NCBI GenBank assembly: GCA_019358835.1
Contig: JAHHIH010000002.1
Span: 124,001 to 188,000, forward strand
From: Tildeniella torsiva UHER 1998/13D
Lineage (GTDB): Bacteria > Cyanobacteriota > Cyanobacteriia > Phormidesmidales > Phormidesmidaceae
Direction of reading: 5' to 3'
DNA length: 64,000 bases
A program made the translations under genes and the position numbers. Every line of letters begins with the position of its first letter. Within the stretch, counting starts at the first letter, position 1. Positions 1-64,000 of the stretch are shown here, piece by piece. The notes below the pieces were generated by a model. It ran no database searches, had not been told where the DNA came from, and worked only from the letters and a program-made list of their open reading frames with translations.

Positions 1-167
1 ACTTTATCTTTAGGGGCACGCACCTTGGTGTCAACCGGGTTCACCGAGACCGCCTCTACCCGCACCAGAATGTCCTGGCCCGCAGGGCTGGGCTTGGGCA
101 GGCGAGCGTCGAAAAGGGATTCTGGGTCGCTGATGGGCAAGTAGTGGGTCAGGGCAACAGCTTTCAT
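1..167 (-). CDS. Zinc-type alcohol dehydrogenase-like / quinone oxidoreductase, N-terminal fragment
   Basis: Reading the minus strand from the ATG at 165-167 gives MKAVALTHYLPI, then residues around LPKPSPAGQDILVRVEAVSVNPVDTKV, and the frame stays open to the window edge. This is the GroES-like N-terminus of the MDR superfamily, in the branch annotated as zinc-binding alcohol dehydrogenase-like quinone reductases. The V-E-A-V-S-V-N-P-V-D-T-K stretch is the typical substrate-side strand of that family. Only about 55 residues are visible, so the Rossmann cofactor domain lies outside. It is the first reading frame after the redox operon on the same strand, with about 130 bases of low-complexity sequence between them. 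Substrate cannot be told. Confidence 0.8.
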   Translation of the reverse strand, partial: MKAVALTHYLPISDPESLFDARLPKPSPAGQDILVRVEAVSVNPVDTKVRAPKDK

Positions 168-214
168 AACCGATGGCAGCTCAACATCCCCAGTGTGCCT
201 TGCCAAAGGACGCA

Positions 215-292
215 GCGAGCACATAAACCATGAACCGAATACTCCTTCTCCATCCCCCTACCCCTTACTCCCTACTCCCTCCCCAATTCGAA
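215..292. repeat. Pyrimidine-rich low-complexity intergenic tract
   Basis: On the plus strand this gap is almost free of G and runs through repeats of the type CCCCTTACTCCCTACTCCCT. On the minus strand, which is the transcribed sense for both neighbours, it is therefore G-rich with several GGG/GGGG runs. It follows the stop codon of the molybdoenzyme gene. Similar tracts recur in the window at about 18.93, 36.30, 37.88, 49.87 and 60.50 kb. Confidence 0.6.
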
Positions 293-300
293 AATACCGC

Positions 301-1014
301 CTAAAGCCCAGCAAACCACTCATACCCCCGATCGACCCAATAGCCCTGCTCGGGCCGCAGGTCATTTTCAAAGCTGATTTGCGTGACCCACTTGCTCTGC
401 TTGTAGCCCAGCTTAATGGGCGAGGCTAGTCGCAGAGGGGCACCGTTGTCTACCGAGAGGGGCTGGCCATTTTTTTGGTAGACCATCAGCGTTTGGGGAT
501 GCAGGGACGAGGCCAGATCCCAACTTTCGTAGTAGCCGTCGGCGGAGGTGAAGTAGACGTAGCGCGCCCCTGGCTTGGGCTGCACTAGCTTGGCCAGGGT
601 CTGGAGTTGCACCCCACCCCACTGCACGATCGCCGCCCAGCCCTCAACGCAGACGTGGCGAATGACCATCTCCGTCAGCGGCAACGCCTGAATATCGGCC
701 AGGGAGAGCTGCATAGGCTGGTTGACTTCGCCCCCGACCCCTAGGCGAAACTGCTCGGGGTCAAGCTGAGGCGTGGTGTTGAAGGAGTTGATCAGGAGTT
801 TGTCGGGTTCGATCGCGCTGACCGGAAACTCAGGCACCGGGCTTTGCGAGAGCAGCAGCGCCTTGATCGCCTGGTTGAGTGGTTCAGTTACCTGCCTGAC
901 CTGGCGCACCCCTAGGCTAGTGCCACAGCCGTTGAGCAGTAAACCGGCTCCCGAGAGCCCGGCCCCAATCAGCAGCTGGCGGCGCGAAATATGGCGAGGA
1001 AGAATGAGACCCAT
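301..1014 (-). CDS. Tat-exported molybdopterin-dependent oxidoreductase (sulfite oxidase / MsrP-YedY-like)
   Basis: A 237-residue molybdopterin oxidoreductase of the sulfite oxidase fold. The N-terminus has a twin-arginine motif (SRRQLL, residues 10-15), a hydrophobic stretch and a possible lipobox ending LLNGC at Cys30, so it should act outside the cytoplasm and may be lipid-anchored. Cys122 in RHVCVEGW sits where the family places the cysteine ligand of molybdenum. The block GAPLRLASPIKLGYK (191-205) is the usual MPT-binding C-terminal signature. The length is close to that of the catalytic domain alone, with no dimerisation domain. It is the last gene of a minus-strand operon, 21 bases after a cytochrome b gene that probably feeds it electrons. 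A protein-methionine-sulfoxide or other S/N-oxide reductase role is inference from MsrPQ; the substrate is unknown. Confidence 0.88.
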   Translation of the reverse strand: MGLILPRHISRRQLLIGAGLSGAGLLLNGCGTSLGVRQVRQVTEPLNQAIKALLLSQSPVPEFPVSAIEPDKLLINSFNTTPQLDPEQFRLGVGGEVNQPMQLSLADIQALPLTEMVIRHVCVEGWAAIVQWGGVQLQTLAKLVQPKPGARYVYFTSADGYYESWDLASSLHPQTLMVYQKNGQPLSVDNGAPLRLASPIKLGYKQSKWVTQISFENDLRPEQGYWVDRGYEWFAGL

Positions 1015-1035
1015 AGGACTAGGTTGAGGTAAGGG

Positions 1036-1635
1036 CTAAAAGAACATCGACTTGACCAGGCGCAGCTGCCCCACCTTGAGGGCCAGCAGAGAGTGCACCA
1101 GAGAAAACGCCAGCACCAGGGGAACGGTCATAAAGTGGACGGTGCGCAGGGTCTGCCAGTCGCCAAAGAGAGCGGCTAGCCAATGGAGCTGGGCGGGTTT
1201 GTACATGGCCAGGCCGCTGGCGATCGCCAGCAGCAGCACCGGCACGATGATGGTGTAAATCAGCCGGTGCTTGGCGAAGTTCTTGCGCTTTTCGTTTTGG
1301 CTGGCCCGCAGGGCTTTGAGGTCGCCACTGCTGGCAAAGCGGTGCTGCCAGCGGCGGGTAACGAAGACATAAACCCCGTAGGCCAGCAGGTTGAGCGAAT
1401 ATATCCACATGATGGCGAAGTGCCAGGCTCGCCCCCCGCCCAGCCAGCCGCCCAGCAGCACCGCATCCGGGAAATCCCACCCGGCCCGCCCGCCAAACAC
1501 GGGGTTGGCGTTGTAGATCTGCAAGCCGCTGGCCATCATCAACAGCAGGGCGATGATATTCACCCAGTGAAAGGTTTTGGCCAGCAGGGCCTGGCTGGGG
1601 AGCTTGGGTTTGCGTTTTGCCACAGATGCGGTCAT
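1036..1635 (-). CDS. Cytochrome b561/b6-type membrane subunit
   Basis: A 199-residue integral membrane protein with four predicted helices (about 20-42, 70-93, 124-146, 165-190). Histidines lie in the helices at 23 (FHW), 72 (WHF), 167 (VHF) and 181 (VHS), the pattern of a di-heme b cytochrome of the bacterial b561 / thiosulfate reductase gamma type. It lies 34 bases after ccdA and 21 bases before the molybdoenzyme gene. This order fits a quinol-oxidising anchor that passes electrons to the exported molybdoenzyme. It is not an obvious MsrQ/YedZ sequence, so calling it msrQ would go beyond the evidence. Confidence 0.82.
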   Translation of the reverse strand: MTASVAKRKPKLPSQALLAKTFHWVNIIALLLMMASGLQIYNANPVFGGRAGWDFPDAVLLGGWLGGGRAWHFAIMWIYSLNLLAYGVYVFVTRRWQHRFASSGDLKALRASQNEKRKNFAKHRLIYTIIVPVLLLAIASGLAMYKPAQLHWLAALFGDWQTLRTVHFMTVPLVLAFSLVHSLLALKVGQLRLVKSMFF

Positions 1636-1669
1636 GGGTGTACTCAGAATAAATCACGTCAAGGAGCTC

Positions 1670-2359
1670 TTACAGGGGCAGACTGGGAAACAACGGCGCT
1701 AGCCAGAGCTGAACGCGGATATCCCACCCCAGCAGAATGGCGATCGCAGTACCGACAATCAGCCCGCCACCCACGCGCTGCATGGTGGCGCTGTGGGGGC
1801 GCAGCCCCAGCAGTCGCCGGCTGACCCGTCTGCCGCCGTAGGCGAGCGCCAGCAAAGGCAGGGCTGCCCCCAGTCCGTAGGCCACCAGCAGCCCAAAGGC
1901 ACCCGCCACCTGACGGTCTACCGCCGCCAGCACCAAAATACTGCCTAAGACTGGCCCGGCGCAGGGCGTCCAGAGCAACCCCAGCTGGGTGCCCAGCCAA
2001 AATTCGCCCTTCAGGCCCAGTCGGACGGGTTCTTTTAGGCCTTGGCCCAGGGGGAGGTAGCTGGCCAGGCGGTAGCTCACCTGGGGAAACAGAGCGGCAA
2101 GGCCCAGGCCGAGGAGCAGGGCGATCGCCCCATAGCGCAGCCCGTTAGCCAACCCCGTAAACCAGCTAGCGGTAATGCCCAGCAGACTGCCCGCAACGGC
2201 AAAGCCCCCTACCAGACCCGCGACCAGCGCCACCGGGCCGTAGCGGTGCGATTGCAGCGATCGCCCCAATACAATCGGCAGCACCGGCAGAATGCAGGGC
2301 GACAGCACGGTCAACACCCCGCCCAGCCACGCCAACCCCAAGGATGCGCTTGCGGCCAT
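1670..2359 (-). CDS. ccdA: CcdA-type thiol-disulfide transmembrane transporter
   Basis: A protein of 229 residues with six hydrophobic helices and the two prolyl-cysteine motifs of the CcdA/DsbD-beta family: SPCILPVLP (Cys22) and TPCAGPVLG (Cys133). These cysteines carry reducing equivalents from cytoplasmic thioredoxin across the membrane. I start it at the ATG at 2357-2359 (MAASASLG), because a longer frame would add 38 arginine-rich residues unlike the family and overlap the upstream gene. It begins 5 bases after the thioredoxin-like gene, its obvious partner. In cyanobacteria CcdA usually serves cytochrome c maturation; the cytochrome b and molybdoenzyme downstream suggest a dedicated reducing branch here. 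Confidence 0.9.
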   Translation of the reverse strand: MAASASLGLAWLGGVLTVLSPCILPVLPIVLGRSLQSHRYGPVALVAGLVGGFAVAGSLLGITASWFTGLANGLRYGAIALLLGLGLAALFPQVSYRLASYLPLGQGLKEPVRLGLKGEFWLGTQLGLLWTPCAGPVLGSILVLAAVDRQVAGAFGLLVAYGLGAALPLLALAYGGRRVSRRLLGLRPHSATMQRVGGGLIVGTAIAILLGWDIRVQLWLAPLFPSLPL

Positions 2360-2364
2360 GACCT

Positions 2365-2982
2365 CTATCCCAGCAGCGCTTGAATGGTTTGCTCGGTGGT
2401 GTCGTAGGCCCCTTCGCCAATGTGGTCGTAGCGCAGGAACCCGTCGCGATCGGCCAAAAACAGGTGGGGCCAATACCGATTGCTGTAGGCCCGCCAGGTT
2501 TGAAAGTCGTTGTCCAACGGCACCGGATAGGTGATGTTGGACTGCGCTAGCGCCCGCTGAATGTTGTTGACATCGCGCTCGTAGGCAAACTCGGGGGTGT
2601 GCACGCCAATAATTTTTAACCCCTGGTCAGCGTAGCGCCGATGCCAACCCACCAGCGAGGGCAGGGTGCGCTGACAGTTGATGCAGCCAAAGGTCCAAAA
2701 CTGGAGCAAGACTACGCTGCCCTTGAGACTGGCAATCGTCAGCGGCTCTGAGTTGAGCCACTGGCTAATGCCGCGCAGCTCAGGCATGGGGTCGCCGCTG
2801 GGGGCCGGGGCGGCACTGGGGCGATCGTTGGCTATAACCGACTCAGTGCCAGAGTCAGCGCTGGTGGTGACAGGCGATCGCCGAGTGCCTAATCCGTAGG
2901 CGATCGCAGCTGAGGCTCCGGCCAACCCTAGCCCGGCGTAAAGCAGCTGACGCCTTTGCCATAGTGGTCTATCCATGGGCAT
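2365..2982 (-). CDS. Membrane-anchored thioredoxin-like (TlpA/redoxin) protein
   Basis: A 205-residue protein with an N-terminal RR-containing signal/anchor (about residues 9-32), a Ser/Ala/Pro-rich linker and a thioredoxin fold. The redox motif is FGCINCQR with Cys100 and Cys103, and YWPHLFL supplies the cis-proline strand. The sequence PLDNDFQTWRAYSNRYWPH is typical of redoxin domains found near CcdA or fused to it (DipZ-like). It is the first gene of the four-gene operon, and its stop is 5 bases before the ccdA start. CcdA would keep the CxxC pair reduced on the outer face. A hairpin at 3088-3121 separates it from the upstream lipoprotein gene. Confidence 0.9.
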   Translation of the reverse strand: MPMDRPLWQRRQLLYAGLGLAGASAAIAYGLGTRRSPVTTSADSGTESVIANDRPSAAPAPSGDPMPELRGISQWLNSEPLTIASLKGSVVLLQFWTFGCINCQRTLPSLVGWHRRYADQGLKIIGVHTPEFAYERDVNNIQRALAQSNITYPVPLDNDFQTWRAYSNRYWPHLFLADRDGFLRYDHIGEGAYDTTEQTIQALLG

Positions 2983-3087
2983 TTCGTCCCTGTGGTAAGT
3001 CAGTCGTTGCCTTGAAACTTGTTTTTGGCGTCAATGGTTGGCCGTAATCGCCCAGCCATCTGCAAAACAGCTGATTCAGACCAGATG

Positions 3088-3121
3088 CCCGGCGGGGCAA
3101 AGGTCTGTTTGCCCCGCCGGG
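3088..3121 (-). terminator. Perfect 14-bp hairpin after the repeat lipoprotein gene
   Basis: CCCGGCGGGGCAAA (3088-3101) is followed by a 6-base loop and its exact complement (3108-3121). It lies downstream of the lipoprotein gene and upstream of the redox operon, both on the minus strand. No long T run follows on either side, so it may be a weak terminator or a REP-like element. Confidence 0.6.
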
Positions 3122-3170
3122 ACCGGGTGCTGCAACTGGGTTGGTCAATATACCCAATCCAGACGGTCAG

Positions 3171-3503
3171 CTAGTTAGAACCCTCTTGTTCCATGGCACC
3201 GCCCTCTTCCTTCATGGCATCACCTTCCATAGCGCTACCTTCTTCCTTCATAGCGTCGCCTTCCATGGCGCTACCCTCTTCCTTCATAGCGTCGCCTTCC
3301 ATGGCGCTACCCTCTTCCTTCATGGCGTCGCCTTCCATGGCACTGCCTTCTTCCTTCATGGCATCACCTTCCATAGCGCTGCCTTCTTGCTCCATGGCGT
3401 CGCCGGTCGGGGCGGTCTCAGTGGTTCCGGTAGAGCTGCCACAGGCGGTCAGGGTAGTGGTTAGGGTCAAGCTGGCTGCTAGAACTAAGAGTTTCCATTT
3501 CAT
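3171..3503 (-). CDS. Small lipoprotein made of 12-residue acidic Met-rich repeats
   Basis: The 110-residue product begins with a lipoprotein signal (MKWKLLVLAASLTLTTTLTAC, lipobox LTAC, Cys21). After a short Thr/Ser linker it carries five identical copies of GSAMEGDAMKEE (residues 41-100) and ends GGAMEQEGSN. Apart from the repeats there is no globular domain. The composition (Met, Glu, Lys, Asp, Gly, Ala only) resembles small bacterial MXKDX-type repeat proteins, whose function is not established. One methionine every six residues suggests either methionine-oxidation sensitivity or metal binding, both inference. The gene is monocistronic, with a hairpin 50 bases downstream. Confidence 0.8.
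   Translation of the reverse strand: MKWKLLVLAASLTLTTTLTACGSSTGTTETAPTGDAMEQEGSAMEGDAMKEEGSAMEGDAMKEEGSAMEGDAMKEEGSAMEGDAMKEEGSAMEGDAMKEEGGAMEQEGSN
3204..3383 (-). repeat. Five tandem 36-bp repeats inside the lipoprotein gene
   Basis: The 36-bp units encode GSAMEGDAMKEE five times. They are identical in protein but vary at a few third positions (for example GGCATCACC versus GGCGTCGCC on the plus strand), so the array is not brand new. Copy number could change by slippage without breaking the frame. Confidence 0.95.
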
Positions 3504-4175
3504 TGACGTTATCTATCCTCATATTGATTTCGGTGGATACTTGTCCCAAGATCTGCCGAGGCCCGACGTTTTGTCGTAGCCAAAAGCAGTCTGGGAAACA
3601 CCTGAGGGAACTCGGCTGTAGCGAGTTGATTCAAGCTGCTGAGTTGAAGATGCCAGGTTTACCTGAAATTTTCCTGAGACCGAGCCTCATTTAGCCTGAA
3701 GAGTTTGGGCGCGGCCCACCATCGGAGAAACTATTTTTCAAAAGTTGCCTCAATAGCGGCAAACCAGGACTTAGGCCGCCCCATCTCTCAACCGTGGGGA
3801 TGACTAAACAGGCAGCCGAGGGCGATCGCAGTCTCTCCTAAGACTGATTTGCGCAGTCTTTCGGCTAAGAACGCTGAAAACAGGGAACAATAGCCTAGTG
3901 CTGATGGTCACGTAACCAAAAGCACAGCATTTTTTCCATAGGTTCCCGTGCATTTACCACCTAGATTGGCTAGACACCAAACCCCGCTCCCAGGGTTTAG
4001 CCGCTGAATTTGCCCCAATTTTGTCGGTTTTGCCAAGGATGCCCTGGTAATACGACCAGTCTTTGTATCGTCATCTCTGACTTGCTTTGGCTTGTTCTGG
4101 GACTATTTTGCTGTAGCTGACAGCCCCGTCCACTAATTTTGCGTTAACACTCCGATTTTTAGGAATTCACCGAGT
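3504..4175. other. 672-base intergenic region between divergent lipoprotein and SLH genes
   Basis: I see no convincing gene, tRNA or large hairpin here. It must hold the promoters of both divergent genes, and it contains one HIP1 site (GGGCGATCGC near 3821). Short open frames on either strand have no recognisable product or good ribosome site. Confidence 0.4.
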
Positions 4176-5438
4176 ATGAGCACCGTATTGAATCTGTCTG
4201 CTAAAACCACGGCCTTTGTGGCTTTGGGAACTGTGGCATTTGTTGGGCTAGCACTGCCCGCCACGGCCCAAACCACTGAGTTTGCCGATGTCGGTTCGAG
4301 CTACTGGGCGCGCCCCTTTATTGAGAGCTTGGCCTCTGAGCAAATTATTGCCGGGTTCCCCGATGGCACCTTTCGCCCCGACCAGCCGGTGACCCGCGCC
4401 CAGTTTGCCGCCATTGTGCGCAACGCCTTTGACCAGCCCCTGGATCGCACCGCTCCTCGCTTCAGCGATGTCTCCAGCAGCTATTGGGCCAGCGCTGCGA
4501 TCGCCGATGCCTACGGCCAGGGCTTTCTCTCGGGCTACCCCAACGGCGCTTTCCAGCCTGAGCAGCAGATTCCTCGGGTGCAGGCCCTAGTCGCCCTGGC
4601 CAATGGCCTCGACTACAGCCCTCAGGGTTCCGTCAACGAAGTGTTGGGTGTCTACCGCGATCGCGGCCAAATTCCTAGCTATGGCGAAAGCCCTGTGGCG
4701 GCGGCCACCGAAAACCGGCTGGTGGTCAACTACCCCAACGTGGACAGCCTGCAACCCCAGCGCACCGCTACCCGCGCTGACGTGGCGGCCTTTATTTACC
4801 AGGCGCTAGTGGCCGAGGGTCGCATGCCTGTTCTGCAATCTGGGCAAAGCGCCAACAGCTATATCGTTGGCGCTACCCCTGGGACGGGGACGGGTACCGG
4901 TACCCCCACTAGCTCGCCTCGCCTGGTGCCCAGCGGTACTGAGCTGGCGGTGCGCTACCCCAACAGCAATGCCGATGTGGATATTGTGGTGGCCCCCGGC
5001 CAAACCGTTGCCACTAGCCTGCAAATTACCGAGCCGATTCGCAATGGCCAGGGTCAGGTGCTGGTTCCTGCGGGCAGCACCATGCTGGGCCGCATTGTGC
5101 CGGTAGAAATTCGCGGCTCTTCGATCACGGCTGCTAAGTTTGTCGCCGACAACCTGACAATCAACGGACGCACCTACAGCATCAACGCCGAGTCCAGCGC
5201 GATCGCGGCTACCAACAGCGTCAACAGCGGCACCATACAAGGGGCGCTGATCACTGGCGCAGCCGAGTCGATCTTGGCTTCGATTACCGGCAACAGCGGC
5301 TTGGGCAGTATAGTTGGGGCCGTCATCAACGGCGACAACCAGGTCACCTCTAACAGCGCGGTCGTGGTCATTCGTCCTAGCGATCTCGACATCACCCTGC
5401 GCTCTGACCTCACGGTAGACGCGATCGCCAACAACTAG
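4176..5438 (+). CDS. SLH-domain cell-envelope protein
   Basis: A 420-residue exported protein. The signal peptide (about 1-31) ends ALPATAQ. Three S-layer homology segments follow: residues 33-88 (FADVGSSYWARPFIESL, GFPDGTFRPDQPVTRAQFA), 93-150 (FSDVSSSYW, GYPNGAFQPEQQIPR) and a more divergent one at 158-215. After a Gly/Thr linker (TGTGTGTPT) the last 190 residues are a beta-rich domain (LVPSGTELAVRYPNS, VPAGSTMLGRIVPVEI) that I do not recognise as catalytic. SLH domains in cyanobacteria bind the peptidoglycan-linked wall polymer, so the protein probably sits between wall and outer membrane. It is monocistronic and followed by a terminator-like hairpin. Confidence 0.88.
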   Translation: MSTVLNLSAKTTAFVALGTVAFVGLALPATAQTTEFADVGSSYWARPFIESLASEQIIAGFPDGTFRPDQPVTRAQFAAIVRNAFDQPLDRTAPRFSDVSSSYWASAAIADAYGQGFLSGYPNGAFQPEQQIPRVQALVALANGLDYSPQGSVNEVLGVYRDRGQIPSYGESPVAAATENRLVVNYPNVDSLQPQRTATRADVAAFIYQALVAEGRMPVLQSGQSANSYIVGATPGTGTGTGTPTSSPRLVPSGTELAVRYPNSNADVDIVVAPGQTVATSLQITEPIRNGQGQVLVPAGSTMLGRIVPVEIRGSSITAAKFVADNLTINGRTYSINAESSAIAATNSVNSGTIQGALITGAAESILASITGNSGLGSIVGAVINGDNQVTSNSAVVVIRPSDLDITLRSDLTVDAIANN

Positions 5439-5524
5439 GCTCAGTAGATTACAAAGTCCCCGCAGCCCTCTCCCCCAGCCCCTCTCCCAGGGAGGAGAGG
5501 GGAGCGGAACCCAGACTTCAAAGT

Positions 5525-5547
5525 CCCTCTCCCAATTTGGGAGAGGG
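5525..5547. terminator. Hairpin between convergent SLH and cupin genes
   Basis: CCCTCTCCCA-ATT-TGGGAGAGGG is a perfect 10-bp stem with a 3-base loop. It lies within a longer CCCTCTCCC/GGGAGAGGG-rich stretch (5458-5562) of a kind common in cyanobacterial spacers. Its place between converging genes suggests two-way termination. Confidence 0.55.
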
Positions 5548-5621
5548 ATTTAGGGAGAGGGCCAGATTACGGCAAAAAAGCGTGTTTGTGATCTACCGAG
5601 GCTACTCAGGAACCCAGTTTC

Positions 5622-5957
5622 TCAACCAAAGCTGTGGATCGCCAGCCATATACAGGGCGGCTCGCTGCTGGTGAAATCGACCCGGTGACGTACGTGGGCC
5701 GGTATTAGCACATAGTCTCCCGGCCCCAGCGCTAAAGAAGCGCCATCCTCACAAGTGAGGGTGGCGCTTCCCTGTAGCAATAGAACCCACTCATCCTGGC
5801 TTTGGTCGTACCACTCGCCGGGGGGTGTGGTTTGCCCGGTCGAGAGAATGCGCTCGACTCGCAGGTGGGGCGTTTCAAACAGCGCGGTAAACGCTTCCGC
5901 CCCCGGCAGCGGATCGGGCAGCTGAAACAGGTTGCCGGGTTCTGGCGCGGGGGGCAT
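5622..5957 (-). CDS. Small cupin-domain protein
   Basis: A 111-residue single-domain cupin. The N-terminal motif region reads EWYDQSQDEWVLLLQGSATL (residues 47-66) and the second reads GPGDYVLIPAHVRHRVDF (78-95). Histidines at 87, 90 and possibly 107, with Glu56, could form a metal site. Family members range from isomerases to sugar-binding regulators, and nothing here decides the substrate. The stop is about 180 bases from the convergent SLH gene. The next gene upstream on the same strand, a 71-aa unknown, ends only 18 bases before this start, so they are probably co-transcribed. Confidence 0.85.
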   Translation of the reverse strand: MPPAPEPGNLFQLPDPLPGAEAFTALFETPHLRVERILSTGQTTPPGEWYDQSQDEWVLLLQGSATLTCEDGASLALGPGDYVLIPAHVRHRVDFTSSEPPCIWLAIHSFG

Positions 5958-5975
5958 AGGGCAAGAATGCAGGGC

Positions 5976-6191
5976 CTAGCTGATCGTACAGCTGTCTTGA
6001 TCGCAGGTGACCTTAGACGCCACCGCACTCTCGGGCACCACGGTAAACCCGCCCACACTCACGCCAACCACGCCGTACTGCTCTCGCAGCACCTGGTTAA
6101 AGCTGGCAATAATTTCTGGCAGCTGCTCCTGTAGCACAGAGCGCACCTGATCGGCCTCGGGGGGCGGGCTGCCAACGGTTTCAACAGGCAT
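5976..6191 (-). CDS. 71-residue protein of unknown function
   Basis: The frame opens with MPVETVGSPPPEADQV and continues as a helix (RSVLQEQLPEIIASFNQVLREQYG) followed by a hydrophobic strand region (VVGVSVGGFTVVPES) and a cysteine-containing tail DQDSCTIS. The two cysteines (63 and 68) are the only ones. There is no signal peptide. Spacing of 18 bases to the cupin gene supports a two-gene unit. I do not recognise the family; a small cofactor carrier or peptide-like product is only a guess. Confidence 0.6.
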   Translation of the reverse strand: MPVETVGSPPPEADQVRSVLQEQLPEIIASFNQVLREQYGVVGVSVGGFTVVPESAVASKVTCDQDSCTIS

Positions 6192-6423
6192 AGGTTTAAT
6201 CCAGTAATGGTCATGGTCAATTGTAGAGTGACAGGAAATCTCAAAACTTCTTGCTTCACGGCTCTACATATAGCGGTGAATTTCCTAGATTTGCCCCTGC
6301 TAGATTCGCTGCAAATTCACCTGTAGTCGGTGAAATCGCGGTTAGGACAGCCCAAAATGTCGAGATTCAAGCCTATCGGGCAGTTTTTTCCATTTTTCGT
6401 TCTTCGTTCTTTTGTTTTATGCC

Positions 6424-7131
6424 TTACTCGTTGGGCACAAAGCTACAGGAGCCGTTGCCGTTGGTCAGTTGAGGCGGCTGGCTGCAAAGCTCTTCGTCGG
6501 GCGATCGCACATAGACCCACTGGCCTTCCAGCTTCAGCCCCACCTGATTGGCGTCAGCATTAAACGCCAAAACCGCTTCGCCTGCCGAAATAATATCGGT
6601 GTAGCTGCGATAGACCTGACGGCACAGCCCCAGCGATCGGCAGCGGAGCAGCATCAGCTCGCCGTAATTGTCATCCAGTGGCAAGGCCACATACACGGTG
6701 CGATAGGTAATGCCCCAGGGCGCAATAGTCTGGCTAGCCTTAGGGGCATAGCCGACAATTAGAGCTGGCAGCAAAGCCACCAGCAAAAGGATGCCTGTGA
6801 TCAGCAGCCACACCACTTTTGCTACGCCCCGTCGGGCACTCTGTCGCCAGTTTAGGTTGAAGCTTAAGAGCAGAAGTAGACAGAGGGCCAAGCCGCCTAC
6901 TATCACCAAGACAATTACCGCCAGCAGCGCGATCGCAAAGAGCTTGCTGTAGACCCAAGCCAGCCCATGCACCCCAGGTACAGATCCCCAGACAAAAGGT
7001 AAATACCCCAGCCATCCCAACCCAGCCAGTATGGCCCAACCCAGCAGTAGACTCCGCCTTGGGCGACGGGTGAAGCGCTGACCCAGGGCATAGGCCGCAG
7101 ATTTGCTCGCGGGCGTGTTGTGGCTAGACAT
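6424..7131 (-). CDS. Membrane protein of unknown function with three N-terminal helices
   Basis: The product is 235 residues. Hydrophobic helices are at about 27-50, 64-90 and 106-128, with an Arg-rich cytoplasmic start (RFTRRPRRS). The last 105 residues form a soluble domain, probably extracytoplasmic (ITYRTVYVALPLDDNYGELMLLRCRSLGLCRQVYRSYTD), with four cysteines in pairs that could form disulfides. No known domain is evident. The region 6192-6423 downstream of it has copies of GGTGAA/TTCACC as inverted repeats but no gene. Confidence 0.75.
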   Translation of the reverse strand: MSSHNTPASKSAAYALGQRFTRRPRRSLLLGWAILAGLGWLGYLPFVWGSVPGVHGLAWVYSKLFAIALLAVIVLVIVGGLALCLLLLLSFNLNWRQSARRGVAKVVWLLITGILLLVALLPALIVGYAPKASQTIAPWGITYRTVYVALPLDDNYGELMLLRCRSLGLCRQVYRSYTDIISAGEAVLAFNADANQVGLKLEGQWVYVRSPDEELCSQPPQLTNGNGSCSFVPNE

Positions 7132-7368
7132 GGGGGCAAATGGCTAGAACGCTAACCCCAGGGTGGCCCAATTCAGGCACCACTGTCATCGGCGTTTGTA
7201 ACCTTGGCTCTAGGCGCTGCCCTGGGCAAGGGTAGGCCGTAAAGCCGTTGATCTTTGCCTGCTGGGGGAGAATTACCCCGCAAAAAGCCGTGCCTAAAAG
7301 TCCTGTGATATTCTCAGGGAACGGTGGCGCGATGCCAGAATTGTCTAGTTTTCAGCCTTTTTAACCCT

Positions 7369-8274
7369 ATGACGTTAACTCGACGGTGGTTTGGCCAGGC
7401 CTGCCTGGGGGTAGCGACGGCGCTGGTGGCCGCGGCCTGCGGCGGTGGCGGTGGCGACAATGTGGTCAGCGTTGGCTCAAAAGACTTTACCGAGCAGCTG
7501 ATTATCGGCGAAATGTATGCCCTGGTGCTCGAAGAAAACGGTCTGACCGTTGAGCGCAAGCTCAACTTAGGGGGCACTCCGGTGGCCCAGGCTGCGATCG
7601 AGAGCGGCGAAATCGACCTTTACCCCGAGTACACCGGCACCGCGCTGCTGACGGTGCTCAAACTGCCGGTCAGCAGCGACCAGCAGGCCGTCTTCGACAC
7701 CGTCAAGCAAGAATACCAAGAGCAATTTAACCTGGTGTGGCTCGACCCCTCGCCGATGAACAACACCCAGGCCCTGGCCATGACCGAGGAACGGGCCGAT
7801 GCCCTGGGTATTCGCACGATCTCTGACTTTGCTGCCCAGGCCAGCAACCTAACACTGATTGGGCCACCCGAGTTTGAGGTGCGCGAAGATGGTCTGCCCG
7901 GTCTGCAAGCGGCCTACGGCAATTTTTCGGTCAAAGAATACAAGGCTGTAGATGCGGGCCTGCGCTATAAGGGGCTGGTGGATGGCGAAGCCGATGTGGC
8001 GGTGGCCTTTGGTACCGACGGCGAAATCAGCGCCTTCAACTTAGTGGTGCTCGAAGATGACGAGGGGCTGTTTCCGCCCTACCAGGTGGCCCCCATTGTT
8101 AGCCAGGCGGCGCTAGATGCTAACCCTGCGATCGCGGAGGCTCTCAACCAGGTTTCGCCCCTGCTCAACGATGAGGTCATGCGCCAGCTCAACTACGAGG
8201 TCAGCGGCAACCAGCGCGAACCGGCAGACGTAGCGCGCGAATTTTTGGTCGATGCGGGCCTGGTTGCAGAATAG
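7369..8274 (+). CDS. Glycine betaine/osmoprotectant ABC transporter substrate-binding lipoprotein
   Basis: A substrate-binding protein of the OpuC/OsmX/ProX class, 301 residues from the ATG at 7369. The signal has MTLTRRWFG, a twin-arginine start, and ends LVAAAC with Cys24 as the lipid-modified residue. The mature start VVSVGSKDFTEQLIIGEMYAL and the later ESGEIDLYPEYTGTALLTVL are diagnostic of quaternary-amine binders. A longer GTG-started frame from 7324 would add 15 residues ahead of the signal and is less likely. The ATPase follows after 32 bases and the permease overlaps that. Transport of compatible solutes such as glycine betaine is the family role; the actual ligand is inferred. Confidence 0.93.
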   Translation: MTLTRRWFGQACLGVATALVAAACGGGGGDNVVSVGSKDFTEQLIIGEMYALVLEENGLTVERKLNLGGTPVAQAAIESGEIDLYPEYTGTALLTVLKLPVSSDQQAVFDTVKQEYQEQFNLVWLDPSPMNNTQALAMTEERADALGIRTISDFAAQASNLTLIGPPEFEVREDGLPGLQAAYGNFSVKEYKAVDAGLRYKGLVDGEADVAVAFGTDGEISAFNLVVLEDDEGLFPPYQVAPIVSQAALDANPAIAEALNQVSPLLNDEVMRQLNYEVSGNQREPADVAREFLVDAGLVAE

Positions 8275-8306
8275 CCTCTTGCCGAGTAGCCCCCTAACGA
8301 AAAGCC

Positions 8307-9266
8307 ATGAGCAACCTCCAGTTTGACGATGCTTCGCTGCGGTTTGCTGGGGGTGCTCGCCCGGCGGTAAACCGGGTGACTTGCCAGATCAACTCGGGCG
8401 AGATTGTGGTGATTTTGGGGCCTTCGGGCTGCGGCAAAACCACGCTGCTCAAGATGGTCAACCGCCTCTATGAACCCACGGGCGGCAGCATCTTTTTGGA
8501 TGGGGTGAATATTCGCAATCGGTCGGCGACGAAGCTGCGCCAGCAGATTGGCTACGTGATTCAGCAGTCGGGGCTGTTTCCCCATATGACGGTGGCCGAC
8601 AACGTGGCGGTGGTGCCCAGGCTGCTGGGCTGGCCCAAGCCTCAAATTCAGGCCCGCACAGATGAACTGCTGGAGTTGGTGAAGCTGTCACCGGGGGAAT
8701 TTCGCGATCGCTACCCCGCTCAACTTTCTGGCGGTCAGCAGCAGCGGGTGGGTATTGCTCGGGCGCTGGCAGGCAACCCTGCCATCATGCTGATGGATGA
8801 ACCCTTTGGAGCGATAGATGCGATCACGCGCACGGCCCTGCAAGACGAAATTTTGCGCCTCCAGGGCCAGCTCAAAAAGACGATTCTGTTTGTCTCCCAC
8901 GATGTAGAAGAGGCCCTGCGCCTGGCCGATCGCATTCTAATTATGCGGTTGGGCGAAATAGTGCAGTTTGACACTCCCTTTAACCTGCTGACCAAGCCCG
9001 CCGACGAGTTTGTGCACACTCTGCTGGGGGCCGACGACATGGTGCGCCAGCTGGGGCTGCTGCGGGTGGGGTGCGCCATGATGGCGCTGCCCCCCAACTA
9101 CAGCAACGGGCACAACCCCACTCTCTCCCATTTAGACAGCCTGCGGGATGCCCTGTCGCTGATTCTCAAGACTGGGGCACCGGCACTCACCGTGTTAGAA
9201 GAGGGCAACCCGGTGGGGCTGCTCACCCTCGACCACATCCGCGAGTCGGCGGTGAACGGGCGATGA
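8307..9266 (+). CDS. Osmoprotectant ABC transporter ATP-binding protein
   Basis: A 319-residue ABC ATPase with Walker A GPSGCGKTT (38-46), Q-loop VIQQSGLFPHMTV, signature LSGGQQQR, Walker B IMLMDEPFGAID and switch His in FVSHDVEEAL. After the ATPase core there is a further 90-residue tail with a single CBS-like segment (SLRDALSLILKTGAPALTVLEEGNPVGLLTLDHI). That is shorter than the paired CBS module of OpuA/OpuCA, which senses ionic strength. Its stop overlaps the permease start (ATGA at 9263-9266), so the two are translationally coupled. Confidence 0.95.
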   Translation: MSNLQFDDASLRFAGGARPAVNRVTCQINSGEIVVILGPSGCGKTTLLKMVNRLYEPTGGSIFLDGVNIRNRSATKLRQQIGYVIQQSGLFPHMTVADNVAVVPRLLGWPKPQIQARTDELLELVKLSPGEFRDRYPAQLSGGQQQRVGIARALAGNPAIMLMDEPFGAIDAITRTALQDEILRLQGQLKKTILFVSHDVEEALRLADRILIMRLGEIVQFDTPFNLLTKPADEFVHTLLGADDMVRQLGLLRVGCAMMALPPNYSNGHNPTLSHLDSLRDALSLILKTGAPALTVLEEGNPVGLLTLDHIRESAVNGR

Positions 9267-9895
9267 ACTACCTGCTGAGCAACCCCGGCGATGTGCTGAC
9301 CCTGCTGCTGCAACACCTGCGGATGACGGGAATTTCTTTGGGGATTGCGATCGCCCTATCCGTTCCCCTTGCCCTGCTGGTTTCGCGCCTGCGCTGGCTG
9401 GCGGTGCCCGTGCTGGGCGGGTTGGGGGTGCTCTACACCATCCCCAGCCTGGCGCTGATTATCTTTTTGGTGCCGCTGTTTGGCCTCAACGCCACCTCGG
9501 TGATTGTGGCAATGGTGCTCTACACCCAGGTGATTTTGGTGCGCAACCTGACGGTGGGCCTGGCGGGCATTAGCCCTGCCGTGCTAGAGGCGGCGCGGGG
9601 CATGGGCATGAGTGTGAGCCAGCGCTGGTGGCGGGTGCAGGTGCCGTTGGTGCTGCCGGTGTTTTTGGCGGGAGTGAGAATTGCGGCGATTGTGGCCATT
9701 GCGATCGCCACCATCGGAGCCAAGTTCAATGCCGGGGGCTTGGGCAAGCTGCTGTTCGACGGCATTCAGACCAATCGCTATGACAAGATTGTGGCAGGTG
9801 CGATCGCAGTTGCTGCATTAGCCTTGGTGATTAACGGACTGCTGCTGGCCCTAGAGCACTACGCTCAACCCCAACGACGGCTAAAGCGTGATTAA
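9263..9895 (+). CDS. Osmoprotectant ABC transporter permease
   Basis: The product is 210 residues from the ATG at 9263 (MNYLLSNPGDVLTLL). It has about five membrane helices and the EAA-type cytoplasmic loop at SPAVLEAARGMGMSVSQRWWRVQVPLVLPV, which docks on the ATPase. This is the OpuCB/OpuCD/ProW-like family. Only one permease gene is present, so the channel would be a homodimer. A frame open from 9071 lies inside the ATPase gene and is not the start. No second permease or regulator follows; the next 160 bases are AT-rich spacer. Confidence 0.94.
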   Translation: MNYLLSNPGDVLTLLLQHLRMTGISLGIAIALSVPLALLVSRLRWLAVPVLGGLGVLYTIPSLALIIFLVPLFGLNATSVIVAMVLYTQVILVRNLTVGLAGISPAVLEAARGMGMSVSQRWWRVQVPLVLPVFLAGVRIAAIVAIAIATIGAKFNAGGLGKLLFDGIQTNRYDKIVAGAIAVAALALVINGLLLALEHYAQPQRRLKRD

Positions 9896-10071
9896 GACGA
9901 CAGTGACGGCTGGCGAAGCCACTATCCGTATAATCCACCCTGGAAGGGCAGTTATATGGAAACTGTCGGCATAATAAGTTGTTAGCCAGTAGCAATAACA
10001 CGCTTATCTAATATAAGGTACTGCTATCCTCTAAGCTCAAGGGGAAAACTTACCACGCTTTGAAGGAAACT

Positions 10072-10950
10072 GTGCCTCAAATCCTATCTGGATTGACGTA
10101 CTATCACGCTGATGTGTTCAGTGCCCAACCACTGGCTGGAAATGGGCTTACAGTTTTTCCAACAAGTGAGCATCTTTCCTCAGACACGATGCTTCAACTT
10201 ACTCAGGAAATGCGTCAGTTTGAAAGTATTTTCTTGATGGCAACTGATCAATCTTCTACTTATCATGCCCGAATTTTTACAATGGAGGAAGAGCTAGGGT
10301 TTGCTGGACATCCAGTGCTGGGGGCTGCCAGTGTTTTGCACTATCTATACACAGGCAATCAAACCGACGCTGATTGGAGTCTCATTCTGCCAGAAAAAGA
10401 GATTCACGTTAAGACAAAACAGCAAGGCGATTACTATACTGCGTTGATGAATCAAGGGCGTCCAACTTTAGGCAGAGCACTTACACTTGCTGAGAGCTTA
10501 CCTTTTCTACATGCACTCAATCTATCACTGGAGAATGTCACAAATAATTATCCATTACAAATGGTTTCAACTGGCTTGCCTTACCTCATTGTTCCAGTCA
10601 CTACTGGTCTTGCCCAAGCTCGTATTTTACATTCAAATTTTGAAGCATTACTTGGCACAATTGATGCCAAATTTGTCTATATTTTTGATGTCAACACTAA
10701 TGAGGGACGTACATGGGATAATGCTGGACTAGTAGAGGACATTGCAACTGGCAGTGCAGTAGGACCAGTAGGAGCCTATCTTGTCGAACATAGTTTGGCT
10801 CAGTATAACGAAACGGTGATTATCAATCAGGGCTGTTTTGTTGGGCGACCTAGCAAATTATCAGTGCGAGTTAGTAATCAGAATAAGCCAGACCTTGAAG
10901 TGCTTGTTAGCGGTGATGTTTACATTTTTGCTCAGGGTCAGATACTCTGA
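10072..10950 (+). CDS. PhzF-family isomerase/epimerase-like protein
   Basis: A PhzF-fold protein (diaminopimelate epimerase-like), about 292 residues. Typical landmarks are YHADVFSAQPLAGNGLTVF near the start, MRQFESIFLM with the conserved catalytic-type glutamate, GFAGHPVLGAASVLH and EDIATGSAVGPVGAYL. Family members isomerise small substrates in phenazine and other pathways; no phenazine genes are nearby. I prefer the GTG at 10072, because GAAGGA ends 4 bases before it; a TTG at 10060 is in the same frame. The gene is clearly more AT-rich than its 5' neighbours, hinting at transfer. It stands alone and ends before a 13-bp hairpin. Confidence 0.9.
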   Translation: MPQILSGLTYYHADVFSAQPLAGNGLTVFPTSEHLSSDTMLQLTQEMRQFESIFLMATDQSSTYHARIFTMEEELGFAGHPVLGAASVLHYLYTGNQTDADWSLILPEKEIHVKTKQQGDYYTALMNQGRPTLGRALTLAESLPFLHALNLSLENVTNNYPLQMVSTGLPYLIVPVTTGLAQARILHSNFEALLGTIDAKFVYIFDVNTNEGRTWDNAGLVEDIATGSAVGPVGAYLVEHSLAQYNETVIINQGCFVGRPSKLSVRVSNQNKPDLEVLVSGDVYIFAQGQIL

Positions 10951-11260
10951 ATACCCAAAAACTTTGTTCACCTAAGCAACATACTGGCTAACCCTTCAGC
11001 GCAGCGGACGGACAGAAACTGTTGATGAGGTTGCTGAAGTCATTCACCGCTGCTGGCTTTTGCCGTTATACAGCTTAATTTCCCATTGAATGTGGCAGTC
11101 TCTAAAGTCATTTATCAGTTGGGTTGAGGCACGAAATCCAACTGCGGCGTCTTATATTTGATTACGCCTTTCTACTTACTCAAAAAGCTTGCCTAAAATC
11201 ATCCCCAACCTCTCTTGGCAAGGGGTTGGGGATGATCGCTCAAAGCGTTAGTTGAGAAGT
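10951..11260. other. 310-base spacer with possible decayed coding remnant and a hairpin
   Basis: Frame-by-frame reading of 11000-11085 on the plus strand gives GRTETVDEVAEVIHRCW, weakly like the C-terminal end of a class V aminotransferase/cysteine desulfurase. It is too short to name. A hairpin at 11198-11236 closes the region. No intact gene is visible. Confidence 0.3.
11198..11236. terminator. 13-bp perfect hairpin between convergent genes
   Basis: ATCATCCCCAACC (11198-11210) pairs exactly with GGTTGGGGATGAT (11224-11236) across a 13-base loop. It lies between the PhzF gene (plus) and the 201-aa gene (minus). Confidence 0.6.
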
Positions 11261-11866
11261 CTAGCGAATCCCTAGGATCTCCAATTTGGCCTCAAGCAAA
11301 ATCGGACAGCTCGATAGAGGGTCAGCCCCTGGAAAGATCATATTCAGGTTGTACGCGCCAGTAATGGTGTATTCTCCCTCAGTCAGCTCAAAAACCTCTT
11401 CAAAGTCACCGCCACCAAAAGATCTGCTCTGCCCATTTTGGCTACTGTTGAATCGAATTTCTACCCCGCTGCCAGGAGAGTCGATGATGCCGCTCAAACG
11501 CACGGTAAGCGTTTTGCGAGGGGGCAAGTCAATCACCTGAAAACCCATCGAAATCCACTCTTCAACGATCGCCTGAGCTTGAATAGATGACCCATAGGGA
11601 ACGTCTACGTTGCCTTCGCTTTTAAATTGCAAAATGGTTTGAGACTGGCTTTCAAAACCATAGGATGAAGAAGTTTTGAGGCTAACCGAGATGGTGTCCT
11701 CGTCGCTGCCCTGCTGTAGATTGAGATGCCGCTCTAGGGGTCTAAACTGCTCGCTACTGTCGATGTTGTAAGACGATTGCAGGGGATCTCCCTGCCCGGT
11801 TCCTAAGAAAATACGTCCGTTGCGGTTGTCTGCCATGGGCATAACATTCAGCGTTGCAATAGTCAT
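11261..11866 (-). CDS. Unrecognised 201-residue protein, second gene of a two-gene unit
   Basis: I start this at the ATG at 11864-11866 (MTIATLNVMPMADNRNG), because AGGAG lies 7 bases upstream; the longer open frame runs into the neighbour without a site. The product has no signal peptide or membrane helix. It looks beta-rich: alternating polar/hydrophobic strands such as DTISVSLKTSSSYGF, QTILQFKSEGNVDVPYG, KTLTVRLSGIID and GEYTITGAYNLNMIFPG. There are many Ser/Gln/Asn. It begins 102 bases after the 569-aa gene ends, on the same strand. I do not recognise a family. Confidence 0.7.
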   Translation of the reverse strand: MTIATLNVMPMADNRNGRIFLGTGQGDPLQSSYNIDSSEQFRPLERHLNLQQGSDEDTISVSLKTSSSYGFESQSQTILQFKSEGNVDVPYGSSIQAQAIVEEWISMGFQVIDLPPRKTLTVRLSGIIDSPGSGVEIRFNSSQNGQSRSFGGGDFEEVFELTEGEYTITGAYNLNMIFPGADPLSSCPILLEAKLEILGIR

Positions 11867-11967
11867 GATCAATCTCCTGGTAGTAAGCGTGAAATGGATA
11901 GAATTGACGCAAGTTGGAACACAAATCTTTGGGCCGCAGGTGTCTATCAGCGGCGGGGGGCTTTGCC

Positions 11968-13677
11968 CTAGACGGCTACCGGCGATCGCGCCCAAGCCAC
12001 CACATCTACTCCCGTGGTCATAAAGGCCGTAAAGCTGCGACGAGTCACCGCTTGGGAAGTACCTTCAGCAGCAGTAAACTGGGCCGTTACGCGCTGGAGC
12101 ACCCGATTGGTATCAAAATCGCGAATATCTAAGGTGATTGATCCGGCGGGTACCAAGTCGGTCAGGGTGTGATGCGGCACGAATTTGGCCATCAACAGTT
12201 CGGGGTAGTATTTCCATCGACCGCCGACCAAAAGCCCTAAACCTCGCAGGGCACCCTTTTGCTCAGGGGGCAAAAATTTGATGCTTTGAAACTCCAAGAG
12301 CCCGATCGCATCGAACTGCTGACCGCCCGATGGGCTATCAACGAGTCTGACCAACAGCTTCGCCTTATTTTGATAGTTGCGCCAGCGATCGCCGGGTATC
12401 AGAATGTGCCCTAAGAGCGCTTCTGGATTAGCCTTAGCCATCACGGTACGCTGCTGATAGTGATAGGTTTGGCAGAGACTATTATCTACCGTTAGCGAGA
12501 CAAACCCATCGTAGTTAGGCTGTAGTGCTGGATCAGGAGTCCGGCGTAGGATAATGGATCGGCGGGTGGTTCCATTGTCGCCAACAGCATTTATCGTGTG
12601 GCTGTTGGGCTGGCTGAGGATCGTCAAATTTGCGATCGCACAGGCCCGATTTAAGTAACTTCTGAGTTGATCACTCTGCTGATCCAGTGGTTCATTCCAC
12701 TGAAAGACTGTCACCAACTCTTGAATGGGTTTTAGCGTTTTCCCAGCAAAATAATTGACCTGCACTAAAACTTGGCGAATTTCCTCTGGGATCTCTACTC
12801 GGCTGGCAGGACTTTGAGGGTAGGGAAAAATATTGATCAGCCACTGCTCAACTAGGTCAACAAACCCGCTTACTTCGGGCTCAAAGACGATTTTATAAAA
12901 CCAGTCTAGAAACTCTTGAGGAGTCATACGAACTTGTGAATCTAGCGGCGTAGCATAGTGCACTCGGTAAGCATCTAGCAAGATCTGCATGTAACGCAGC
13001 TGAATCAACAAAATAGAAGCGAATTTCTTCTCGATCTTCTGGTAAAAGACAATCAGATCAATATCTTTATTATCAGTAAATCCTTCTGTCTCCTGCATGG
13101 CCTGCTTTTGCCAAATATCAAACAGGCTAGCGTTTTCAGATGCCTTAGGCTGAATCAAGATAGACTTAATGCTCGTCATGCTTTCTTGGTGAATCAACTC
13201 TCCTTGGAGAATATTCTGAGCATGTTGATGGGCAATTTCCTGGGGAGTTTTGAGATCGGTTCTACCGAGAAATGGCCTGTGCATCCTTGGTAGTTCATAT
13301 TCAAAAAAATTATCTTCTAGCGTAACTTTTAGAAGCAGGTTGCTCTCGGAAGTGGTTAGGATGTTAGAATGAAGATATTTCACGCGGCTCTCAATTAGTT
13401 CGCTTAGCGCAAATACCCTTTCTTCTAAAACATCAATTCGTTGGTTTGTCTGAGATAGTTGTCTATCAAGAATATCTAATTTGTCTTCGGGAGGAAAATT
13501 TCCGGTGAATGCAATTGTGAAAATTAAATCTTGCCATTCTTCATAGGTTTTGTTTTCTAGTCGCGTTTTGCTCTGTGCCTTTTCGAGTAGAGCATCTTGA
13601 GCTTTTTCTCTGACTGACTCAGTGGCTTTTTCTGCTAGAGACTCAGCGATTCCGGAGGCAATTTCTTCGTAAAGCAT
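11968..13677 (-). CDS. Unrecognised 569-residue helical protein, first gene of a two-gene unit
   Basis: The N-terminus is strongly helical and amphipathic with coiled-coil character (EEIASGIAESLAEKATESV, EKAQDALLEKAQSK; then a heptad-like stretch at 66-95). The middle (about 130-330) is helical with Phe/Trp-rich segments. The last 200 residues look beta-rich (SIILRRTPDPALQPNYDGF, KAKLLVRLVDSPSGGQ, GSITLDIRDFDTNRVL). There is no signal peptide, no clear membrane helix and no nucleotide-binding motif. Base composition is more AT-rich than the flanking housekeeping genes. It is upstream of the 201-aa gene and probably transcribed with it. A helical N-terminus followed by a beta C-terminus occurs in pore-forming or injected toxins, but nothing here proves that. 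Confidence 0.7.
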   Translation of the reverse strand: MLYEEIASGIAESLAEKATESVREKAQDALLEKAQSKTRLENKTYEEWQDLIFTIAFTGNFPPEDKLDILDRQLSQTNQRIDVLEERVFALSELIESRVKYLHSNILTTSESNLLLKVTLEDNFFEYELPRMHRPFLGRTDLKTPQEIAHQHAQNILQGELIHQESMTSIKSILIQPKASENASLFDIWQKQAMQETEGFTDNKDIDLIVFYQKIEKKFASILLIQLRYMQILLDAYRVHYATPLDSQVRMTPQEFLDWFYKIVFEPEVSGFVDLVEQWLINIFPYPQSPASRVEIPEEIRQVLVQVNYFAGKTLKPIQELVTVFQWNEPLDQQSDQLRSYLNRACAIANLTILSQPNSHTINAVGDNGTTRRSIILRRTPDPALQPNYDGFVSLTVDNSLCQTYHYQQRTVMAKANPEALLGHILIPGDRWRNYQNKAKLLVRLVDSPSGGQQFDAIGLLEFQSIKFLPPEQKGALRGLGLLVGGRWKYYPELLMAKFVPHHTLTDLVPAGSITLDIRDFDTNRVLQRVTAQFTAAEGTSQAVTRRSFTAFMTTGVDVVAWARSPVAV

Positions 13678-13956
13678 GACCAGATTCCTAGGGTGTAGAT
13701 GGGGCTAACTCAGCCGCTTGATCATAATTTTCTAGGTTGCGAAGGCAGATTTAATTCTGAATTCACAACCATGCATTGATGCAGACGGCTGGGCTAAAGG
13801 GAGCTTCAAAAAGACTCCGTAGGATTACAGACGCCACTTGGTGATCTGGATCAGTGCCTCTGGTATGCCCAGGTCAATCTGAAGCTCAAACCCCCTACTT
13901 ATTAAGGGATTTATGCTGTTCAATAGAGATGAATAGGCTGACTCAGCTTGCTTAAA

Positions 13957-16752
13957 TTAGTCCTCTAAATCAGGCCGATTCGCCCCAGGTGCAGAAACTG
14001 ATTCAGACCGGTTAGCCTCTCGGAAATCGCGGCTATACTCTGCCTGCTGCTGAATTAGCTTGGCCACCAGCCCCGTCCAACCGGTTTGGTGACTAGCCCC
14101 TAGCCCTGCCCCATTGTCGCCATGGAAGTATTCGTAAAACAGCACGTAGTCGCGCCAGTATGGGTCGTTCTGCAAAGGGGCACTGTCGCCGTTAACGGGT
14201 CGGTTTTGCTGTAAATCTGGCTCAAAAATGGCGATTAGTCGCTGAGATAGCTCACTGGCGACATCCCACAGGTTCATCCAGTGTCCAGAGCCGGTGGGGC
14301 ACTCGACTTTGTAGTCGTCGCCCAGGTAGTGGTGAAACTTTTGCAGCGACTCAATAATCAAATAGTTGACCGGAAACCAGATCGGCCCTCGCCAGTTGGA
14401 GTTGCCGCCAAACAGCCCGCTGCTCGACTCGGCGGGTTCGTAGGCTACGCGGTACTCTTGGCCATCGACGTGGAAGCTGTAGGGGTGCTCAGCATGGTAT
14501 TTCGACAGGGCGCGAATGCCATAGGGGCTGAGGAATTCGGACTCATCCAGCAGTTTTTCGAGCAGGCGGCGGAGGCGATCGCGCGGTTCGACCTGGCCCA
14601 GGGTGGCGTAGCACAGGGCCAGCATGCGCCGTGCCCCAGTGCCCTTGGTTTCCATGCAGGCGACGTTGCGTTTAAGGTTGGGGCGGTTTTGAATGAACCA
14701 CTCCAGCCGCTCGGTAAAATTGGGCAGTTTTTCCAGGGTTTCGGGCTCCAGGGCCATGACCGCACAGAGGGGAATTAGCCCCACCATTGAGCGAATTTTC
14801 ATCTGGATGCGGTGGTCACGGGCTGGCCCTGGGCCGTCGCCATCGGGCAGGTGCAGCACGTCGTAAAAGAAACCATCCTCCTCATTCCACAGGCGGGTTT
14901 GATCGTCGCCGATGTGGTTCATGGCGTCGGCAATGTAGATAAAGTGTTCGAAGAATTTGGTGGCCATATCTTCGTAGACCGGGTTCTCCAGGGCCAGTTC
15001 CAGCGCCATCTCCAGCATGTTGAGGCAGTACATCGCCATCCAGCTGGTGCCGTCAGACTGCTCTAGGGTGCCGCCGGTGGGCAGCGGGGCGCTGCGGTCA
15101 AACACACCGATGTTGTCGAGGCCGAGAAAGCCGCCCTCAAACACGTTTTTGCCTTCAGCGTCTTTGCGGTTGACCCACCAGGTAAAGTTGAGCAGCAGCT
15201 TTTGAAAGACGCGTTCTAGAAAGGGGCGATGGTCTACGCTCGGCCCGGTCATCTTTTGGGCAATTTTGTACACCCGCCAGGTGGCCCAGGCGTGGACGGG
15301 CGGGTTGACATCGCCAAAAGCCCACTCGTAAGCGGGCAGCTGACCGTTGGGGTGCATATACCACTCCCGCGTCAGCATATCGAGCTGGTGCTTGGCAAAC
15401 TCGGGGTCAACCATAGCCAGGGGAATGCAGTGAAAGGCCAGATCCCAGGCGGCGAACCAGGGGTATTCCCACTTGTCAGGCATGGAGATGATGTCGGCGG
15501 TGTCGATGTGTCGCCAGTGGCGGTTGCGGCTGCGCCCCTCTGGCGGCTCTGGCATGGTGGTATCGCCCCTCAGCCACTGTTCCACTGAGTAGCGGTAGAT
15601 CTGCTTGCTCCAGAGGAGACCTGCGATCGCCTGCCGCTGAATTTGGCGCTGATTGTCACTCAGCTCAAAGGGGGTAAGGGCGGCGTAAAAGTCATCCGCC
15701 TCCTGCCGCCTGTCGCACAGAATTTGGTCAAAATCGGGGCCAAAGGGATGTTCTATAACAGGCTGATTTGTCAGCCGCAGGCGCACTGTCCGCCGCTCCC
15801 CTGGCCCGAGGGAAAGGGGATAGTGAGGCGAGACTTTGGTGCCCACCAAGTCAGGATTCACCGCATCTGTTTGCCCGTGAATCACGGCGTTGTGAATGCC
15901 GTCTTTGACGTAGGGGGAAGCATTTTTGCCCCCAAACACGGCGGTGTAGTTGGTCTCGTTCTCGGTGAAATAGAGTGGCAGGGTTTCATCGTCAGTCGAG
16001 TTTCCCTCGCAGTGGAGCCAGTAGTTCCCCAACGTGGGGTGGGATGCCTCCACAACGGCTCCCTCGTCAGGGGCAAACGACCTTTTGCCCCTACGTAACC
16101 TCGGCTTTTCTACCTCATCACCCCAGGCCCAGGTGTTGCGAAACCACAGGGTCGGCAGCAGGTGAATTGCGGCTGGCTCAGGGCCGCGATTGATGACTTC
16201 AATGGCAATCAGAATGTCTTCTGGCGTCGCCTTGGCGTATTCCACGAACACATCAAAATAACGGTTGTCGTCAAATACGCCGGTATCTAGCAGTTCGTAC
16301 TCGGGCTGGTCGCGCCTCCGCCGCTGGTTCTCGGCCACTAGATCGGCGTAGGGGTACTCGGCCTGGGGGTACTTGTAGAGAAACTTGAGATAGCTGTGGG
16401 TGGGGGTGCTGTCGAGGTAAAAGTACTGTTCCTTCACGTCTTCGCCGTGGTTGCCCTGGTCGCCGGTCAACCCAAACAGGCGCTCCTTGAGCACCGGGTC
16501 GTGGCCATTCCACAGGGCTAGGGCAAAGCAGAGCAGCTGCTGGTCGTCGCAGATGCCGCCCAGGCCATCTTCGCCCCAGCGATAGGCGCGGGCGTGGGAT
16601 TGTTGGTGAGAGAAATAGTTCCACGCCGCACCCGTGGCGCTGTAGTCTTCGCGCACGGTGCCCCACTGGCGATCGCTCAGGTATGGCCCCCACTTTTGCC
16701 ACGGCGTTTGCAATTCGTGGGTCGCTTTGAGGCGCTGGTGCTCTGGGGTCAT
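13957..16752 (-). CDS. GH63-like glycoside hydrolase (glucosidase, MGH1-type domain)
   Basis: A large 931-residue (alpha/alpha)6-barrel enzyme of the GH63 / mannosyl-oligosaccharide glucosidase-like group. The start [38 protein letters not shown] is characteristic, and the gene includes the usual [38 protein letters not shown] and [19 protein letters not shown] blocks. Bacterial members include glucosylglycerate and mannosylglycerate hydrolases; in cyanobacteria a compatible-solute or glycan turnover role is plausible but not proven. No signal peptide, so cytoplasmic. It is monocistronic and divergent from the TVP38-family gene with 96 bases between the starts. Confidence 0.88.
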
Positions 16753-16848
16753 GGGGCAGAAGAGAGTTTGGTCTTCTCTAGGATGAGGCTTAATTCTGAG
16801 AATGACTTGAGGCTTACCCGGAAATCTTAACGCTAGGGCAAGGTAAAG

Positions 16849-17559
16849 ATGGTGGCCTCAACTGCCCTACCCCAGCCTTTGAAGAATTTCTGGCTACGTC
16901 CCAATGGCATTGCTCTGGCGATCGCGGTGGCCTGTGCTCTGGTGGCGGGTTGGCTGCTGCTTGAGCCCAGCCCCGATCTGCTCAACCCCACCGCGCTGAA
17001 GCCAACCCTTCAACAGATGGGGCCTTGGGGGCCAGTCACCTACATCGCTGTCCTTGCTCTATCGGTGGTGGTGAGCCCAGTACCGGGGGCACCCCTGGCA
17101 GTCGCCGCTGGCATGGTGTGGGGCATGCCCATGGCTGGCCTCTACAGTGTCATCGGCGGTTTTTTGGGGAGCTTAATTGCCTACTTTCTGGGTCGCACTC
17201 TGGGAAGTGCTGCTATTCGGGCGCTGACGGGTAAATCTATTTTCGTAGATGCGCACCGTGGCGAGCGGTATTTGGGCTGGCTGGTTTTCTTTAGCCGCCT
17301 GTTTCCGGTGCTGCCCTTCAATGGGGTGAGCTACGGAGCCGGAATGCTCAAGCTCTCGGTCAAGGTCTATGCGGTGGCCACGCTGCTGTGCATGATTCCC
17401 TCTACTTTTTTGTTGAGCTACGCGGGGGAGTCGTTCACCACTACCCTGCCGCAAAACGTGGCGATTTCACTGCTGCTGTTGCTGATGATGGTGGGTTTGC
17501 CCTGGCTGGCCCACCGCTACAACTGGTTTGGCTTTCGCGACATCATTCGGATTGAATGA
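16849..17559 (+). CDS. TVP38/TMEM64 family membrane protein
   Basis: A 236-residue polytopic protein of the SNARE-associated/DedA-like superfamily. The marker is [45 protein letters not shown] (about residues 77-121), followed by [21 protein letters not shown], which matches the family's re-entrant loop with arginine and proline. Relatives move or scramble lipids in the membrane. Six helices are predicted. It is single, divergent from the glycosidase, and ends before a hairpin shared with the convergent slipin gene. Confidence 0.9.
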
Positions 17560-17565
17560 TGTGTT

Positions 17566-17595
17566 AAAGACGAGGGCAAACGGCCCTTGTCTTTT
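17566..17595. terminator. Two-way terminator between TVP38-family and slipin genes
   Basis: AAAGACGAGGGC pairs with GCCCTTGTCTTT (one G-T wobble) across a 5-base loop. A-rich and T-rich flanks on both sides would end transcription in both directions. It sits exactly between convergent genes. Confidence 0.75.
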
Positions 17596-17625
17596 CCTCA
17601 ACCAATGGTGAATTGGGCAGCTTTG

Positions 17626-18540
17626 CTATGGGGTTAGTTCGAGGCGAATGGGCTCAGCTTCAGTGATAGTTGCAGGATTCAATGGCTCAGCGCTGTTGGC
17701 CTGGCTGGGTGGTGCGATCGGCACCACTGCCGTTTGGTCGGTTGGTCGGTCGGGGGGCAAGACTGACCAGTTTTTGGCTAGCGTGATCAAATCTGAGGGG
17801 AGCATCACAATTGTGGTGGTGTTGTTTTCGGTGCCGATTTCGGTGAGCATTTGCAGTCGCCGCAGCTCTAGCGCCGCCGGGTTTTCCATAATCTTGCGGG
17901 AGGCTTCGGAGAGCTTAATCGAGGCCTCCTGTTCTGCGGCAGCTTTAATCAGCCGAGCCCGTTTTTCGCGCAGTGCTTCCGCTTCTTTGGCCATAGCCCG
18001 CTGCATGCCCAACGGAATTTCTACGTCCTTCATTTCAACGCGTTCGATCTCAATTCCCCAGGGTTCGGTAATTTCGTCCACGATTTCTTGAACCTTGAGG
18101 TTGATTTTGTCGCGATTTTGCAGCACGTCATCCAACATATTTTGACCTACCACGTTGCGTAGGGTCGTTAGCGCAACTTGGTAAACAGCCATCTGATAGT
18201 CTTCGACCCGGTTGATCGCTTTTTCGCCATTCAAAATTCGGTAATACAAAACGGCGTTGACCTTAATGGTGACGCTGTCGGCGGTGACTGTTTCCTGGGG
18301 TTCAATGGAAACGGTTTTGGTGCGCACATCGAGCTGTACCTTTTGATCTACCAGGGGCATAATCCAGTACATGCCCGGCCCCATCACGCCTTTGACGCGC
18401 CCAAGTCGGTAAATGACGCCGCGCTGGTACTCGCGATCGAGCTTGATGCCCATGCTGCCCAAAATTAGCAGCGCGACTAGAATCGTACTGGCAATTGCTC
18501 CCATGGTCTTCCCTACTCCAACACTGAGAATTTTCTCCAT
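17626..18540 (-). CDS. Slipin/stomatin-like SPFH-domain protein
   Basis: A 304-residue band-7/SPFH protein. One membrane anchor (about 12-32) is followed by DREYQRGVIYRLGRVKGVMGPG, the classical stomatin start, then a coiled-coil stretch rich in Ala/Glu (MQRAMAKEAEALREKRARLIKAAAEQEASIKLSE). The tail is Pro/Thr-rich. These proteins form ring oligomers that organise membrane microdomains. No NfeD partner is next to it. An internal ATG 12 codons in, preceded by GGGAAG, is a possible alternative start. A second, divergent slipin lies at 57789-58709. Confidence 0.92.
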   Translation of the reverse strand: MEKILSVGVGKTMGAIASTILVALLILGSMGIKLDREYQRGVIYRLGRVKGVMGPGMYWIMPLVDQKVQLDVRTKTVSIEPQETVTADSVTIKVNAVLYYRILNGEKAINRVEDYQMAVYQVALTTLRNVVGQNMLDDVLQNRDKINLKVQEIVDEITEPWGIEIERVEMKDVEIPLGMQRAMAKEAEALREKRARLIKAAAEQEASIKLSEASRKIMENPAALELRRLQMLTEIGTENNTTTIVMLPSDLITLAKNWSVLPPDRPTDQTAVVPIAPPSQANSAEPLNPATITEAEPIRLELTP

Positions 18541-18718
18541 TCTAGAAAGGCCATGGGGTCTCGCTAGAGACTGTGAAGCAGCAGGAGAGAATTTCTAGCC
18601 TTTCTTCACACGGGTGTTGGCGTCAATAGCGGGCATTGACGCTTCAGAGTGTCGGGTTTAGCGGCGTCCTCAGCTTGCGCTTGGTAGTGGAGTAGCCGCT
18701 AACAACTATCTAGGGTCG

Positions 18719-18928
18719 CTAGTCGGCCAGGGTTTCAATCAGCAGATCTACCTGTTGCTGCTTCTCTTGCAGGTAGGTTTCGCACTGCTGGAGCGCCTGC
18801 ACGGCCTGCTCAAACTGACTAAGCACTGCGGCTAGGGGCAGGCTACCCGATTCGAGGTCGGCGATGATGCCTTCGACGGTGGCGACGGTGGTTTCGTAGT
18901 TCCAGGGGTCGGGGGTTTTCTTTGGCAT
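18719..18928 (-). CDS. xseB: Exodeoxyribonuclease VII small subunit
   Basis: A 69-residue helical protein matching Xse[45 protein letters not shown]. Several copies bind each large subunit to make ExoVII, which degrades single-stranded DNA from both ends. It follows xseA on the same strand after a 94-base G-rich spacer, which is unusually long for this tightly linked pair (the genes commonly abut or overlap). Confidence 0.93.
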
Positions 18929-18985
18929 GGGGGTAGGAGGTGGGGAGTGGGTGGGTGGATGAGTGGGTGGGTGGGTGTAGGGGTA
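18929..18985 (+). repeat. G-rich tract with a quadruplex motif between xseA and xseB
   Basis: The plus strand has repeated GTGGGTGG units ending GTGGGTGGGTGGGTGTAGGGG, four G-runs of three or more with short loops, which meets the usual G-quadruplex pattern. The genes run on the other strand, so the G-rich strand is their template. Confidence 0.7.
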
Positions 18986-19022
18986 GACCTATGTGTCTGC
19001 CCTGGGGTGGGTGGTGATGGAG

Positions 19023-20264
19023 TTAGTCTTTTGGAGGATGGATTTCGGTGACTTGGACGGTGAGGTGGCCTTGGGCGAGTTGTACCTGGAGGGTTTGGCC
19101 GGGGGTGACGCTGCTGGATTGGGTGACGAGTTGGTTGGCTTCGTCGCGGACTAGGGCATAGCCTCGCTTAACGACGGTGTCGGGGTCAAGGGTCATGAGG
19201 TGGCTGCGGAGAGCGGCGGTGCGATCGCCTGCCTGCCGCATTTCTACCTGTACCCCCTGCACCAGGCAGCGCTTGAGCTGTTTGAGGTGAATGATTTGCT
19301 GCTGCACACGCTGGTCGAGGCGGGTGCGCAGCAGTCGCTGGCCGAGACGATGCACGTTGCTTTGGGCGTCGAGCAGGTGCTCAGTGGTCAGGGTTTTGAG
19401 CAGGGCCACGCGCTGGTGGTGGGCGTCGATTAGGTCGGCTAGGGCGGGGACGGCGGCGATCGCAGCGGCAGTCGGTGTATGGGCACACACATCCGCCGCC
19501 AGATCGGCCAGGGATTCGTCGCGCTGGTGGCCGATGCCCGTCACGACTGGGATGGGGCAGTTGGCGATCGCCCGCACCACGCGCTCGTCGTCGAAGCATT
19601 CCAGGTCTTCGCTGGCCCCACCGCCACGAGCCAAAATCAGCACCTCGGCGCGACCGTCGCGGGCCACCCGCTCTATGGCGGCAACGATGGAGGCGGGGGC
19701 GGTGTCGCCCTGCACCGTGGCGGGGGAGAAGAGAACGTGCAGGCCGGGGTGGTGGTGGCGCAGCGATCGCTGAATGTCGCCCCAGGCCGCCGCCTGGGGC
19801 GACGATACCACCGCAATGGTCTGGGGCAGCGCAGGCAGCGATCGCTTAAATTCGGGGTCAAACAGGCCCTCGGCGGCGAGGCGCTGGCGCAGCTGGCGAT
19901 AGCGCAGGGCTTTGAGGCCGTCGCCGCTGGGCAGCACCTGCCACACGGTGAGCTGGTAGCTGCTGCGCTGGGGGTAGACCTTCACCGTGCCCAGGGCGAT
20001 TACCTGTTCGCCAACGGTGGGTAGGGTGGTAAGCCGCGCCTGCTGGCTGCGCCAGGCCACGGCATTGATGGCCGCCCCGGTGTCGGGGTCAGTGAGGGTA
20101 AAAAACAGCCCCTTGGCGTGGTTGTTGGCGCTAGACACCTCGCCCACCACCCAGACCTGGCGCAGGGTGGGGTCGTCTTCTAAAACGGCTTTGATGTAAT
20201 CGACTAAACCGCCGACGCTCAGCGCCGTTGGGGCGGTAGCCACAGTAAACTCAGGGTTAGTCAT
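19023..20264 (-). CDS. xseA: Exodeoxyribonuclease VII large subunit
   Basis: A 413-residue XseA. The N-terminal OB fold carries VGGLVDYIKAVLEDDPTLRQVWVVGEVS. The catalytic domain has IAVVSSPQAAAWGDIQRSLRHHHPG, the LARGGGASEDLECFDDE block and VTGIGHQRDESLADLAADVCAHTPTAAA with the conserved His/Arg/Asp residues. A coiled coil and a C-terminal segment close the protein. With XseB it forms ExoVII, used in mismatch repair and in trimming crosslinked or flapped DNA. It is the first gene of the xseA-xseB unit. Confidence 0.96.
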   Translation of the reverse strand: MTNPEFTVATAPTALSVGGLVDYIKAVLEDDPTLRQVWVVGEVSSANNHAKGLFFTLTDPDTGAAINAVAWRSQQARLTTLPTVGEQVIALGTVKVYPQRSSYQLTVWQVLPSGDGLKALRYRQLRQRLAAEGLFDPEFKRSLPALPQTIAVVSSPQAAAWGDIQRSLRHHHPGLHVLFSPATVQGDTAPASIVAAIERVARDGRAEVLILARGGGASEDLECFDDERVVRAIANCPIPVVTGIGHQRDESLADLAADVCAHTPTAAAIAAVPALADLIDAHHQRVALLKTLTTEHLLDAQSNVHRLGQRLLRTRLDQRVQQQIIHLKQLKRCLVQGVQVEMRQAGDRTAALRSHLMTLDPDTVVKRGYALVRDEANQLVTQSSSVTPGQTLQVQLAQGHLTVQVTEIHPPKD

Positions 20265-20440
20265 AAACCGGTTGTTCTACGCCAAACTCCAGTGTGGGCC
20301 AGATGGCTATGAACATCAACCGGCTAATGGTGGCAGGCTTACAATAGCTAGGGTTCAGGGTTTTAGGTCAGGCCGGTCGTGAACTTGAAACCTTGAACCT
20401 TGAACCTCCACGGACTTATCACCGCTGGCTTGGCAGACGA

Positions 20441-22309
20441 CTAGGTAAAGCTTTCGCCCACCACGTACCGGTTGCGGCCCTTGGCTTTGGCGGCGTAAAG
20501 GGCCAGATCGGCCCGGTGAATCAGCTCTCGGGGCGAATGCTCTTTGACCGACGGGCGGTGGCATACCAGGCCAAAGCTCAGGGTTAAGTTGGAACTCACC
20601 GCTGAATGAGCGTGGGGTAATGGGCGCTGGGCGATCGCCCCCTGAATCTTTTCGATCAGCTCGACGGCCCCGTCGAGGGTGGTATCGGGCAGCAGCAGCA
20701 CAAATTCTTCGCCCCCGTAGCGAGCCACCAGGTCGCCAGGCCGCCTCACCACGGTGCTCAACACTTGGGCCACCTGGCGCAGGCAGTCGTCGCCGGCCAG
20801 GTGGCCATAGTTGTCGTTGTAGGGCTTGAAGTAGTCAATATCGCAGAGAATCAGCGAGAGAAACTTTTGCTGACGGCGGGCTCGCTGCCACTCTAGATCG
20901 AGGGCCTGGTCAAAACTGCGGCGGTTGGCAATTTCGGTGAGGCCATCGACGGTGGCCAGGCGGTTAAGCTCGGCGTTGAGCAGCTTGAGCTTTTGGTTGA
21001 GGTCGGCCTGGGTGACTTCGGCCCGCTTACGCTCGGTAATGTCGCGCACAATCACCAGCGCTTCGTTTTGGCTAATGGGCACCACCCGCGACTCCTCGTG
21101 GCGCAGCTGGCCACCGATCTCAAGGGTGTGTTCGTAGCGCTGCTGGGTGCCTGTGGCCAGGGCCAGCCGCACGTAGTGCATGCGCTGGTCGGCTAGCTCC
21201 TGGGGAAAGCTGTCGTAAATCGACTGTTGGCGATCGAGCAGGATGGGGCTGTAGAGGGTAATCTCACCCCCCGAAATCAGGCTGAGAATATCCCCGTTTT
21301 CGTCGATGCGCAGCATTAGATCGGGGATGGCTTCGAGAATGGCCTGCTGGGTGGCCTGGTGGTCTTGGAGGGCCAACTCGACCCGTTTGCGATCGCTAAT
21401 ATCTAGCGTGGTGCCGTCAATGCGCAGAGGGTTGCCCGCCCGATCGCGCACCAGGCGAGCCTGCCCCCGTACCCAGCACAGGGTACCGTCGGCGCGAAAG
21501 ATTCGATACTCCCGGTCGATTTTGCCCTGGTAGCTGAGGGCCTCAAAGTCGGCCAACAGCAGCGGGTAGTCGTCGGGGTGAATGCAGTTAAACCAGAGGT
21601 CGGCATCGGCTAAAAAAGCCTCTGGGGGATGGCCGTAAAGGGCGGTAACGGCGGCGTTGACGTAGATAGTTTCCAGCGTTGAGGGCTCAACCGACCACAC
21701 CACGCACTCCAGCGAGCTGAGAATGCTGTCGATGCGCTGCTGCTGCGATCGCAGCTCGGCCTGGGTAATCTCTAGTTTTTCAGAGCTGCTGATCACCCAC
21801 TGCTCTAGCTGGCGAGACAGGGCGTTGCGCTCGGTTTCGGCCTGCTGGCGTTCGGCCTCAAGCCGTACCCGTGCGCTGATATCCCGCAAACTCCACAGGT
21901 GATGATTGGGGTAAACGTGGGCCGTCGCCGCAAATTCCACCGTTTTAACCGTGCCGTTGTCGAGCCGCAGCTCCTGTTCTCCCCGTTGCTGACCCGCCGC
22001 CAAAAACTCTTGCCAAACGGCCTCAAACTCCGTTGGCAGCGGCAAAAAATCGGCCAATCGCCGCCCGATTACGGCCTGCTGGGGCAGTTCTAGCAGGGCG
22101 CAGGCCGCTGGGTTAGCCGCCAGGTAATATCCAGCGTCATCGACAATCAGCATGGCATCGAGGGCGGCCTCGAACAGATTTTGCCAGAGCTGAGCCGAGT
22201 CTGCCAGGGAACTAGCCCCTGCCTCGCCCACGTTAGACGCATCCCCGCCAGATCTTGGCGGGGATGCGTCTACCTCAGCGGTGGTCTTTGACTCAGCGGG
22301 CAAGGGCAT
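20441..22309 (-). CDS. Three-PAS diguanylate cyclase
   Basis: A 622-residue soluble sensor. After a low-complexity start come PAS1 (about 41-150), a coiled coil (155-205), PAS2 with PAC (206-320; EYRIFRADGTLCWVRGQARLV), PAS3 (325-430) and a GGDEF domain (about 455-615). The active site reads RYGGEEFVLLLPD, so it should make cyclic di-GMP. RPGD lies five residues before GGEEF, matching the RxxD product-inhibition site. There is no EAL domain and no membrane helix. It is monocistronic. Codons 13-25 are formed by a perfect palindromic element (see 22234-22272). Confidence 0.93.
   Translation of the reverse strand: MPLPAESKTTAEVDASPPRSGGDASNVGEAGASSLADSAQLWQNLFEAALDAMLIVDDAGYYLAANPAACALLELPQQAVIGRRLADFLPLPTEFEAVWQEFLAAGQQRGEQELRLDNGTVKTVEFAATAHVYPNHHLWSLRDISARVRLEAERQQAETERNALSRQLEQWVISSSEKLEITQAELRSQQQRIDSILSSLECVVWSVEPSTLETIYVNAAVTALYGHPPEAFLADADLWFNCIHPDDYPLLLADFEALSYQGKIDREYRIFRADGTLCWVRGQARLVRDRAGNPLRIDGTTLDISDRKRVELALQDHQATQQAILEAIPDLMLRIDENGDILSLISGGEITLYSPILLDRQQSIYDSFPQELADQRMHYVRLALATGTQQRYEHTLEIGGQLRHEESRVVPISQNEALVIVRDITERKRAEVTQADLNQKLKLLNAELNRLATVDGLTEIANRRSFDQALDLEWQRARRQQKFLSLILCDIDYFKPYNDNYGHLAGDDCLRQVAQVLSTVVRRPGDLVARYGGEEFVLLLPDTTLDGAVELIEKIQGAIAQRPLPHAHSAVSSNLTLSFGLVCHRPSVKEHSPRELIHRADLALYAAKAKGRNRYVVGESFT
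22234..22272. repeat. Palindromic element inside the start of the diguanylate cyclase gene
   Basis: TAGACGCATCCCCGCCA (22234-22250), loop GATCT, then the exact reverse complement (22256-22272): a 17-bp perfect stem with a 5-base loop. It is read in frame as DASPPRSGGDAS and would fold in the mRNA about 40-75 bases after the start codon. Confidence 0.85.
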
Positions 22310-22668
22310 TACGTGGCTAGTAACTTCAGCTTAAACATGATCAGATTCCGCCAGGAGCATGGGGCCATACCTATCAAACCATCCACAGTCAAAGGGGAGA
22401 GTATCTCTGTTAGCATGCCCCAATCGTGGGTGATGCTTAAATTTAGCTTCGCTCGAATCTCTCTAAACGTAGACGGGTTAACTGTAGACGGGTTTTTCGA
22501 CGTTTCTAATGCAGTCTAAATCGCGGGCCACTGATTTAGGGTTCACAGATAGCAGCTTCCACAACATCGCCCCCTCAACAATCTGTTTACTATGGAAGCA
22601 GGCGCTGCTGGGGCCGCTCTAACCCGGCTAGATTGCCCCCAATACCAAGTCCTGCTTAGTTCCCCCGA
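22310..22668. other. Divergent intergenic region upstream of the diguanylate cyclase
   Basis: No recognisable gene. An 11-base direct repeat GTAGACGGGTT occurs at 22469-22479 and 22484-22494 (period 15). It shares TAGACG with the palindrome in the adjacent gene. Promoters for both divergent genes should lie here, but I cannot place them confidently. Confidence 0.4.
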
Positions 22669-23406
22669 TTGAACAGGGCGAATGCCACAGAGCCTCTGGC
22701 TCGGCTACGCCTACGCCCCTACTGTTTAACCTTTGGGAAATCGGGGCTATGTGATTCGGATTTGGTAAAAGGCCTACACCCTGCTCAGGCCGCCGACTGG
22801 GCCAGGGGGCCGCCACCGCCTGCTGCCGCTACTGCATGTGTTCCATTGCGATACCTTCGCCTTCACGCCTACATCGCCCTTCGGCTCACCCTGCATCGGT
22901 TGCGGCAGGCGGCCACCACTTGGCCCCCAGCCCAAGACTGGGCGCTAGCGGCAGGGCTAACGGTGGCCCTGGGCCTCGTTACTATTCCCCTAGGGCTGCG
23001 CAGCCATTTTTTGGCCCCCACCCTGGCCGATATTACCTGGGGCGACGGGCTGCTGCTGGCGGCGCGGGTGCTGCTGGTGCCCGCCCTGCTCGAAGAGGGG
23101 TTTTGGCGGGTGCTGCTGCTGCCCCACCCGACGGAGATCATGAGCGATCGCCGCCGCTGGCGGTTGGGCCTGCCCATGCTGGGGCTGTTTGTCGTCATGC
23201 ATCCCCTCAACGCTATGACCCTTTACCCTGTGGCCTTTGCCACCTTTAGCAACCCGGTGTTTTTGCTGTCGGCGGCGCTGCTGGGGCTAATCTGCACCAT
23301 CGTCTACTGGAAGTCGGGCTCGTGGTGGGTGGTGGCGGCCATGCACTGGCTGGTGGTGATGGTGTGGCTGGTGTTTTTGGGCGGCTACAGCGCCCTCAGC
23401 CTCTAG
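22669..23406 (+). CDS. CPBP-type (CAAX protease-like) intramembrane protein
   Basis: The conserved part begins around residue 60 and has about five helices. Motif one EEGFWR (E-E-x-x-x-R) and a later VVMHPLN match the glutamate/arginine and FxxxH motifs of the CPBP intramembrane protease family. A third region, AAMHWLVVMVW, carries a His but no clear HxxxN/D. The function may be peptide processing or another membrane-linked role. The frame opens with a TTG at 22669. The first 55 residues look unlike the family, and the true start is probably further in at a non-ATG codon, so the 5' end is uncertain. Confidence 0.65.
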   Translation: MNRANATEPLARLRLRPYCLTFGKSGLCDSDLVKGLHPAQAADWARGPPPPAAATACVPLRYLRLHAYIALRLTLHRLRQAATTWPPAQDWALAAGLTVALGLVTIPLGLRSHFLAPTLADITWGDGLLLAARVLLVPALLEEGFWRVLLLPHPTEIMSDRRRWRLGLPMLGLFVVMHPLNAMTLYPVAFATFSNPVFLLSAALLGLICTIVYWKSGSWWVVAAMHWLVVMVWLVFLGGYSALSL

Positions 23407-23560
23407 GGCAGCCCGATTCCTCGATGGTGTTTCTCAACTTTTATGACGACTGGGTTAGGGGCAAGCGGTTTTGCCGATCGCTAGTGAACCCTAGGCCTGG
23501 GGAATGCTAAGCGGCACCCATCCCCTCGCTGTCAGCCCCAACCTGTGAAGAGTAACGCCC

Positions 23561-25456
23561 ATGAATGACTTCTTTAAAGGCTTTGAACAACTGCTCGAAC
23601 TGGCTAAAACGCTAGAGGAAAAAGCCGAAAGCGGCGAGCTAAAAACCAACGTGCAGATCAACGCCCGCAGCATGGGCAGCATTCCCCGCCAGGGCAACAT
23701 CCCCGACATCGGCGTCAGCCGCATGAACCGCCCCGCCGGAGGTAGCGCCCCCATAAACGACCCTGCCGTCGAAGAAGTCATCATCACCCCACCCCCCACC
23801 AGCGAAGGTTCCTCTCCACCCTCCCCATCTTCCCCCTTCGACTCCGCTCAGGGATCGGCCCCGCACCACCCCACCATGGGCGACGTCGGCGGCCTCTCCG
23901 CCACCCTGCAAGAGCTGCGCGAACTGGTGGAAATGCCGCTCAAGCGCCCCGACGTGCTGGCCAAACTGGGGCTAGAGCCCACCCGCGGCGTGCTGCTGGT
24001 GGGCCCCCCCGGCACGGGCAAAACCCTCACCGCCCGCTCCCTGGCCGAAGACCTAGGGGTCAACTACATTGCCATCGTCGGCCCCGAGGTAATGGGCAAA
24101 TACTACGGCGAGGCCGAGCAGCGCCTGCGGGCCATTTTTGAGAAGGCCAAAAAAGCTGCCCCCTGCCTGGTGTTTATTGACGAAATCGACAGCCTGGCCC
24201 CCGATCGCAGCAAGGTTGAAGGCGAAGTCGAAAAACGCCTAGTCGCCACCCTGCTGGGCCTAATGGATGGTTTTGCCCAGACCAAGGGCGTGATCGTGCT
24301 CGCCGCCACCAACCGGCCCGACCACATCGACCCCGCCCTGCGCCGCCCCGGCCGCTTCGATCGCGAGGTGCAGTTTCGGGTGCCCGATCGCCAGGGTCGG
24401 TGCGAGATTCTGCGCATTCAAACCCGCACCATGCCGCTGGATGGCGTGGATTTAGAGGCGATCGCGGATCTGGCCGTCGGGCTGGTGGGGGCCGACCTCA
24501 AAGCCCTCTGCCAAAAAGCGGCCTACTTTGCCCTGCGCCGCCAGGTGCCCAACCTCAGCGGCCCCGTCCCCGACACCATGACCCTGGTGCACGACGACTT
24601 TCTCCAGGCCATTAAAGAGATCAAGCCCTCGGTGCTGCGATCGGTGGAGGTGGAGTCGCCCGCGATTGCCTGGGAGGACATCGGCGGCTTAGACTCCATC
24701 AAGCAGATCCTGCAAGAATCGGTTGAGGGGGCGCTGCTCTACCCCGAACTCTATGCCCAAACGGGGGCCAAAGCGCCGCGCGGGCTGCTGCTGTGGGGGC
24801 CTCCCGGCACGGGCAAAACCCTGCTGGCCAAGGCTGTAGCTGCCCAGGCTCGGGCCAACTTTATAGCCGTCAATGGCCCTGAGCTGCTGAGCCGCTGGGT
24901 CGGTGCCGCTGAGCAGGCGGTGCGCGAACTCTTTGCCAAGGCTCGCCAGGCCGCGCCCTGCGTGGTGTTTATTGACGAAATTGATACTCTGGTGCCCGCC
25001 CGTGGCCAGTATCAGGGAGATTCTGGGGTGAGCGATCGCGTCGTTGGCCAGCTGCTCACTGAACTAGATGGCCTCCAGGGCTGCACCAACGTGCTGCTGA
25101 TTGGGGCGACCAACCGCCCCAGCGCTCTCGACCCCGCCATTTTGCGGGCAGGCCGCATCGATCTCCAGCTCGAAATTGGCTTGCCCGACGCGGCGGGCAG
25201 ACTGGCGATTTTACAGGTGCACAACGGCGATCGCCCCCTGGTCGCCGTCGATCTCAACGACTGGGCCACCCGCACCGATGGCTGGAACGGTGCCGACCTG
25301 GCCCTGCTCAGCAACCAGGCGGCCCTCGAAGCCATTCGCGAATACCGCACCCAGGGCCTGGCCGACCCCAGCCAAATTCGCATTGCGACCCACCACTGGG
25401 AGCAGGCCTACCAGGCCATTCTCAGCCAGCGCAGCTCGGTGGCCAACCGGGGATAA
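23561..25456 (+). CDS. Two-domain AAA+ ATPase, Cdc48/p97-like core
   Basis: The protein has 631 residues with two type-II AAA modules. Module one has Walker A GPPGTGKT (148-155), Walker B FIDEID (205-210), sensor ATNRPD and arginine finger region RRPGRFDR. Module two has GPPGTGKT (413-420), FIDEID (470-475) and GATNRP. Both look catalytically complete. In place of the Cdc48 N domain there is a short helical start (FFKGFEQLLELAKTLEEKAES) and a Pro/Ser linker that contains a short dispersed repeat. It probably threads or remodels protein or membrane-bound substrates. Adaptors are unknown. It is monocistronic, and 115 bases separate it from the convergent pentapeptide gene. Confidence 0.92.
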   Translation: MNDFFKGFEQLLELAKTLEEKAESGELKTNVQINARSMGSIPRQGNIPDIGVSRMNRPAGGSAPINDPAVEEVIITPPPTSEGSSPPSPSSPFDSAQGSAPHHPTMGDVGGLSATLQELRELVEMPLKRPDVLAKLGLEPTRGVLLVGPPGTGKTLTARSLAEDLGVNYIAIVGPEVMGKYYGEAEQRLRAIFEKAKKAAPCLVFIDEIDSLAPDRSKVEGEVEKRLVATLLGLMDGFAQTKGVIVLAATNRPDHIDPALRRPGRFDREVQFRVPDRQGRCEILRIQTRTMPLDGVDLEAIADLAVGLVGADLKALCQKAAYFALRRQVPNLSGPVPDTMTLVHDDFLQAIKEIKPSVLRSVEVESPAIAWEDIGGLDSIKQILQESVEGALLYPELYAQTGAKAPRGLLLWGPPGTGKTLLAKAVAAQARANFIAVNGPELLSRWVGAAEQAVRELFAKARQAAPCVVFIDEIDTLVPARGQYQGDSGVSDRVVGQLLTELDGLQGCTNVLLIGATNRPSALDPAILRAGRIDLQLEIGLPDAAGRLAILQVHNGDRPLVAVDLNDWATRTDGWNGADLALLSNQAALEAIREYRTQGLADPSQIRIATHHWEQAYQAILSQRSSVANRG

Positions 25457-25571
25457 GGTGAGCAAGACTTGGGTTAACCTGATCCGCCAAGGATGCGATC
25501 GCGCCCCTGGTGCTTGGCCTGGTACAACAGCCCATTGATGGCGCTGCTTTTAAGTTGGTGGACAGCAGCGC

Positions 25572-27683
25572 CTAGAGTACTAGCCCTACCAAAGGCAGCA
25601 GTTTGGTGCCGTGCTCGCCGAGCCAGCCTGCGGTGTTTTGCACGTGGGGGCGCAGTTTATCAATGGCCTCGGCAAAGCCTTGCAGGTTGCGGGCGTAGGT
25701 GAGCCCGGTTTCGAGGGTGGTGGCGACGACGCTTTTGTCGGGCGCGGGCTTGGCGGCTTCGGCGTCGAGTTTGGCGGCAATGCCGGTGGTGACGGGGTCA
25801 TTGAGACCCGCGAGAATGGCTTGCAGGGCGGCTAACTCGGTTTGGATGTTGACGCGATCGGGCGGGGGTAGGGTGACTTGCTGAAGCTCAGCGGTGTTGC
25901 CCTGCCCAGCCTGGAAGACGTTGCCAGTGGCATCGCCGCCAAAGCTAATCTTTTGGCTGTTGTCGTTTCCTTGCATGGCTTTGCTTTCTGCGGTGGCTTT
26001 GACATCTACGTTAATCGGGCGCTGGGCCAGCAGCTTGACCACTTCTTGCATGTTGGCGCTCTGCTGGCGATAATCGGCAATTTGGTCATCTTTGGCGTCG
26101 AGCTGAGCTTTGTAGCGGGCTTCGGCTTCTTGCAACGCTAATTGATAGATTTCGGTGAACGATTGGTGAATGGCGGGTTTATCGGCATCTGGTGCGGTGT
26201 GGAGCTTGACGACAACCACGCCATCGCCTTTGTTTTCGATAGCCTGCACACCTAAATCAGCGTTGTCATACTGTTCTTGGACATCATTGAAGGTGCGCAC
26301 AAAGGCTTTCCAATCGACGCCGTTTTGAAAGATAAGATCGATGGTGTCGAGCACTTCTTGAAAGAGTTTGCTGAACTCGCCGGAAGCAAAGCTGCCGCTG
26401 CTTGGGCGACGCTCTTGGTGGTCGCGCAGTAAATAAACGTAATCGCAGATGGCTCCATCAAGATTGGTGGTGCTGTCGATATTCCACGCCTCTAGGGTAA
26501 CCCCGGTGAGAATAGTTTGATGAAAGTTGGTGCCGAGCGCTTGAGTTTTGGAAAGGTTTGCCCGCGCCAAGGTTGCGCCTTCTAGGGTCGCTTGGCTTAA
26601 ATCGGCTTCGGTGAGGTCGGCATCGGCGAGGTCAGCGCCAACTAGGTATGCGCCTTTGAGATTGAGTCCGATGTAGGTTTTGCCACTACCGCGCAACGTG
26701 AAGAGCAGGTTTCGCACAGGAAAGTTGGCCAGAATGGTTTTACCTAAACGAGATAGATTGACTTTTTTGGAAAGGTGAAAATTAGTTCTGATCAAATCGA
26801 CTTCATACAGGAGAGTGCTCTTGAGAATGGCCTCTTGAAAGGAGGCATCAGTTAAGTTTGACCCTAAAAAACTAGTGCCGCCCCATGATCTCAACCAAAT
26901 CGATATATTGCGAATAAAACTATCTCTACGATCCCCTAAAAGAGCACGTCTAGCTATCACAAAACTCACCACAATGCCTGAAAGGCTGCCAATACATGCT
27001 ATAGCGATAACTGAGGGTTCATAGCCACTGGTAACAGCAGAAAAGAAAACAAGACCAACAACAACGGCAGAAAAAACGGCAGAAAAAACGACCTCAATAG
27101 CAAAAGCGACAGCACTAGCGATAGCAAAAGCAAAATCGACAGTGACATCGACAGCAAAATCTCCAGCAACGTTTGCAGATCCGACAAAAGCGCCAACGAA
27201 AGCGGCAAGAAAAGTGACAATGAAAGCTCCTAGCGCTGCTCCTAACGCCTTTAAAACACCTTTGGCATAAATCAAACCCCAAAAGCTTAGGGAAATCACA
27301 ATCCCTAAAACGCCAAACATAGTGTCTCCGGTTACAGAACCAGTGGTTTTTCCGGAAGGACTAACAAAGCATGAGGCAAAAGTAAGCCAAAGTACATTGA
27401 CCAACAGGCTTGCAGTAATAGTTAGCGCAACAGCAATGAGCAATTGAGGCACCAACCAGCGGCGTTGGGTACCGGCTTGAGCCCCTATAAACTGAGTGCT
27501 TTCCAAATTTGCCTCAGCAAAGTTAGTGCTGCGAATGTCAGTGCAGCTGAGGTTGGCCTTGGCTAGATTAATACCCTTCAGATTCATGCCGCGCAGCGAT
27601 TCGCCGCTGAGGTCTACTTCGGCAAAGTTGCGCTCTCCGGCGCGGTAGCGGCGCTGTAGTTCTTTGGCGGTGAGCCTTTGCAT
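25572..27683 (-). CDS. Pentapeptide-repeat protein with central membrane region and C-terminal coiled domain
   Basis: About 703 residues from the ATG at 27681-27683 (MQRLTAKELQRRYRAGERNFAEVDL); a TTG four codons upstream is possible. Order: pentapeptide block one (15-65), a long Val/Ala/Phe-rich region with five to seven possible membrane helices (75-260), pentapeptide block two (280-410; ADLADADLTEADLSQATL), then a soluble part with a coiled coil (LQEAEARYKAQLDAKDDQI), a Gly/Asn segment GGDATGNVFQAGQGNTA and a terminal helical domain ending in a hydrophobic stretch. Similar C-terminal layouts occur in other cyanobacterial pentapeptide proteins, function unknown. The DNA for the membrane region is low complexity with short tandem units. 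Confidence 0.82.
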   Translation of the reverse strand: MQRLTAKELQRRYRAGERNFAEVDLSGESLRGMNLKGINLAKANLSCTDIRSTNFAEANLESTQFIGAQAGTQRRWLVPQLLIAVALTITASLLVNVLWLTFASCFVSPSGKTTGSVTGDTMFGVLGIVISLSFWGLIYAKGVLKALGAALGAFIVTFLAAFVGAFVGSANVAGDFAVDVTVDFAFAIASAVAFAIEVVFSAVFSAVVVGLVFFSAVTSGYEPSVIAIACIGSLSGIVVSFVIARRALLGDRRDSFIRNISIWLRSWGGTSFLGSNLTDASFQEAILKSTLLYEVDLIRTNFHLSKKVNLSRLGKTILANFPVRNLLFTLRGSGKTYIGLNLKGAYLVGADLADADLTEADLSQATLEGATLARANLSKTQALGTNFHQTILTGVTLEAWNIDSTTNLDGAICDYVYLLRDHQERRPSSGSFASGEFSKLFQEVLDTIDLIFQNGVDWKAFVRTFNDVQEQYDNADLGVQAIENKGDGVVVVKLHTAPDADKPAIHQSFTEIYQLALQEAEARYKAQLDAKDDQIADYRQQSANMQEVVKLLAQRPINVDVKATAESKAMQGNDNSQKISFGGDATGNVFQAGQGNTAELQQVTLPPPDRVNIQTELAALQAILAGLNDPVTTGIAAKLDAEAAKPAPDKSVVATTLETGLTYARNLQGFAEAIDKLRPHVQNTAGWLGEHGTKLLPLVGLVL

Positions 27684-28290
27684 AGGGCGAGGCAATTTTA
27701 GATTTTGGGTTTTAGATTTTGGGTGTGGGGATGAAGTTACAAGGTTGGCAGCAGTAAGGCTTTGCGCTACGCAACGTTGAGAGGATTTTACCTAACCCTA
27801 CAAGCGCTCAGCCAGAATTTCGGTAATCTTTCGGCGAAAATCTAGATTTAGACGCCGGGTCTCTGGGGTGGTGGCGTTATCCTTTCGTCTACCCACAGAA
27901 GAAACCCGGTCTCTGCGGCAGGGGAAATGCTTGATGGTTGGGTTGCGGTGCGGCGCAATGGATGAGTGAGGAGCGCGTTGGCGAAGCCTCGCCTAGGGCG
28001 ATTGCCCCCTCCCCCACTTCTGATCGCAATGCGCCCAATGGATATCTCAATGCCCCCGCTGGTAATGCCAATGCAGGCAGCGGCAACGCTATAACCACAG
28101 TGCGATCATCAATGTCGGGCTCTGGTTATGCCAAGGCGGGGGCGTGACTTGGCAATGCAGCGGGTGGTATTGGCAATGCGTTAGCGAAGCTATCCGAAGG
28201 AATCGCTGGCAATGCTATTGCAGCAGCTCGATTTGCGATCGCATCAATAGACAATGCCATTGCCATAGAACGCTTTAACCAGGCCAGAAC
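27684..28290. other. 607-base spacer with GGCAATGC-type repeats and dispersed cyanobacterial repeat fragments
   Basis: No intact gene. AATGC/GGCAAYGC units recur irregularly at about 28030-28260 (read on plus as GNA, NAPAGNANAGSGNA). Two segments, near 27970-28005 and 28170-28205, have the GCGNNAGCGAAGCNTNCCGNAGGNATCGC layout of dispersed HIP1-linked repeats common in cyanobacteria. A frame at 27938-28147 is open by composition only. Confidence 0.45.
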
Positions 28291-28359
28291 TCACAAATAC
28301 CCTGCCGCCTGCATGGTAAATAGGCGGGCGTAGCGGCCATCCGCAGCAGTTCCTTGCGC
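28291..28359 (-). pseudogene. Duplicated 3' end of the ABC exporter gene (remnant)
   Basis: Minus-strand reading gives KELLR, then after a 4-base deletion DGRYARLFTMQAAGYL and a stop. This is residue-for-residue the C-terminus of the ABC exporter whose own tail is at 28987-29050. DNA identity is high but not perfect, so the copy is not recent. It abuts, and partly forms, the 3' end of the 68-aa gene. Confidence 0.85.
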
Positions 28360-28566
28360 TTACTGCCCGCGTCCGGGTTTGCAGTCGGCAAAGCCCAAGG
28401 CCTCGCTGTCGAGAAAGCTAGCTATGGCCATTTCAACCACCGCTTCTACGGGATACTCGATCTCGGCAGCACGAGCGATGAGAGCTGCCCGAATACGCTC
28501 AGGCAAGTGGCTTAGAATAGCCTCAGCATCGGCGGCGGAGAGTTGTTCTAGAGTCTTAGATTGCAT
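28360..28566 (-). CDS. 68-residue helical protein paired with the GIY-YIG gene
   Basis: The frame MQSKTLEQLSAADAEAILSHLPERIRAALIARAAEIEYPVEAVVEMAIASFLDSEALGF is almost all helix, with two short helices and a longer one. The ATG is 3 bases after the stop of the GIY-YIG frame, so the two were one transcript. The last residues (CKPGRGQ, stop) overlap the duplicated ABC-transporter tail in another frame, so the C-terminus was probably altered at the junction. It looks like a small regulatory or accessory protein, perhaps DNA- or nuclease-binding; that is inference from position and size only. Confidence 0.65.
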   Translation of the reverse strand: MQSKTLEQLSAADAEAILSHLPERIRAALIARAAEIEYPVEAVVEMAIASFLDSEALGFADCKPGRGQ

Positions 28567-28569
28567 GGC

Positions 28570-28937
28570 CTAGCCTTCCGGTGGAATTTGAACGTTGTAG
28601 GGCGGCTCAGTTGCTCTCAGAATGATGGCTTCTAGTTCTGATAGTAGCGCAGGGGTATTCCAGGCCGAGAGCGGATAGATAGCTATGCGAATATTTGAGT
28701 CGTCGTACTTGTCGAGCCACGCCCAGAGAAAGGCTTTGTGCCCGCCGTTAAATCGACCGCGCAGGCTCTTGGTTTTGCCGATGTAGAGCAGACCGTGAGA
28801 TCGGTGTCTAACAGCATACAGCCTGGACGAGCGGGATAGCTGGCGAAGTCACGGCTGATGGGCTGACATTGCTCGAAGGGCATGAACGCCAGCGTGTCCA
28901 TAATTCCTTGAGCATCTTGTTGGCTAGATGTGGCCAT
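28570..28937 (-). pseudogene. GIY-YIG nuclease-family gene with a one-base frameshift
   Basis: From the ATG at 28937 the frame reads MATSSQQDAQGIMDTLAF...SRDFASYPARPG and then runs off frame. Shifting by one base near 28823 restores LYAVRHRSHGLLYIGKTKSLRGRF, then a long downstream part ending NVQIPPEG and a stop at 28570. Together that is a 123-codon GIY-YIG domain (G-L-Y ... Y-I-G, with the following Lys and Arg). A missing C in CCAGGCCTG, giving CCAGGCTG, explains it. Such single-domain proteins are nucleases of unknown target. It is either a genuine pseudogene or a sequencing error; the downstream frame is otherwise intact. Confidence 0.85.
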
Positions 28938-28986
28938 AACAGCAAAATTCTGGGGCTGAAATGCGAATAGGGTTCAATCTGTTTGC

Positions 28987-30840
28987 TTACAAATACCCCG
29001 CCGCTTGCATAGTGAAAAGGCGGGCGTAGCGACCATCCTGACGCAGCAGCTCCTCATGGCTGCCCTGCTCGATCAGCTTGCCCTGGGCCAGCACAATGAT
29101 GTTGTCGGCCCGCCGCACCGTCGAAAAGCGGTGAGAAATCAAAATCGCCATCTGATCCTGGGTGGCTTCGCGAAACTGCTCAAACAGGCGAGTTTCCGCC
29201 TCGGCATCCATCGCCGATGTCGGCTCATCCAGCACCAGAATGTCAGCATCGGTGCGCATAAAGGCGCGGGAGAGCGCAATCTTTTGCCACTGCCCGCCCG
29301 ACAGCTCCTGCCCGCCAAAGAACCATTTCCCCAGCTGGGTGTTGAAGCCCTCCGGCAGATCCTCAATGAACTCGGTGGCGGTGCCTTTCACGGCAGCGAC
29401 TTTCCAACGCTGGGCATCCTCAAAGTCGGTGACATCGCCGACACCGATATTTTCGCCCACCTTAAACTGGTAGCGCACAAAGTCTTGAAAAATCACGCCA
29501 ATGCGCTGCTGCACCACGTCGGCATCCCACTCTTGCAGGTCGCGGCCATCCAGCAGAATGCGGCCCTGAGACGGTGTATAAAGCCGGGTGAGCAACTTGA
29601 TCAGCGTCGTTTTGCCCGAGCCGTTTTCGCCCACGATCGCCATCTTTTCCCCCGGCTTCAGGTGAAACGAGACGTTCTCTAACGCCAACCGCTCGCTGCC
29701 CGGATAAGTAAACGACACATTCTCAAACCGCAGTCCATCGCTGGAGTCAAGGCCACGATTGGCGGTGCCCATATCCTCAGGCACCGGCTGTTCTAAAAAT
29801 TCGTAGAGGTTGGCCAGATAGAGCCCGTCTTCATACATGCCGCCGATCGCCGTCAGGGTGCTGGCAAACGTAGTCTGCCCCTGACGAAACACCGTCAGGT
29901 ACATAGTCAGCTCGCCCAGAGAAATGCGGCCTGCGATCGCCTCTAGCACAATCCAGCAGTAGGCCAGGTAAAACGATACGGTGCTCAGCAGGCCCAGTCC
30001 ATAGCTCCAGCCGCTGCGGCGCACCGTCAGGCTGCGGTCCTCTTTATATAAGCGCTGAAAAATGTCCTGGTAACGCGCCAGCAGCAGTGGCCCCAGGCCA
30101 AACAGCTTCACCTCCTTGGCAAAATCCTCCCGCGCCAGCAGCGCCTCTAGATAAATTTGCTGGCGGGTTTCGGGCGATCGCCACTTAAACAGGCGAAAGG
30201 CTTCCCCGGCGAACTGGGTTTCAGCGATGAAGGCGGGCAGGGTGGCGATCGCCAGCAGCGCCACCGCCCAGCCCGAAAATTGCAGCAGCAATCCCCCAAA
30301 GGTAAGCAGCGACAGCAGGTCTTGAACCACGCCAAAGGTGCGGTTCACCATGCTCAAGGGCCGCGACGAGGCCTCGCGCCGGGCCTGGGTCATTTTGTCG
30401 TAAAACTCAGAATCTTCGAAGTAGGTCAGCGGCAGGGTCTGGGCCTTTTCTAAAATCATCACGTTGACCCGCTGCCCCAGCAGCACCCGCAGCAGCGATT
30501 GGCACAGGGTTAAGCCCTGCCGCGCCCCCGCTAGGCCTGCCACCAATACGGCTTCTAGTGCCAAGTACATTAGTGCGGCCTGGCGATCGATCGCTAACCC
30601 AGACTGGGCCGCCTTGACCACGCCATCGACAATCAACTTGCCGACGTAGGCGATCGCCGCTGGCAGTAGGCCCGCCACCAACGTCAGTAGCCCCAACACC
30701 ACTGTCAGCCGCCAGTCGGTCTGCCATACCAGCTGAATGGCGCGCTGCCCGTAGCGATACATTCCCAACGACTGGCCCAGATTGCGCCACGAGGCTTTTT
30801 TGGGGGGAGCCGGAACCCGTTTTACCCGATATTCACTCAT
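28987..30840 (-). CDS. ABC exporter (fused permease and ATPase)
   Basis: About 617 residues from the ATG at 30838-30840 (MSEYRVKRVPAPPKKAS); the open frame reaches 30903 but those residues are poor. Six membrane helices (about 55-310) are followed by the ATPase: Walker A GENGSGKTTL, signature LSGGQWQK, Walker B ILVLDEPTSAMD and switch ISHRFSTV. This is the MsbA/MdlB-like exporter type, for lipids, peptides or drugs. The substrate is not given by context. Its last 21 residues are duplicated 630 bases downstream. A small divergent gene pair starts about 130 bases upstream. Confidence 0.93.
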   Translation of the reverse strand: MSEYRVKRVPAPPKKASWRNLGQSLGMYRYGQRAIQLVWQTDWRLTVVLGLLTLVAGLLPAAIAYVGKLIVDGVVKAAQSGLAIDRQAALMYLALEAVLVAGLAGARQGLTLCQSLLRVLLGQRVNVMILEKAQTLPLTYFEDSEFYDKMTQARREASSRPLSMVNRTFGVVQDLLSLLTFGGLLLQFSGWAVALLAIATLPAFIAETQFAGEAFRLFKWRSPETRQQIYLEALLAREDFAKEVKLFGLGPLLLARYQDIFQRLYKEDRSLTVRRSGWSYGLGLLSTVSFYLAYCWIVLEAIAGRISLGELTMYLTVFRQGQTTFASTLTAIGGMYEDGLYLANLYEFLEQPVPEDMGTANRGLDSSDGLRFENVSFTYPGSERLALENVSFHLKPGEKMAIVGENGSGKTTLIKLLTRLYTPSQGRILLDGRDLQEWDADVVQQRIGVIFQDFVRYQFKVGENIGVGDVTDFEDAQRWKVAAVKGTATEFIEDLPEGFNTQLGKWFFGGQELSGGQWQKIALSRAFMRTDADILVLDEPTSAMDAEAETRLFEQFREATQDQMAILISHRFSTVRRADNIIVLAQGKLIEQGSHEELLRQDGRYARLFTMQAAGYL

Positions 30841-30967
30841 TTTTCTACGATAGCGTTTGGTGAGTGAGGGATGGGCAGGCAAGTAAAACCTATGCTGAAA
30901 CATATATTCAGCGGTTTATTCTGAGCCAGTAGGAGGCCACTTTGTATAGAAAAGCCAAGAACTTGAG

Positions 30968-31222
30968 TTGAAAACGACAGCCTATTTTGAGCAAAAGCTG
31001 CTAGAAAGACCCGAAATCCGGCGCGAATGGTGCGTTCTTGTCCTGCGGAACCCAATCAAAACAGTAGTTCAGCCCAATGGACGCACAAGTGCCTGGGCTA
31101 TCATTCCAGAGTATGGCGATCGCGTTCTCAGAGTCATCGTCTTAGAAGACGGTGAGACTTTGCACAACGCTTACTTTGACCGCAACTTTCGCTCTCGCTT
31201 ACAAAGGGGCCTAGAACCTTGA
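30968..31222 (+). CDS. 84-residue DUF4258-like protein, possible toxin of a small pair
   Basis: The sequence starts at TTG 30968: MKTTAYFEQKLLERPEIRREWCVLVLRNPIKTVVQPNGRTSAWAIIPEYGDRVLRVIVLEDGETLHNAYFDRNF. This fits a family of small cyanobacterial proteins that look like RelE/BrnT-size RNases (DUF4258-like) and sit next to DUF2283 genes. No ATG or GTG fits better. Its stop overlaps the next start as TTGA. Being the first gene of an overlapped pair with an acidic partner suggests toxin-antitoxin, but activity is not shown for this family here. Confidence 0.7.
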   Translation: MKTTAYFEQKLLERPEIRREWCVLVLRNPIKTVVQPNGRTSAWAIIPEYGDRVLRVIVLEDGETLHNAYFDRNFRSRLQRGLEP

Positions 31223-31434
31223 AAATTCAGTACTTCCCAGAAACCGACACTCTTTCGATTCGCCTTAATGATTCCCCCAGCGTAGAATCTGAAGAAATTG
31301 CCCCTGATGTTGTGGTTGATTTTGATGAGGCTGGCGGCGTTGTAGGCCTTGAAATTGACCTTGCCTCTGCCAAGGTGGACTTGAAGAATTTAGACCTCAA
31401 GGGGCTTTTGATACCAGAACTGGCTTCAACGTAA
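31219..31434 (+). CDS. DUF2283-family small protein, possible antitoxin
   Basis: A 71-residue acidic protein: MKIQYFPETDTLSIRLNDSPSVESEEIAPDVVVDFDEAGGVVGLEIDLASAKVDL. The YFPETDTLSIRL...VDFDEAGGVVGLEI pattern is typical of DUF2283. It starts at a TTG that overlaps the upstream stop by four bases, with AAAGGGG 10 bases before it. Both genes of the pair thus use TTG starts, which would keep translation low and coupled. Confidence 0.8.
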   Translation: MKIQYFPETDTLSIRLNDSPSVESEEIAPDVVVDFDEAGGVVGLEIDLASAKVDLKNLDLKGLLIPELAST

Positions 31435-31493
31435 GTATCACTATGCCAAAGCCTTAGTTTAGTAAACTCACTTTGCTCGAAACTCCAAGTCCC

Positions 31494-32408
31494 TTACTGC
31501 ATTGGCGGCATCACAACACCTGACGGTGCTGAAATTTCCTTGGAGACGGGGAGAACACCAGCTTTTTCGACGCTTGGCTGTACTCCCGTCAGATATTCGG
31601 GATGCATCAATTCCCGCGCCTTGAGCACAATTAAATATTCATAGAATGCCTGGAGGGTGCACCAGGCTAGCCCGGCTCGGCCATCGCGCCAGCCGCCGAG
31701 GATAAACATCATGTAGAGCCACCGGGTCAGAGGGCGCATGGGCAGTCGCAGCGAGAGATCTTTCAGCGCTCGCCGTCGCTCGACTTCCGATTTGCCCCAA
31801 ACCATAGCCTGCCAGTCAACGCTCCCCTCCTGCAACTGCCGCAGGGTTTCGGCGGCCTCGTCGGTGGAATAGCGGTTGTGCTTCTCAATCCAGCGGCTGA
31901 GGCCCTTGCTACAGGTGTAGTGGGGGTAAGTTTCCTGCAAAAAGCCGGTGGGGCCGTCTACGATCTCGCGCTCGGTGTGGCCGTAGTCGTCGAACCACAC
32001 TTTGCCCCGTTGCAGCAGCCGCAGCTGGTAGCGGGGGAACTGGGTGCTGCGGCGAATCCAGCGGCCCATGAACATAACCCGCTCGGCCACGTAGTAGCCC
32101 ACTTGATCACCGTTAGCAATCACATCCAAACATTCAGCAAATAGCTCTGGCGTCATGCGCTCGTCGGCTTCAAGAATGTAGGCCCAGTCGTAGCGGTAGG
32201 GCACGTGCTCCAGCATCCAGGTGCGCTGCTGGCCGTGGCTAGCGAAGGGATGCTCGATGAAGCGCACGGGGTATTGGGTGGCGATGGTTTTGGTGCGATC
32301 GCTGCTGCACGAGTCCACCACAATCACATCGTCTGACAGCAGGGCCGACTCAATGCAGGCCGCAATATCCCGCTCTTCGTTATGGGTAAGTATAAAAATG
32401 GAAAACAT
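31494..32408 (-). CDS. Glycosyltransferase family 2 protein
   Basis: A protein of 304 residues from the ATG at 32406-32408 (MFSIFILTHNEERDIAACIESALLSDDVIVVDSCSSDRT). The GT-A fold shows THNEE, VDSCSSDRT and ILEADERMTPEL, the DXD-like acidic site. This resembles the waaE/kdtX-type branch that adds sugars to lipid-linked glycans. The open frame extends 33 codons upstream, but those residues do not fit the family. It is convergent with the small gene pair and separated by about 220 bases from the CsbD terminator. Acceptor unknown. Confidence 0.9.
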   Translation of the reverse strand: MFSIFILTHNEERDIAACIESALLSDDVIVVDSCSSDRTKTIATQYPVRFIEHPFASHGQQRTWMLEHVPYRYDWAYILEADERMTPELFAECLDVIANGDQVGYYVAERVMFMGRWIRRSTQFPRYQLRLLQRGKVWFDDYGHTEREIVDGPTGFLQETYPHYTCSKGLSRWIEKHNRYSTDEAAETLRQLQEGSVDWQAMVWGKSEVERRRALKDLSLRLPMRPLTRWLYMMFILGGWRDGRAGLAWCTLQAFYEYLIVLKARELMHPEYLTGVQPSVEKAGVLPVSKEISAPSGVVMPPMQ

Positions 32409-32565
32409 AGTCGCGGTGCATCCCAACGGTAAATAGGGAATCTCCTCTGGTTTAGAGAACCCACTTTGGCTCCCAAACTGAAATTTATCCGGCAACTTTG
32501 CCAGCAACCACAGTTCCCCAGCATCTTTACGCCTTCATTACTACAACCCCGGATGGCTGTCCAAC

Positions 32566-32591
32566 AAAAAGGGGCAGCCAGTGGCTGCCCC
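32566..32591 (-). terminator. Rho-independent terminator of the CsbD gene
   Basis: On the minus strand GGGGCAGCC-ACT-GGCTGCCCC forms a 9-bp stem followed directly by TTTTT (the A run at 32566-32570 on plus). It lies 40 bases after the CsbD stop. Confidence 0.85.
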
Positions 32592-32631
32592 GGCGGGTCA
32601 CTAATAGGGTTCAAACGGTAGGCTGTAATGC

Positions 32632-32814
32632 TTAGTGGATAGCGTTTTTCAGCGCGTCTTTAACATCTTCCTTAGCATGGGTTGCTTTGGCCTGGGCCTG
32701 CTTGGTTTCACCTTCGGCTTTGCCTCGGGTATCACCCGTCAGTTCAGCCGCAGCGGCCTGCACTTTGCCTTCAATATTTTGAGCTGTGGCCTTAACGCGA
32801 TCTTCGATAGACAT
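32632..32814 (-). CDS. CsbD-family stress protein
   Basis: A 60-residue hydrophilic helical protein: MSIEDRVKATAQNIEGKVQAAAAELTGDTRGKAEGETKQAQAKATHAKEDVKDALKNAIH. The NIEGKVQ...GDTRGKAEGE pattern is the CsbD signature. Relatives are induced in general stress and desiccation responses; the molecular role is unknown. It is monocistronic with its own strong terminator. Confidence 0.95.
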   Translation of the reverse strand: MSIEDRVKATAQNIEGKVQAAAAELTGDTRGKAEGETKQAQAKATHAKEDVKDALKNAIH

Positions 32815-33007
32815 GGTGTAAATTCCTTAACGCTAATCCTCTCCTACTCTAGAGTTAAGCCCAACGGCACAGCATCTACAGCAGGACGTAAATCTGAGCC
32901 TCTTTTGATAGAGACCCAGGTGGGGATATCCGTCTTGGGGGTGGCATAGAACCCAGCTCTATCCCGCGTTACACTGTTAAAAACGCGTATTTGGGCGTCT
33001 TCGGTCT

Positions 33008-33691
33008 ATGAGTTTAGAGATTAAAGCCGTGCAGGCACCGTATGGCGATGCGACGTACCGTACGCCGCCCCCAGATTTGCCCTCCTTGCTGCTCAAGGAG
33101 CGGATTGTCTATCTGGGCCTGCCCCTGTTCTCAGGGGATGACATTAAGCAGCAGGTGGGCATTGATGTTACCGAGCTAATCATCGCCCAGCTGTTGTTTT
33201 TGCAGTTTGACGACCCCGACAAGCCCATTTTCTTTTATATCAACTCCACCGGCACCTCCTGGTACGACGGCAACATGATTGGCTACGACACCGAAGCCTT
33301 TGCCATCTGCGACACCATGAACTACATCAAGCCCCCGGTGCACACTATCTGCATTGGTCAGGCCATGGGGTCGGCGGCGGTGATTTTGGCGGCGGGCACT
33401 AAGGGCTATCGGGCCAGCCTGCCCCACGCCCGCATTGTGCTCAATCAGCCCCGCAGCGGTGCCCAAGGCCAGGCCACCGACATCGAAATTCGGGCTAAAG
33501 AAGTGCTCGACAACAAACGCTCGATGATGAGCATTTTGGCTAAGAGCACCGGCAAAACCCTGGAACAGGTGCTGCGCGACTCTGATCGGATGTTCTACAT
33601 GAACCCCGAAGAAGCGAAGGAATACGGCATCATCGACCGGGTGCTGTCGAGCCGCAAAGAGCTGCCGGTGCCCGCTGGTGCCGGAATTTAG
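33008..33691 (+). CDS. clpR: ClpR, catalytically inactive Clp protease core subunit
   Basis: A 227-residue ClpP-fold protein that has lost all three catalytic residues. Aligned to the following ClpP, the Ser position is Gly121 (GQAMGSAAVIL), the His position is Asn146 (RIVLNQP) and the Asp position is Met195 (DSDRMFYM). Cyanobacterial ClpR joins ClpP3 in mixed rings that work with ClpC. It lies upstream of clpP3 with a 114-base gap, the same order as the known clpR-clpP3 operon. Confidence 0.95.
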   Translation: MSLEIKAVQAPYGDATYRTPPPDLPSLLLKERIVYLGLPLFSGDDIKQQVGIDVTELIIAQLLFLQFDDPDKPIFFYINSTGTSWYDGNMIGYDTEAFAICDTMNYIKPPVHTICIGQAMGSAAVILAAGTKGYRASLPHARIVLNQPRSGAQGQATDIEIRAKEVLDNKRSMMSILAKSTGKTLEQVLRDSDRMFYMNPEEAKEYGIIDRVLSSRKELPVPAGAGI

Positions 33692-33805
33692 GCCGCCCTG
33701 CACCTCGAAGGGCGATGGCGCAGCCTCCCCAGAGGGGAATCGCCCCTCAAACCCGGTTTTGACTATTCCACGTCCGTTGTTTTGTTTTTAGGTTGAAAGA
33801 GCACT

Positions 33806-34441
33806 ATGCCCATCGGCACTCCCAAGGTTCCCTATCGTTTGCCCGGTAGCCAGTACTCCCAGTGGGTCGATATCTACACCCGACTGAACCAGGAGCGCAT
33901 TATTTTCCTGGGGCAAGAGGTTACCGACACGCTGGCCAACTCGATTGTGGCTGCCATGCTGTACCTTGACTCCGACGACAACACCAAGCCCATTTACCTC
34001 TACATCAACTCCCCCGGCGGGTCGGTGACGGCGGGGATGGCCATCTATGACACCATGCAGTACATCAAGTCTGACGTGGTTACCATCTGTCTCGGTCTGG
34101 CCGCCTCCATGGGGGCGTTTTTGCTGGCTGCGGGCAGCAACGGCAAGCGGGTCGCCCTGCCCCACTCGCGAATCATGATTCACCAGCCCATGGGCGGCAC
34201 CGGGCGGCAGCGGCTCCAGGCCAGCGACATTGCCATTGAGGCCAAAGAGATTCTGCGGGTTCGCCAAGAACTCAACGAAATGATGGCCCGCCACACCGGT
34301 CGCTCCATCGAGCAGATCCAAAAAGACACCGATCGCGACTACTTTATGTCGGCAGAAGAGGCCGTCGCCTACGGCCTGATCGATCGCGTCATCGAAGAGC
34401 GCACCCAGGAGTTGGCTTCTCCTGTACCCGCAACGGTGTAA
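33806..34441 (+). CDS. clpP3: ClpP3 protease subunit
   Basis: A 211-residue ClpP with an intact triad: Ser101 ([11 protein letters not shown]), His126 ([10 protein letters not shown]) and Asp178 (DTDRDYFM). The N-terminus has no propeptide signal beyond a few residues ([15 protein letters not shown]). With ClpR it forms the ClpP3/R core, essential in cyanobacteria and ancestral to the plastid Clp core. The preceding gene is clpR. Confidence 0.95.
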
Positions 34442-34517
34442 TTGGCTGCGCCATTTTTGCCGACAGTTGGCAGAATAGGGCCAGCACACGTACCTCATTC
34501 TGCTGAGTTTGCGAATC

Positions 34518-35189
34518 ATGGCGCTGGCGCACTACTACCGCATACTAGGGCTGAGAACCGGGGCCAGCTTTGGCGATGTCAAGCTGGCCTATCGCAACTT
34601 GGCCCGGCTCTACCACCCCGATACCAACCCCGGCGACCAGCTGGCGAAGGAAAAATTTATTCAAGTGACCCAGGCCTACCAGGCCCTGGTCAACGCACTG
34701 CCTCCAGAATTGCTCAAGGCTCAGAAGGCCGCTGCCCCAGTGCGGGCGACGCCATCTCCCGCTCCGACGCCTACCGTCCCTGCCCGGACAGCCCCTGCCC
34801 AACCTTCTCCCAGCCCAGCGGCGGCAGAGGTAGAACTCACGGTTAGCCCTACTCCCGGTGGCTCTGAGGCCGATCAACAACTGAAAGTAAGCAGCTTTAA
34901 GCAGCTGCGGGGGCTGTTTCAGGAGCAGCGGTTTCCCCGAGCGGTGGCGCTGGTGGAAGGCTTAGCCCAGCGCTTCCCAGAGGATCCAGAGATTCGCCAG
35001 TGGCACGCGATTACCTATTACCGCTGGGGCCATGAGCTGCTCAACCAGGGCAATCCCCAGAAAGCCGAAGCCTGCCTGAAAAAGGCCCGCCGGGTTGACC
35101 CTCAAAACCGCTCCCTGCGCCAGGCGCTGCACCATGACTTCCAGCGGTTAGAAAAGCTGCGCCAGCGCCCTGTAGCCCAGGCTCAGTGA
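34518..35189 (+). CDS. J-domain protein with C-terminal TPR-like helices
   Basis: A 223-residue protein from the ATG at 34518. The J domain (residues 1-65) has YYRILGLRTGASFGDVKLAYRNLARLYHPDTNPG, with HPD intact, so it should stimulate an Hsp70/DnaK. A Pro/Ala-rich linker (about 75-110) leads to a TPR-like helical domain (125-215; QWHAITYYRWGHELLNQGNPQKAEACLKKARRVDPQNRSL). It lacks the Gly/Phe and zinc-finger regions of full DnaJ. Its stop overlaps the convergent glycosyltransferase by 7 bases. Being next to clpP3 hints at a protein-quality-control role. Confidence 0.88.
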   Translation: MALAHYYRILGLRTGASFGDVKLAYRNLARLYHPDTNPGDQLAKEKFIQVTQAYQALVNALPPELLKAQKAAAPVRATPSPAPTPTVPARTAPAQPSPSPAAAEVELTVSPTPGGSEADQQLKVSSFKQLRGLFQEQRFPRAVALVEGLAQRFPEDPEIRQWHAITYYRWGHELLNQGNPQKAEACLKKARRVDPQNRSLRQALHHDFQRLEKLRQRPVAQAQ

Positions 35190-36259
35190 GCTGAGGTGAT
35201 GATGGTCTCAAACCATTGCTCAAACCTGGCAGCCAGCGCGTCTAGGGAATACTCGGCTTCTGCTTGCTGGCGGCAGGCGTGGCGATCAAGCTGATCGATA
35301 TTGGCGATCGCATCCACCAGCCCCTGCACATCATCGGGCGGCACCAGCCAGCCTGTTTTGCCCGGCTGCACAATCTCAGCGGGGCCACCCCGGGCGTAGG
35401 CAATCACCGGCACGCCGCAGGCTAGGGCTTCGATCGCCACATTGCCAAAGGCCTCGACCCAGCGCGGGGTCATCACCAGGGCACGGCACTGGCGCAGCAC
35501 CCGTTGAAGCTCGGCGGTGGGCAAGAAACCCAGGTAGCAATTGGCGGCGTGGGGAAAGCGATCGCAGAGGGTCTGCCAGTAGTTGGCATCTTCCAGATTG
35601 CCCAAAATCTTGAGGGGAGCCTGGGCGATCGCGGCGGCTTCTAGCGCATCCTCTAGCCCCTTCTCGGGAGAGATGCGCCCCATCCAGGCCAGGGCATCAC
35701 CGGGGCTAGGGCAAAAGTCGTAAAGTTCTAAATCGATGGCGCTGCTGAGAATTTCAAAGGCGTTGGCTACCTCAAAGGTCTCAGCCTGGGTGCGGGTGTA
35801 GGCCCCCAGCCGACCGGGAAACTGCTGAGCCACCTGGCCAATCGCCTCATCCATGGCATCGCTCAGGGAGCCCATGGTGACGAAGTGGGCCACTGGGGTA
35901 CTGAAAAACTCGGTCAAATAAAAGGGCAGCCAGTCGTAGGCCAGATTCACGATCAGGTCATACTGCTTCTGGTGCTGCTGGGCGTAGCGCCACATCGCCC
36001 CCAGCGCACTGTCTGCGGGAATGATAACTGGCGCACTGCGTCCCTGGGTGTGGGCTGTAGGCTGTAACTGCCCCGGCACCGTCACGATGGCAGCATCCCC
36101 TAAGCTCGACCCCTCGGGAGCCAGCACGGTGATCTGGTGGCCGCGATCGCCCAGGCCCTGGGCCAGGTTGAGCAGGGTGAGTTCGACGCCGCCCCCGAGG
36201 CCAGACCCCAGCGGCCCCACGGGAGTTGAGATGAACAGCAGGCGGCGGGGCATGGGCAT
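35183..36259 (-). CDS. Glycosyltransferase family 4 protein
   Basis: The product is 358 residues with a GT-B fold. The N-domain opens with RRLLFISTPVGPLGSGLGGGVELTLLNLAQGLGDRGHQI, and the C-domain has WMGRISPEKGLEDALEAAAIA, then TPRWVEAFGNVAIEALACGVPVIAYARGGPAEIV, the E-x7-E sugar-nucleotide site. It could act in surface-polysaccharide or glycolipid synthesis. It converges on, and overlaps, the J-domain gene. A G-rich spacer lies upstream. Confidence 0.9.
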   Translation of the reverse strand: MPMPRRLLFISTPVGPLGSGLGGGVELTLLNLAQGLGDRGHQITVLAPEGSSLGDAAIVTVPGQLQPTAHTQGRSAPVIIPADSALGAMWRYAQQHQKQYDLIVNLAYDWLPFYLTEFFSTPVAHFVTMGSLSDAMDEAIGQVAQQFPGRLGAYTRTQAETFEVANAFEILSSAIDLELYDFCPSPGDALAWMGRISPEKGLEDALEAAAIAQAPLKILGNLEDANYWQTLCDRFPHAANCYLGFLPTAELQRVLRQCRALVMTPRWVEAFGNVAIEALACGVPVIAYARGGPAEIVQPGKTGWLVPPDDVQGLVDAIANIDQLDRHACRQQAEAEYSLDALAARFEQWFETIITSAH

Positions 36260-36303
36260 GGGAGAGGGTGAGTAGGAGAGTTTTGAGTTTTGAGTTTTGG
36301 ATT

Positions 36304-36344
36304 GGGGGGTGGGGAGATGGGGAGGGAGGGGGAGTGAAGGGGGG
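36304..36344 (+). repeat. G-rich quadruplex-prone tract
   Basis: The plus strand holds at least five runs of four or more G (GGGGGGTGGGGAGATGGGGAG and on to GGGGGG). It lies between two minus-strand genes, just after the stop of the PG-binding/HEAT gene and before the GT4 start. Confidence 0.7.
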
Positions 36345-36351
36345 AAGTAAG

Positions 36352-37800
36352 TTAGCTGGGGGGGAGGCGATGGCTATTGCTGTCGTAGGGGGAGTTAGCC
36401 TCGGGGGGCAGTGCTGGGTAGGCCGCTGCCGGAATGCGGTTGAGCTGGCTGAGTGCCCACTGGGCGGTTTCTTGCACGCTGGGGTCGGGGTCTTGGGTGG
36501 CGTGGGCCAGCATGTGGCTAAGTTGCACCACCGTATCGTAGACCCGGCTGAGGTCGCGAATGGCGTTTTTGCGCACTTCCGGGCTGGGGTCTTGCAGTCC
36601 GAGGGCTAGAGCGCGGTGCATGGGCTTAAGGCTGCGGCTGCTAATCTCGGCCAGGGCTGCAAGAATCAGGCTCTTTTCCTGGGAATCTGCCTCCAAGAGC
36701 CCGTCAATGAGAGGCTGAATGGCGTCGGAATGACCCCGCTGACCCAGCTCCCAAATGGCGTGGCGACGTACCGCACCATCGCGGCTAGCCAATTCGTGAA
36801 CTAACGAATCCACAATATCCCCAGAACTGAGGCGGGTGGTCGCTTCTAGCGGCAGGTCAGCTGTATCGGGGGGAACTGAGGACCGCAGCGGTTCAGGGAA
36901 TGGCGAGGTGTCTGTAGGCGCTGCTGAGTTACTGGGAATGGGGAAATCGCTCGGAGCATCTGCTGAGACTACGGGATGAGCTTGGGATTCTGAACCGGGT
37001 AATATTTCTGAGGCAGGTTCTCCATGCTTTGCCGATCGCGCTGGCGAAGCTTCCCGAGATGAGGATCGCCCCCGCCCTAAAAATCGCCATCCCCCTAGAC
37101 AGCCGACCAGCGCCAGACTGCCCACCACCCACCACCCCCAGCGGCGACCAGGGAAATTGTCCGTATCGGGAGCTTCCGTCTCAGAGGATTTAGCCGATTC
37201 CAAATTTTCAGGTTTAGGGGATGTGGCCGATGCAGCAGGCTCAGCATTTGAAGATTCAGCGGGTGCAGAGGTCTCGACCGCAGGCGCTGGGGTAGGGGCT
37301 GCGGCTGGAGAAGGCGTGCCAGCCGTCGCTACCTCAGGGGTCTCTGGCACCGCAGCGGTAGGGAACAGCACCGGCGCTTCTGCTGTGGGGAGCGCATTCT
37401 CTGTAACCAGTTGGGGCGTGCTCATGCGCTGCCAGGTGGCCTGGTCTAGGATGCCGTTGGCGGGCAGACCAGCGCTGGTCTGAAAGGCCGCGATCGCCTC
37501 CTGAGTAGGCCCCACGTAGCGGCCATCCAGCGGCCCCTGGTACAGGCCCAGCAGTCGCATCTGCCGCTGGAGCATCATTACCTCGTCGCCCTCAGCCCCA
37601 GGCTTCAGCAGCACAGGGTTGGGATCGGGAGCCGCTGTCTGGGCCGCCGCTGGAGCTAGGATTGCTGGGGCGATCGCAGATTCGAACCCAGGTAGGCCAG
37701 TCACAGACAATCCCGCAGCCAAAGCCAAGACAGCAGCTTTAACCCCAGAGCCTCTGCGGTAGCCTAGCCCTCTCCCTGGCGATGCCCTTCTAGATCTCAT
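36352..37800 (-). CDS. Peptidoglycan-binding domain protein with C-terminal HEAT repeats
   Basis: About 482 residues from the ATG at 37798-37800 (MRSRRASPGRG); the frame stays open upstream through low-complexity DNA. Layout: Arg-rich start and hydrophobic signal (about 20-45), PG_binding_1 domain (about 60-130; PGAEGDEVMMLQRQMRLLGLYQGPLDGRYVGPTQEAIAAFQ), a long Pro/Ala/Ser/Glu linker, one membrane helix (RWGWWVVGSLALVGCLGGW), then a HEAT-repeat domain (last ~150 residues; RRHAIWELGQRGHSDAIQPLIDGL). The wall-binding part is probably periplasmic and the HEAT part cytoplasmic, a link from wall to cytoplasm. The partner is unknown. Confidence 0.85.
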   Translation of the reverse strand: MRSRRASPGRGLGYRRGSGVKAAVLALAAGLSVTGLPGFESAIAPAILAPAAAQTAAPDPNPVLLKPGAEGDEVMMLQRQMRLLGLYQGPLDGRYVGPTQEAIAAFQTSAGLPANGILDQATWQRMSTPQLVTENALPTAEAPVLFPTAAVPETPEVATAGTPSPAAAPTPAPAVETSAPAESSNAEPAASATSPKPENLESAKSSETEAPDTDNFPGRRWGWWVVGSLALVGCLGGWRFLGRGRSSSREASPARSAKHGEPASEILPGSESQAHPVVSADAPSDFPIPSNSAAPTDTSPFPEPLRSSVPPDTADLPLEATTRLSSGDIVDSLVHELASRDGAVRRHAIWELGQRGHSDAIQPLIDGLLEADSQEKSLILAALAEISSRSLKPMHRALALGLQDPSPEVRKNAIRDLSRVYDTVVQLSHMLAHATQDPDPSVQETAQWALSQLNRIPAAAYPALPPEANSPYDSNSHRLPPS

Positions 37801-37882
37801 ATCGGCCCATAGCTGGCGGCAACGGTTCCCCGGTGCAATGCTCCTAAGGTAACTTAACCTGCCGAGGGCGGCGCGATCTAGA

Positions 37883-37955
37883 GTGGGTGCGTAGGTGGGT
37901 AGATGAGTGGGTGGACAGGTTATTTCACTTACCCACCTACCCACTCACCTCACCC
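37883..37955 (-). terminator. Imperfect hairpin of GTGGGTRG / CYACCCAC low-complexity sequence
   Basis: GTGGGTGCGTAGGTGGGTAG and following (37883-37914) can pair with CCCACCTACCCACTCACC (37930-37950) across about 15 bases. It comes right after the stop of the EamA gene on the minus strand, where a terminator is expected. Confidence 0.45.
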
Positions 37956-37961
37956 GCTCAA

Positions 37962-38981
37962 TTAATCCGGTTCCACCGGAGTACTCTCTGCCGAGGGTGC
38001 CGTTTCGTAGGCCAAAGTTAACTGGCGCAGCTTCTGAGTCAGAGCATCGCGCTGGTTAATCAGGTAAATGCTGACCAGGGTAAAGCTTACCCCAACCCAC
38101 TGGAGCGAACTCAGGGTTTCGCCCAAAAACAGGTTGCCAAACAGCAGGGCAAACACCGGGGTCAAAAAGGTCAGGGCGCTGAGGCTGGTGAGGTTGCCCT
38201 GGGCCGCTAAGAAAAAGAAAATACCGTAGGCCAGGGCGCTGCCAAAGATGGTCGAGTAGGCGATCGCTCCCCAGTCTAGCCCCGTCAACCCCTGCCAGGG
38301 CTGCGATTCCCCCAGAGCCGACAGCACAGACAGCGGTATGCCCCCCAGTACCATGTGCCATCCCGTGGCCACCACCGGATCCGCATGGCGACACACGTAG
38401 CGAATCAAAATTGTGCCCGTGGCCATCGACAGGGCCGCCAGCAGCATCAGCCATTCGCCCCCCTGCAAGAGGGTGTTGAGGGCAGTACCCTCGCTCAGCC
38501 AGGCGGTGTCGCCGTGAAGGAGCGAAAAAATCCACTCGTCGGGCAGGCCCAGCAAGCTGATTCCCGCAATGCCCCATAGCAGGCCAATCCAGCCGAGGGC
38601 ACCGATGTACTCCCCAAACAGCCCCCGCGCCATCACCGCCACCGCCAGGGGTTGGGAGTCAATCATCACCGAGCCCAGGCCCGCCCCAGTGCGCTGGAGG
38701 CCCGCCGCTAGAAACCCTTGAAAGAGAGCACCATCCACCAGAGCAAAGAGCGCTATCCACAGCCAGCCCCGGCGACTAATGGCCTGGGGACGGCCTAAAA
38801 CCAAACCCGCCAGCAGCACAATCAGGCCCGCAGGCAGCAGCCGCACACCCGCCATAAAAAACGGCGCGGTGTGGGGCATGGCTCCCTTCATCGCCACCAT
38901 GGCCGTGCCCCACAAAAAGAAGGGCGCAATCAGCACAATGGGGTTGCGGGTGGTCGATGGGGAAGTGGGGGAAGAGTCCAT
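37962..38981 (-). CDS. EamA/DMT-family exporter
   Basis: A 339-residue protein with ten predicted helices arranged as two EamA repeats. Landmarks are APFFLWGTAMVAMKGAMPHTAPFFMAGVRLLPAGLIVL in the first half and IAYSTIFGSALAYGIFFFLAAQGNLTSLSALTFLTPVFALLFGNLFLGETLSSLQWVGVSFTLVSIYLI in the second. Family members export amino acids and other metabolites. The substrate cannot be told. A hairpin-prone spacer follows the stop. Confidence 0.92.
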   Translation of the reverse strand: MDSSPTSPSTTRNPIVLIAPFFLWGTAMVAMKGAMPHTAPFFMAGVRLLPAGLIVLLAGLVLGRPQAISRRGWLWIALFALVDGALFQGFLAAGLQRTGAGLGSVMIDSQPLAVAVMARGLFGEYIGALGWIGLLWGIAGISLLGLPDEWIFSLLHGDTAWLSEGTALNTLLQGGEWLMLLAALSMATGTILIRYVCRHADPVVATGWHMVLGGIPLSVLSALGESQPWQGLTGLDWGAIAYSTIFGSALAYGIFFFLAAQGNLTSLSALTFLTPVFALLFGNLFLGETLSSLQWVGVSFTLVSIYLINQRDALTQKLRQLTLAYETAPSAESTPVEPD

Positions 38982-39263
38982 AGAGGAGGCAGAAGGGCGG
39001 TAGGTGAAAATCGGCCCAGAGGCGATCGCCTTTCAAGGCGAATCTTTGACCATCGCAGCGGCCAAAAAGGCTTTCTTTTAAGGAATGTTAACGCAGTTCG
39101 GGGTCGGGTGCTGTCTCCCCCAAGATCGCTCAATCCCTAACAGGCTACGGCGCTACGCCCCGCCACAGTGTTGTTTTGGCTACAATAGACCCTGGCCCTA
39201 GCACGCTCAGTGCCGGGGCTATGTACGGTTTGCCCTTGTCCGCCTACAGTTGTTGATACCCCT

Positions 39264-40130
39264 ATGGTTTGGCCGTTCTCTCGCCGTTCTCGCAAGTCCA
39301 TTGCCCGCATTGAAGTGACCGGCGTGATCGGGGCCGCCACCCGTAAGCGGATGCTAGAGGCCCTCAAAGAAATCGAGGAAAAGCGCTTCCCGGCCCTGCT
39401 GCTGCGCATCGACAGCCCCGGCGGCACTGTCGGCGACTCCCAAGAAATCTATGCCGCCCTCAAGCGGCTCAAAGACAAGCTCAAGATTGTGGCCAGCTTT
39501 GGCAACATCTCCGCCTCGGGCGGGGTCTACATTGGCATGGGGGCCAACCACATTGTGGCCAACCCCGGCACCATCACTGGCAGCATCGGCGTAATTTTGC
39601 GGGGCAACAACCTGGAGCGCCTGCTCGACAAGGTGGGCGTCTCGTTCAAGGTGATCAAATCTGGCCCCTACAAAGACATTCTTGCCTTCGATCGCGAGCT
39701 TACTGACCCCGAAAAAGGCATTCTGCAAGAGCTGATTGACGTTAGCTACAGCCAGTTCGTCAAGACCGTGGCCGAAGCTCGTCACCTCAGCGAAGAGACC
39801 GTGCGAAGCTTTGCCGACGGACGCATTTTTACCGGCGAACAGGCCCTGCAATTGGGCGTGGTAGACCGCCTCGGCAGCGAAGAAGACGCCCGCCGCTGGG
39901 CCGCCGAACTGGCCGGTCTCGACCCCGACAAGGCCGAGTGCATCACCTTTGACGAGAAAAAGCCCCTTTTGAGACGGCTGGTGCCCGGCGGTAGCAGTGC
40001 TAGCATGGGCAGCTCCATCCCCGGCCTAGCCTATCCCGCGCTGGCGGTACCCGCCCTCAACGCAACGCTAGAGTGGCTGGAGTTTGAGCGCTCTACCAGC
40101 GGCATCCCCCTGTGGCTCTATCGACCTTAG
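39264..40130 (+). CDS. sppA: Signal peptide peptidase SppA, short type
   Basis: The enzyme is 288 residues from the ATG at 39264 (MVWPFSRRSRKSIARIEVTGVIG). It is the single-domain SppA fold related to ClpP. The nucleophile is Ser85 in NISASGGVYIG, and the general base is Lys137 in IKSGPYKDIL. It digests leftover signal peptides in the membrane. There is no clear N-terminal membrane helix, unlike many SppA proteins, so it may associate peripherally. An upstream in-frame ATG at 39210 would add 18 Cys/Pro-rich residues and is unlikely. Confidence 0.92.
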   Translation: MVWPFSRRSRKSIARIEVTGVIGAATRKRMLEALKEIEEKRFPALLLRIDSPGGTVGDSQEIYAALKRLKDKLKIVASFGNISASGGVYIGMGANHIVANPGTITGSIGVILRGNNLERLLDKVGVSFKVIKSGPYKDILAFDRELTDPEKGILQELIDVSYSQFVKTVAEARHLSEETVRSFADGRIFTGEQALQLGVVDRLGSEEDARRWAAELAGLDPDKAECITFDEKKPLLRRLVPGGSSASMGSSIPGLAYPALAVPALNATLEWLEFERSTSGIPLWLYRP

Positions 40131-40274
40131 GGGCATCCCTAGGGGCAGGCACAGATCAGTGCCCTGGTAGGATTAAAACAGTAAAATGCAGTCAATTCTC
40201 TGTCCCCACTTCTGTCCTCACTGTGGTCACGGGTGGCTTTGGGGCTTTGAAGAATGACCTTTGGAGGCTAACGC

Positions 40275-40652
40275 GTGGACTGGCGAATGTGGGCAATTCG
40301 AGGAGCGGTGACGGTACCAGAAAATACCGAGGGGGCCATTCGGGAAGCTGTCACAGAGCTGATGGATGCCCTCGAAGAGCGCAACCACCTCGACCCGGCC
40401 TGCATTATTAGCGCCACCTTCTCCGTCACCCGCGACTTAGATGCGGTGTTTCCGGCAGCGATCGCCCGTCAGCGCCCTCAGTGGGACAACGTTGCCCTGC
40501 TCGACGTGCAGCACATGCATGTCGAGGGCAGCCTACCCTACTGCATTCGCATCCTGATGCATGTGCAGCTCCCCGTCCTCCACGGCAAAATTCAGCATGT
40601 CTACCTGCGCGGTGCCCGTGATCTGCGGCCCGATCTGGTGGTTACGGGTTAA
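40275..40652 (+). CDS. aroH: Chorismate mutase, AroH type
   Basis: A 125-residue AroH-fold chorismate mutase, converting chorismate to prephenate for Phe/Tyr synthesis. It aligns along its length with Bacillus AroH: AIRGAVTVPENTEGAI, ATFSVTRDLDAVFPA, LPYCIRILMHVQ and HVYLRGARDLRPDL, with the active-site arginines kept in IRGA and CIRI. The start is GTG at 40275 (VDWRMWAIRG); an ATG four codons in is the alternative. It is followed by an inverted repeat shared with the convergent crtR. Confidence 0.93.
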   Translation: MDWRMWAIRGAVTVPENTEGAIREAVTELMDALEERNHLDPACIISATFSVTRDLDAVFPAAIARQRPQWDNVALLDVQHMHVEGSLPYCIRILMHVQLPVLHGKIQHVYLRGARDLRPDLVVTG

Positions 40653-40737
40653 AGGGTAGCAGGTTGGAAGGTTAGCAAGTTGGCACGTTGAAGCGTTTTA
40701 CCCCTCCTAACCTACAAACCTGCAAACCTTCTAACCC
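40646..40737. terminator. Long imperfect inverted repeat between aroH and crtR
   Basis: GGGTTAAAGGGTAGCAGGTT (from 40646) pairs imperfectly with AACCTGCAAACCTTCTAACCC (40717-40737). Both arms are built from GGTTAGNAGGTT-like units. Placed between converging genes, it may end both transcripts. Confidence 0.5.
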
Positions 40738-40740
40738 AAC

Positions 40741-41628
40741 CTAGTGACTCTTAAACCGAATCCCCAGCACCAGATCGTACAGAAAGCCGAAGAAGTCTTT
40801 CATTTGCAGCAGCCCGAGGGATTGAGGTGAACCCTTCTCGTCAAGCAAAGGCTGCATTACCTCGTAGGTAGGCTTGTACTTGTACCAGGGCACCGAGGGC
40901 CACAGGTGATGCACCAGGTGGTAGTTTTGACCCATGATCAGCAGGTTGAGAATGGGGCTGGGGTAGACCCGGGCATTCTTCCAGCGATCGCGGTCTTTAA
41001 AGGGTCGATGGGGCAGATAGTCAAAAAACAGCCCCAGGGCAATGCCCACCACCAGCGCAGGCGAAAACCAATAGTTAAAGATGTAGCCCAAAAAGTCGAA
41101 CCGCCAGGCGACAAACACCAGCAGCCCCACCACAAAGCGCCCCAAAAACCACTCCAGCAGCTCCCAGTTGCGCCAGAGACGGCGCTTGAAGAAGTAAATC
41201 TCGTGGTAAAAGAAGCGTGCTGCAATCAGCCACAGCGGCCCGCCCGTCGAAACAAAGTGATCGGGGTCGTTCTCAGGGTCGTTGACGTGGGCGTGGTGTT
41301 GCAGGTGCACCCGCGTAAACACCGGGAATGAGAACCCTAAGATCAGGGCGCTGCCGTGGCCCAGCAAAGCATTCACCACGCGGTTGCGGTGAGCCGAGTT
41401 GTGGCTAGCGTCATGGATTACCGTCCCTGAGAGGTGCAGAGACAGCACGTTCATCAAAAACACACACCAGCCGGCCCAGTGCCAGCAAAAATAACCCACC
41501 GTAGACAGGCTAATCAGCCCCACGGAAGTTATGAACATGAGAGAATTTAGACTCAATCCGCCCTCAGTTTTGAGTAACTCAGGGGGAACCGTCCTTCGAA
41601 CCGTCAGGGCTTCAGCTGCCACCGACAT
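40741..41628 (-). CDS. crtR: Beta-carotene hydroxylase (CrtR)
   Basis: A 295-residue di-iron membrane hydroxylase of the desaturase fold, matching cyanobacterial CrtR closely. His boxes are HDASHNSAH (from residue 72), RVHLQHHAHVNDPENDPDHF (from 107) and NYHLVHHLWPSVPWY near the end. Four to five hydrophobic segments lie between them. CrtR adds the ring hydroxyls of zeaxanthin and myxoxanthophyll. GGAG lies 9 bases upstream of the ATG, and a -10 like TATACT is at 41660-41665. Confidence 0.95.
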   Translation of the reverse strand: MSVAAEALTVRRTVPPELLKTEGGLSLNSLMFITSVGLISLSTVGYFCWHWAGWCVFLMNVLSLHLSGTVIHDASHNSAHRNRVVNALLGHGSALILGFSFPVFTRVHLQHHAHVNDPENDPDHFVSTGGPLWLIAARFFYHEIYFFKRRLWRNWELLEWFLGRFVVGLLVFVAWRFDFLGYIFNYWFSPALVVGIALGLFFDYLPHRPFKDRDRWKNARVYPSPILNLLIMGQNYHLVHHLWPSVPWYKYKPTYEVMQPLLDEKGSPQSLGLLQMKDFFGFLYDLVLGIRFKSH

Positions 41629-41955
41629 GATGCATCGCTCCTACACCAGTGCCTTCGGTAGTATACGTTACGACGCATTATTAATAAAGTTTTGTGACAT
41701 AGCCTAAAGCTACGACCGGCCTGGGACGCTGACCTTCGATCGCGTGCTCTAGAGCGGGCTGGGCGAGAGCTGGCTGCCTTAGCCTGTGGTCTACCGCCCA
41801 TCGTCCGTAAAAACGCTGAAATTCTTCCTGGTTTTGGGGTGAAGCGTAAAGCCCATCGGCATTCGTGCTACTATCCCTGTGCTTTATGGCTGCTAGTCTA
41901 CGGGCTTGATTGCTGGCCCGATGCGGTAGCGTTTTACTCTCAGTAGAGGTCGTTT
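41629..41955. other. Divergent crtR-pyk intergenic region
   Basis: No gene seen in these 327 bases. A candidate crtR promoter lies at 41660-41687. The pyk side has no clear -35/-10 that I would defend. Confidence 0.4.
41660..41687 (-). promoter_or_regulatory. Candidate crtR promoter
   Basis: On the minus strand TTATTA (41682-41687) is followed after 16 bases by TATACT (41660-41665), about 30 bases before the crtR start. The -10 is good; the -35 is weak, as is usual in cyanobacteria. Confidence 0.45.
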
Positions 41956-43743
41956 ATGCGCCTGCGCAACTCTGTTCGCCGCACCAAAATTGTGGCCACC
42001 ATCGGCCCTGCGACCCAGAACGCCGACGTGCTGCGGGAGCTGATTGAAGCTGGGGCCACCACCCTGCGGCTCAACTTCTCCCACGGCAGCCACGACGACC
42101 ACCAGCGCAGCATTCGCCTGATTCGGCAGATCTCCTTTGAGCTCAACCAGCCTGTGGGCATTCTGCAAGACCTGCAAGGCCCCAAAATTCGCCTGGGTAA
42201 GTTTGAGCATGGCCCTATCCAGCTGGCCAAGGGCGACCCGTTTGTGCTCACCAGCGAAATCATTCCGGGTACCCAGGAGCGAGCCTGCGTCACCTACGAC
42301 AAGCTGGCCCAGGAGGTGCCCGCTGGCGCCACCATTTTGCTGGACGACGGCAAGGTCGAGATGCAGGTGGAGTCGGTCGATCTCGAGGCCCAGGAGCTTC
42401 ACTGCCGGGTGGTGGTGGGTGGCACCCTGTCGAACAATAAGGGGGTCAACTTTCCGGGGGTTTATCTCTCTGTCAAGGCGCTGACCGACAAAGACCGCGA
42501 AGACCTGATGTTTGGCCTCAACCAGGGGGTTGACTGGGTGGCCCTGAGCTTTGTGCGCAATCCTCAGGATGTGCTGGAGATCAAGGAAATCATCCATGCT
42601 GCTGGCAAGAATGTGCCGGTAATCGTCAAGATCGAAAAGCACGAGGCGATCGAGCAGATGGAGGCTATTCTCTCCCTCTCCGACGGGGTGATGGTGGCTC
42701 GGGGCGATTTGGGGGTGGAACTGCCCGCCGAGGAAGTGCCGATTCTCCAGAAGCGGCTGATTGCCATGTCCAATTCCCTGGGCATTCCGGTAATTACGGC
42801 CACCCAGATGCTCGACAGCATGGTGTCGAACCCCCGCCCCACCCGAGCCGAGGTGTCTGACATTGCCAATGCCATTCTCGACGGCACCGACGCCGTGATG
42901 CTCTCCAACGAAACCGCCGTGGGCAAGTTTCCGGTGGAGGCGGTGGCGACCATGGCCAAGGTGGCGGTGTGTACCGAGCAGGAGGGGCTAACCCTGGGCG
43001 ATCGCAAAGACAGCGGTGCCCGCTCGATTCCCAATGCCATTAGCCAGGCGGTGGGACGCATTGCGACACAGCTCAACGCGGCCGCGATTATGACCCTGAC
43101 CAAGTCGGGGGCCACCGCCCGCAATGTCTCGAAATACCGTCCCCAGACGCCAATTCTGGCGGTGACTCCCCACGTCCATGTGGCCCGGCAACTGCAGCTG
43201 GTGTGGGGAGTGCGCCCTCTGCTGGTACTAGATTTGCCCTCTAGCACCCAGACTTTTCAGGCGGCCATGAGCGTTGCCCAAGAAAAGGCCTTGCTCAACG
43301 ACGGCGATCTGGTAGTACTGACGGCGGGGACGCTACAAGGGATATCGGGTTCTACCGATTTAATCAAAGTAGACGTGGTGACGGCGGTGCTGGGGCGCGG
43401 CGTAGGCGTGGGTGAAGCCTCGGTGAGCGGGCGGGCTCGGGTGGCCCACAACAGCCTGGAGGTCAACGACTTTAACGATGGTGAAATTTTGGTGGTGTCC
43501 CACACCAGCGCCGACTTTGTAGAGGCCATTCGGCGGGCGGGTGGCATTGTCACCGAGGACGACAGCCTCACCAGCCACGCGGCGGTGATTGGCCTGCGGC
43601 TGGGGGTACCGGTGATCGTCGGGGTCAAAAACGCCACCGAAATCATCCGCGACGGCAGCATTCTCACCCTCGATACCCGGCGGGGGCTGATCTACTCTGG
43701 TGCTTTGGGGCCGGTTAAGAACGAGCCCGCCATGAGCCTGTAG
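41956..43743 (+). CDS. pyk: Pyruvate kinase with C-terminal PEP-utilising domain
   Basis: The protein has 595 residues. The barrel has RRTKIVATIGPATQNADVL, NFSHGSHDDH, ARGDLGVELPAEEVPILQKRLI and TATQMLDSM. After the allosteric C domain there is an extra swivelling domain (about 490-590; GGIVTEDDSLTSHAAVIGLRLGVPVIVG) with the TSH motif of PEP synthase-type phosphohistidine domains. This longer form is the usual cyanobacterial/Bacillus Pyk. It makes ATP and pyruvate from PEP. A strong terminator follows at 43781. Confidence 0.96.
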   Translation: MRLRNSVRRTKIVATIGPATQNADVLRELIEAGATTLRLNFSHGSHDDHQRSIRLIRQISFELNQPVGILQDLQGPKIRLGKFEHGPIQLAKGDPFVLTSEIIPGTQERACVTYDKLAQEVPAGATILLDDGKVEMQVESVDLEAQELHCRVVVGGTLSNNKGVNFPGVYLSVKALTDKDREDLMFGLNQGVDWVALSFVRNPQDVLEIKEIIHAAGKNVPVIVKIEKHEAIEQMEAILSLSDGVMVARGDLGVELPAEEVPILQKRLIAMSNSLGIPVITATQMLDSMVSNPRPTRAEVSDIANAILDGTDAVMLSNETAVGKFPVEAVATMAKVAVCTEQEGLTLGDRKDSGARSIPNAISQAVGRIATQLNAAAIMTLTKSGATARNVSKYRPQTPILAVTPHVHVARQLQLVWGVRPLLVLDLPSSTQTFQAAMSVAQEKALLNDGDLVVLTAGTLQGISGSTDLIKVDVVTAVLGRGVGVGEASVSGRARVAHNSLEVNDFNDGEILVVSHTSADFVEAIRRAGGIVTEDDSLTSHAAVIGLRLGVPVIVGVKNATEIIRDGSILTLDTRRGLIYSGALGPVKNEPAMSL

Positions 43744-43780
43744 CGCCTGCCGACTGATTCAATTATTATTCTTTCATAAC

Positions 43781-43812
43781 AAAAGACTCCAGCCCATGGG
43801 CCGGAGTCTTTT
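43781..43812. terminator. Two-way rho-independent terminator between pyk and psaM
   Basis: AAAAGACTCC-A-GCCC-AT-GGGC-C-GGAGTCTTTT: a 10-bp plus 4-bp stem with one mismatch, A run on the left and T run on the right. It would end pyk and the convergent psaM. Confidence 0.88.
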
Positions 43813-43862
43813 GTTATCGTGAACTATGCCTGGGGGACGTTAAAATAATGCCCCGACTTAAC

Positions 43863-43958
43863 CTATTTATAAAGCTCAGTGGACAGGCGAAATGCCAGAA
43901 TACCGGGCAATAGAGCTAGGGCCAGGGCAATGAAAATCTGGGTGTCTGAAAGGGGCAT
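43863..43958 (-). CDS. psaM: Photosystem I reaction centre subunit XII (PsaM)
   Basis: A 31-codon gene on the minus strand: it starts MPLSDTQIF at the ATG 43956-43958, passes through one hydrophobic helix (ALALALLPG), and ends FRLSTELYK before TAG at 43863. This matches the known 31-residue PsaM (MALSDTQI...FRLSTELYK). GAGGAG is 7 bases upstream of the ATG. PsaM is a single-helix subunit at the trimer side of PSI. It stands alone between pyk and phoU, converging on the pyk terminator. Confidence 0.95.
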
Positions 43959-44189
43959 AAAAATACTCCTCAAGGCTGAGTGAATAACGCTTAAGCAAAG
44001 ACGCTGGGTCTAGACCGATTGTTAACTAAGATGGGAGCGATCGCGAGGTCGGCCAGCCTAACTGTTACAGAGCTTAACGGGAATCCAAACGGGCAGCGCT
44101 GGGGTTCCTGAGGTGGAATTAGCCCCGCTGGGCTGCTAGGCTGAAGAGCCACAATCGCTGCGGTCTCCCTTTCTTCGGTTTGCTTCGTG

Positions 44190-44858
44190 ATGCTTGATAT
44201 GGATATGACTCAACCCGTACGCGGTGACTTCGATCGGCAGCTGCTGCGGGTGCAGCGCGATCTGCTGCGCATGGGGGCGCTGGTGGAAAACTCCTGCGTG
44301 CTGGCTCGGGAGGCATTGTGCGATCGCAACCTCGATGCCGCCCAGCGGCTCCACCGCCACGACAAGCAGATCGACAAGTTCTACCGCCAGATCGAGGTAG
44401 ATTGCATGCACCTGTTCACCCTCCAGGCCCAGCCCGAGGCCGAAGATCTGCGGCGCATTGGAGCCTTTATGCAGCTAGTGCGCGACCTAGAGCGCATCGG
44501 CGACTACGCCGAAGACCTAGGCGAAGTGGCGATTAAACTCTTCCCCTATCCCATCCACCCGCTGATGGGCCGGGTGCAGACCATGCTCGATCGCTGCCGC
44601 TCGATGGTGGCCATGTGCCTGCTGGCCCTCTCGGATCTCGACGCCGAAAGCGGCCTAGAAATTAAGCAAAAAGACGACGCCATCGACGCCGACTACGACG
44701 AGCTGTACGCCCTGTTGGCCCATCAGCACAACTTGGTAGGTTCGGTTGAGCCGACGGTACTGCTGGTGCTGGCCATTCGCTATATGGAGCGGATTGCCGA
44801 CCACGCCACCAACATTGGCAAGCGGGTGGCCTACATCGTCACGGGCGAGCGGACGTAA
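44190..44858 (+). CDS. phoU: PhoU-family phosphate regulator
   Basis: About 222 residues, two three-helix bundles. The metal-binding E/DxxxD motifs are in DLERIGDYAEDLGEVAIKL and YMERIADHATNIGKRVAYI. PhoU mediates the Pst transporter-histidine kinase signal and restrains phosphate uptake. No pst or pho genes lie beside it. Start: ATG at 44190 (MLDMDMTQPVRGDF); a GTG one codon upstream and an ATG at 44199 are also possible. Confidence 0.93.
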   Translation: MLDMDMTQPVRGDFDRQLLRVQRDLLRMGALVENSCVLAREALCDRNLDAAQRLHRHDKQIDKFYRQIEVDCMHLFTLQAQPEAEDLRRIGAFMQLVRDLERIGDYAEDLGEVAIKLFPYPIHPLMGRVQTMLDRCRSMVAMCLLALSDLDAESGLEIKQKDDAIDADYDELYALLAHQHNLVGSVEPTVLLVLAIRYMERIADHATNIGKRVAYIVTGERT

Positions 44859-45385
44859 CGGATCGAAGGAAAATGTCAGGGGTAGGGGGGCAGGGGTGGC
44901 TCACGACCTTGCACCCACACCTTGAACCTCGCAACTCCTTTACAAAACGTTGTCTTCCATTGACAAAAAGATTTGACAGCGGTCCATTTCCTGAGAAACT
45001 GTAGGGTGTAACCGGCTGCCCATCGTTCAAGGGGTTTAGCCCCTCGTAGGCGGCTGAGCCTGAGGTGAGGGTTAAGTTCTCCTGCCGGGTTCATCTGCGG
45101 CTGTAGCAGTTACACTTGGGCGTTGGCTAACCCAGTCTGTCGGTTATCCTCTCGACCATAGCTAGAGGAGAGAGCCAGGGCGCTTGTCTGCAACCTTGCC
45201 TTGAGGAAGACGAATTGAGGCCGGTTGCCGCTACGGTTTCACCCCCCCCCCAGCACTGGTTTCGGCGTCGCCTCGTTGCCACAGGCAGCGTACTGAGACC
45301 GCATCCCCTGGCGCTCATACGGGTTGATGGCCCGCCGTAGCCCAGGGCACCCCAGTCATGAATAGTTTTAGGAATCAGTCGCTAC
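44859..45385. other. 527-base spacer upstream of rnr with hairpins, TTGACA repeats and a C10 run
   Basis: Two TTGACA boxes lie 13 bases apart (44960 and 44973). Small stems include AGGGG-TTTAG-CCCCT near 45030. A run of ten C is at 45242-45251. No coding frame or known RNA family could be assigned; a long 5' leader or an unlisted small RNA is possible. Confidence 0.4.
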
Positions 45386-47782
45386 ATGGAACTCTCGATC
45401 GCGGCCTTACTGGCAAGCTTTGCCAAAGATAAAACCCATACCCTCAAGGGCCTAGAGAAAAAGCTGCACTGCAACGACGATGCCAGCCAGCGCGACTTGC
45501 AGATTGCTGTCGATGCCCTAGAGCGCATTGGGGTGCTGGTCAAAGAGCGGGGCAAGTACCGCCGCGAGCTGGCGGAAAATGTTATTGAGGGCAAGCTGCG
45601 CTGCTCGAGCAAGGGCTTTTGCTTTGCCATTCAGGACGAGGAGGGGGCCGACGACATCTACGTGCGCGAGAGTCAGCTAAATACGGCCTGGAACGGCGAT
45701 CGCGTGCTGGTCAAAGTCACTAAAGAGGGCAGCCGCCGCCGCAGCCCCGAGGGCGAAGTGCAGCTCATTCTAGAGCGGGCCAATGCCTCAGTGCTAGCTC
45801 GCGTCAAGCAAGAGGCCGAAGACTACCGCGCCGTACCCCTCGACGATCGCCTGCTGTTTGAGCTGGCCCTGGTAGCCAACGGCGGTGACCTGGCCGACGC
45901 CGTCGATCAGCTGGCCCACGTCGAAATCGTGCGCTACCCCCTGGGTCAGCACCCGCCCCAGGGCCGAGTTGCCCAAATTCTCGGCAGCGACGCCGAAGCC
46001 GCCGCCGACATCGACATTGTCTACTGCAAGCACGACCTGCCCCGCAAGTTTTCTGACGCCGTGCTGAGCGCCGCCCAAGATCTGCCCACCCGCGTGCTCA
46101 AGGCCGATATCAAAGACCGCCTTGACCTGCGCGAGGCCCTCACCGTCGCCATCGACGGCCCCAACGCCCAGGTAATCGACGACGCCCTCAGCCTGGAGCG
46201 CACCGCCGCTGGCCAGTGGCGGCTGGGCATTCACATTGCCGATATTTCCCACTACGTCCCGGCCCATTCCCCCATTGATCAGGAGGCTTGCAAGCGCGGC
46301 ACCTCGGTTTACCTGGGTGACGAGGTGATTCCTATGCTGCCGCCGCCCCTGTCTGGCCCCCTGGGGTCGCTGCTGGCGGGCAAAGACCGACTGGCGATCT
46401 CGGTGCTGGTCACCCTTGACGACACGGGGGCCGTAAAGGAGTACGAGGTGCAGCCCACGGTGGTGGCCGTAGACCACCAAATCTCCTACCAGGAAGCCCA
46501 GGGAATTTTGGAGCGCGACAACTCCGATGTGCTCAAGAGTTTAGGCATCAAGCCCAAGGCCCTGAAGGCCCTAGAGCCGGTCTTCGACCTGCTGGATAAC
46601 CTGCTCTACCTGAGCCAGGCGATCAAGCGGCAGCGCCTCCACCGCGGTTCCTTTGAGCTGAACCTGCCCGAATACGACTTCCCCGCCGATGCGGGCGAGC
46701 CGCTGGCCCACTACCGATCGCCCAAGTTTCAGTACGACGACGAAGGGCTGCTGGGGGTGATGGTGACGGCTACTAGCTTGCCCTCGCGCCAGATTGTGAC
46801 AGAGTGCATGCTGCTGGGCAATCAACTCATTGCCCAGCAGCTCAAGGCGCTGGGGGTGCCCGCCATCTACCGCCTGCACCGTGCCCCCGACGCCAGCGAC
46901 GTGCAGGAGCTGATCAAGCTGGCCGAAAACATGGAGATTCAGCTCACCCTCGATGACGAAGCCGCTCCGCAACCTAAGGACTACCAGCGGTTTGTGGAGC
47001 AGTTTGCCGCCTCAGGGGCCGAGAAAATTCTCACCTACCTGCTGCTAGAAACAATTCAGCCCGCGTTTTACAGCACCCACGCCGACCTGCACTTTGGGCT
47101 AGCCCTCACCGAAGGCTATACCCACTTCACCTCGCCCTCCCGCCGCTATGCGGATTTATTGATCCACCGCATTCTCCACGCGGTGTTTGAGTCGGGCCGC
47201 GATCGCCGCTCCACCCGCTCCAAAGACCCGGCCAACCTGCGCCACAGCTCCTGCCACGGCCAGGTCAACTGGAACGTGCTGCCCCCCGAGATTCAGCACG
47301 AGCTAGAGGATGACCTGCCCCGCATCGCCATTCACCTCACCGAGCGCGAGCGCCTGGCCCAGGAGGCCGAATCAGACCTGGAGGGGCTGAAGAAAGCGGA
47401 GTTTATGCGATCGCACACGGGTGAGGTCTTCCACGGCCTGATTACCGGCGTGCAGTCCTACGGCTTTTTCGTCGAAATCGAAGAATTGCTGGTCGAAGGC
47501 CTCGTCCACGTCAGCTCCCTCAAGGACGACTGGTACGAGTACCGCGCCCGCCAGCAGAAGCTCGTGGGCCGCAAAAACCGTCAGCAGTACCGCCTCGGTG
47601 ACAAAGTCGATGTGCAGGTCAAGAGCGTTGACTACTACCGCCAGCAGATCGACCTCGTCGCCGTCGGCGGCGGCAGCCAGGCCCCCGAAGACGAAGACAA
47701 CAACTACAGCGAAGACGACAACGGCGAACCCATTGAGGAGCGCGAGGAAGGGCGCGATGGTGGGCGGGATGAGAGTGAGTAG
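45386..47782 (+). CDS. rnr: Ribonuclease R / RNase II family exoribonuclease
   Basis: The protein has 798 residues. It opens with a winged-helix-like start (KDKTHTLKGLEKKLHCND), followed by cold-shock domains, the RNB catalytic domain with TVAIDGPNAQVIDDALSLERTAAGQWRLGIHIADISHYV (acidic site), and a C-terminal S1 domain (about 690-770; HTGEVFHGLITGVQSYGFFVEIEELLVEGLVHVSSL). The tail is acidic. It degrades structured RNA 3' to 5'. Cyanobacteria usually have one such enzyme plus PNPase. Confidence 0.94.
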   Translation: MELSIAALLASFAKDKTHTLKGLEKKLHCNDDASQRDLQIAVDALERIGVLVKERGKYRRELAENVIEGKLRCSSKGFCFAIQDEEGADDIYVRESQLNTAWNGDRVLVKVTKEGSRRRSPEGEVQLILERANASVLARVKQEAEDYRAVPLDDRLLFELALVANGGDLADAVDQLAHVEIVRYPLGQHPPQGRVAQILGSDAEAAADIDIVYCKHDLPRKFSDAVLSAAQDLPTRVLKADIKDRLDLREALTVAIDGPNAQVIDDALSLERTAAGQWRLGIHIADISHYVPAHSPIDQEACKRGTSVYLGDEVIPMLPPPLSGPLGSLLAGKDRLAISVLVTLDDTGAVKEYEVQPTVVAVDHQISYQEAQGILERDNSDVLKSLGIKPKALKALEPVFDLLDNLLYLSQAIKRQRLHRGSFELNLPEYDFPADAGEPLAHYRSPKFQYDDEGLLGVMVTATSLPSRQIVTECMLLGNQLIAQQLKALGVPAIYRLHRAPDASDVQELIKLAENMEIQLTLDDEAAPQPKDYQRFVEQFAASGAEKILTYLLLETIQPAFYSTHADLHFGLALTEGYTHFTSPSRRYADLLIHRILHAVFESGRDRRSTRSKDPANLRHSSCHGQVNWNVLPPEIQHELEDDLPRIAIHLTERERLAQEAESDLEGLKKAEFMRSHTGEVFHGLITGVQSYGFFVEIEELLVEGLVHVSSLKDDWYEYRARQQKLVGRKNRQQYRLGDKVDVQVKSVDYYRQQIDLVAVGGGSQAPEDEDNNYSEDDNGEPIEEREEGRDGGRDESE

Positions 47783-47929
47783 GGGAGTGAGTGGGTGGAT
47801 GGGTAGGTGAGTAGGTGGGGCGGTGAGTGCGACAGCGAGTTGGTTCAGTGGCATTAGCTCTAAAACCACAGGCTCGTTAGGATTAGGACAGGTCGCGGGG
47901 GGCCTTGGACAGCTATGCACTGGCCTATT

Positions 47930-47987
47930 CCCACCTGCACCCACACACCCACACACCTCCCACCTGCACCCACACACCCACACACCC
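47930..47987 (+). repeat. Two tandem 29-bp CA-rich repeats before ubiX
   Basis: The unit starts CCCACCTGCACCCACACACC and occurs at 47930-47958 and again at 47959-47987, differing at the last base. It ends 3 bases before the ubiX ATG, so the leader holds no purine-rich ribosome site. Confidence 0.9.
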
Positions 47988-47990
47988 ACA

Positions 47991-48635
47991 ATGCCCTCAC
48001 CCGAAACCCTCGCCGCTACCCGCCCTCTAATTGTGGGTGTCACCGGAGCATCGGGGCTGATCTACGCCGTGCGCACCCTCAAACACGTACTGACCGCTGA
48101 TGGTGTAGTGGATCTAGTGGCCTCCAAGGCATCGCAAATGGTGTGGCAGGCCGAATCGGGCATCCACATGCCCCTCGACCCTGAAAAGCAGGAGCAGTTT
48201 TGGCGCGATCGGGCGGAGGTGCCTACCGCAGGCAAGCTGCGCTGCCATCCCTGGGGGGATGTGGGGGCGACCATTGCCAGCGGCTCGTACCGGGCAGCGG
48301 GGATGGTGGTGATACCGTGCAGCATGAGCACCGTAGGGCGACTGGCGGCGGGTCTGAGTTCTGACCTGCTGGAGCGAGCCGCCGATGTGCAGCTCAAGGA
48401 AGGCCGCAAGCTGGTGGTGGTGCCGCGCGAAACGCCCTTCAGCCTGATTCACCTGCGCAACCTAACTGCCCTAGCTGAGGCTGGTGCCAGAATTGTGCCC
48501 GCGATTCCCGCGTGGTATCACCAGCCCCAGACCATCGACGACCTAGTGGATTTTGTGGTGGCTCGCGCCCTCGATCAGCTCGACATCGACTGTGTGCCCC
48601 TCAACCGCTGGCAGGGGCACCTATCTAACGTCTAA
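47991..48635 (+). CDS. ubiX: Flavin prenyltransferase UbiX
   Basis: A 214-residue protein from the ATG at 47991 (MPSPETLAATRPLIVGVTGASGLIYAVRTLKHVL). GASG binds the flavin phosphate, and PCSMSTVGRLAAGLSSDLLERAADVQLKEGRKLVVVPRETPFSLIHLRNL is the family's signature run. UbiX makes prenylated FMN for UbiD-type decarboxylases. The frame is open 56 codons upstream, but those residues are Thr/His/Pro-rich translation of the CA repeats. No ubiD gene is nearby. Confidence 0.93.
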   Translation: MPSPETLAATRPLIVGVTGASGLIYAVRTLKHVLTADGVVDLVASKASQMVWQAESGIHMPLDPEKQEQFWRDRAEVPTAGKLRCHPWGDVGATIASGSYRAAGMVVIPCSMSTVGRLAAGLSSDLLERAADVQLKEGRKLVVVPRETPFSLIHLRNLTALAEAGARIVPAIPAWYHQPQTIDDLVDFVVARALDQLDIDCVPLNRWQGHLSNV

Positions 48636-48684
48636 CCTTCGCGAGTCGCGATAGGATGGGCAGGACGATGCTATAGGGCTAACC

Positions 48685-49863
48685 ATGGCTACCATACGTC
48701 TAATTGTGGTCTTGCTGGTGTTGGGGGCCGTGCTGCTGCTGGGGGTGCAAAACTTGGCCCCGACGCTACCCCTGGTCTTTTTTGGCGGCACCACCCAGGC
48801 TTTGCCGCTCGGCATTTGGCTGACGGGGGCGGTGGGCCTGGGGGCGCTGACAACGCTGGTACTCACTGCTCTACTGGGATCGATTGGCCCCAGTGGCGGC
48901 GATCGCTCCAAGGCCTACAAATATCGGCCTCAGTCCTTCTACGAACCCACTGGCCCTGGGGCAGGCTCGACATCCACCCAGACTGGGCGCAACGCGCCAC
49001 CGCCCTACACCGCCCCCGGATCGAGGAGTGGCGGATCGGGGCGATCGCCCGCCTCTCCCAGTACCGGCAGAGATAATCCCGCTGACGACGACCCCAGCTG
49101 GCGAGCCTGGACAAACCTGAAATCGCCCGCCCAGTGGAACGACTGGGAATCGCTCAGCCAGGCTCCCAAACCCGAAAGTACCCCAACCTCAGCCTCCTCA
49201 GCCTCTGGGATAGTCGATAGCGTCACCACCTGGTTTAGCAGCAGCAAGCAGCAGGCCAAGCAGCAGCAGCGGGTCAACGAATCACTACGAGAACTCGACA
49301 CCGATTGGGATGAGCTAGAAAATCGCCCCTACCGCGCCCCCGGAGTCAGCCCCGTGGAAGACCACCTGGATGACATCACCCAGGGCTGGGAACAGGACAG
49401 TGACCCCAGCCGTAACCCCAACCGCGATTTTGAAGCCTCCCAGGCCCCGCGTCGGGTGTATCGCGACGGTTCGCTGTACTCCTACAGCTATCGCGATGAG
49501 AACGACCCAGCCCCCCAGAGCGGCCAGGTTGACAACATTTACGCCCCCCCCGATGACGTCATCTACGGCAATGCCCCAGACTCCCGGTATGCTGACACCG
49601 CCTATCCCAGAGGCCCCGTCTATGCCGCCGATGACAGTGCCTACAGCCGAGATAGGGACGAGGACGACGATGACAATGATCTGGGCGAACCTGAAATCGC
49701 CGAAGACGGCGTCGTCGATGCCGACTATCGAGTAATAGTGCCTCCCTACACCGCCGCCGCCGCCGCCGCCGCCGTCGAAACCTGGGGCGATCGCAACGCC
49801 CCCCCCCCAACCCGCCCATCCACCGACGAATGGGACGACACCGACGACGCCCTCACCCCCTAA
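48685..49863 (+). CDS. LapA-domain membrane protein with long acidic disordered tail
   Basis: A 392-residue protein. Two N-terminal helices (about 5-27 and 38-64; VLGAVLLLGVQNLAPTLPLVFFGG) match the lipopolysaccharide-assembly-protein-A-like domain (DUF1049). The rest is disordered: Ser/Pro/Gly, then many Asp/Glu/Tyr (EDDDDNDLGEPEIAEDGVVDADYR). A run of seven Ala comes from GCC repeats. In cyanobacteria such proteins are common, unstudied and usually anchored in the inner membrane. It follows ubiX by 49 bases and precedes aroK. Confidence 0.75.
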   Translation: MATIRLIVVLLVLGAVLLLGVQNLAPTLPLVFFGGTTQALPLGIWLTGAVGLGALTTLVLTALLGSIGPSGGDRSKAYKYRPQSFYEPTGPGAGSTSTQTGRNAPPPYTAPGSRSGGSGRSPASPSTGRDNPADDDPSWRAWTNLKSPAQWNDWESLSQAPKPESTPTSASSASGIVDSVTTWFSSSKQQAKQQQRVNESLRELDTDWDELENRPYRAPGVSPVEDHLDDITQGWEQDSDPSRNPNRDFEASQAPRRVYRDGSLYSYSYRDENDPAPQSGQVDNIYAPPDDVIYGNAPDSRYADTAYPRGPVYAADDSAYSRDRDEDDDDNDLGEPEIAEDGVVDADYRVIVPPYTAAAAAAAVETWGDRNAPPPTRPSTDEWDDTDDALTP

Positions 49864-49941
49864 CTCCCTCACCTCCCTCACCTTCCCCACCCCCTCACCT
49901 TCCCTACCTCCTCACCCCCCACTCCCAACCCCCTCCCCTCC
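49864..49941 (+). promoter_or_regulatory. Purine-poor leader directly before aroK
   Basis: The 78 bases between the LapA-domain gene and aroK contain almost no G and no Shine-Dalgarno; they are repeats of CCTCACCTTCCC type. The aroK ATG (49942) follows immediately, so initiation must be SD-independent or coupled to upstream translation. Confidence 0.6.
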
Positions 49942-50520
49942 ATGACCCTGACCGATCGCCTCAACGGCATTAACCTCTATCTCATCGGCATGATGGGCGC
50001 TGGCAAAAGCAGCACGGGCGCGGCCCTAGCTCAGATGCTCGGCTACCAGTTCTTTGATACCGATGCCGTGGTAGAAGCCGCCGCCGGGCAGTCCATCCCC
50101 GATCTTTTTGCCAGTCAGGGAGAAACCGCCTTTCGCCAGTTCGAAACTGAGGTGCTGGCGGAGCTGTCGTCCTACCGTCGCCTAGTAATTGCCACGGGCG
50201 GCGGCATTGTCACCCAGCAGCAAAACTGGAGCTATCTGCACCACGGTATTGTGGTGTGGCTAGATGTGCCAGCCGTAGTGCTGCAAGGGCGACTGGCAGG
50301 GGAGGCGGGCCGTCCGCTATTGCAGGGGCAGGATTGGGAAACTAAACTGACGACCCTTTTGGCGCAGCGACAGCATCTCTACGCCCAGGCCGATGTGCGG
50401 GTGACGGTGGGCGCGGGGGACGCGGTGGGGGCGATCGCCGCCCGCATCCTCGACCTAGTGGCCGAAAGAATTCGCGATCAGACTGATAGCGCCAAGACCG
50501 ATTCTGCCGTGCTCAATTGA
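49942..50520 (+). CDS. aroK: Shikimate kinase
   Basis: The enzyme is 192 residues, P-loop GMMGAGKSS (13-21), with the shikimate-binding DTDAVVE, FRQFETEVL and ATGGGIV blocks and lid Arg in GRPLLQ. It phosphorylates shikimate in aromatic amino acid synthesis. It is separated from argB by 45 bases, so the two may be co-transcribed. The start (MTLTDRLNGINLYLIGMMGAGKS) is the family norm although it has no SD. Confidence 0.94.
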   Translation: MTLTDRLNGINLYLIGMMGAGKSSTGAALAQMLGYQFFDTDAVVEAAAGQSIPDLFASQGETAFRQFETEVLAELSSYRRLVIATGGGIVTQQQNWSYLHHGIVVWLDVPAVVLQGRLAGEAGRPLLQGQDWETKLTTLLAQRQHLYAQADVRVTVGAGDAVGAIAARILDLVAERIRDQTDSAKTDSAVLN

Positions 50521-50565
50521 TACACTACTGGCAGCTTAATTTCTGCCAACCCTATCGGTAGCGCC

Positions 50566-51471
50566 ATGGTTCAGTCTCCTTCTTCGCAAACGGGCAGCAT
50601 CCACGAGGCCGAGGCCGCCCGAGTCCGCATTCTCAGCGAGGCGTTGCCCTACATTCAGCAGTTTCGGGGCCGCACGGTGGTGGTGAAGTACGGCGGCGCG
50701 GCGATGAAAGACGGCAGCCTGAAAGCTGGCGTCATTCGCGACATTGTCTTCATGGCCTGCGTGGGCATTCGCCCGGTAGTAGTGCACGGCGGCGGCCCTG
50801 AAATCAATATTTGGCTGGGCAAGCTGGGCATTGAGCCCCAGTTTAAGGACGGCCTGAGAGTTACCGATGCCCCCACTATGGACGTGGTGGAAATGGTGCT
50901 GGTGGGCCGGGTCAACAAGGAGCTGGTGTCGCTGATTAACCAGGAAGGGGGCAAGGCCGTGGGCCTCTGCGGCAAAGACGGCAACCTGATCACCGCTCGG
51001 CCCCAGGGTGCAGCCGATGTGGGCTTTGTGGGCGAGGTCAGCGGCATTAATTCAGGCATTATTAAAACCCTGGTGGAGGCGGGCTATATACCCATCGTGT
51101 CTAGCGTGGCCAGCGACGAAACCGGCCAGGCCTACAACATCAACGCCGACACCGTCGCGGGAGAAATTGCCGCCGCTCTGGGGGCCGAAAAGCTGATTTT
51201 GCTCACCGACACCAAGGGCATTTTAGAGGACTACCACGACCCCTCTACCCTGCTGCCCAAGCTTGATATTCAGCAGGCGCGGGAGCTGATTGAGAGCGGC
51301 GTGGTGTCTGGGGGGATGATCCCGAAGGTGAACTGCTGTGTGCGATCGCTCGCCCAGGGGGTCGGGGCCGCCCACATTCTCGATGGCCGTGTGCCCCACG
51401 CCCTGCTGCTGGAAATTTTCAGCGATCTGGGCATTGGTTCGATGATCGTAGCTTCAGAGTTTCGGGGGTAA
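50566..51471 (+). CDS. argB: Acetylglutamate kinase
   Basis: A 301-residue [63 protein letters not shown] and GGMIPKV are the substrate blocks. The N-terminal helix ([24 protein letters not shown]) is the extension found in arginine-inhibitable hexameric NAGKs that PII activates in cyanobacteria. It catalyses the committed step of arginine synthesis. It ends 9 bases before the 40-bp palindrome. Confidence 0.96.
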
Positions 51472-51480
51472 GCCCCAAGG

Positions 51481-51520
51481 AACCTTGTAGGGGCGCAGCA
51501 TGCTGCGCCCCTACAAGGTT
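51481..51520. terminator. Perfect 40-bp palindrome between argB and GST gene
   Basis: AACCTTGTAGGGGCGCAGCA (51481-51500) is followed directly by its exact reverse complement (51501-51520), with no unpaired loop base in DNA. As RNA it forms a near-full hairpin followed by TTTT. It lies between convergent genes and looks like a dispersed palindromic element used as a two-way terminator. Confidence 0.85.
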
Positions 51521-51538
51521 TTCCAAAGGAATGCAGCT

Positions 51539-52165
51539 CTAGGAAATCACCTCCAAGAAGCTGGGACGATGACTGACCTCAGCCCACCAGGCGTTGAGCT
51601 GAGGAATTTCGCTGGTGACGGCGGCAAATTCTGGCGTCTTCGACAGGTACAGCATCACCGGCATGAGATAGAAGTCGGCCAGGGTAATGGTGGGGCCGAG
51701 CAGATAGGGACTACAAGAGGCGATCGCCTCAATCGCTTCCAGGGCAGTTTTGACCTTTGGCGCCGCCTCGGCAACAGCCGCCTCGTCAGCTTGCCCACCC
51801 TGGCTGGGCACAATCAGCCGCTGAATGGTGATCGTGCCGATGGCGGGGGCGTAGAGATAGCTATCGACGATCGACATGATCTGGCGCATGCGGGCCTGGC
51901 CCAGGGAGTCGGCGGGGGTGAAGGCGCGATTGCCTACCACCGCATCGAGATATTCCACAATGGCGCAGGTTTCGTAGAGCGTTTCGCCATCCACCTCCAG
52001 GGTGGGCACCTTGCCAAAGGGATGCTTGGCCAGGTAGTCAGGGTCGCGATCGCTAAAGATATCGACCTCTTTAAAGTCGTAGGGCGTGTTGGTCTCCGCC
52101 AAAATCATGCGAACGGTGCGCACGTAGGTGCTGATGGTCGGGCCGTAGAGCGTATATTGTGTCAT
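51539..52165 (-). CDS. Glutathione S-transferase family protein
   Basis: A 208-residue GST. The N-terminal thioredoxin-like domain reads YTLYGPTISTYVRTVRMILAETNTPYDFKEVDIF and HPFGKVPTLEVDGETLYETCAIVEYLD; the C-terminal domain is all helix. The active-site position is Ser/Thr in STYVR rather than Cys. Substrates are unknown. It is monocistronic and ends on the shared palindrome side of argB. Confidence 0.92.
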   Translation of the reverse strand: MTQYTLYGPTISTYVRTVRMILAETNTPYDFKEVDIFSDRDPDYLAKHPFGKVPTLEVDGETLYETCAIVEYLDAVVGNRAFTPADSLGQARMRQIMSIVDSYLYAPAIGTITIQRLIVPSQGGQADEAAVAEAAPKVKTALEAIEAIASCSPYLLGPTITLADFYLMPVMLYLSKTPEFAAVTSEIPQLNAWWAEVSHRPSFLEVIS

Positions 52166-52393
52166 CTCAGTTAGCAGATAAGTATCAGTGCCACAAGCGG
52201 CCTCTTCAACCTACCGCGATTCGTCTGATGCCGGTATTGCCAGGGCTTTATCTGCCCCTAGAACCACTGCCTTAATGGGCCAGCCCCCATAGAGCAGGTG
52301 CATTGGTCGAGTAGGATTGTGTTCTTCAACCGCTGTCTGTTAGAGCGCTTGAGGCCACTATTATCAGAGTTCAATTTCAGGCAAAACCATCCC

Positions 52394-53404
52394 ATGTCTC
52401 GTCAGCGGTTTCGGGCCAATTTGCTCTATTCAACCCGGCTTTTAGGCTGGCTTTATATCGGCGCGATCGCCCTTTGGTTTGGGCTACGGCTTGTTTTCTT
52501 TGACCGATTTTGGTGGCTGGCGCTGCTGAATACGATCGCATTTTATTTATTTCTGCCCGTTGTGCTGTTGCTGCCCCTGGGTATTGGGCTGCGGCTGCGA
52601 GGACTGCTGCTAGGGCTGGCCCTGCCGATCGCTATATTTGTGGGACTATTTGGCCCGCTGTTTTTGCCGTCTGGAACTGTGCTCGATTCAGCCCCGCAGC
52701 CCGGCTTTAAGGCGATGAGCTTTAACCTGTTGTGGAGCAATGAGGACTATGCCCAGATCGCTCAATCTATTCGATCGGCTGATCCCGACATTGTGGGGTT
52801 TCAAGAAGTACGCCCGCCGAATATTGCAGCGTTAACAGCGGCTTTGCCTGACTACCCGTACACCGTTTTTCATCAGTCAGACAACTACCATACCGTCGGC
52901 CTGGTGAGCCGATTGCCCATCGTTGCCTCTGAGCAGCTCCCCAATCCACCAGTTGAACGCGGCCTGCAAACTGCGATTGACCTAGAGGGAACGCTGCTGA
53001 CCGTTATCGTCGCCCATCTGGCCCCTAACAATATGCCGCTATTTCCGCTGGGTGAATTTGTCAGGCAGACCCAAGATCGCTATGCCCGCCGGGCCGCTGA
53101 GGTAGAACTGTTGAAGCAGGTTGTTCAGACCCGCGATCGCCCGGTGGTGATCCTCTGCGACTGCAACATGACCGACACCTCCCAAACCCACGCCGAGCTG
53201 CTGTCGCTGCTGACCGACAGCTTCCAACAGGTCGGGTGGGGATGGGGCCATACCCTGCGAGTGGGGAGCGTTCCCTGGCCGCTTCAGCGGGTTGACTACG
53301 TGTGGCACACCGCCGACCTGCAATCGGTGAGCGTGGAGGTGGGCGATCGCGGTGGGTCTGACCATTACCCTGTGGTGGCTACCCTGAGACAGCAGACGCC
53401 CTAA
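52394..53404 (+). CDS. Membrane-anchored endonuclease/exonuclease/phosphatase (EEP) family protein
   Basis: About 336 residues from the ATG at 52394 (MSRQRFRANLLYS). Three N-terminal helices (to about 105) precede an EEP domain: FNLLWSNED, FQEVRPPN, SRLPIVAS, VAHLAPN, CDCNMTD (in place of GDFN), RVDYVW and GSDHYPVVATL. The His/Asp/Glu residues of metal-dependent phosphodiesterases are kept. The domain is probably extracytoplasmic and could act on phospholipids or nucleic acids. It overlaps the convergent helicase gene by 4 bases. Confidence 0.88.
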   Translation: MSRQRFRANLLYSTRLLGWLYIGAIALWFGLRLVFFDRFWWLALLNTIAFYLFLPVVLLLPLGIGLRLRGLLLGLALPIAIFVGLFGPLFLPSGTVLDSAPQPGFKAMSFNLLWSNEDYAQIAQSIRSADPDIVGFQEVRPPNIAALTAALPDYPYTVFHQSDNYHTVGLVSRLPIVASEQLPNPPVERGLQTAIDLEGTLLTVIVAHLAPNNMPLFPLGEFVRQTQDRYARRAAEVELLKQVVQTRDRPVVILCDCNMTDTSQTHAELLSLLTDSFQQVGWGWGHTLRVGSVPWPLQRVDYVWHTADLQSVSVEVGDRGGSDHYPVVATLRQQTP

Positions 53405-56043
53405 CCAATTTCTTCATTGACTGGGAAGCGGTTCATTAGGTCTTTGGCGTCGCGGGCGGCGGTGCGCAGGGTGTCGCTGATATAGGGCACGTGGGGAATC
53501 TGGGACAGTACATCAAGGGTGCGGCGTAGAATGCGAACGATGTCGCCCTCGTCGAGGCTGGTGTTGCTGCACAGGGTGACCCAGTCGACTTGCAGCGCCC
53601 ACTGCTCGACCATGCCCACCAGGTCATACTCCAGCCAGATGGGGGCGGCAATGTGGCGGCGGTGCTGCTGCTGGTAGAGCTGGCGGCGCAGGCTGTGCAA
53701 GCCACCCAGGGCTTCTTCCACAGTGCCGGAGAGTTTATAGCGGCACCAGCTGTCGGGGCGCGAGTTTTCGGTCACTAGGGCAGCACAGGCGGCGGCTAGC
53801 TGGGCGGCATCGAGGTGGTCAAACTCACCCGACTCTAGAGCCAGGGCCAGCCACAGCTCGTTGTCGCCGCGAATGGCGGCGGCCATTTCTCCCAGCTCGG
53901 TAGGGCGGTTGTCTTCCAGCCCGCCAAAGTGCTTGAGCACCTCCATAATGTGGAGAAATTCTTGCCAGTAGCGGCCGGTGTGCTGGAAGAGTTTGGCTTT
54001 GCGATCGCGCCATTCGTCCTCTAAATCGCGCAGCCGCTTTTGGCGCTTGAGCAGCCCCTTGGCGTTTTCCCACTGGCTGGCGGGGTGGCTGGCCAGGGTG
54101 TGCTCGACTTCGCGCATGCGATCGAGCTGTTCCTGAACTTCGGGGGCCAGCATTTCGAGAGTAGGTGGGGTGGCCATAGCATTTACAATGGCGGCGGTGT
54201 GGTCATCGCCCCGACAGCGCTTACCAGGACTGGGCATCAGCTCCGAGGGAGGAGCCAGGGTATCGACCGACTGTAATCGGGGAATATCGGCGTGCAGGCC
54301 CACCACGTCGGCAGCGGTGACCACGCACCAAAGGTTGGTTTTGGTCAGACACACCAGGTAGGGGAACTGGCCCGACCCCTGTACCTTAGTGACCAGCACA
54401 GCGGGCACGGGTTCGCTGACGGGAATGTGCTTGCCCTTGAGGGAGAGCAGGGTACCGGCGATCGCAAAGGGCACCATTTTTCCCACATCGTCGGCCAGCA
54501 CCTGGGCCGCCTGCTGCTGAAGGGTTTTGAGCAGCCGCCGTTCTTCTTTAAGGCGCTCTTTGAGTTTGGCGTATTCGGCCAGTAAGCCTTCGTCGAAGGC
54601 GGCGAGCTGGGCATGCTGATGGGCGATCGCCCCCTCTAGCCGATCAATTTCCTGCTGTTGGGGCACTAGGTGCAGGGTGGCTAGATATTGGCCAAAGCTG
54701 CGCTCGATTAAGTCTTTGGCTTCATCTAGGGTGTGGGTTTGCAGCAGGTTGAGCACCATGCCGTAGCCGGGGGTGAACTGACTGACCAGCGGATCGGCCC
54801 CCGAGGTGGCCAGGTGCACCGCCTCTCGGAAGCCCTCAAAGGGGCTTTCGACCGTGACCACATGGCCCTGGAGATCCATGCCGCGCCGCCCGGCTCGCCC
54901 CGCCATCTGCAAAAATTCTGAGGAGGTGAGCAGGCGGTGGCCCATGTCGGTGCGCTTCGACAAACTGGCAATCACCGTGGTGCGGGCGGGCATGTTGATG
55001 CCGGCGGCCAGGGTTTCGGTGGCAAACACCACCTTGATCAGCCCGGCCTGAAAGAGTTCTTCCACCAGCCCTTTCCACAGGGGCAAAATGCCCGCGTGGT
55101 GGGCGGCAATGCCCCGGTACAGCGGCCCGACCTGGCCCGCCCGCCCGGCGTCGGGGTTGTGGGCAAGAAAGGTATCAATGCGGAGCTTGAGTTCCTGGGC
55201 TTCCTCGTCCGTGACCAGCGAGAGGTGACTGACCTCATCCACCGATTTGTCGCAGCCCCGGCGGCTAAAAATAAAGTAGATGGCGGGCAGCATGTCCCGC
55301 TCTTGCAGCTGACCCATGACGAAGGGCAGACTCACCCGTCCACCACCGCGCCGACCGGGCTGGCGCTGGGGAGCCCGCTGCTTTTTGAGCTGGGGGTTGA
55401 CCGCCTTTTGGGAGGCATCGAGCAGCGGTACCAATCGCTTGCCGGTGCAGTAGTGAAATTGCAGCGGCACCGGGCGAAAGTCGGAATAGATTAGCTCGGT
55501 GGGGCCGTGGACTTTTTGCAGCCAGTCGGTGAGCTGGCCGCTGTTTTCGACCGTGGCGGAGAGGGCCAAGAGCTGAATTTCGGGCGGGCAGTAGATGATC
55601 GACTCTTCCCAGACGGTGCCGCGCTGGCGATCGTTCATGTAGTGGCATTCGTCGAGCACTACGGCCTCGACCTGCTGCAGCGTAGTACCCGTTTCGCCAA
55701 TGCGGGTGCCGTAGAGCATGTTGCGAAAGATTTCAGTGGTCATCACCACGATGGGCGCGTCGCGGTTGATGGAGAGATCGCCGGTCAGCAAACCCACATT
55801 TTCGTAGCCAAACTGGTCGCGAAAATCGCGCAGCTTTTGGTTAGAGAGCGCCTTCAGCGGGGTGGTATAAAACACTCGCTTGCCGTGGGCCATGGCCCGG
55901 TAGATGGCGTATTCACCAATTAATGTTTTGCCGGAACCGGTAGGGGCACACACCACCACCGACTTATCGGCATCGAGGGCCGCCGCCGCCTGGTGCTGAA
56001 AATCGTCGAGGGGGAAGGGAAATAATTTGGCGAGATCTAGCAC
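53401..56043 (-). CDS. Ski2-like DExH RNA helicase (ISE2-type)
   Basis: The product has 880 residues. Motif I is APTGSGKT, motif II DECH (VVLDECHYMND), motif III SATV and motif VI QMAGRAGRRGMD. A middle beta region (KVQGSGQFPYLVCLTKTNLWCVV) and a C-terminal DSHCT domain (SLDEGDIVRILRRTLDVLSQIP) complete the Ski2/Mtr4 layout. The closest known relatives are cyanobacterial and plastid ISE2 proteins, linked to chloroplast RNA processing. It converges on the EEP gene. Confidence 0.93.
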   Translation of the reverse strand: MLDLAKLFPFPLDDFQHQAAAALDADKSVVVCAPTGSGKTLIGEYAIYRAMAHGKRVFYTTPLKALSNQKLRDFRDQFGYENVGLLTGDLSINRDAPIVVMTTEIFRNMLYGTRIGETGTTLQQVEAVVLDECHYMNDRQRGTVWEESIIYCPPEIQLLALSATVENSGQLTDWLQKVHGPTELIYSDFRPVPLQFHYCTGKRLVPLLDASQKAVNPQLKKQRAPQRQPGRRGGGRVSLPFVMGQLQERDMLPAIYFIFSRRGCDKSVDEVSHLSLVTDEEAQELKLRIDTFLAHNPDAGRAGQVGPLYRGIAAHHAGILPLWKGLVEELFQAGLIKVVFATETLAAGINMPARTTVIASLSKRTDMGHRLLTSSEFLQMAGRAGRRGMDLQGHVVTVESPFEGFREAVHLATSGADPLVSQFTPGYGMVLNLLQTHTLDEAKDLIERSFGQYLATLHLVPQQQEIDRLEGAIAHQHAQLAAFDEGLLAEYAKLKERLKEERRLLKTLQQQAAQVLADDVGKMVPFAIAGTLLSLKGKHIPVSEPVPAVLVTKVQGSGQFPYLVCLTKTNLWCVVTAADVVGLHADIPRLQSVDTLAPPSELMPSPGKRCRGDDHTAAIVNAMATPPTLEMLAPEVQEQLDRMREVEHTLASHPASQWENAKGLLKRQKRLRDLEDEWRDRKAKLFQHTGRYWQEFLHIMEVLKHFGGLEDNRPTELGEMAAAIRGDNELWLALALESGEFDHLDAAQLAAACAALVTENSRPDSWCRYKLSGTVEEALGGLHSLRRQLYQQQHRRHIAAPIWLEYDLVGMVEQWALQVDWVTLCSNTSLDEGDIVRILRRTLDVLSQIPHVPYISDTLRTAARDAKDLMNRFPVNEEIG

Positions 56044-56219
56044 GCGGTTGGCAATGAGGTACGTGACTATTCTAGTGTGCCAATAGATTGACGAAACAGA
56101 TGACGATGTAGTCTTAAACTTCGCGCCCTTCTAGGCAGAAAATACGGCATTTTTCGGAGTCTATTCTCGATACATTAAAGCCAGGTTGAGTTAATTTTTT
56201 AGTTGCGGCTGGGGTCGTC

Positions 56220-56564
56220 ATGAAAGCACTTTTACATCTGCTGGGTCTGGTGGCTGTGGGGTTAGGCCTGTATGTGCTGGGGCAAATTCTGCTGGGGGCG
56301 ATCGCCCTAGACCCTTACTTTTGGCAGGGGTTTACCGCTGGGCTAGCGGTGCCGCTGCTGGCGATGGGGCTGCTGAAATTGCTGCTGTTGCCCATGGGGC
56401 GCATTGGCTATTTGGGCTGGGTCACCGGGGGGCTGGGGATGCTGTTTGTGGTGCTAAGCGATGGCGCTCTGCTGACGCCATTGGTGCTGCTGCCGTTTGC
56501 CCTGGCGATTTCCTCTATTGTCATCGGCTACCGACTGATGGCGATCGCCCGCCTCAGCCTCTAG
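56220..56564 (+). CDS. Small membrane protein of unknown function
   Basis: The product is 114 residues, four predicted helices (about 4-30, 38-58, 62-82, 87-108) with short polar loops and no recognisable motif. It starts MKALLHLLGLVAVGLGLYVLGQILLG. There is no operon partner; helicase and OMP neighbours are divergent or separate. Confidence 0.8.
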   Translation: MKALLHLLGLVAVGLGLYVLGQILLGAIALDPYFWQGFTAGLAVPLLAMGLLKLLLLPMGRIGYLGWVTGGLGMLFVVLSDGALLTPLVLLPFALAISSIVIGYRLMAIARLSL

Positions 56565-56706
56565 CGGTCAGCAAAACCCCACATAACCTTTACTCAAGTT
56601 TCCAGATCAACCCAATTTTTAGCAGGATCGCGCTCCAGAACGGCTGAAAATCAAACTATTCATGCCCGATAGTTTGGCCAAACCCGTTACTTGAGGAGGA
56701 GTGATG

Positions 56707-57159
56707 ATGAAACTGAATATAGCCCTGTTGTCTGCCGTGGTGGTGGGTGCTGTGGCGTCCCAAGCCCAGGCCCAGCAAGCCCCTGACTACTACGTGGGCG
56801 CAGGCGTGCGGGCTGGGTTCAACGACAGCATGTCGTTTGTGATTGACTCTAAGGCCAAAATTACCGAACTGGGCGATCGCACCACCCTTTCGGTGCGGCC
56901 CTCCCTCGTCTTTGACAACAGCACCGAACTGCGGCTGCCCATCTCCGTAGACTATGCCCTCGACCAAGCCCTTTACCCCTACGCCGGGGCCGGGGTGGCC
57001 TACAACGCCGATGGTCGCTCCGCCATCGACCCGATGATTACCGCCGGGCTCGACTGGGGCATTACCCGCAGCGTGGTAGTCGATTTCAACGCCAGCATGT
57101 TGTTTAAACCTGGCGATACCGACGCTGAGATTACAGCCACGGTTAACTATGCCTTTTAG
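56707..57159 (+). CDS. Small outer-membrane beta-barrel-like protein
   Basis: About 150 residues with a signal peptide ending AQAQ (residues 1-22). The mature part alternates strands (YYVGAGVRAGFNDSMSF, TTLSVRPSLVF, LRLPISVDYALD, PYAGAGVAYNAD, ITAGLDWG, VVVDFNASML, ATVNYAF) and ends in Phe, as outer-membrane barrels do. At about 130 mature residues it has room for eight strands. I use the ATG at 56707, 6 bases after GAGGAGGA; GTG and ATG one and two codons earlier are alternatives. Confidence 0.8.
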   Translation: MKLNIALLSAVVVGAVASQAQAQQAPDYYVGAGVRAGFNDSMSFVIDSKAKITELGDRTTLSVRPSLVFDNSTELRLPISVDYALDQALYPYAGAGVAYNADGRSAIDPMITAGLDWGITRSVVVDFNASMLFKPGDTDAEITATVNYAF

Positions 57160-57294
57160 GCCAACCGAAACTTTGGTTGCCAAAAATTAGGGGATCTTCA
57201 CGCAGGCGACCAGACTCTGGCGGCGGGGCGGATCCCCCAGATTCTCGCGGGTATAGGTGCTCGATTTGACCCCATTTTAAGGGGGTAGGTGCGT

Positions 57295-57726
57295 TTAGCT
57301 GACCGCCATCTCTGGCTCGGCGGCTTTGCGGTGCCCTTCGGAGGTGCCCATCTGAATCAGCTCGACTTTGTAGCCGTCGGGGTCTTGCACAAAGGCGATC
57401 ACCGTCGAGCCGTGCTTCATCGGGCCGGGCTCGCGCACCACCTGGCCGCCCTGGGCTTTGATGCGATCGCACGTCCCGTAAATATCATCGACCCCGAGGG
57501 CAATGTGGCCGTAGGCGGTGCCCAGGTCGTAGGCCTCTACGCCCCAGTTGTGGGTTAGCTCTAGCACGGTGTGGTCAGCCTCCTCCCCGTAGCCCACAAA
57601 GGCCAGGGTAAACTTGCCGCCGGGGTAGTCTTTTTTGCGCAGCAGCTGCATGCCCAGCAGGTCGCAGTAAAACTTGAGAGAACGATCCAAGTCGCCGACT
57701 CGCAGCATGGTGTGTAGTAGTCGCAT
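57295..57726 (-). CDS. gloA: Lactoylglutathione lyase (glyoxalase I)
   Basis: The enzyme is 143 residues from the ATG at 57724-57726 ([20 protein letters not shown]). Metal ligands are in LLHTML (His5), VLELTHN (Glu), GHIALGV (His) and YKVELIQ (Glu). [29 protein letters not shown] is the classic GloA run. It converts the methylglyoxal-glutathione adduct. The open frame extends 17 codons upstream without family match. It is 62 bases from the slipin stop. Confidence 0.95.
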
Positions 57727-57788
57727 GGTGAGTTCGCTGTCGTAATTGATCTTTACCATTATGACCACGGCACCCATCGGCGTGGCGG

Positions 57789-58709
57789 TTACTCCTCAGC
57801 GGCGGGTTTAGTCCGCAGGTTGCCCAGGGCGTGGGATAGCTCCAGCGGAAACAAAATTACCGTATTCGACGGGCTCGCCCCCAGCCCATCAATGCTTTGC
57901 AGAGTGCGCAGCTCTAGGGCGATGGGGTTGGCTTCCATAATTTGGGCGGCGGCGGCGAGGCTTTGGGCGGCAAGGCGATCGCCATCCGCTTTCGTTATCG
58001 TTGCCCGCTTTTCCCGCTCCGCCGAAGCCTGGCGCGACATCATCCGCTTCAAATCCTCCGGCAGCTCAATGTCTTGCAGACGAATGGAGTCGATGTGCAT
58101 GCCCCACTCCTGCACCTGGGCCTCTACAATGGCCCCAATCTGAGACTGAATCTGCTCTCGCTCCGACAGCAGATCGTCCAGCGAAAGGCCGCCCACCACA
58201 TCTCGCAGCGCCGCCTGGGCATACTGCGACACCGCAAAGCGAAAGTCTTGAATCGAAATCACCGCTTTTTGGGCGTCGCTCACCTGAAAAAACAGGGCGC
58301 TGTCGATCTCGGCGGGCACGTTGTCGCGGGTAATCACCTTCTGGCGCGGAATATTGATTACCAGGGTACGGGTGTCAATAAACTGCACCGACTCGATCAC
58401 CGGCACCACGTACAGCAGCCCCGGCCCCCGCACGTCCTGAATTTTGCCCAGTTGCAAGATTACCCCCCGCTCCCACTGGGCGGCCACCCGCACCCCGCTC
58501 ACTACCACGTTCCACAGCACCGCGACAATGGCTCCAGCCGTGAGCCCTACCGTACGCTGACGAATAGGGAGCCCAAAGAAGAGCAGGGCAAACAACATCG
58601 CCATGGGCACTAAAAACAACACCTGCCGTAGCCCCCGACCCAGGGAGACATGGCCTTCGGTCGGTTTGGCATAGACGCGGGTTGGGCCGTCAATAGAAGA
58701 GTCGCTCAT
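57789..58709 (-). CDS. Second slipin/SPFH-domain protein
   Basis: A 306-residue SPFH protein. Two hydrophobic helices (about 28-48 and 55-75) precede [36 protein letters not shown] coiled-coil Ala/Glu/Lys stretch ([37 protein letters not shown]) follows. Compared with the slipin at 17626 it has an extra N-terminal helix. It is upstream of gloA on the same strand and downstream of the pheT-like gene. Confidence 0.92.
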
Positions 58710-58852
58710 AGCGTTGCCTAGGGGGGATGATGACCAGACTAGCCAACGTTCAAGGGTTACAGGGCTCGCGTCACGATTTTGGTTGCAACTGTAATATTTA
58801 GTTGCGGCATTCTACGGGTCGGATCTGCTGATGGTATTCGGCAAGTCTAGGG

Positions 58853-60493
58853 TTAGGGCCGGAGGCTAGAGTCGGCGATCGCGCTTGCCGTGCAGTCTAA
58901 CTCCCCAGCGCAAACCGGCTCGGGGAACGAAAAATGCTCCAGCACCTGGGGATGAATCTCGCCAAACTCTCCCACAGGTTGACTCTGAATCAACACCGTA
59001 GCCGCCCGCCCTGGAATATAGTATGGGGCCTCGCAAAGCGTCAGTTCATAGCTCAGCCCCAGGGCTTTGAGCATGGTCTGCATGTAGGCCTTAGCGGTGG
59101 TAAACGAGGCGCGGGCATCTAGACTGGCAAAGCCCCAGTGCTGGCTTTCCCTAGGGATATCCGTCGCGTCGAACCGCAGCACTTCCCCGGTTTCGTAGAT
59201 ATTGATTGGTTTGGGCGCGTTAATGTTGCGGGCCAGAATATCGAGCAGCCCCGCTTGCAAGGTTGTACGGGTGGCGCTAAAGGTGCGGCTTTTGGCATTG
59301 CCGGTCTGCACGTAGGGGGCCGCAAACAGATCGAGAATGGCCGGGTCGGTGAGCACAAAACTTTTCACCTCCATCAGCCCCATACGCTGGGCCAGATCGC
59401 CCACCTTAAACATGGCCTGGCGTAGGGCATCGGCCTCCCCCAGATGAAATTTGACCGCCAGGGGTTCGGCCTGGAGCGTGCCAATCCCTACAGCTACGAG
59501 CAGATCGCCCGCCAGGTCAACCTGGCTAAAAATGTCGGTGCGGTAGGTAGGCACATGCACCACATCGGTACCGCTCACCTCTAGATCCATACGGGAGAGC
59601 ACCTGGCCCAGGCCGCTTTTTGGAATGGCGGTGCCCATAATTTCGTTCAGGTACTTGGCCGAAAACTGCACCGGGCGACGGGCTAGGGTGGGAGTGGTCA
59701 GAATGTCTTGGGGGGTGGCAATCTCCACAGTTTGCACCTCAGCCCCGGTGTCTAAAAAGTTGTGGGCCAGAATGTTGGCGGTCTCTAGCACCGTTTGGGC
59801 CAGAATGCCGGTGACATCAATGAACAAATTGCGGGTGCTGGCCTCTACCTCTCCCACCCCCGCTGCGTTGATGATGGGCGGCATCGAGAGCACGGTGCCG
59901 CTGGCGTCGCGCAGCACAAGGGTATAGTCATCACCTGGCAGGGTGTGGCGATAGGTCTTCCCCGCCGGGTGCTCACGCAAAATTTGCCGGGCGGTCATAG
60001 GGTGGGCGCTGTGCAGGGGCACAAAGGTCAACTCATCTAGCGGTTCAGCCCCGTAGGTTAAGTCGCCGCTGATTTTGTCGAGGTCGTAGACGCCGATCGC
60101 AATTTTCTTGCGCTGGCGGCCAAAGGTTTGGGTCACTTTTTCTTGAAACTGTACCAGCACCTCTAGCCCGCCGCCCTGTAGGTTGGCCCCGCGCACCACC
60201 AGGGCAGCAATGTAGGGCCGTAGGGGCAACACTTCGGGCCGCACTGTGACCCGGCGGCCCGAGGGTGCAAGCTGGTCGGGCACGGCACGGCTCAGGCCGT
60301 TGTAGATGTTGATGGCACGGGTAAACCCCTCTGCTGCCAGTAGATCGGGCCGCTCGGCGGTGACTTCGACCTCTAGGGTCTGCTCGTCTAAGGTGGCATC
60401 GAGGCCGTAGTCAAAGGCTTGCTGGGCCAGCTGCTGGGGGGCCGTGGGGGTGAGCCGTCGCAGGTAGGCGAGGGGGAAGGTGACGGTGGGCAT
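58853..60493 (-). CDS. Archaeal/eukaryotic-type phenylalanyl-tRNA synthetase beta subunit-like protein
   Basis: A 546-residue protein that aligns end to end with archaeal PheT (about 550 residues), not with bacterial PheT (about 800). Visible blocks: ERPDLLAAEGFTRAI; VQFQEKVTQTFGRQRKKIAIGVYDLDKI; LSMPPIINAAGVGEVEASTRNLFIDVTG (B3/B4 editing-type domain); YRTDIFSQVDLAGDLLVAVGIG (B5); YYIPGRAATVLIQSQPVGEFGEIHPQVLEHF near the end. The bacterial N-terminal OB fold and C-terminal FDX-ACB domain are absent, as in Archaea. No pheS partner is in the window. In a cyanobacterium this is unexpected. Possible roles: a second PheRS with a distant alpha gene, or trans-editing. The B3/B4 core looks intact. 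Confidence 0.85.
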   Translation of the reverse strand: MPTVTFPLAYLRRLTPTAPQQLAQQAFDYGLDATLDEQTLEVEVTAERPDLLAAEGFTRAINIYNGLSRAVPDQLAPSGRRVTVRPEVLPLRPYIAALVVRGANLQGGGLEVLVQFQEKVTQTFGRQRKKIAIGVYDLDKISGDLTYGAEPLDELTFVPLHSAHPMTARQILREHPAGKTYRHTLPGDDYTLVLRDASGTVLSMPPIINAAGVGEVEASTRNLFIDVTGILAQTVLETANILAHNFLDTGAEVQTVEIATPQDILTTPTLARRPVQFSAKYLNEIMGTAIPKSGLGQVLSRMDLEVSGTDVVHVPTYRTDIFSQVDLAGDLLVAVGIGTLQAEPLAVKFHLGEADALRQAMFKVGDLAQRMGLMEVKSFVLTDPAILDLFAAPYVQTGNAKSRTFSATRTTLQAGLLDILARNINAPKPINIYETGEVLRFDATDIPRESQHWGFASLDARASFTTAKAYMQTMLKALGLSYELTLCEAPYYIPGRAATVLIQSQPVGEFGEIHPQVLEHFSFPEPVCAGELDCTASAIADSSLRP

Positions 60494-60849
60494 GGGGGGC
60501 GTGGGGAAGAGGAGAGTGATGGAGTGGGGGAGATGGGGAGGGTGAGGGAGATGGGGATGGCTGAGGCTGAGTTTAAGAGCCTGGTTCTAAGAAAGACAAC
60601 ATTGGGGAGAGCAGATGGCGTTTGTTTGAAATTACCTGAGTTGATCCTCCCATAGGTTGAGGGGGTTGGTTATGGGCAGGTACAAAAAGCACCCCGCCCA
60701 TAGGCTTCTTTAAGAAGGCTACAGGCGGGGTGGTCAAAGAGGCTAAGTTTAGGCTCGGCGATGGTGCTAGCAGATCGAGTCTAAGAACTCATGGCTAAAG
60801 CCCATACAGATGATCCTATGGTCAGGACATCCTGTTCGTTAGGACAGCT
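60494..60849. other. 356-base spacer: G-rich tract and dps terminator
   Basis: 60494-60560 is a purine-rich GGGGAGATGGGGAGGG-type tract on the plus strand, just upstream of the pheT-like start. The hairpin at 60684-60732 follows. No gene is seen. Confidence 0.5.
60684..60732 (-). terminator. Terminator of the Dps gene
   Basis: On the minus strand a CACCCCGCC/GGCGGGGTG stem encloses a second stem (GCCTTCTT/AAGAAGC) and is followed by CTTTTT. It lies about 120 bases after the dps stop, so the transcript has a long 3' end. Confidence 0.75.
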
Positions 60850-61383
60850 CTAGGCTGACTTGTTGGTGGCTAGTTCCTTGTCGCGGGTGCCGCTGGATTC
60901 GAAGGATTCGCCGTCGAGGAAGGAGCGCAGCATCCAGGCCATTTCTTCGTGCGCTTCCATCAGGCCGGTCAGAAAGTCTGAGGTGCCTTCGTCGTGGAAC
61001 TCTTCGGAGGTTTGGTCAACAAATCCGCGCAGGTTGCGAATGATTTGCTCATGGTCAATAACGAGGCGCTTTACCATTTCTTGGGCGCTGGGGAGGTCAC
61101 CAGGATGCTCTTTTAGGGAAGCATTCTTGAGAAAGCCTTCGGCAGTGCCTAGGGGGTAGCCGTTGAGCATACGAACCCGCTCAGCAACAGCGTCAATGCT
61201 GATGGTAAGGGCTTCGTAGTGCTCTTTCCACAGCTCGTGAAGGGTGCGAAACTGGGGGCCAACGACATCCCAATGGTACTTTTTAGTTTTAATCAGTAGC
61301 AGATAGGCGTCGGCTAAAACCTTGTTGAGAATATCGGTAACGCCCTGGCGTTCTTGTTCGGAAAGGCCAATGTTGATGCTCAT
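60850..61383 (-). CDS. dps: Dps-family DNA-protection ferritin
   Basis: The protein has 177 residues. The ferroxidase residues are in KYHWDVVGPQFRTLHELWKEHYEALTISIDAVAERVRMLNG (His, His, Asp, Glu). The C-terminal tail is Lys-containing (SSGTRDKELATNKSA). Dps rings of twelve store iron and bind DNA under oxidative stress. A strong start MSINIGLSEQERQGV is given by ATG. It is monocistronic, divergent from the small plus-strand gene at 61587. Confidence 0.95.
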   Translation of the reverse strand: MSINIGLSEQERQGVTDILNKVLADAYLLLIKTKKYHWDVVGPQFRTLHELWKEHYEALTISIDAVAERVRMLNGYPLGTAEGFLKNASLKEHPGDLPSAQEMVKRLVIDHEQIIRNLRGFVDQTSEEFHDEGTSDFLTGLMEAHEEMAWMLRSFLDGESFESSGTRDKELATNKSA

Positions 61384-61586
61384 AGTTCTGTGTCTCTGCG
61401 TTCGGTTCTTTACTCATCTAATCGCAGCAGCCCCAAAGTCACCTCTGCCCAATGCGGGAAATAGCGCTGCAAAAGTCCCTATCCTTAGGATGTTTTGAGG
61501 GCCTAAGTCTGCCGCAGGTTAGATGTGGGAGGCTGCTGACAGCCATAGTTTGGAAGGCAACCAGACGTTTTAGAGTCAACTTTGCT

Positions 61587-61844
61587 ATGGCTAGTTCATC
61601 TCCGCTGACTGGTGTAATTTTGGTGGATTGCGCAAAGGCGAATGCTACTGAGGGGCTGGCGATCGCAACCCAACGCTGCGGCTACGGCGACGATACCGCC
61701 AAATTTCAGGTGGCGCTGAGGGACGCTTGTAACGAGATGAATGTTACCCCTAGAGATCTGGCTGACCTGGTGGATGACGAACTAGGCCAATGGAAACCAG
61801 AACCCGGCATTGAGGTCGCCCCAGACACCATGGATGAGCTGTAG
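61587..61844 (+). CDS. 85-residue conserved-looking protein of unknown function
   Basis: From the ATG at 61587: MASSSPLTGVILVDCAKANATEGLAIATQRCGYGDDTAKFQVALRDACNEMNVTPRDLADLVDDELGQWKPEPGIEVAPDTMDEL. It is soluble and acidic, and two helices are likely in the middle. The frame opens at 61452, but the upstream part has no good site. A strong terminator follows. I do not recognise a family; the sequence reads like many short cyanobacterial hypotheticals. Confidence 0.65.
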   Translation: MASSSPLTGVILVDCAKANATEGLAIATQRCGYGDDTAKFQVALRDACNEMNVTPRDLADLVDDELGQWKPEPGIEVAPDTMDEL

Positions 61845-61899
61845 AAAAATTCTCAGTAACGGCGAAAATGAAAGCTCAGGCTTCGCTGTGGATTTAGAG

Positions 61900-61943
61900 C
61901 GGCATCGGTGGTTTTCCCACTGATGCCGCCATTTGTTTTTTTT
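61900..61943 (+). terminator. Rho-independent terminator of the 85-aa gene
   Basis: CGGCATCGGTGG pairs with CCACTGATGCCG (one G-T wobble) across TTTTC; T8 follows at 61936-61943. Confidence 0.85.
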
Positions 61944-61975
61944 GGGTTGGCTTTTCCAAGCGTAGGCAGGGTAAA

Positions 61976-63403
61976 TCAAGGGGTTTTCGACGTTGCCCGC
62001 TTAGCCCGCGCCGTCTTAGCCTTAGGTAACGTCATCCCTGGATGGTGCAGCGCCAGAGCCTGCTGGAGGCAATCTAGCGTTAGCAGGGGTGGCTCAGTTT
62101 GCTGGGTCAGGGCCACGGCAGTTTGAGCTAACGTCGCAATTTCGCCGCCCGTGAGGCTGAGTTTTTGGGCCACGTAGGGCCAGGTCAGCGATCGCTCTTT
62201 CTTGACCCCTGGGGGTAGCGCCCGTTTCCACAGCAGCTCGCGGGCCGCTGAGTCGGGAATGGGAAACTCGACGGTGCCCTTCATGGTCTGCCGCCAGGAG
62301 GGCTTGATGCTTTGCAGGTAGGGGCTGCTGAGCAGAGTCAGCCCCGGCTGGCGGCGGCGCTGAATCACCCACGACTGCACCAGGGCCGACTCGATGGTGG
62401 GGGTGCGGCCAAACCAGTGGGGCGCATTTTTGAGCAGCAGCACGCATGGGGGCAGGTTGACCAAGTCTTCCAGCTCGGGGATATTGCCGTCTTCATCGGG
62501 GGCGATCGCCGCCAGGTCAACCATGACCAGCAGCAGCTCTAGGTCGGCGGCCAGCACCTTGGCCGCCAAGGTTTTGCCAGTACCGCTGGGGCCAGTCAGC
62601 AGCACCATGGTGCCGTCGGTGGCGCGGGCGGCGGCGGCCACGGTTTTGAGCTGGGCCAGCTGGGGGTCGGGCAGCACCAGACTATTCCAGCTTTCGGCAG
62701 GGATCTCAGAGGATTCCCCGGCTTCGGCGGCGGGTGCGATCGCCCAGGCGTCGAGGGTGGCGGGGTCGGGTTCCTCCGAGAGCAGGTAGGTGGTGAGGTC
62801 TTCGGTCAGGCGCAGGTGGCGGCTGAGCAGGGTGGTGTCGTCAGCATTCAGCCATTCCACCAGGCCCAGGCTCGACAGGCGGCTGTTGGGGGCAATCAGG
62901 GGGCGCGATCGCCGCCACTCCTGGTCGTTTCTGCACAGCAGGCGCAGGCACAGGTCAACCGTGGGTAAATCCCAGTCGGCCTCGTCGTGCTGGTAGTGCA
63001 GGTAGCTGTAGAGCCGCCCAAACCGCTGGTTGACCTCGGGGGCCAGGGCCAGCAGCAGCACATTCTTTTCAAACATCGTCAGCTGGAGGCGATCGCGCAG
63101 CTGAGGCAGGGCCAGCACTACCCCCTGCCGCTGGCTGGCCAAGATGCGGGCCTCAAGCTGCTGGGCATAGCTACCGCTGGGGCGCTGGGTCTTGGGGGGG
63201 CGGGCGTTGTCGTAGTTGGGCTGGCCGCTGAGGCTGATGATGCCCTTCCACCAGTGGCGGGTAACCCGGTCTTCGCCCGAGAGGGCAAAGTCGTCTAGCT
63301 CTTGCAGCTCGCGCTTTTGCCGCGATACGGCCACCATCAGCAGGCGATCAAGCCAGGCCAGCTCGGTTTTTAGATAGGCCCAGTTGTCGGTAAACGGCGT
63401 CAT
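61976..63403 (-). CDS. AAA+ ATPase with degenerate Walker B (contractile-injection-system-ATPase-like)
   Basis: About 475 residues from the ATG at 63401-63403 (MTPFTDNWAYLKTELAWLDRLL); a frame upstream to 63514 is weaker. The N-terminal half is helical and has LLLALAPEVNQRFGRLYSYLHYQHDEADWDLPTVDL, recalling the N-domain of phage-tail/eCIS-associated AAA proteins (Afp15-like). Walker A is GPSGTGKT (271-278). The Walker B position reads VLLLKNAP (321-328) instead of hhhhDE, and sensor 1 reads LLSSP in place of ATN. It still has LTGGEIATLAQTA. The tail is Lys/Ala-rich. So it can probably bind nucleotide but hydrolyse it poorly. No tail or sheath genes are nearby. Confidence 0.82.
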   Translation of the reverse strand: MTPFTDNWAYLKTELAWLDRLLMVAVSRQKRELQELDDFALSGEDRVTRHWWKGIISLSGQPNYDNARPPKTQRPSGSYAQQLEARILASQRQGVVLALPQLRDRLQLTMFEKNVLLLALAPEVNQRFGRLYSYLHYQHDEADWDLPTVDLCLRLLCRNDQEWRRSRPLIAPNSRLSSLGLVEWLNADDTTLLSRHLRLTEDLTTYLLSEEPDPATLDAWAIAPAAEAGESSEIPAESWNSLVLPDPQLAQLKTVAAAARATDGTMVLLTGPSGTGKTLAAKVLAADLELLLVMVDLAAIAPDEDGNIPELEDLVNLPPCVLLLKNAPHWFGRTPTIESALVQSWVIQRRRQPGLTLLSSPYLQSIKPSWRQTMKGTVEFPIPDSAARELLWKRALPPGVKKERSLTWPYVAQKLSLTGGEIATLAQTAVALTQQTEPPLLTLDCLQQALALHHPGMTLPKAKTARAKRATSKTP

Positions 63404-63422
63404 TCTCTCGAAATTAGGCCCC

Positions 63423-63851
63423 TCAGGGTTGGACATAGCCCAGCACTCGAATAAATTCCAAAGGCAGCCCGTCGGCATCGGCGAGAAAGGCGACCTCATA
63501 GACGCGATCGCCAATGATTTGCTGCTGCGGTTCTAGCAGCACCGTCAGCTCTCCCGCCGCCGCCGCAAACCGCTGGCGCACCTCCCCTAGCCAAGCAGGC
63601 AGGCTGGCGGTCGCCTCGGTCAGATCAAAGGATAGATGATAGTAGCCGGTATAGTGCTCATCGCTGAAGGCATCGGCGGCGGGGCGGGGCTCCGGCACCT
63701 GCATCAGCTCAATGCGGCCCCCCAGCCCCTCCATCCAGCAGGCCAGGGTAATGCCAGCAGTAAAGCGTTCGTGGACGGTAAACCCCAGGGCTTCGTAGAA
63801 CGCGATCGCGCGGTGAATATCCTGGGTGCGAATTGATGCGTGGTGGAGCAT
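63423..63851 (-). CDS. VOC (glyoxalase/bleomycin-resistance fold) protein
   Basis: A 142-residue single VOC domain: MLHHASIRTQDIHRAIAFYEALGFTVHERFTAGITLACWMEGLGGRIELMQVPEP, with YYHLSFDL and ADADGLPLEFIRVLGY. Metal ligand positions His4, Glu, His and Glu appear kept. It differs clearly from the GloA at 57295. The next gene upstream ends 8 bases before its start, and the AAA gene starts 20 bases after its stop, so a three-gene unit is likely. Confidence 0.9.
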   Translation of the reverse strand: MLHHASIRTQDIHRAIAFYEALGFTVHERFTAGITLACWMEGLGGRIELMQVPEPRPAADAFSDEHYTGYYHLSFDLTEATASLPAWLGEVRQRFAAAAGELTVLLEPQQQIIGDRVYEVAFLADADGLPLEFIRVLGYVQP

Positions 63852-63859
63852 CGGGCGGG

Positions 63860-64000
63860 CTATTCAAATAAACGAAAATAGGGGTAGCGCACCGGCACGC
63901 CGGGCTCTTTCTCCAGGCTAAAGTTGATCACCGCCCAGCGGGGGTCAACCTCGGCAGAGGGGCTAAACTCCACCGGCAGGCCATAGAGCTTAGGCGCTGT
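63860..64000 (-). CDS. C-terminal end of an unidentified protein
   Basis: The last 46 residues are TAPKLYGLPVEFSPSAEVDPRWAVINFSLEKEPGVPVRYPYFRLFE before TAG at 63860. I do not recognise the family. It is the first gene of the likely unit with the VOC protein and the AAA+ ATPase; it continues beyond the window edge. Confidence 0.7.
   Translation of the reverse strand, partial: TAPKLYGLPVEFSPSAEVDPRWAVINFSLEKEPGVPVRYPYFRLFE

Follow-up and report, generated by a model that had tools for sequence, protein, structure and literature searches.

The pheT2 gene of the cyanobacterium Tildeniella torsiva UHER 1998/13D very probably encodes the beta subunit of an additional phenylalanyl-tRNA synthetase (PheRS), complete and of archaeal/eukaryal type, here called PheRS2, that is kept beside the bacterial PheRS. 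Observed for PheRS2 are genes for both subunits, co-occurrence of the two across genomes, conserved phenylalanine-pocket and editing residues, purifying selection, and a tRNA-Phe that shows no difference between carriers and the non-carriers compared. The gene lies in a stretch of 64,000 nucleotides (the window), and its open reading frame was recovered at exactly the position given in an initial annotation, which did not state that the gene is on the minus strand. The gene and the parts of its product are as follows.

58853..60493, minus strand: pheT2, archaeal/eukaryal-type PheRS beta subunit of 546 aa, the coordinates including the stop codon (profile, Pfam and PDB matches)
59774..60157, minus strand: B3/B4 editing domain, residues 113-240 (PF03483, 22.7 bits, below the cut-off of 29.3)
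59867..59869, minus strand: codon of Asn209, aligned with Asn217 of P. horikoshii and Asn238 of human PheRS (positions counted by hand)
59486..59671, minus strand: B5 domain, residues 275-336 (PF03484, 44.9 bits)
58895..59434, minus strand: catalytic-like module (CLM), residues 354-533, where the alpha subunit is expected to bind (PF17759, 118 bits)

The product, PheT2, was matched by the archaeal-type PheT model TIGR00471 with 339.2 bits (cut-off, 282.65) over model positions 1-547 of 551, whereas the bacterial model TIGR00472 gave 116.9 bits, far under its cut-off of 402.65. The initial annotation had claimed an archaeal-type PheT in a cyanobacterium, and the profile comparison that it proposed upholds the claim and does not favor the bacterial family. 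Archaeal PheT sequences from two phyla scored higher on TIGR00471, mostly 440-650 bits, and thus PheT2 is a divergent member of the archaeal/eukaryal-type family. Pfam placed the CLM and B5 domains above threshold and the B3/4 and B1 domains just below. As annotated, bacterial PheT domains are absent: neither tRNA_bind (EMAP-II-like) nor FDX-ACB was detected in PheT2 by Pfam at E<=1, and both are found in the bacterial PheT of the same genome. The three motifs quoted in the annotation are likewise present in the translation. In a PDB sequence search, the best match was the human beta subunit 3l4g_B (2.4e-50), followed by P. horikoshii 2cxi_A (1.7e-45). AlphaFold models of both PheRS2 subunits were used for fold class only; that of PheT2 was of modest confidence (pLDDT 70.6, pTM 0.54), its nearest folds were 8s8b_C, 3l4g_B, 7by6_B and 2cxi_A, and it matched the last of these, an N-terminal fragment, with a TM score of 0.86 by target length and an rmsd of 2.9. 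Elsewhere in the window, a 569-aa ORF at 11968-13677 (minus strand) had no Pfam match at E<=1e-5, and Rfam at gathering thresholds gave no match in the window.

The gene had been described as lacking a pheS partner, which held for its neighborhood but not for the genome. Profile searches of the window's genome (G000) returned two PheS matches, on contigs C34 and C32, and two PheT matches, on C41 and on C28, which carries the window; the four PheRS genes thus sit on four separate contigs. The proteins encoded on C34 and C41 are a full-length bacterial PheS (341 aa) and a full-length bacterial PheT (812 aa). The remaining gene, pheS2, at G000:C32:41773-43290, encodes a 505-aa archaeal/eukaryal-type PheS that scored 411.5 bits against NF003210 (cut-off, 350), with residues 33-503 covered, and 302.4 bits, over the cut-off, against TIGR00468, a PheS equivalog model. 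The best PDB sequence match of PheS2 was human 3l4g_A (1.5e-83), its AlphaFold model, of modest confidence (mean pLDDT 67.3, pTM 0.41), was aligned with human 3l4g_C over 500 columns, and the protein fits the layout of alpha subunits of approximately 500 aa, with N-terminal DNA-binding-like domains and a class II core. The proposed genome search therefore found PheS2, bacterial pheS and bacterial pheT alike. The annotation had also reasoned that an archaeal-type pheS elsewhere, in a genome with no other pheT, would make PheT2 the ordinary enzyme. The former is present, but so is a full bacterial pheT. This makes PheT2 one of the two subunits of a second PheRS, and rules out both the ordinary enzyme and a beta subunit with no partner. 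Nor is the bacterial PheRS absent from this genome, as in a spirochaete-like replacement. We conclude that the genome of the window encodes what are, by their sequences, two complete PheRSs.

On the strand opposite to pheS2, at a distance of approximately 1 to 6 kb (L005 3498-8585, G000:C32), there are genes for a nitrilase, a radical-SAM-like protein, an acetyltransferase, an AIR-synthase-like protein and a glycosyltransferase, a set which we take to resemble the Nit1C nitrilase cluster.

PheT2 was found in 31 of the 63 genomes of the window's order, 29 over the cut-off and 2 as long fragments (G001 and G049), and these carriers include all 26 genomes of the window's genus. PheS2 was over the cut-off in 29 of the 63 genomes, every one a PheT2 carrier, such that the two occur together in 29/31 carriers; the exceptions, G029 and G030, are 86% and 84% complete. 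Within the genus, PheS2 was kept in 24/26 genomes, and neither protein was found in the other 32 genomes of the order. Of the options named in the initial annotation, a second synthetase is the one that the PheS2 gene and its co-occurrence with PheT2 support. In a sample of the phylum, 386 genomes and not exhaustive, the pair was found once, in the window's own genome. A scan of a named-genome collection, which relied on exact short peptides and was likewise not exhaustive, gave 29 loci: 27 cyanobacterial, 1 from Aenigmatarchaeota and 1 from Hodarchaeota. The cyanobacterial loci include several Nodosilinea strains as well as Nodosilinea nodulosa PCC 7104, Leptolyngbya PCC 6406 and Phormidium tenue FACHB-1052, the last three not marked as metagenome-assembled genomes (MAGs), and the MAG loci include Oculatellaceae Prado106, Leptolyngbya SIO4C1 and Leptolyngbyaceae CSU_1_4. 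Contamination was rejected because non-MAG records carry pheT2 and because its flanks are syntenic in Nodosilinea.

The bacterial enzyme accompanies PheRS2. Bacterial-type PheS was matched in 31/31 carriers and bacterial PheT in 29/31, the two without a match being G042 (85% complete) and G001 (95% complete, 910 contigs). When 13 genomes were checked separately, bacterial pheT was over the cut-off in 8, and the five misses were two archaea, G001, the non-carrier G012, and Prado106 (G447), which has a 358-aa fragment. Replacement of the bacterial PheRS by PheRS2 was rejected, as the bacterial enzyme is present in carriers; G042 and G001 were not taken as replacements because both have a bacterial pheS match. 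Two further loci were seen in these scans. The CSU_1_4 MAG has, besides an intact bacterial-type pheT on C111 and its archaeal-type pheT, a second and broken bacterial-type copy (G449:C66:41408-43189) that may be a contaminant or a decaying gene. In the non-carrier G012, a 413-aa ORF (L111, contig C7, approximately 7216-8121) joins a PheS-like core to a terminal segment that matches the C-terminal part of bacterial PheT; such a single-chain PheRS layout resembles the mitochondrial type.

The two genes are unlinked in the window's genome, but pheS2 and pheT2 are adjacent and on the same strand in Prado106 (L060), SIO4C1 (L061; G059 in the scan of the order) and CSU_1_4 (L062). Archaeal loci from two phyla had PheS within a short flank and on the same strand in 36 of 40 cases, and several Nodosilinea strains share the conserved order dps-pheT2-SPFH-gloA (e.g., L041-L044 and L047). 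An ancestral pheS2-pheT2 pair that was later split would be the simplest reading. Moreover, in eight carriers, one represented by a 353-aa fragment, the branching order of bacterial PheT approximated that of PheT2, which is consistent with descent of PheT2 inside these cyanobacteria, with losses or transfers to account for its absence from 32 of 63 genomes. Other origins for the locus were considered. Plasmid or phage origin was rejected, as matches were weak, all below 60% identity and 20-30% among the matches listed; one comparison gave the best 12 of 53 records, the phage search covered pheT2, and two viral-contig scans, each based on two short peptide patterns, gave no match. In Leptolyngbya SIO4C1, a trm1 gene (PF02005, m2,2G tRNA methyltransferase; L061 3338-4444) lies 38 nt upstream of pheS2, and Trm1 is known mainly from archaea and eukaryotes. 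The idea of trm1-pheS2 as an archaeal/eukaryal package was dropped, as 59/63 genomes of the order have trm1, and so does the control, Synechococcus elongatus.

The editing site bears on whether PheT2 could act alone. Asn217 of P. horikoshii, equivalent to human Asn238, is described as an editing-site residue (PMC3275996). The aligned Asn209 of PheT2 was invariant in 12/12 cyanobacterial sequences, and the position was also invariant in a 5/5 alignment that included two archaea, in line with the earlier view of an intact editing core. An alignment read by eye indicated that the bacterial PheT retains equivalents of E. coli Thr253, Asn254, His265, Gly318 and Glu334, which presumably correspond to the editing residues of T. 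thermophilus, and hence there is no evident need for rescue by PheT2. The initial annotation had raised the option of a trans-editing factor, a PheT2 that would clear Tyr-tRNA-Phe without an alpha subunit, and both the conserved Asn and the distance of pheT2 from pheS2 in the window's genome would suit it. PheS2, however, accompanies PheT2 in 29/31 carriers, which makes a stand-alone factor unlikely, and the two genes adjoin in three lineages. PheT2 also conserves the CLM and B5 domains, and the bacterial PheT would seem to need no help with editing. An orphan or trans-editing beta subunit was rejected once PheS2 was found, and we regard it as the least credible of the readings considered here.

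The phenylalanine pocket differs between the two enzymes. Human Asn410, Tyr412 and Phe438 are pocket positions according to PMC3275996, and their Asn/Tyr/Phe equivalents were present in 30/30 cyanobacterial PheS2 sequences. The Asn was missing from 35/35 archaeal sequences, which have Phe (29) or Tyr (6) instead, with Tyr or Phe at 412 and, in 34/35, Phe at 438. As the source assigns the pocket Asn to archaeal and eukaryotic enzymes jointly, other archaea may have it. The bacterial PheS of the window's genome instead reads FFPFTEPS at the pocket, and the role of two bacterial pocket Phe residues is described in the same source.

Both subunits are under constraint. By Nei-Gojobori counting, dN/dS was 0.094-0.168 for PheT2 (six of seven pairs with estimable dS), 0.095-0.141 for PheS2 (five pairs) and 0.09-0.131 for bacterial PheT (four pairs); no value was obtained for three pairs with CSU_1_4, which were saturated. 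Because codon alignment also shows PheT2 to be 57.9-92.3% identical to its counterparts in seven other genomes, a chance ORF is excluded. We conclude that the two PheRS2 subunits are under selection of roughly the same strictness as bacterial PheT. This strictness argues against neutral or near-neutral redundancy, by which an old replacement was never completed and either enzyme suffices. Redundancy would fit the patchy presence of PheT2 in 31/63 genomes of the order and the intact look of both PheRSs in the window's genome, but the genus has kept PheT2 in every genome and PheS2 in 24 of 26, and bacterial pheS (31/31) and pheT (29/31) persist in carriers with no clear win by either enzyme; G001 shows no bacterial pheT, but it is a 910-contig assembly. 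We therefore consider redundancy unlikely.

PheS2 and PheT2 would presumably assemble into the (alpha-beta)2 form typical of PheRS, in which PheS2 would activate phenylalanine and charge the one ordinary tRNA-Phe and PheT2 would supply the scaffold and B3/B4 editing of Tyr-tRNA-Phe. The genes were probably acquired as a neighboring pair by an ancestor of some filamentous cyanobacteria, and were probably split in the window's lineage and retained alongside the bacterial PheRS. The most likely reason for having two would be that a differently built phenylalanine pocket sustains the supply of Phe-tRNA when the bacterial enzyme is blocked by an inhibitor, a phenylalanine analogue or stress; the difference in the pocket favors tolerance of something that blocks the bacterial enzyme. 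A sharper and overlapping version, in which PheRS2 is an isozyme made to resist a natural inhibitor of bacterial PheRS, seems possible to us but is put forward tentatively. For it speak the human-type Asn/Tyr/Phe pocket of PheS2 as against FFPFTEPS and the precedent set by antibiotic producers and resistant bacteria that have duplicated IleRS, TrpRS and SerRS, duplicated synthetases with a resistance role being reviewed in PMC9437257. On the other side, no NRPS/PKS domain was found among 14 window ORFs (nine of the 16 ORFs of at least 330 aa overlapping positions 1-53000, plus five in the 53-64 kb part), and presence in 26/26 genomes of the genus would be explained no less well by a housekeeping or stress role. 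No biosynthetic cluster was found beside pheT2 among the same 14 ORFs or in the PheS2 neighborhood as judged by eye, and nothing fitting a natural PheRS inhibitor with self-resistance appeared in the literature among the matches listed. The large difference between bacterial and human PheRS is the stated reason for treating the former as a drug target (PMC7948948), and a eukaryal-like PheRS already present in free-living bacteria is a warning for such antibacterial work.

Archaeal-type PheRS is already known in bacteria as a replacement. In Spirochaeta, Borrelia and Treponema, both subunits are reported as probably acquired together, with an alpha subunit of 513-528 aa and a beta subunit of 514-573 aa resembling the 505 and 546 aa here, but there the archaeal form has replaced the bacterial PheRS, whereas in the cyanobacteria it was added and the bacterial PheRS was kept (PMC3191353); this comparison is by description. 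What differs here is that a whole genus has retained, next to its native enzyme, a second PheRS of another domain's type, with one tRNA between the two. Cyanobacteria with two synthetases for one amino acid have a parallel in the Anabaena ThrRSs T1 and T2, of which the second maintains charging under the stress of low zinc; T1 and T2 can heterodimerize with trans-editing, whereas PheRS2 is of another domain's type (PMC4787780). Bacillus cereus likewise has two distinct synthetases for one amino acid, LysRS1 and LysRS2, one type being also archaeal, but those belong to different classes, whereas the two PheRSs are homologous (PMC2916919). Among the matches listed in literature searches on archaeal-type or second PheRS, cyanobacterial synthetase duplication, and Nodosilinea or Leptolyngbya synthetases, no paper described the pair, which may be in print elsewhere. 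The carriers provide a natural means of asking what a cell gains from two synthetases for one amino acid, whether the reason lies in inhibitor resistance, stress or altered editing.

Among known enzymes close to PheRS2 is human cytosolic PheRS (3l4g), the top PDB sequence match for both subunits, the top fold match for PheS2 and the second, almost equal, for PheT2. The two enzymes share the pocket Asn410/Tyr412/Phe438 and the editing Asn238, at an identity of 48-49% for the catalytic domain of alpha and 26% for beta in the fold alignment; PheRS2 differs in its bacterial host and in having adjacent genes in some carriers. Trees were built with two archaeal phyla and a few PDB chains, spirochaetes being absent, after a length filter that removed rows of fewer than 470 (PheT) or 380 (PheS) residues; cyanobacterial rows differ in amino-acid composition in the PheS and PheT trees. 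A first PheS tree grouped cyanobacteria with eukaryotes at 97 SH-aLRT, with a long-branch warning. A tree of the PheS catalytic domain with four eukaryotic chains, omitting L188_Asg and 22 of the 30 cyanobacterial rows, gave the same group at 100/97 without the warning. In topology tests of PheS, in which groups were picked after the tree was seen, placing eukaryotes with the main Asgard group (12 rows) was rejected (p 0.005), as was placing cyanobacteria with the same 12 rows (p 0.007). The PheT tree that the initial annotation had called for was run with archaea and eukaryotes and without spirochaetes; L067, L188, P. horikoshii, the second Plasmodium chain, most cyanobacterial rows and eight further archaeal rows judged close to retained ones were omitted. 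In it, cyanobacteria fell outside archaea plus eukaryotes on a long branch, and a grouping of cyanobacteria with eukaryotes was not rejected (p 0.45). Because of the PheS tree and tests and the common pocket Asn, the data suggest kinship with the eukaryotic enzyme; the PheT tree counts against it, and PheT2 sequences do not settle the donor. If the PheS grouping holds, these sequences could help in rooting eukaryotic PheRS. A bolder reading, which we consider doubtful, is that the pair came from the eukaryotic stem or an unsampled sister lineage and kept the eukaryotic phenylalanine pocket as an inhibitor-proof second PheRS on the same bacterial tRNA-Phe; were it true, one organism would run the phenylalanine systems of two domains on one tRNA.

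The window's genome gave a single full-length match to tRNA-Phe, one gene with G34, A35, A36, A73, G30-C40, A31-U39 and U20 (positions assigned by hand). According to PMC9976931, G34, A35, A36 and A73 are common PheRS determinants, G30-C40 and A31-U39 are determinants for human PheRS, and further determinants are G20 for yeast and Aeropyrum and U20 and U59 for E. coli. Thirty tRNA-Phe genes, 24 of them from carriers and 6 from non-carriers and leaving out the more divergent genes of other non-carriers (90-97% identical), were identical at the determinant positions and differed at positions 16 and 60 only, each in carriers and non-carriers. A second or altered tRNA-Phe as partner of PheRS2 was thus rejected, there being none in the window's genome and no difference between carriers and non-carriers among the 30 genes. 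PheRS2 thus comes without a dedicated tRNA, and an active enzyme would have to charge the one ordinary tRNA-Phe, with its U20; as G20 is a determinant in yeast and Aeropyrum, such charging is not assured. The carriers offer a natural setting in which to see how an enzyme of archaeal/eukaryal type handles a bacterial tRNA-Phe that has no G20. A PheRS2 that had turned to another amino acid or another acceptor, and away from charging tRNA-Phe for translation, would accord with the single tRNA-Phe gene found in the window's genome and with the long cyanobacterial stem branch (1.7 changes per site for PheT and 0.82 for the PheS catalytic domain). PheS2 nevertheless keeps the phenylalanine-pocket residues as well as the VFRNE and GLGLER regions, which we take to be the motif 2 and motif 3 regions, and is still over the cut-off on PheS equivalog models, and we judge such a change of function very unlikely.

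Partial tRNA-Phe copies comprising positions 27-73 only, 94-100% identical, were also observed (G034:C15:72925-72971, G032:C36:8030-8076 and others), in some cases on the contig that also carries the intact gene; their form suggests attachment sites for elements integrating into tRNA-Phe.
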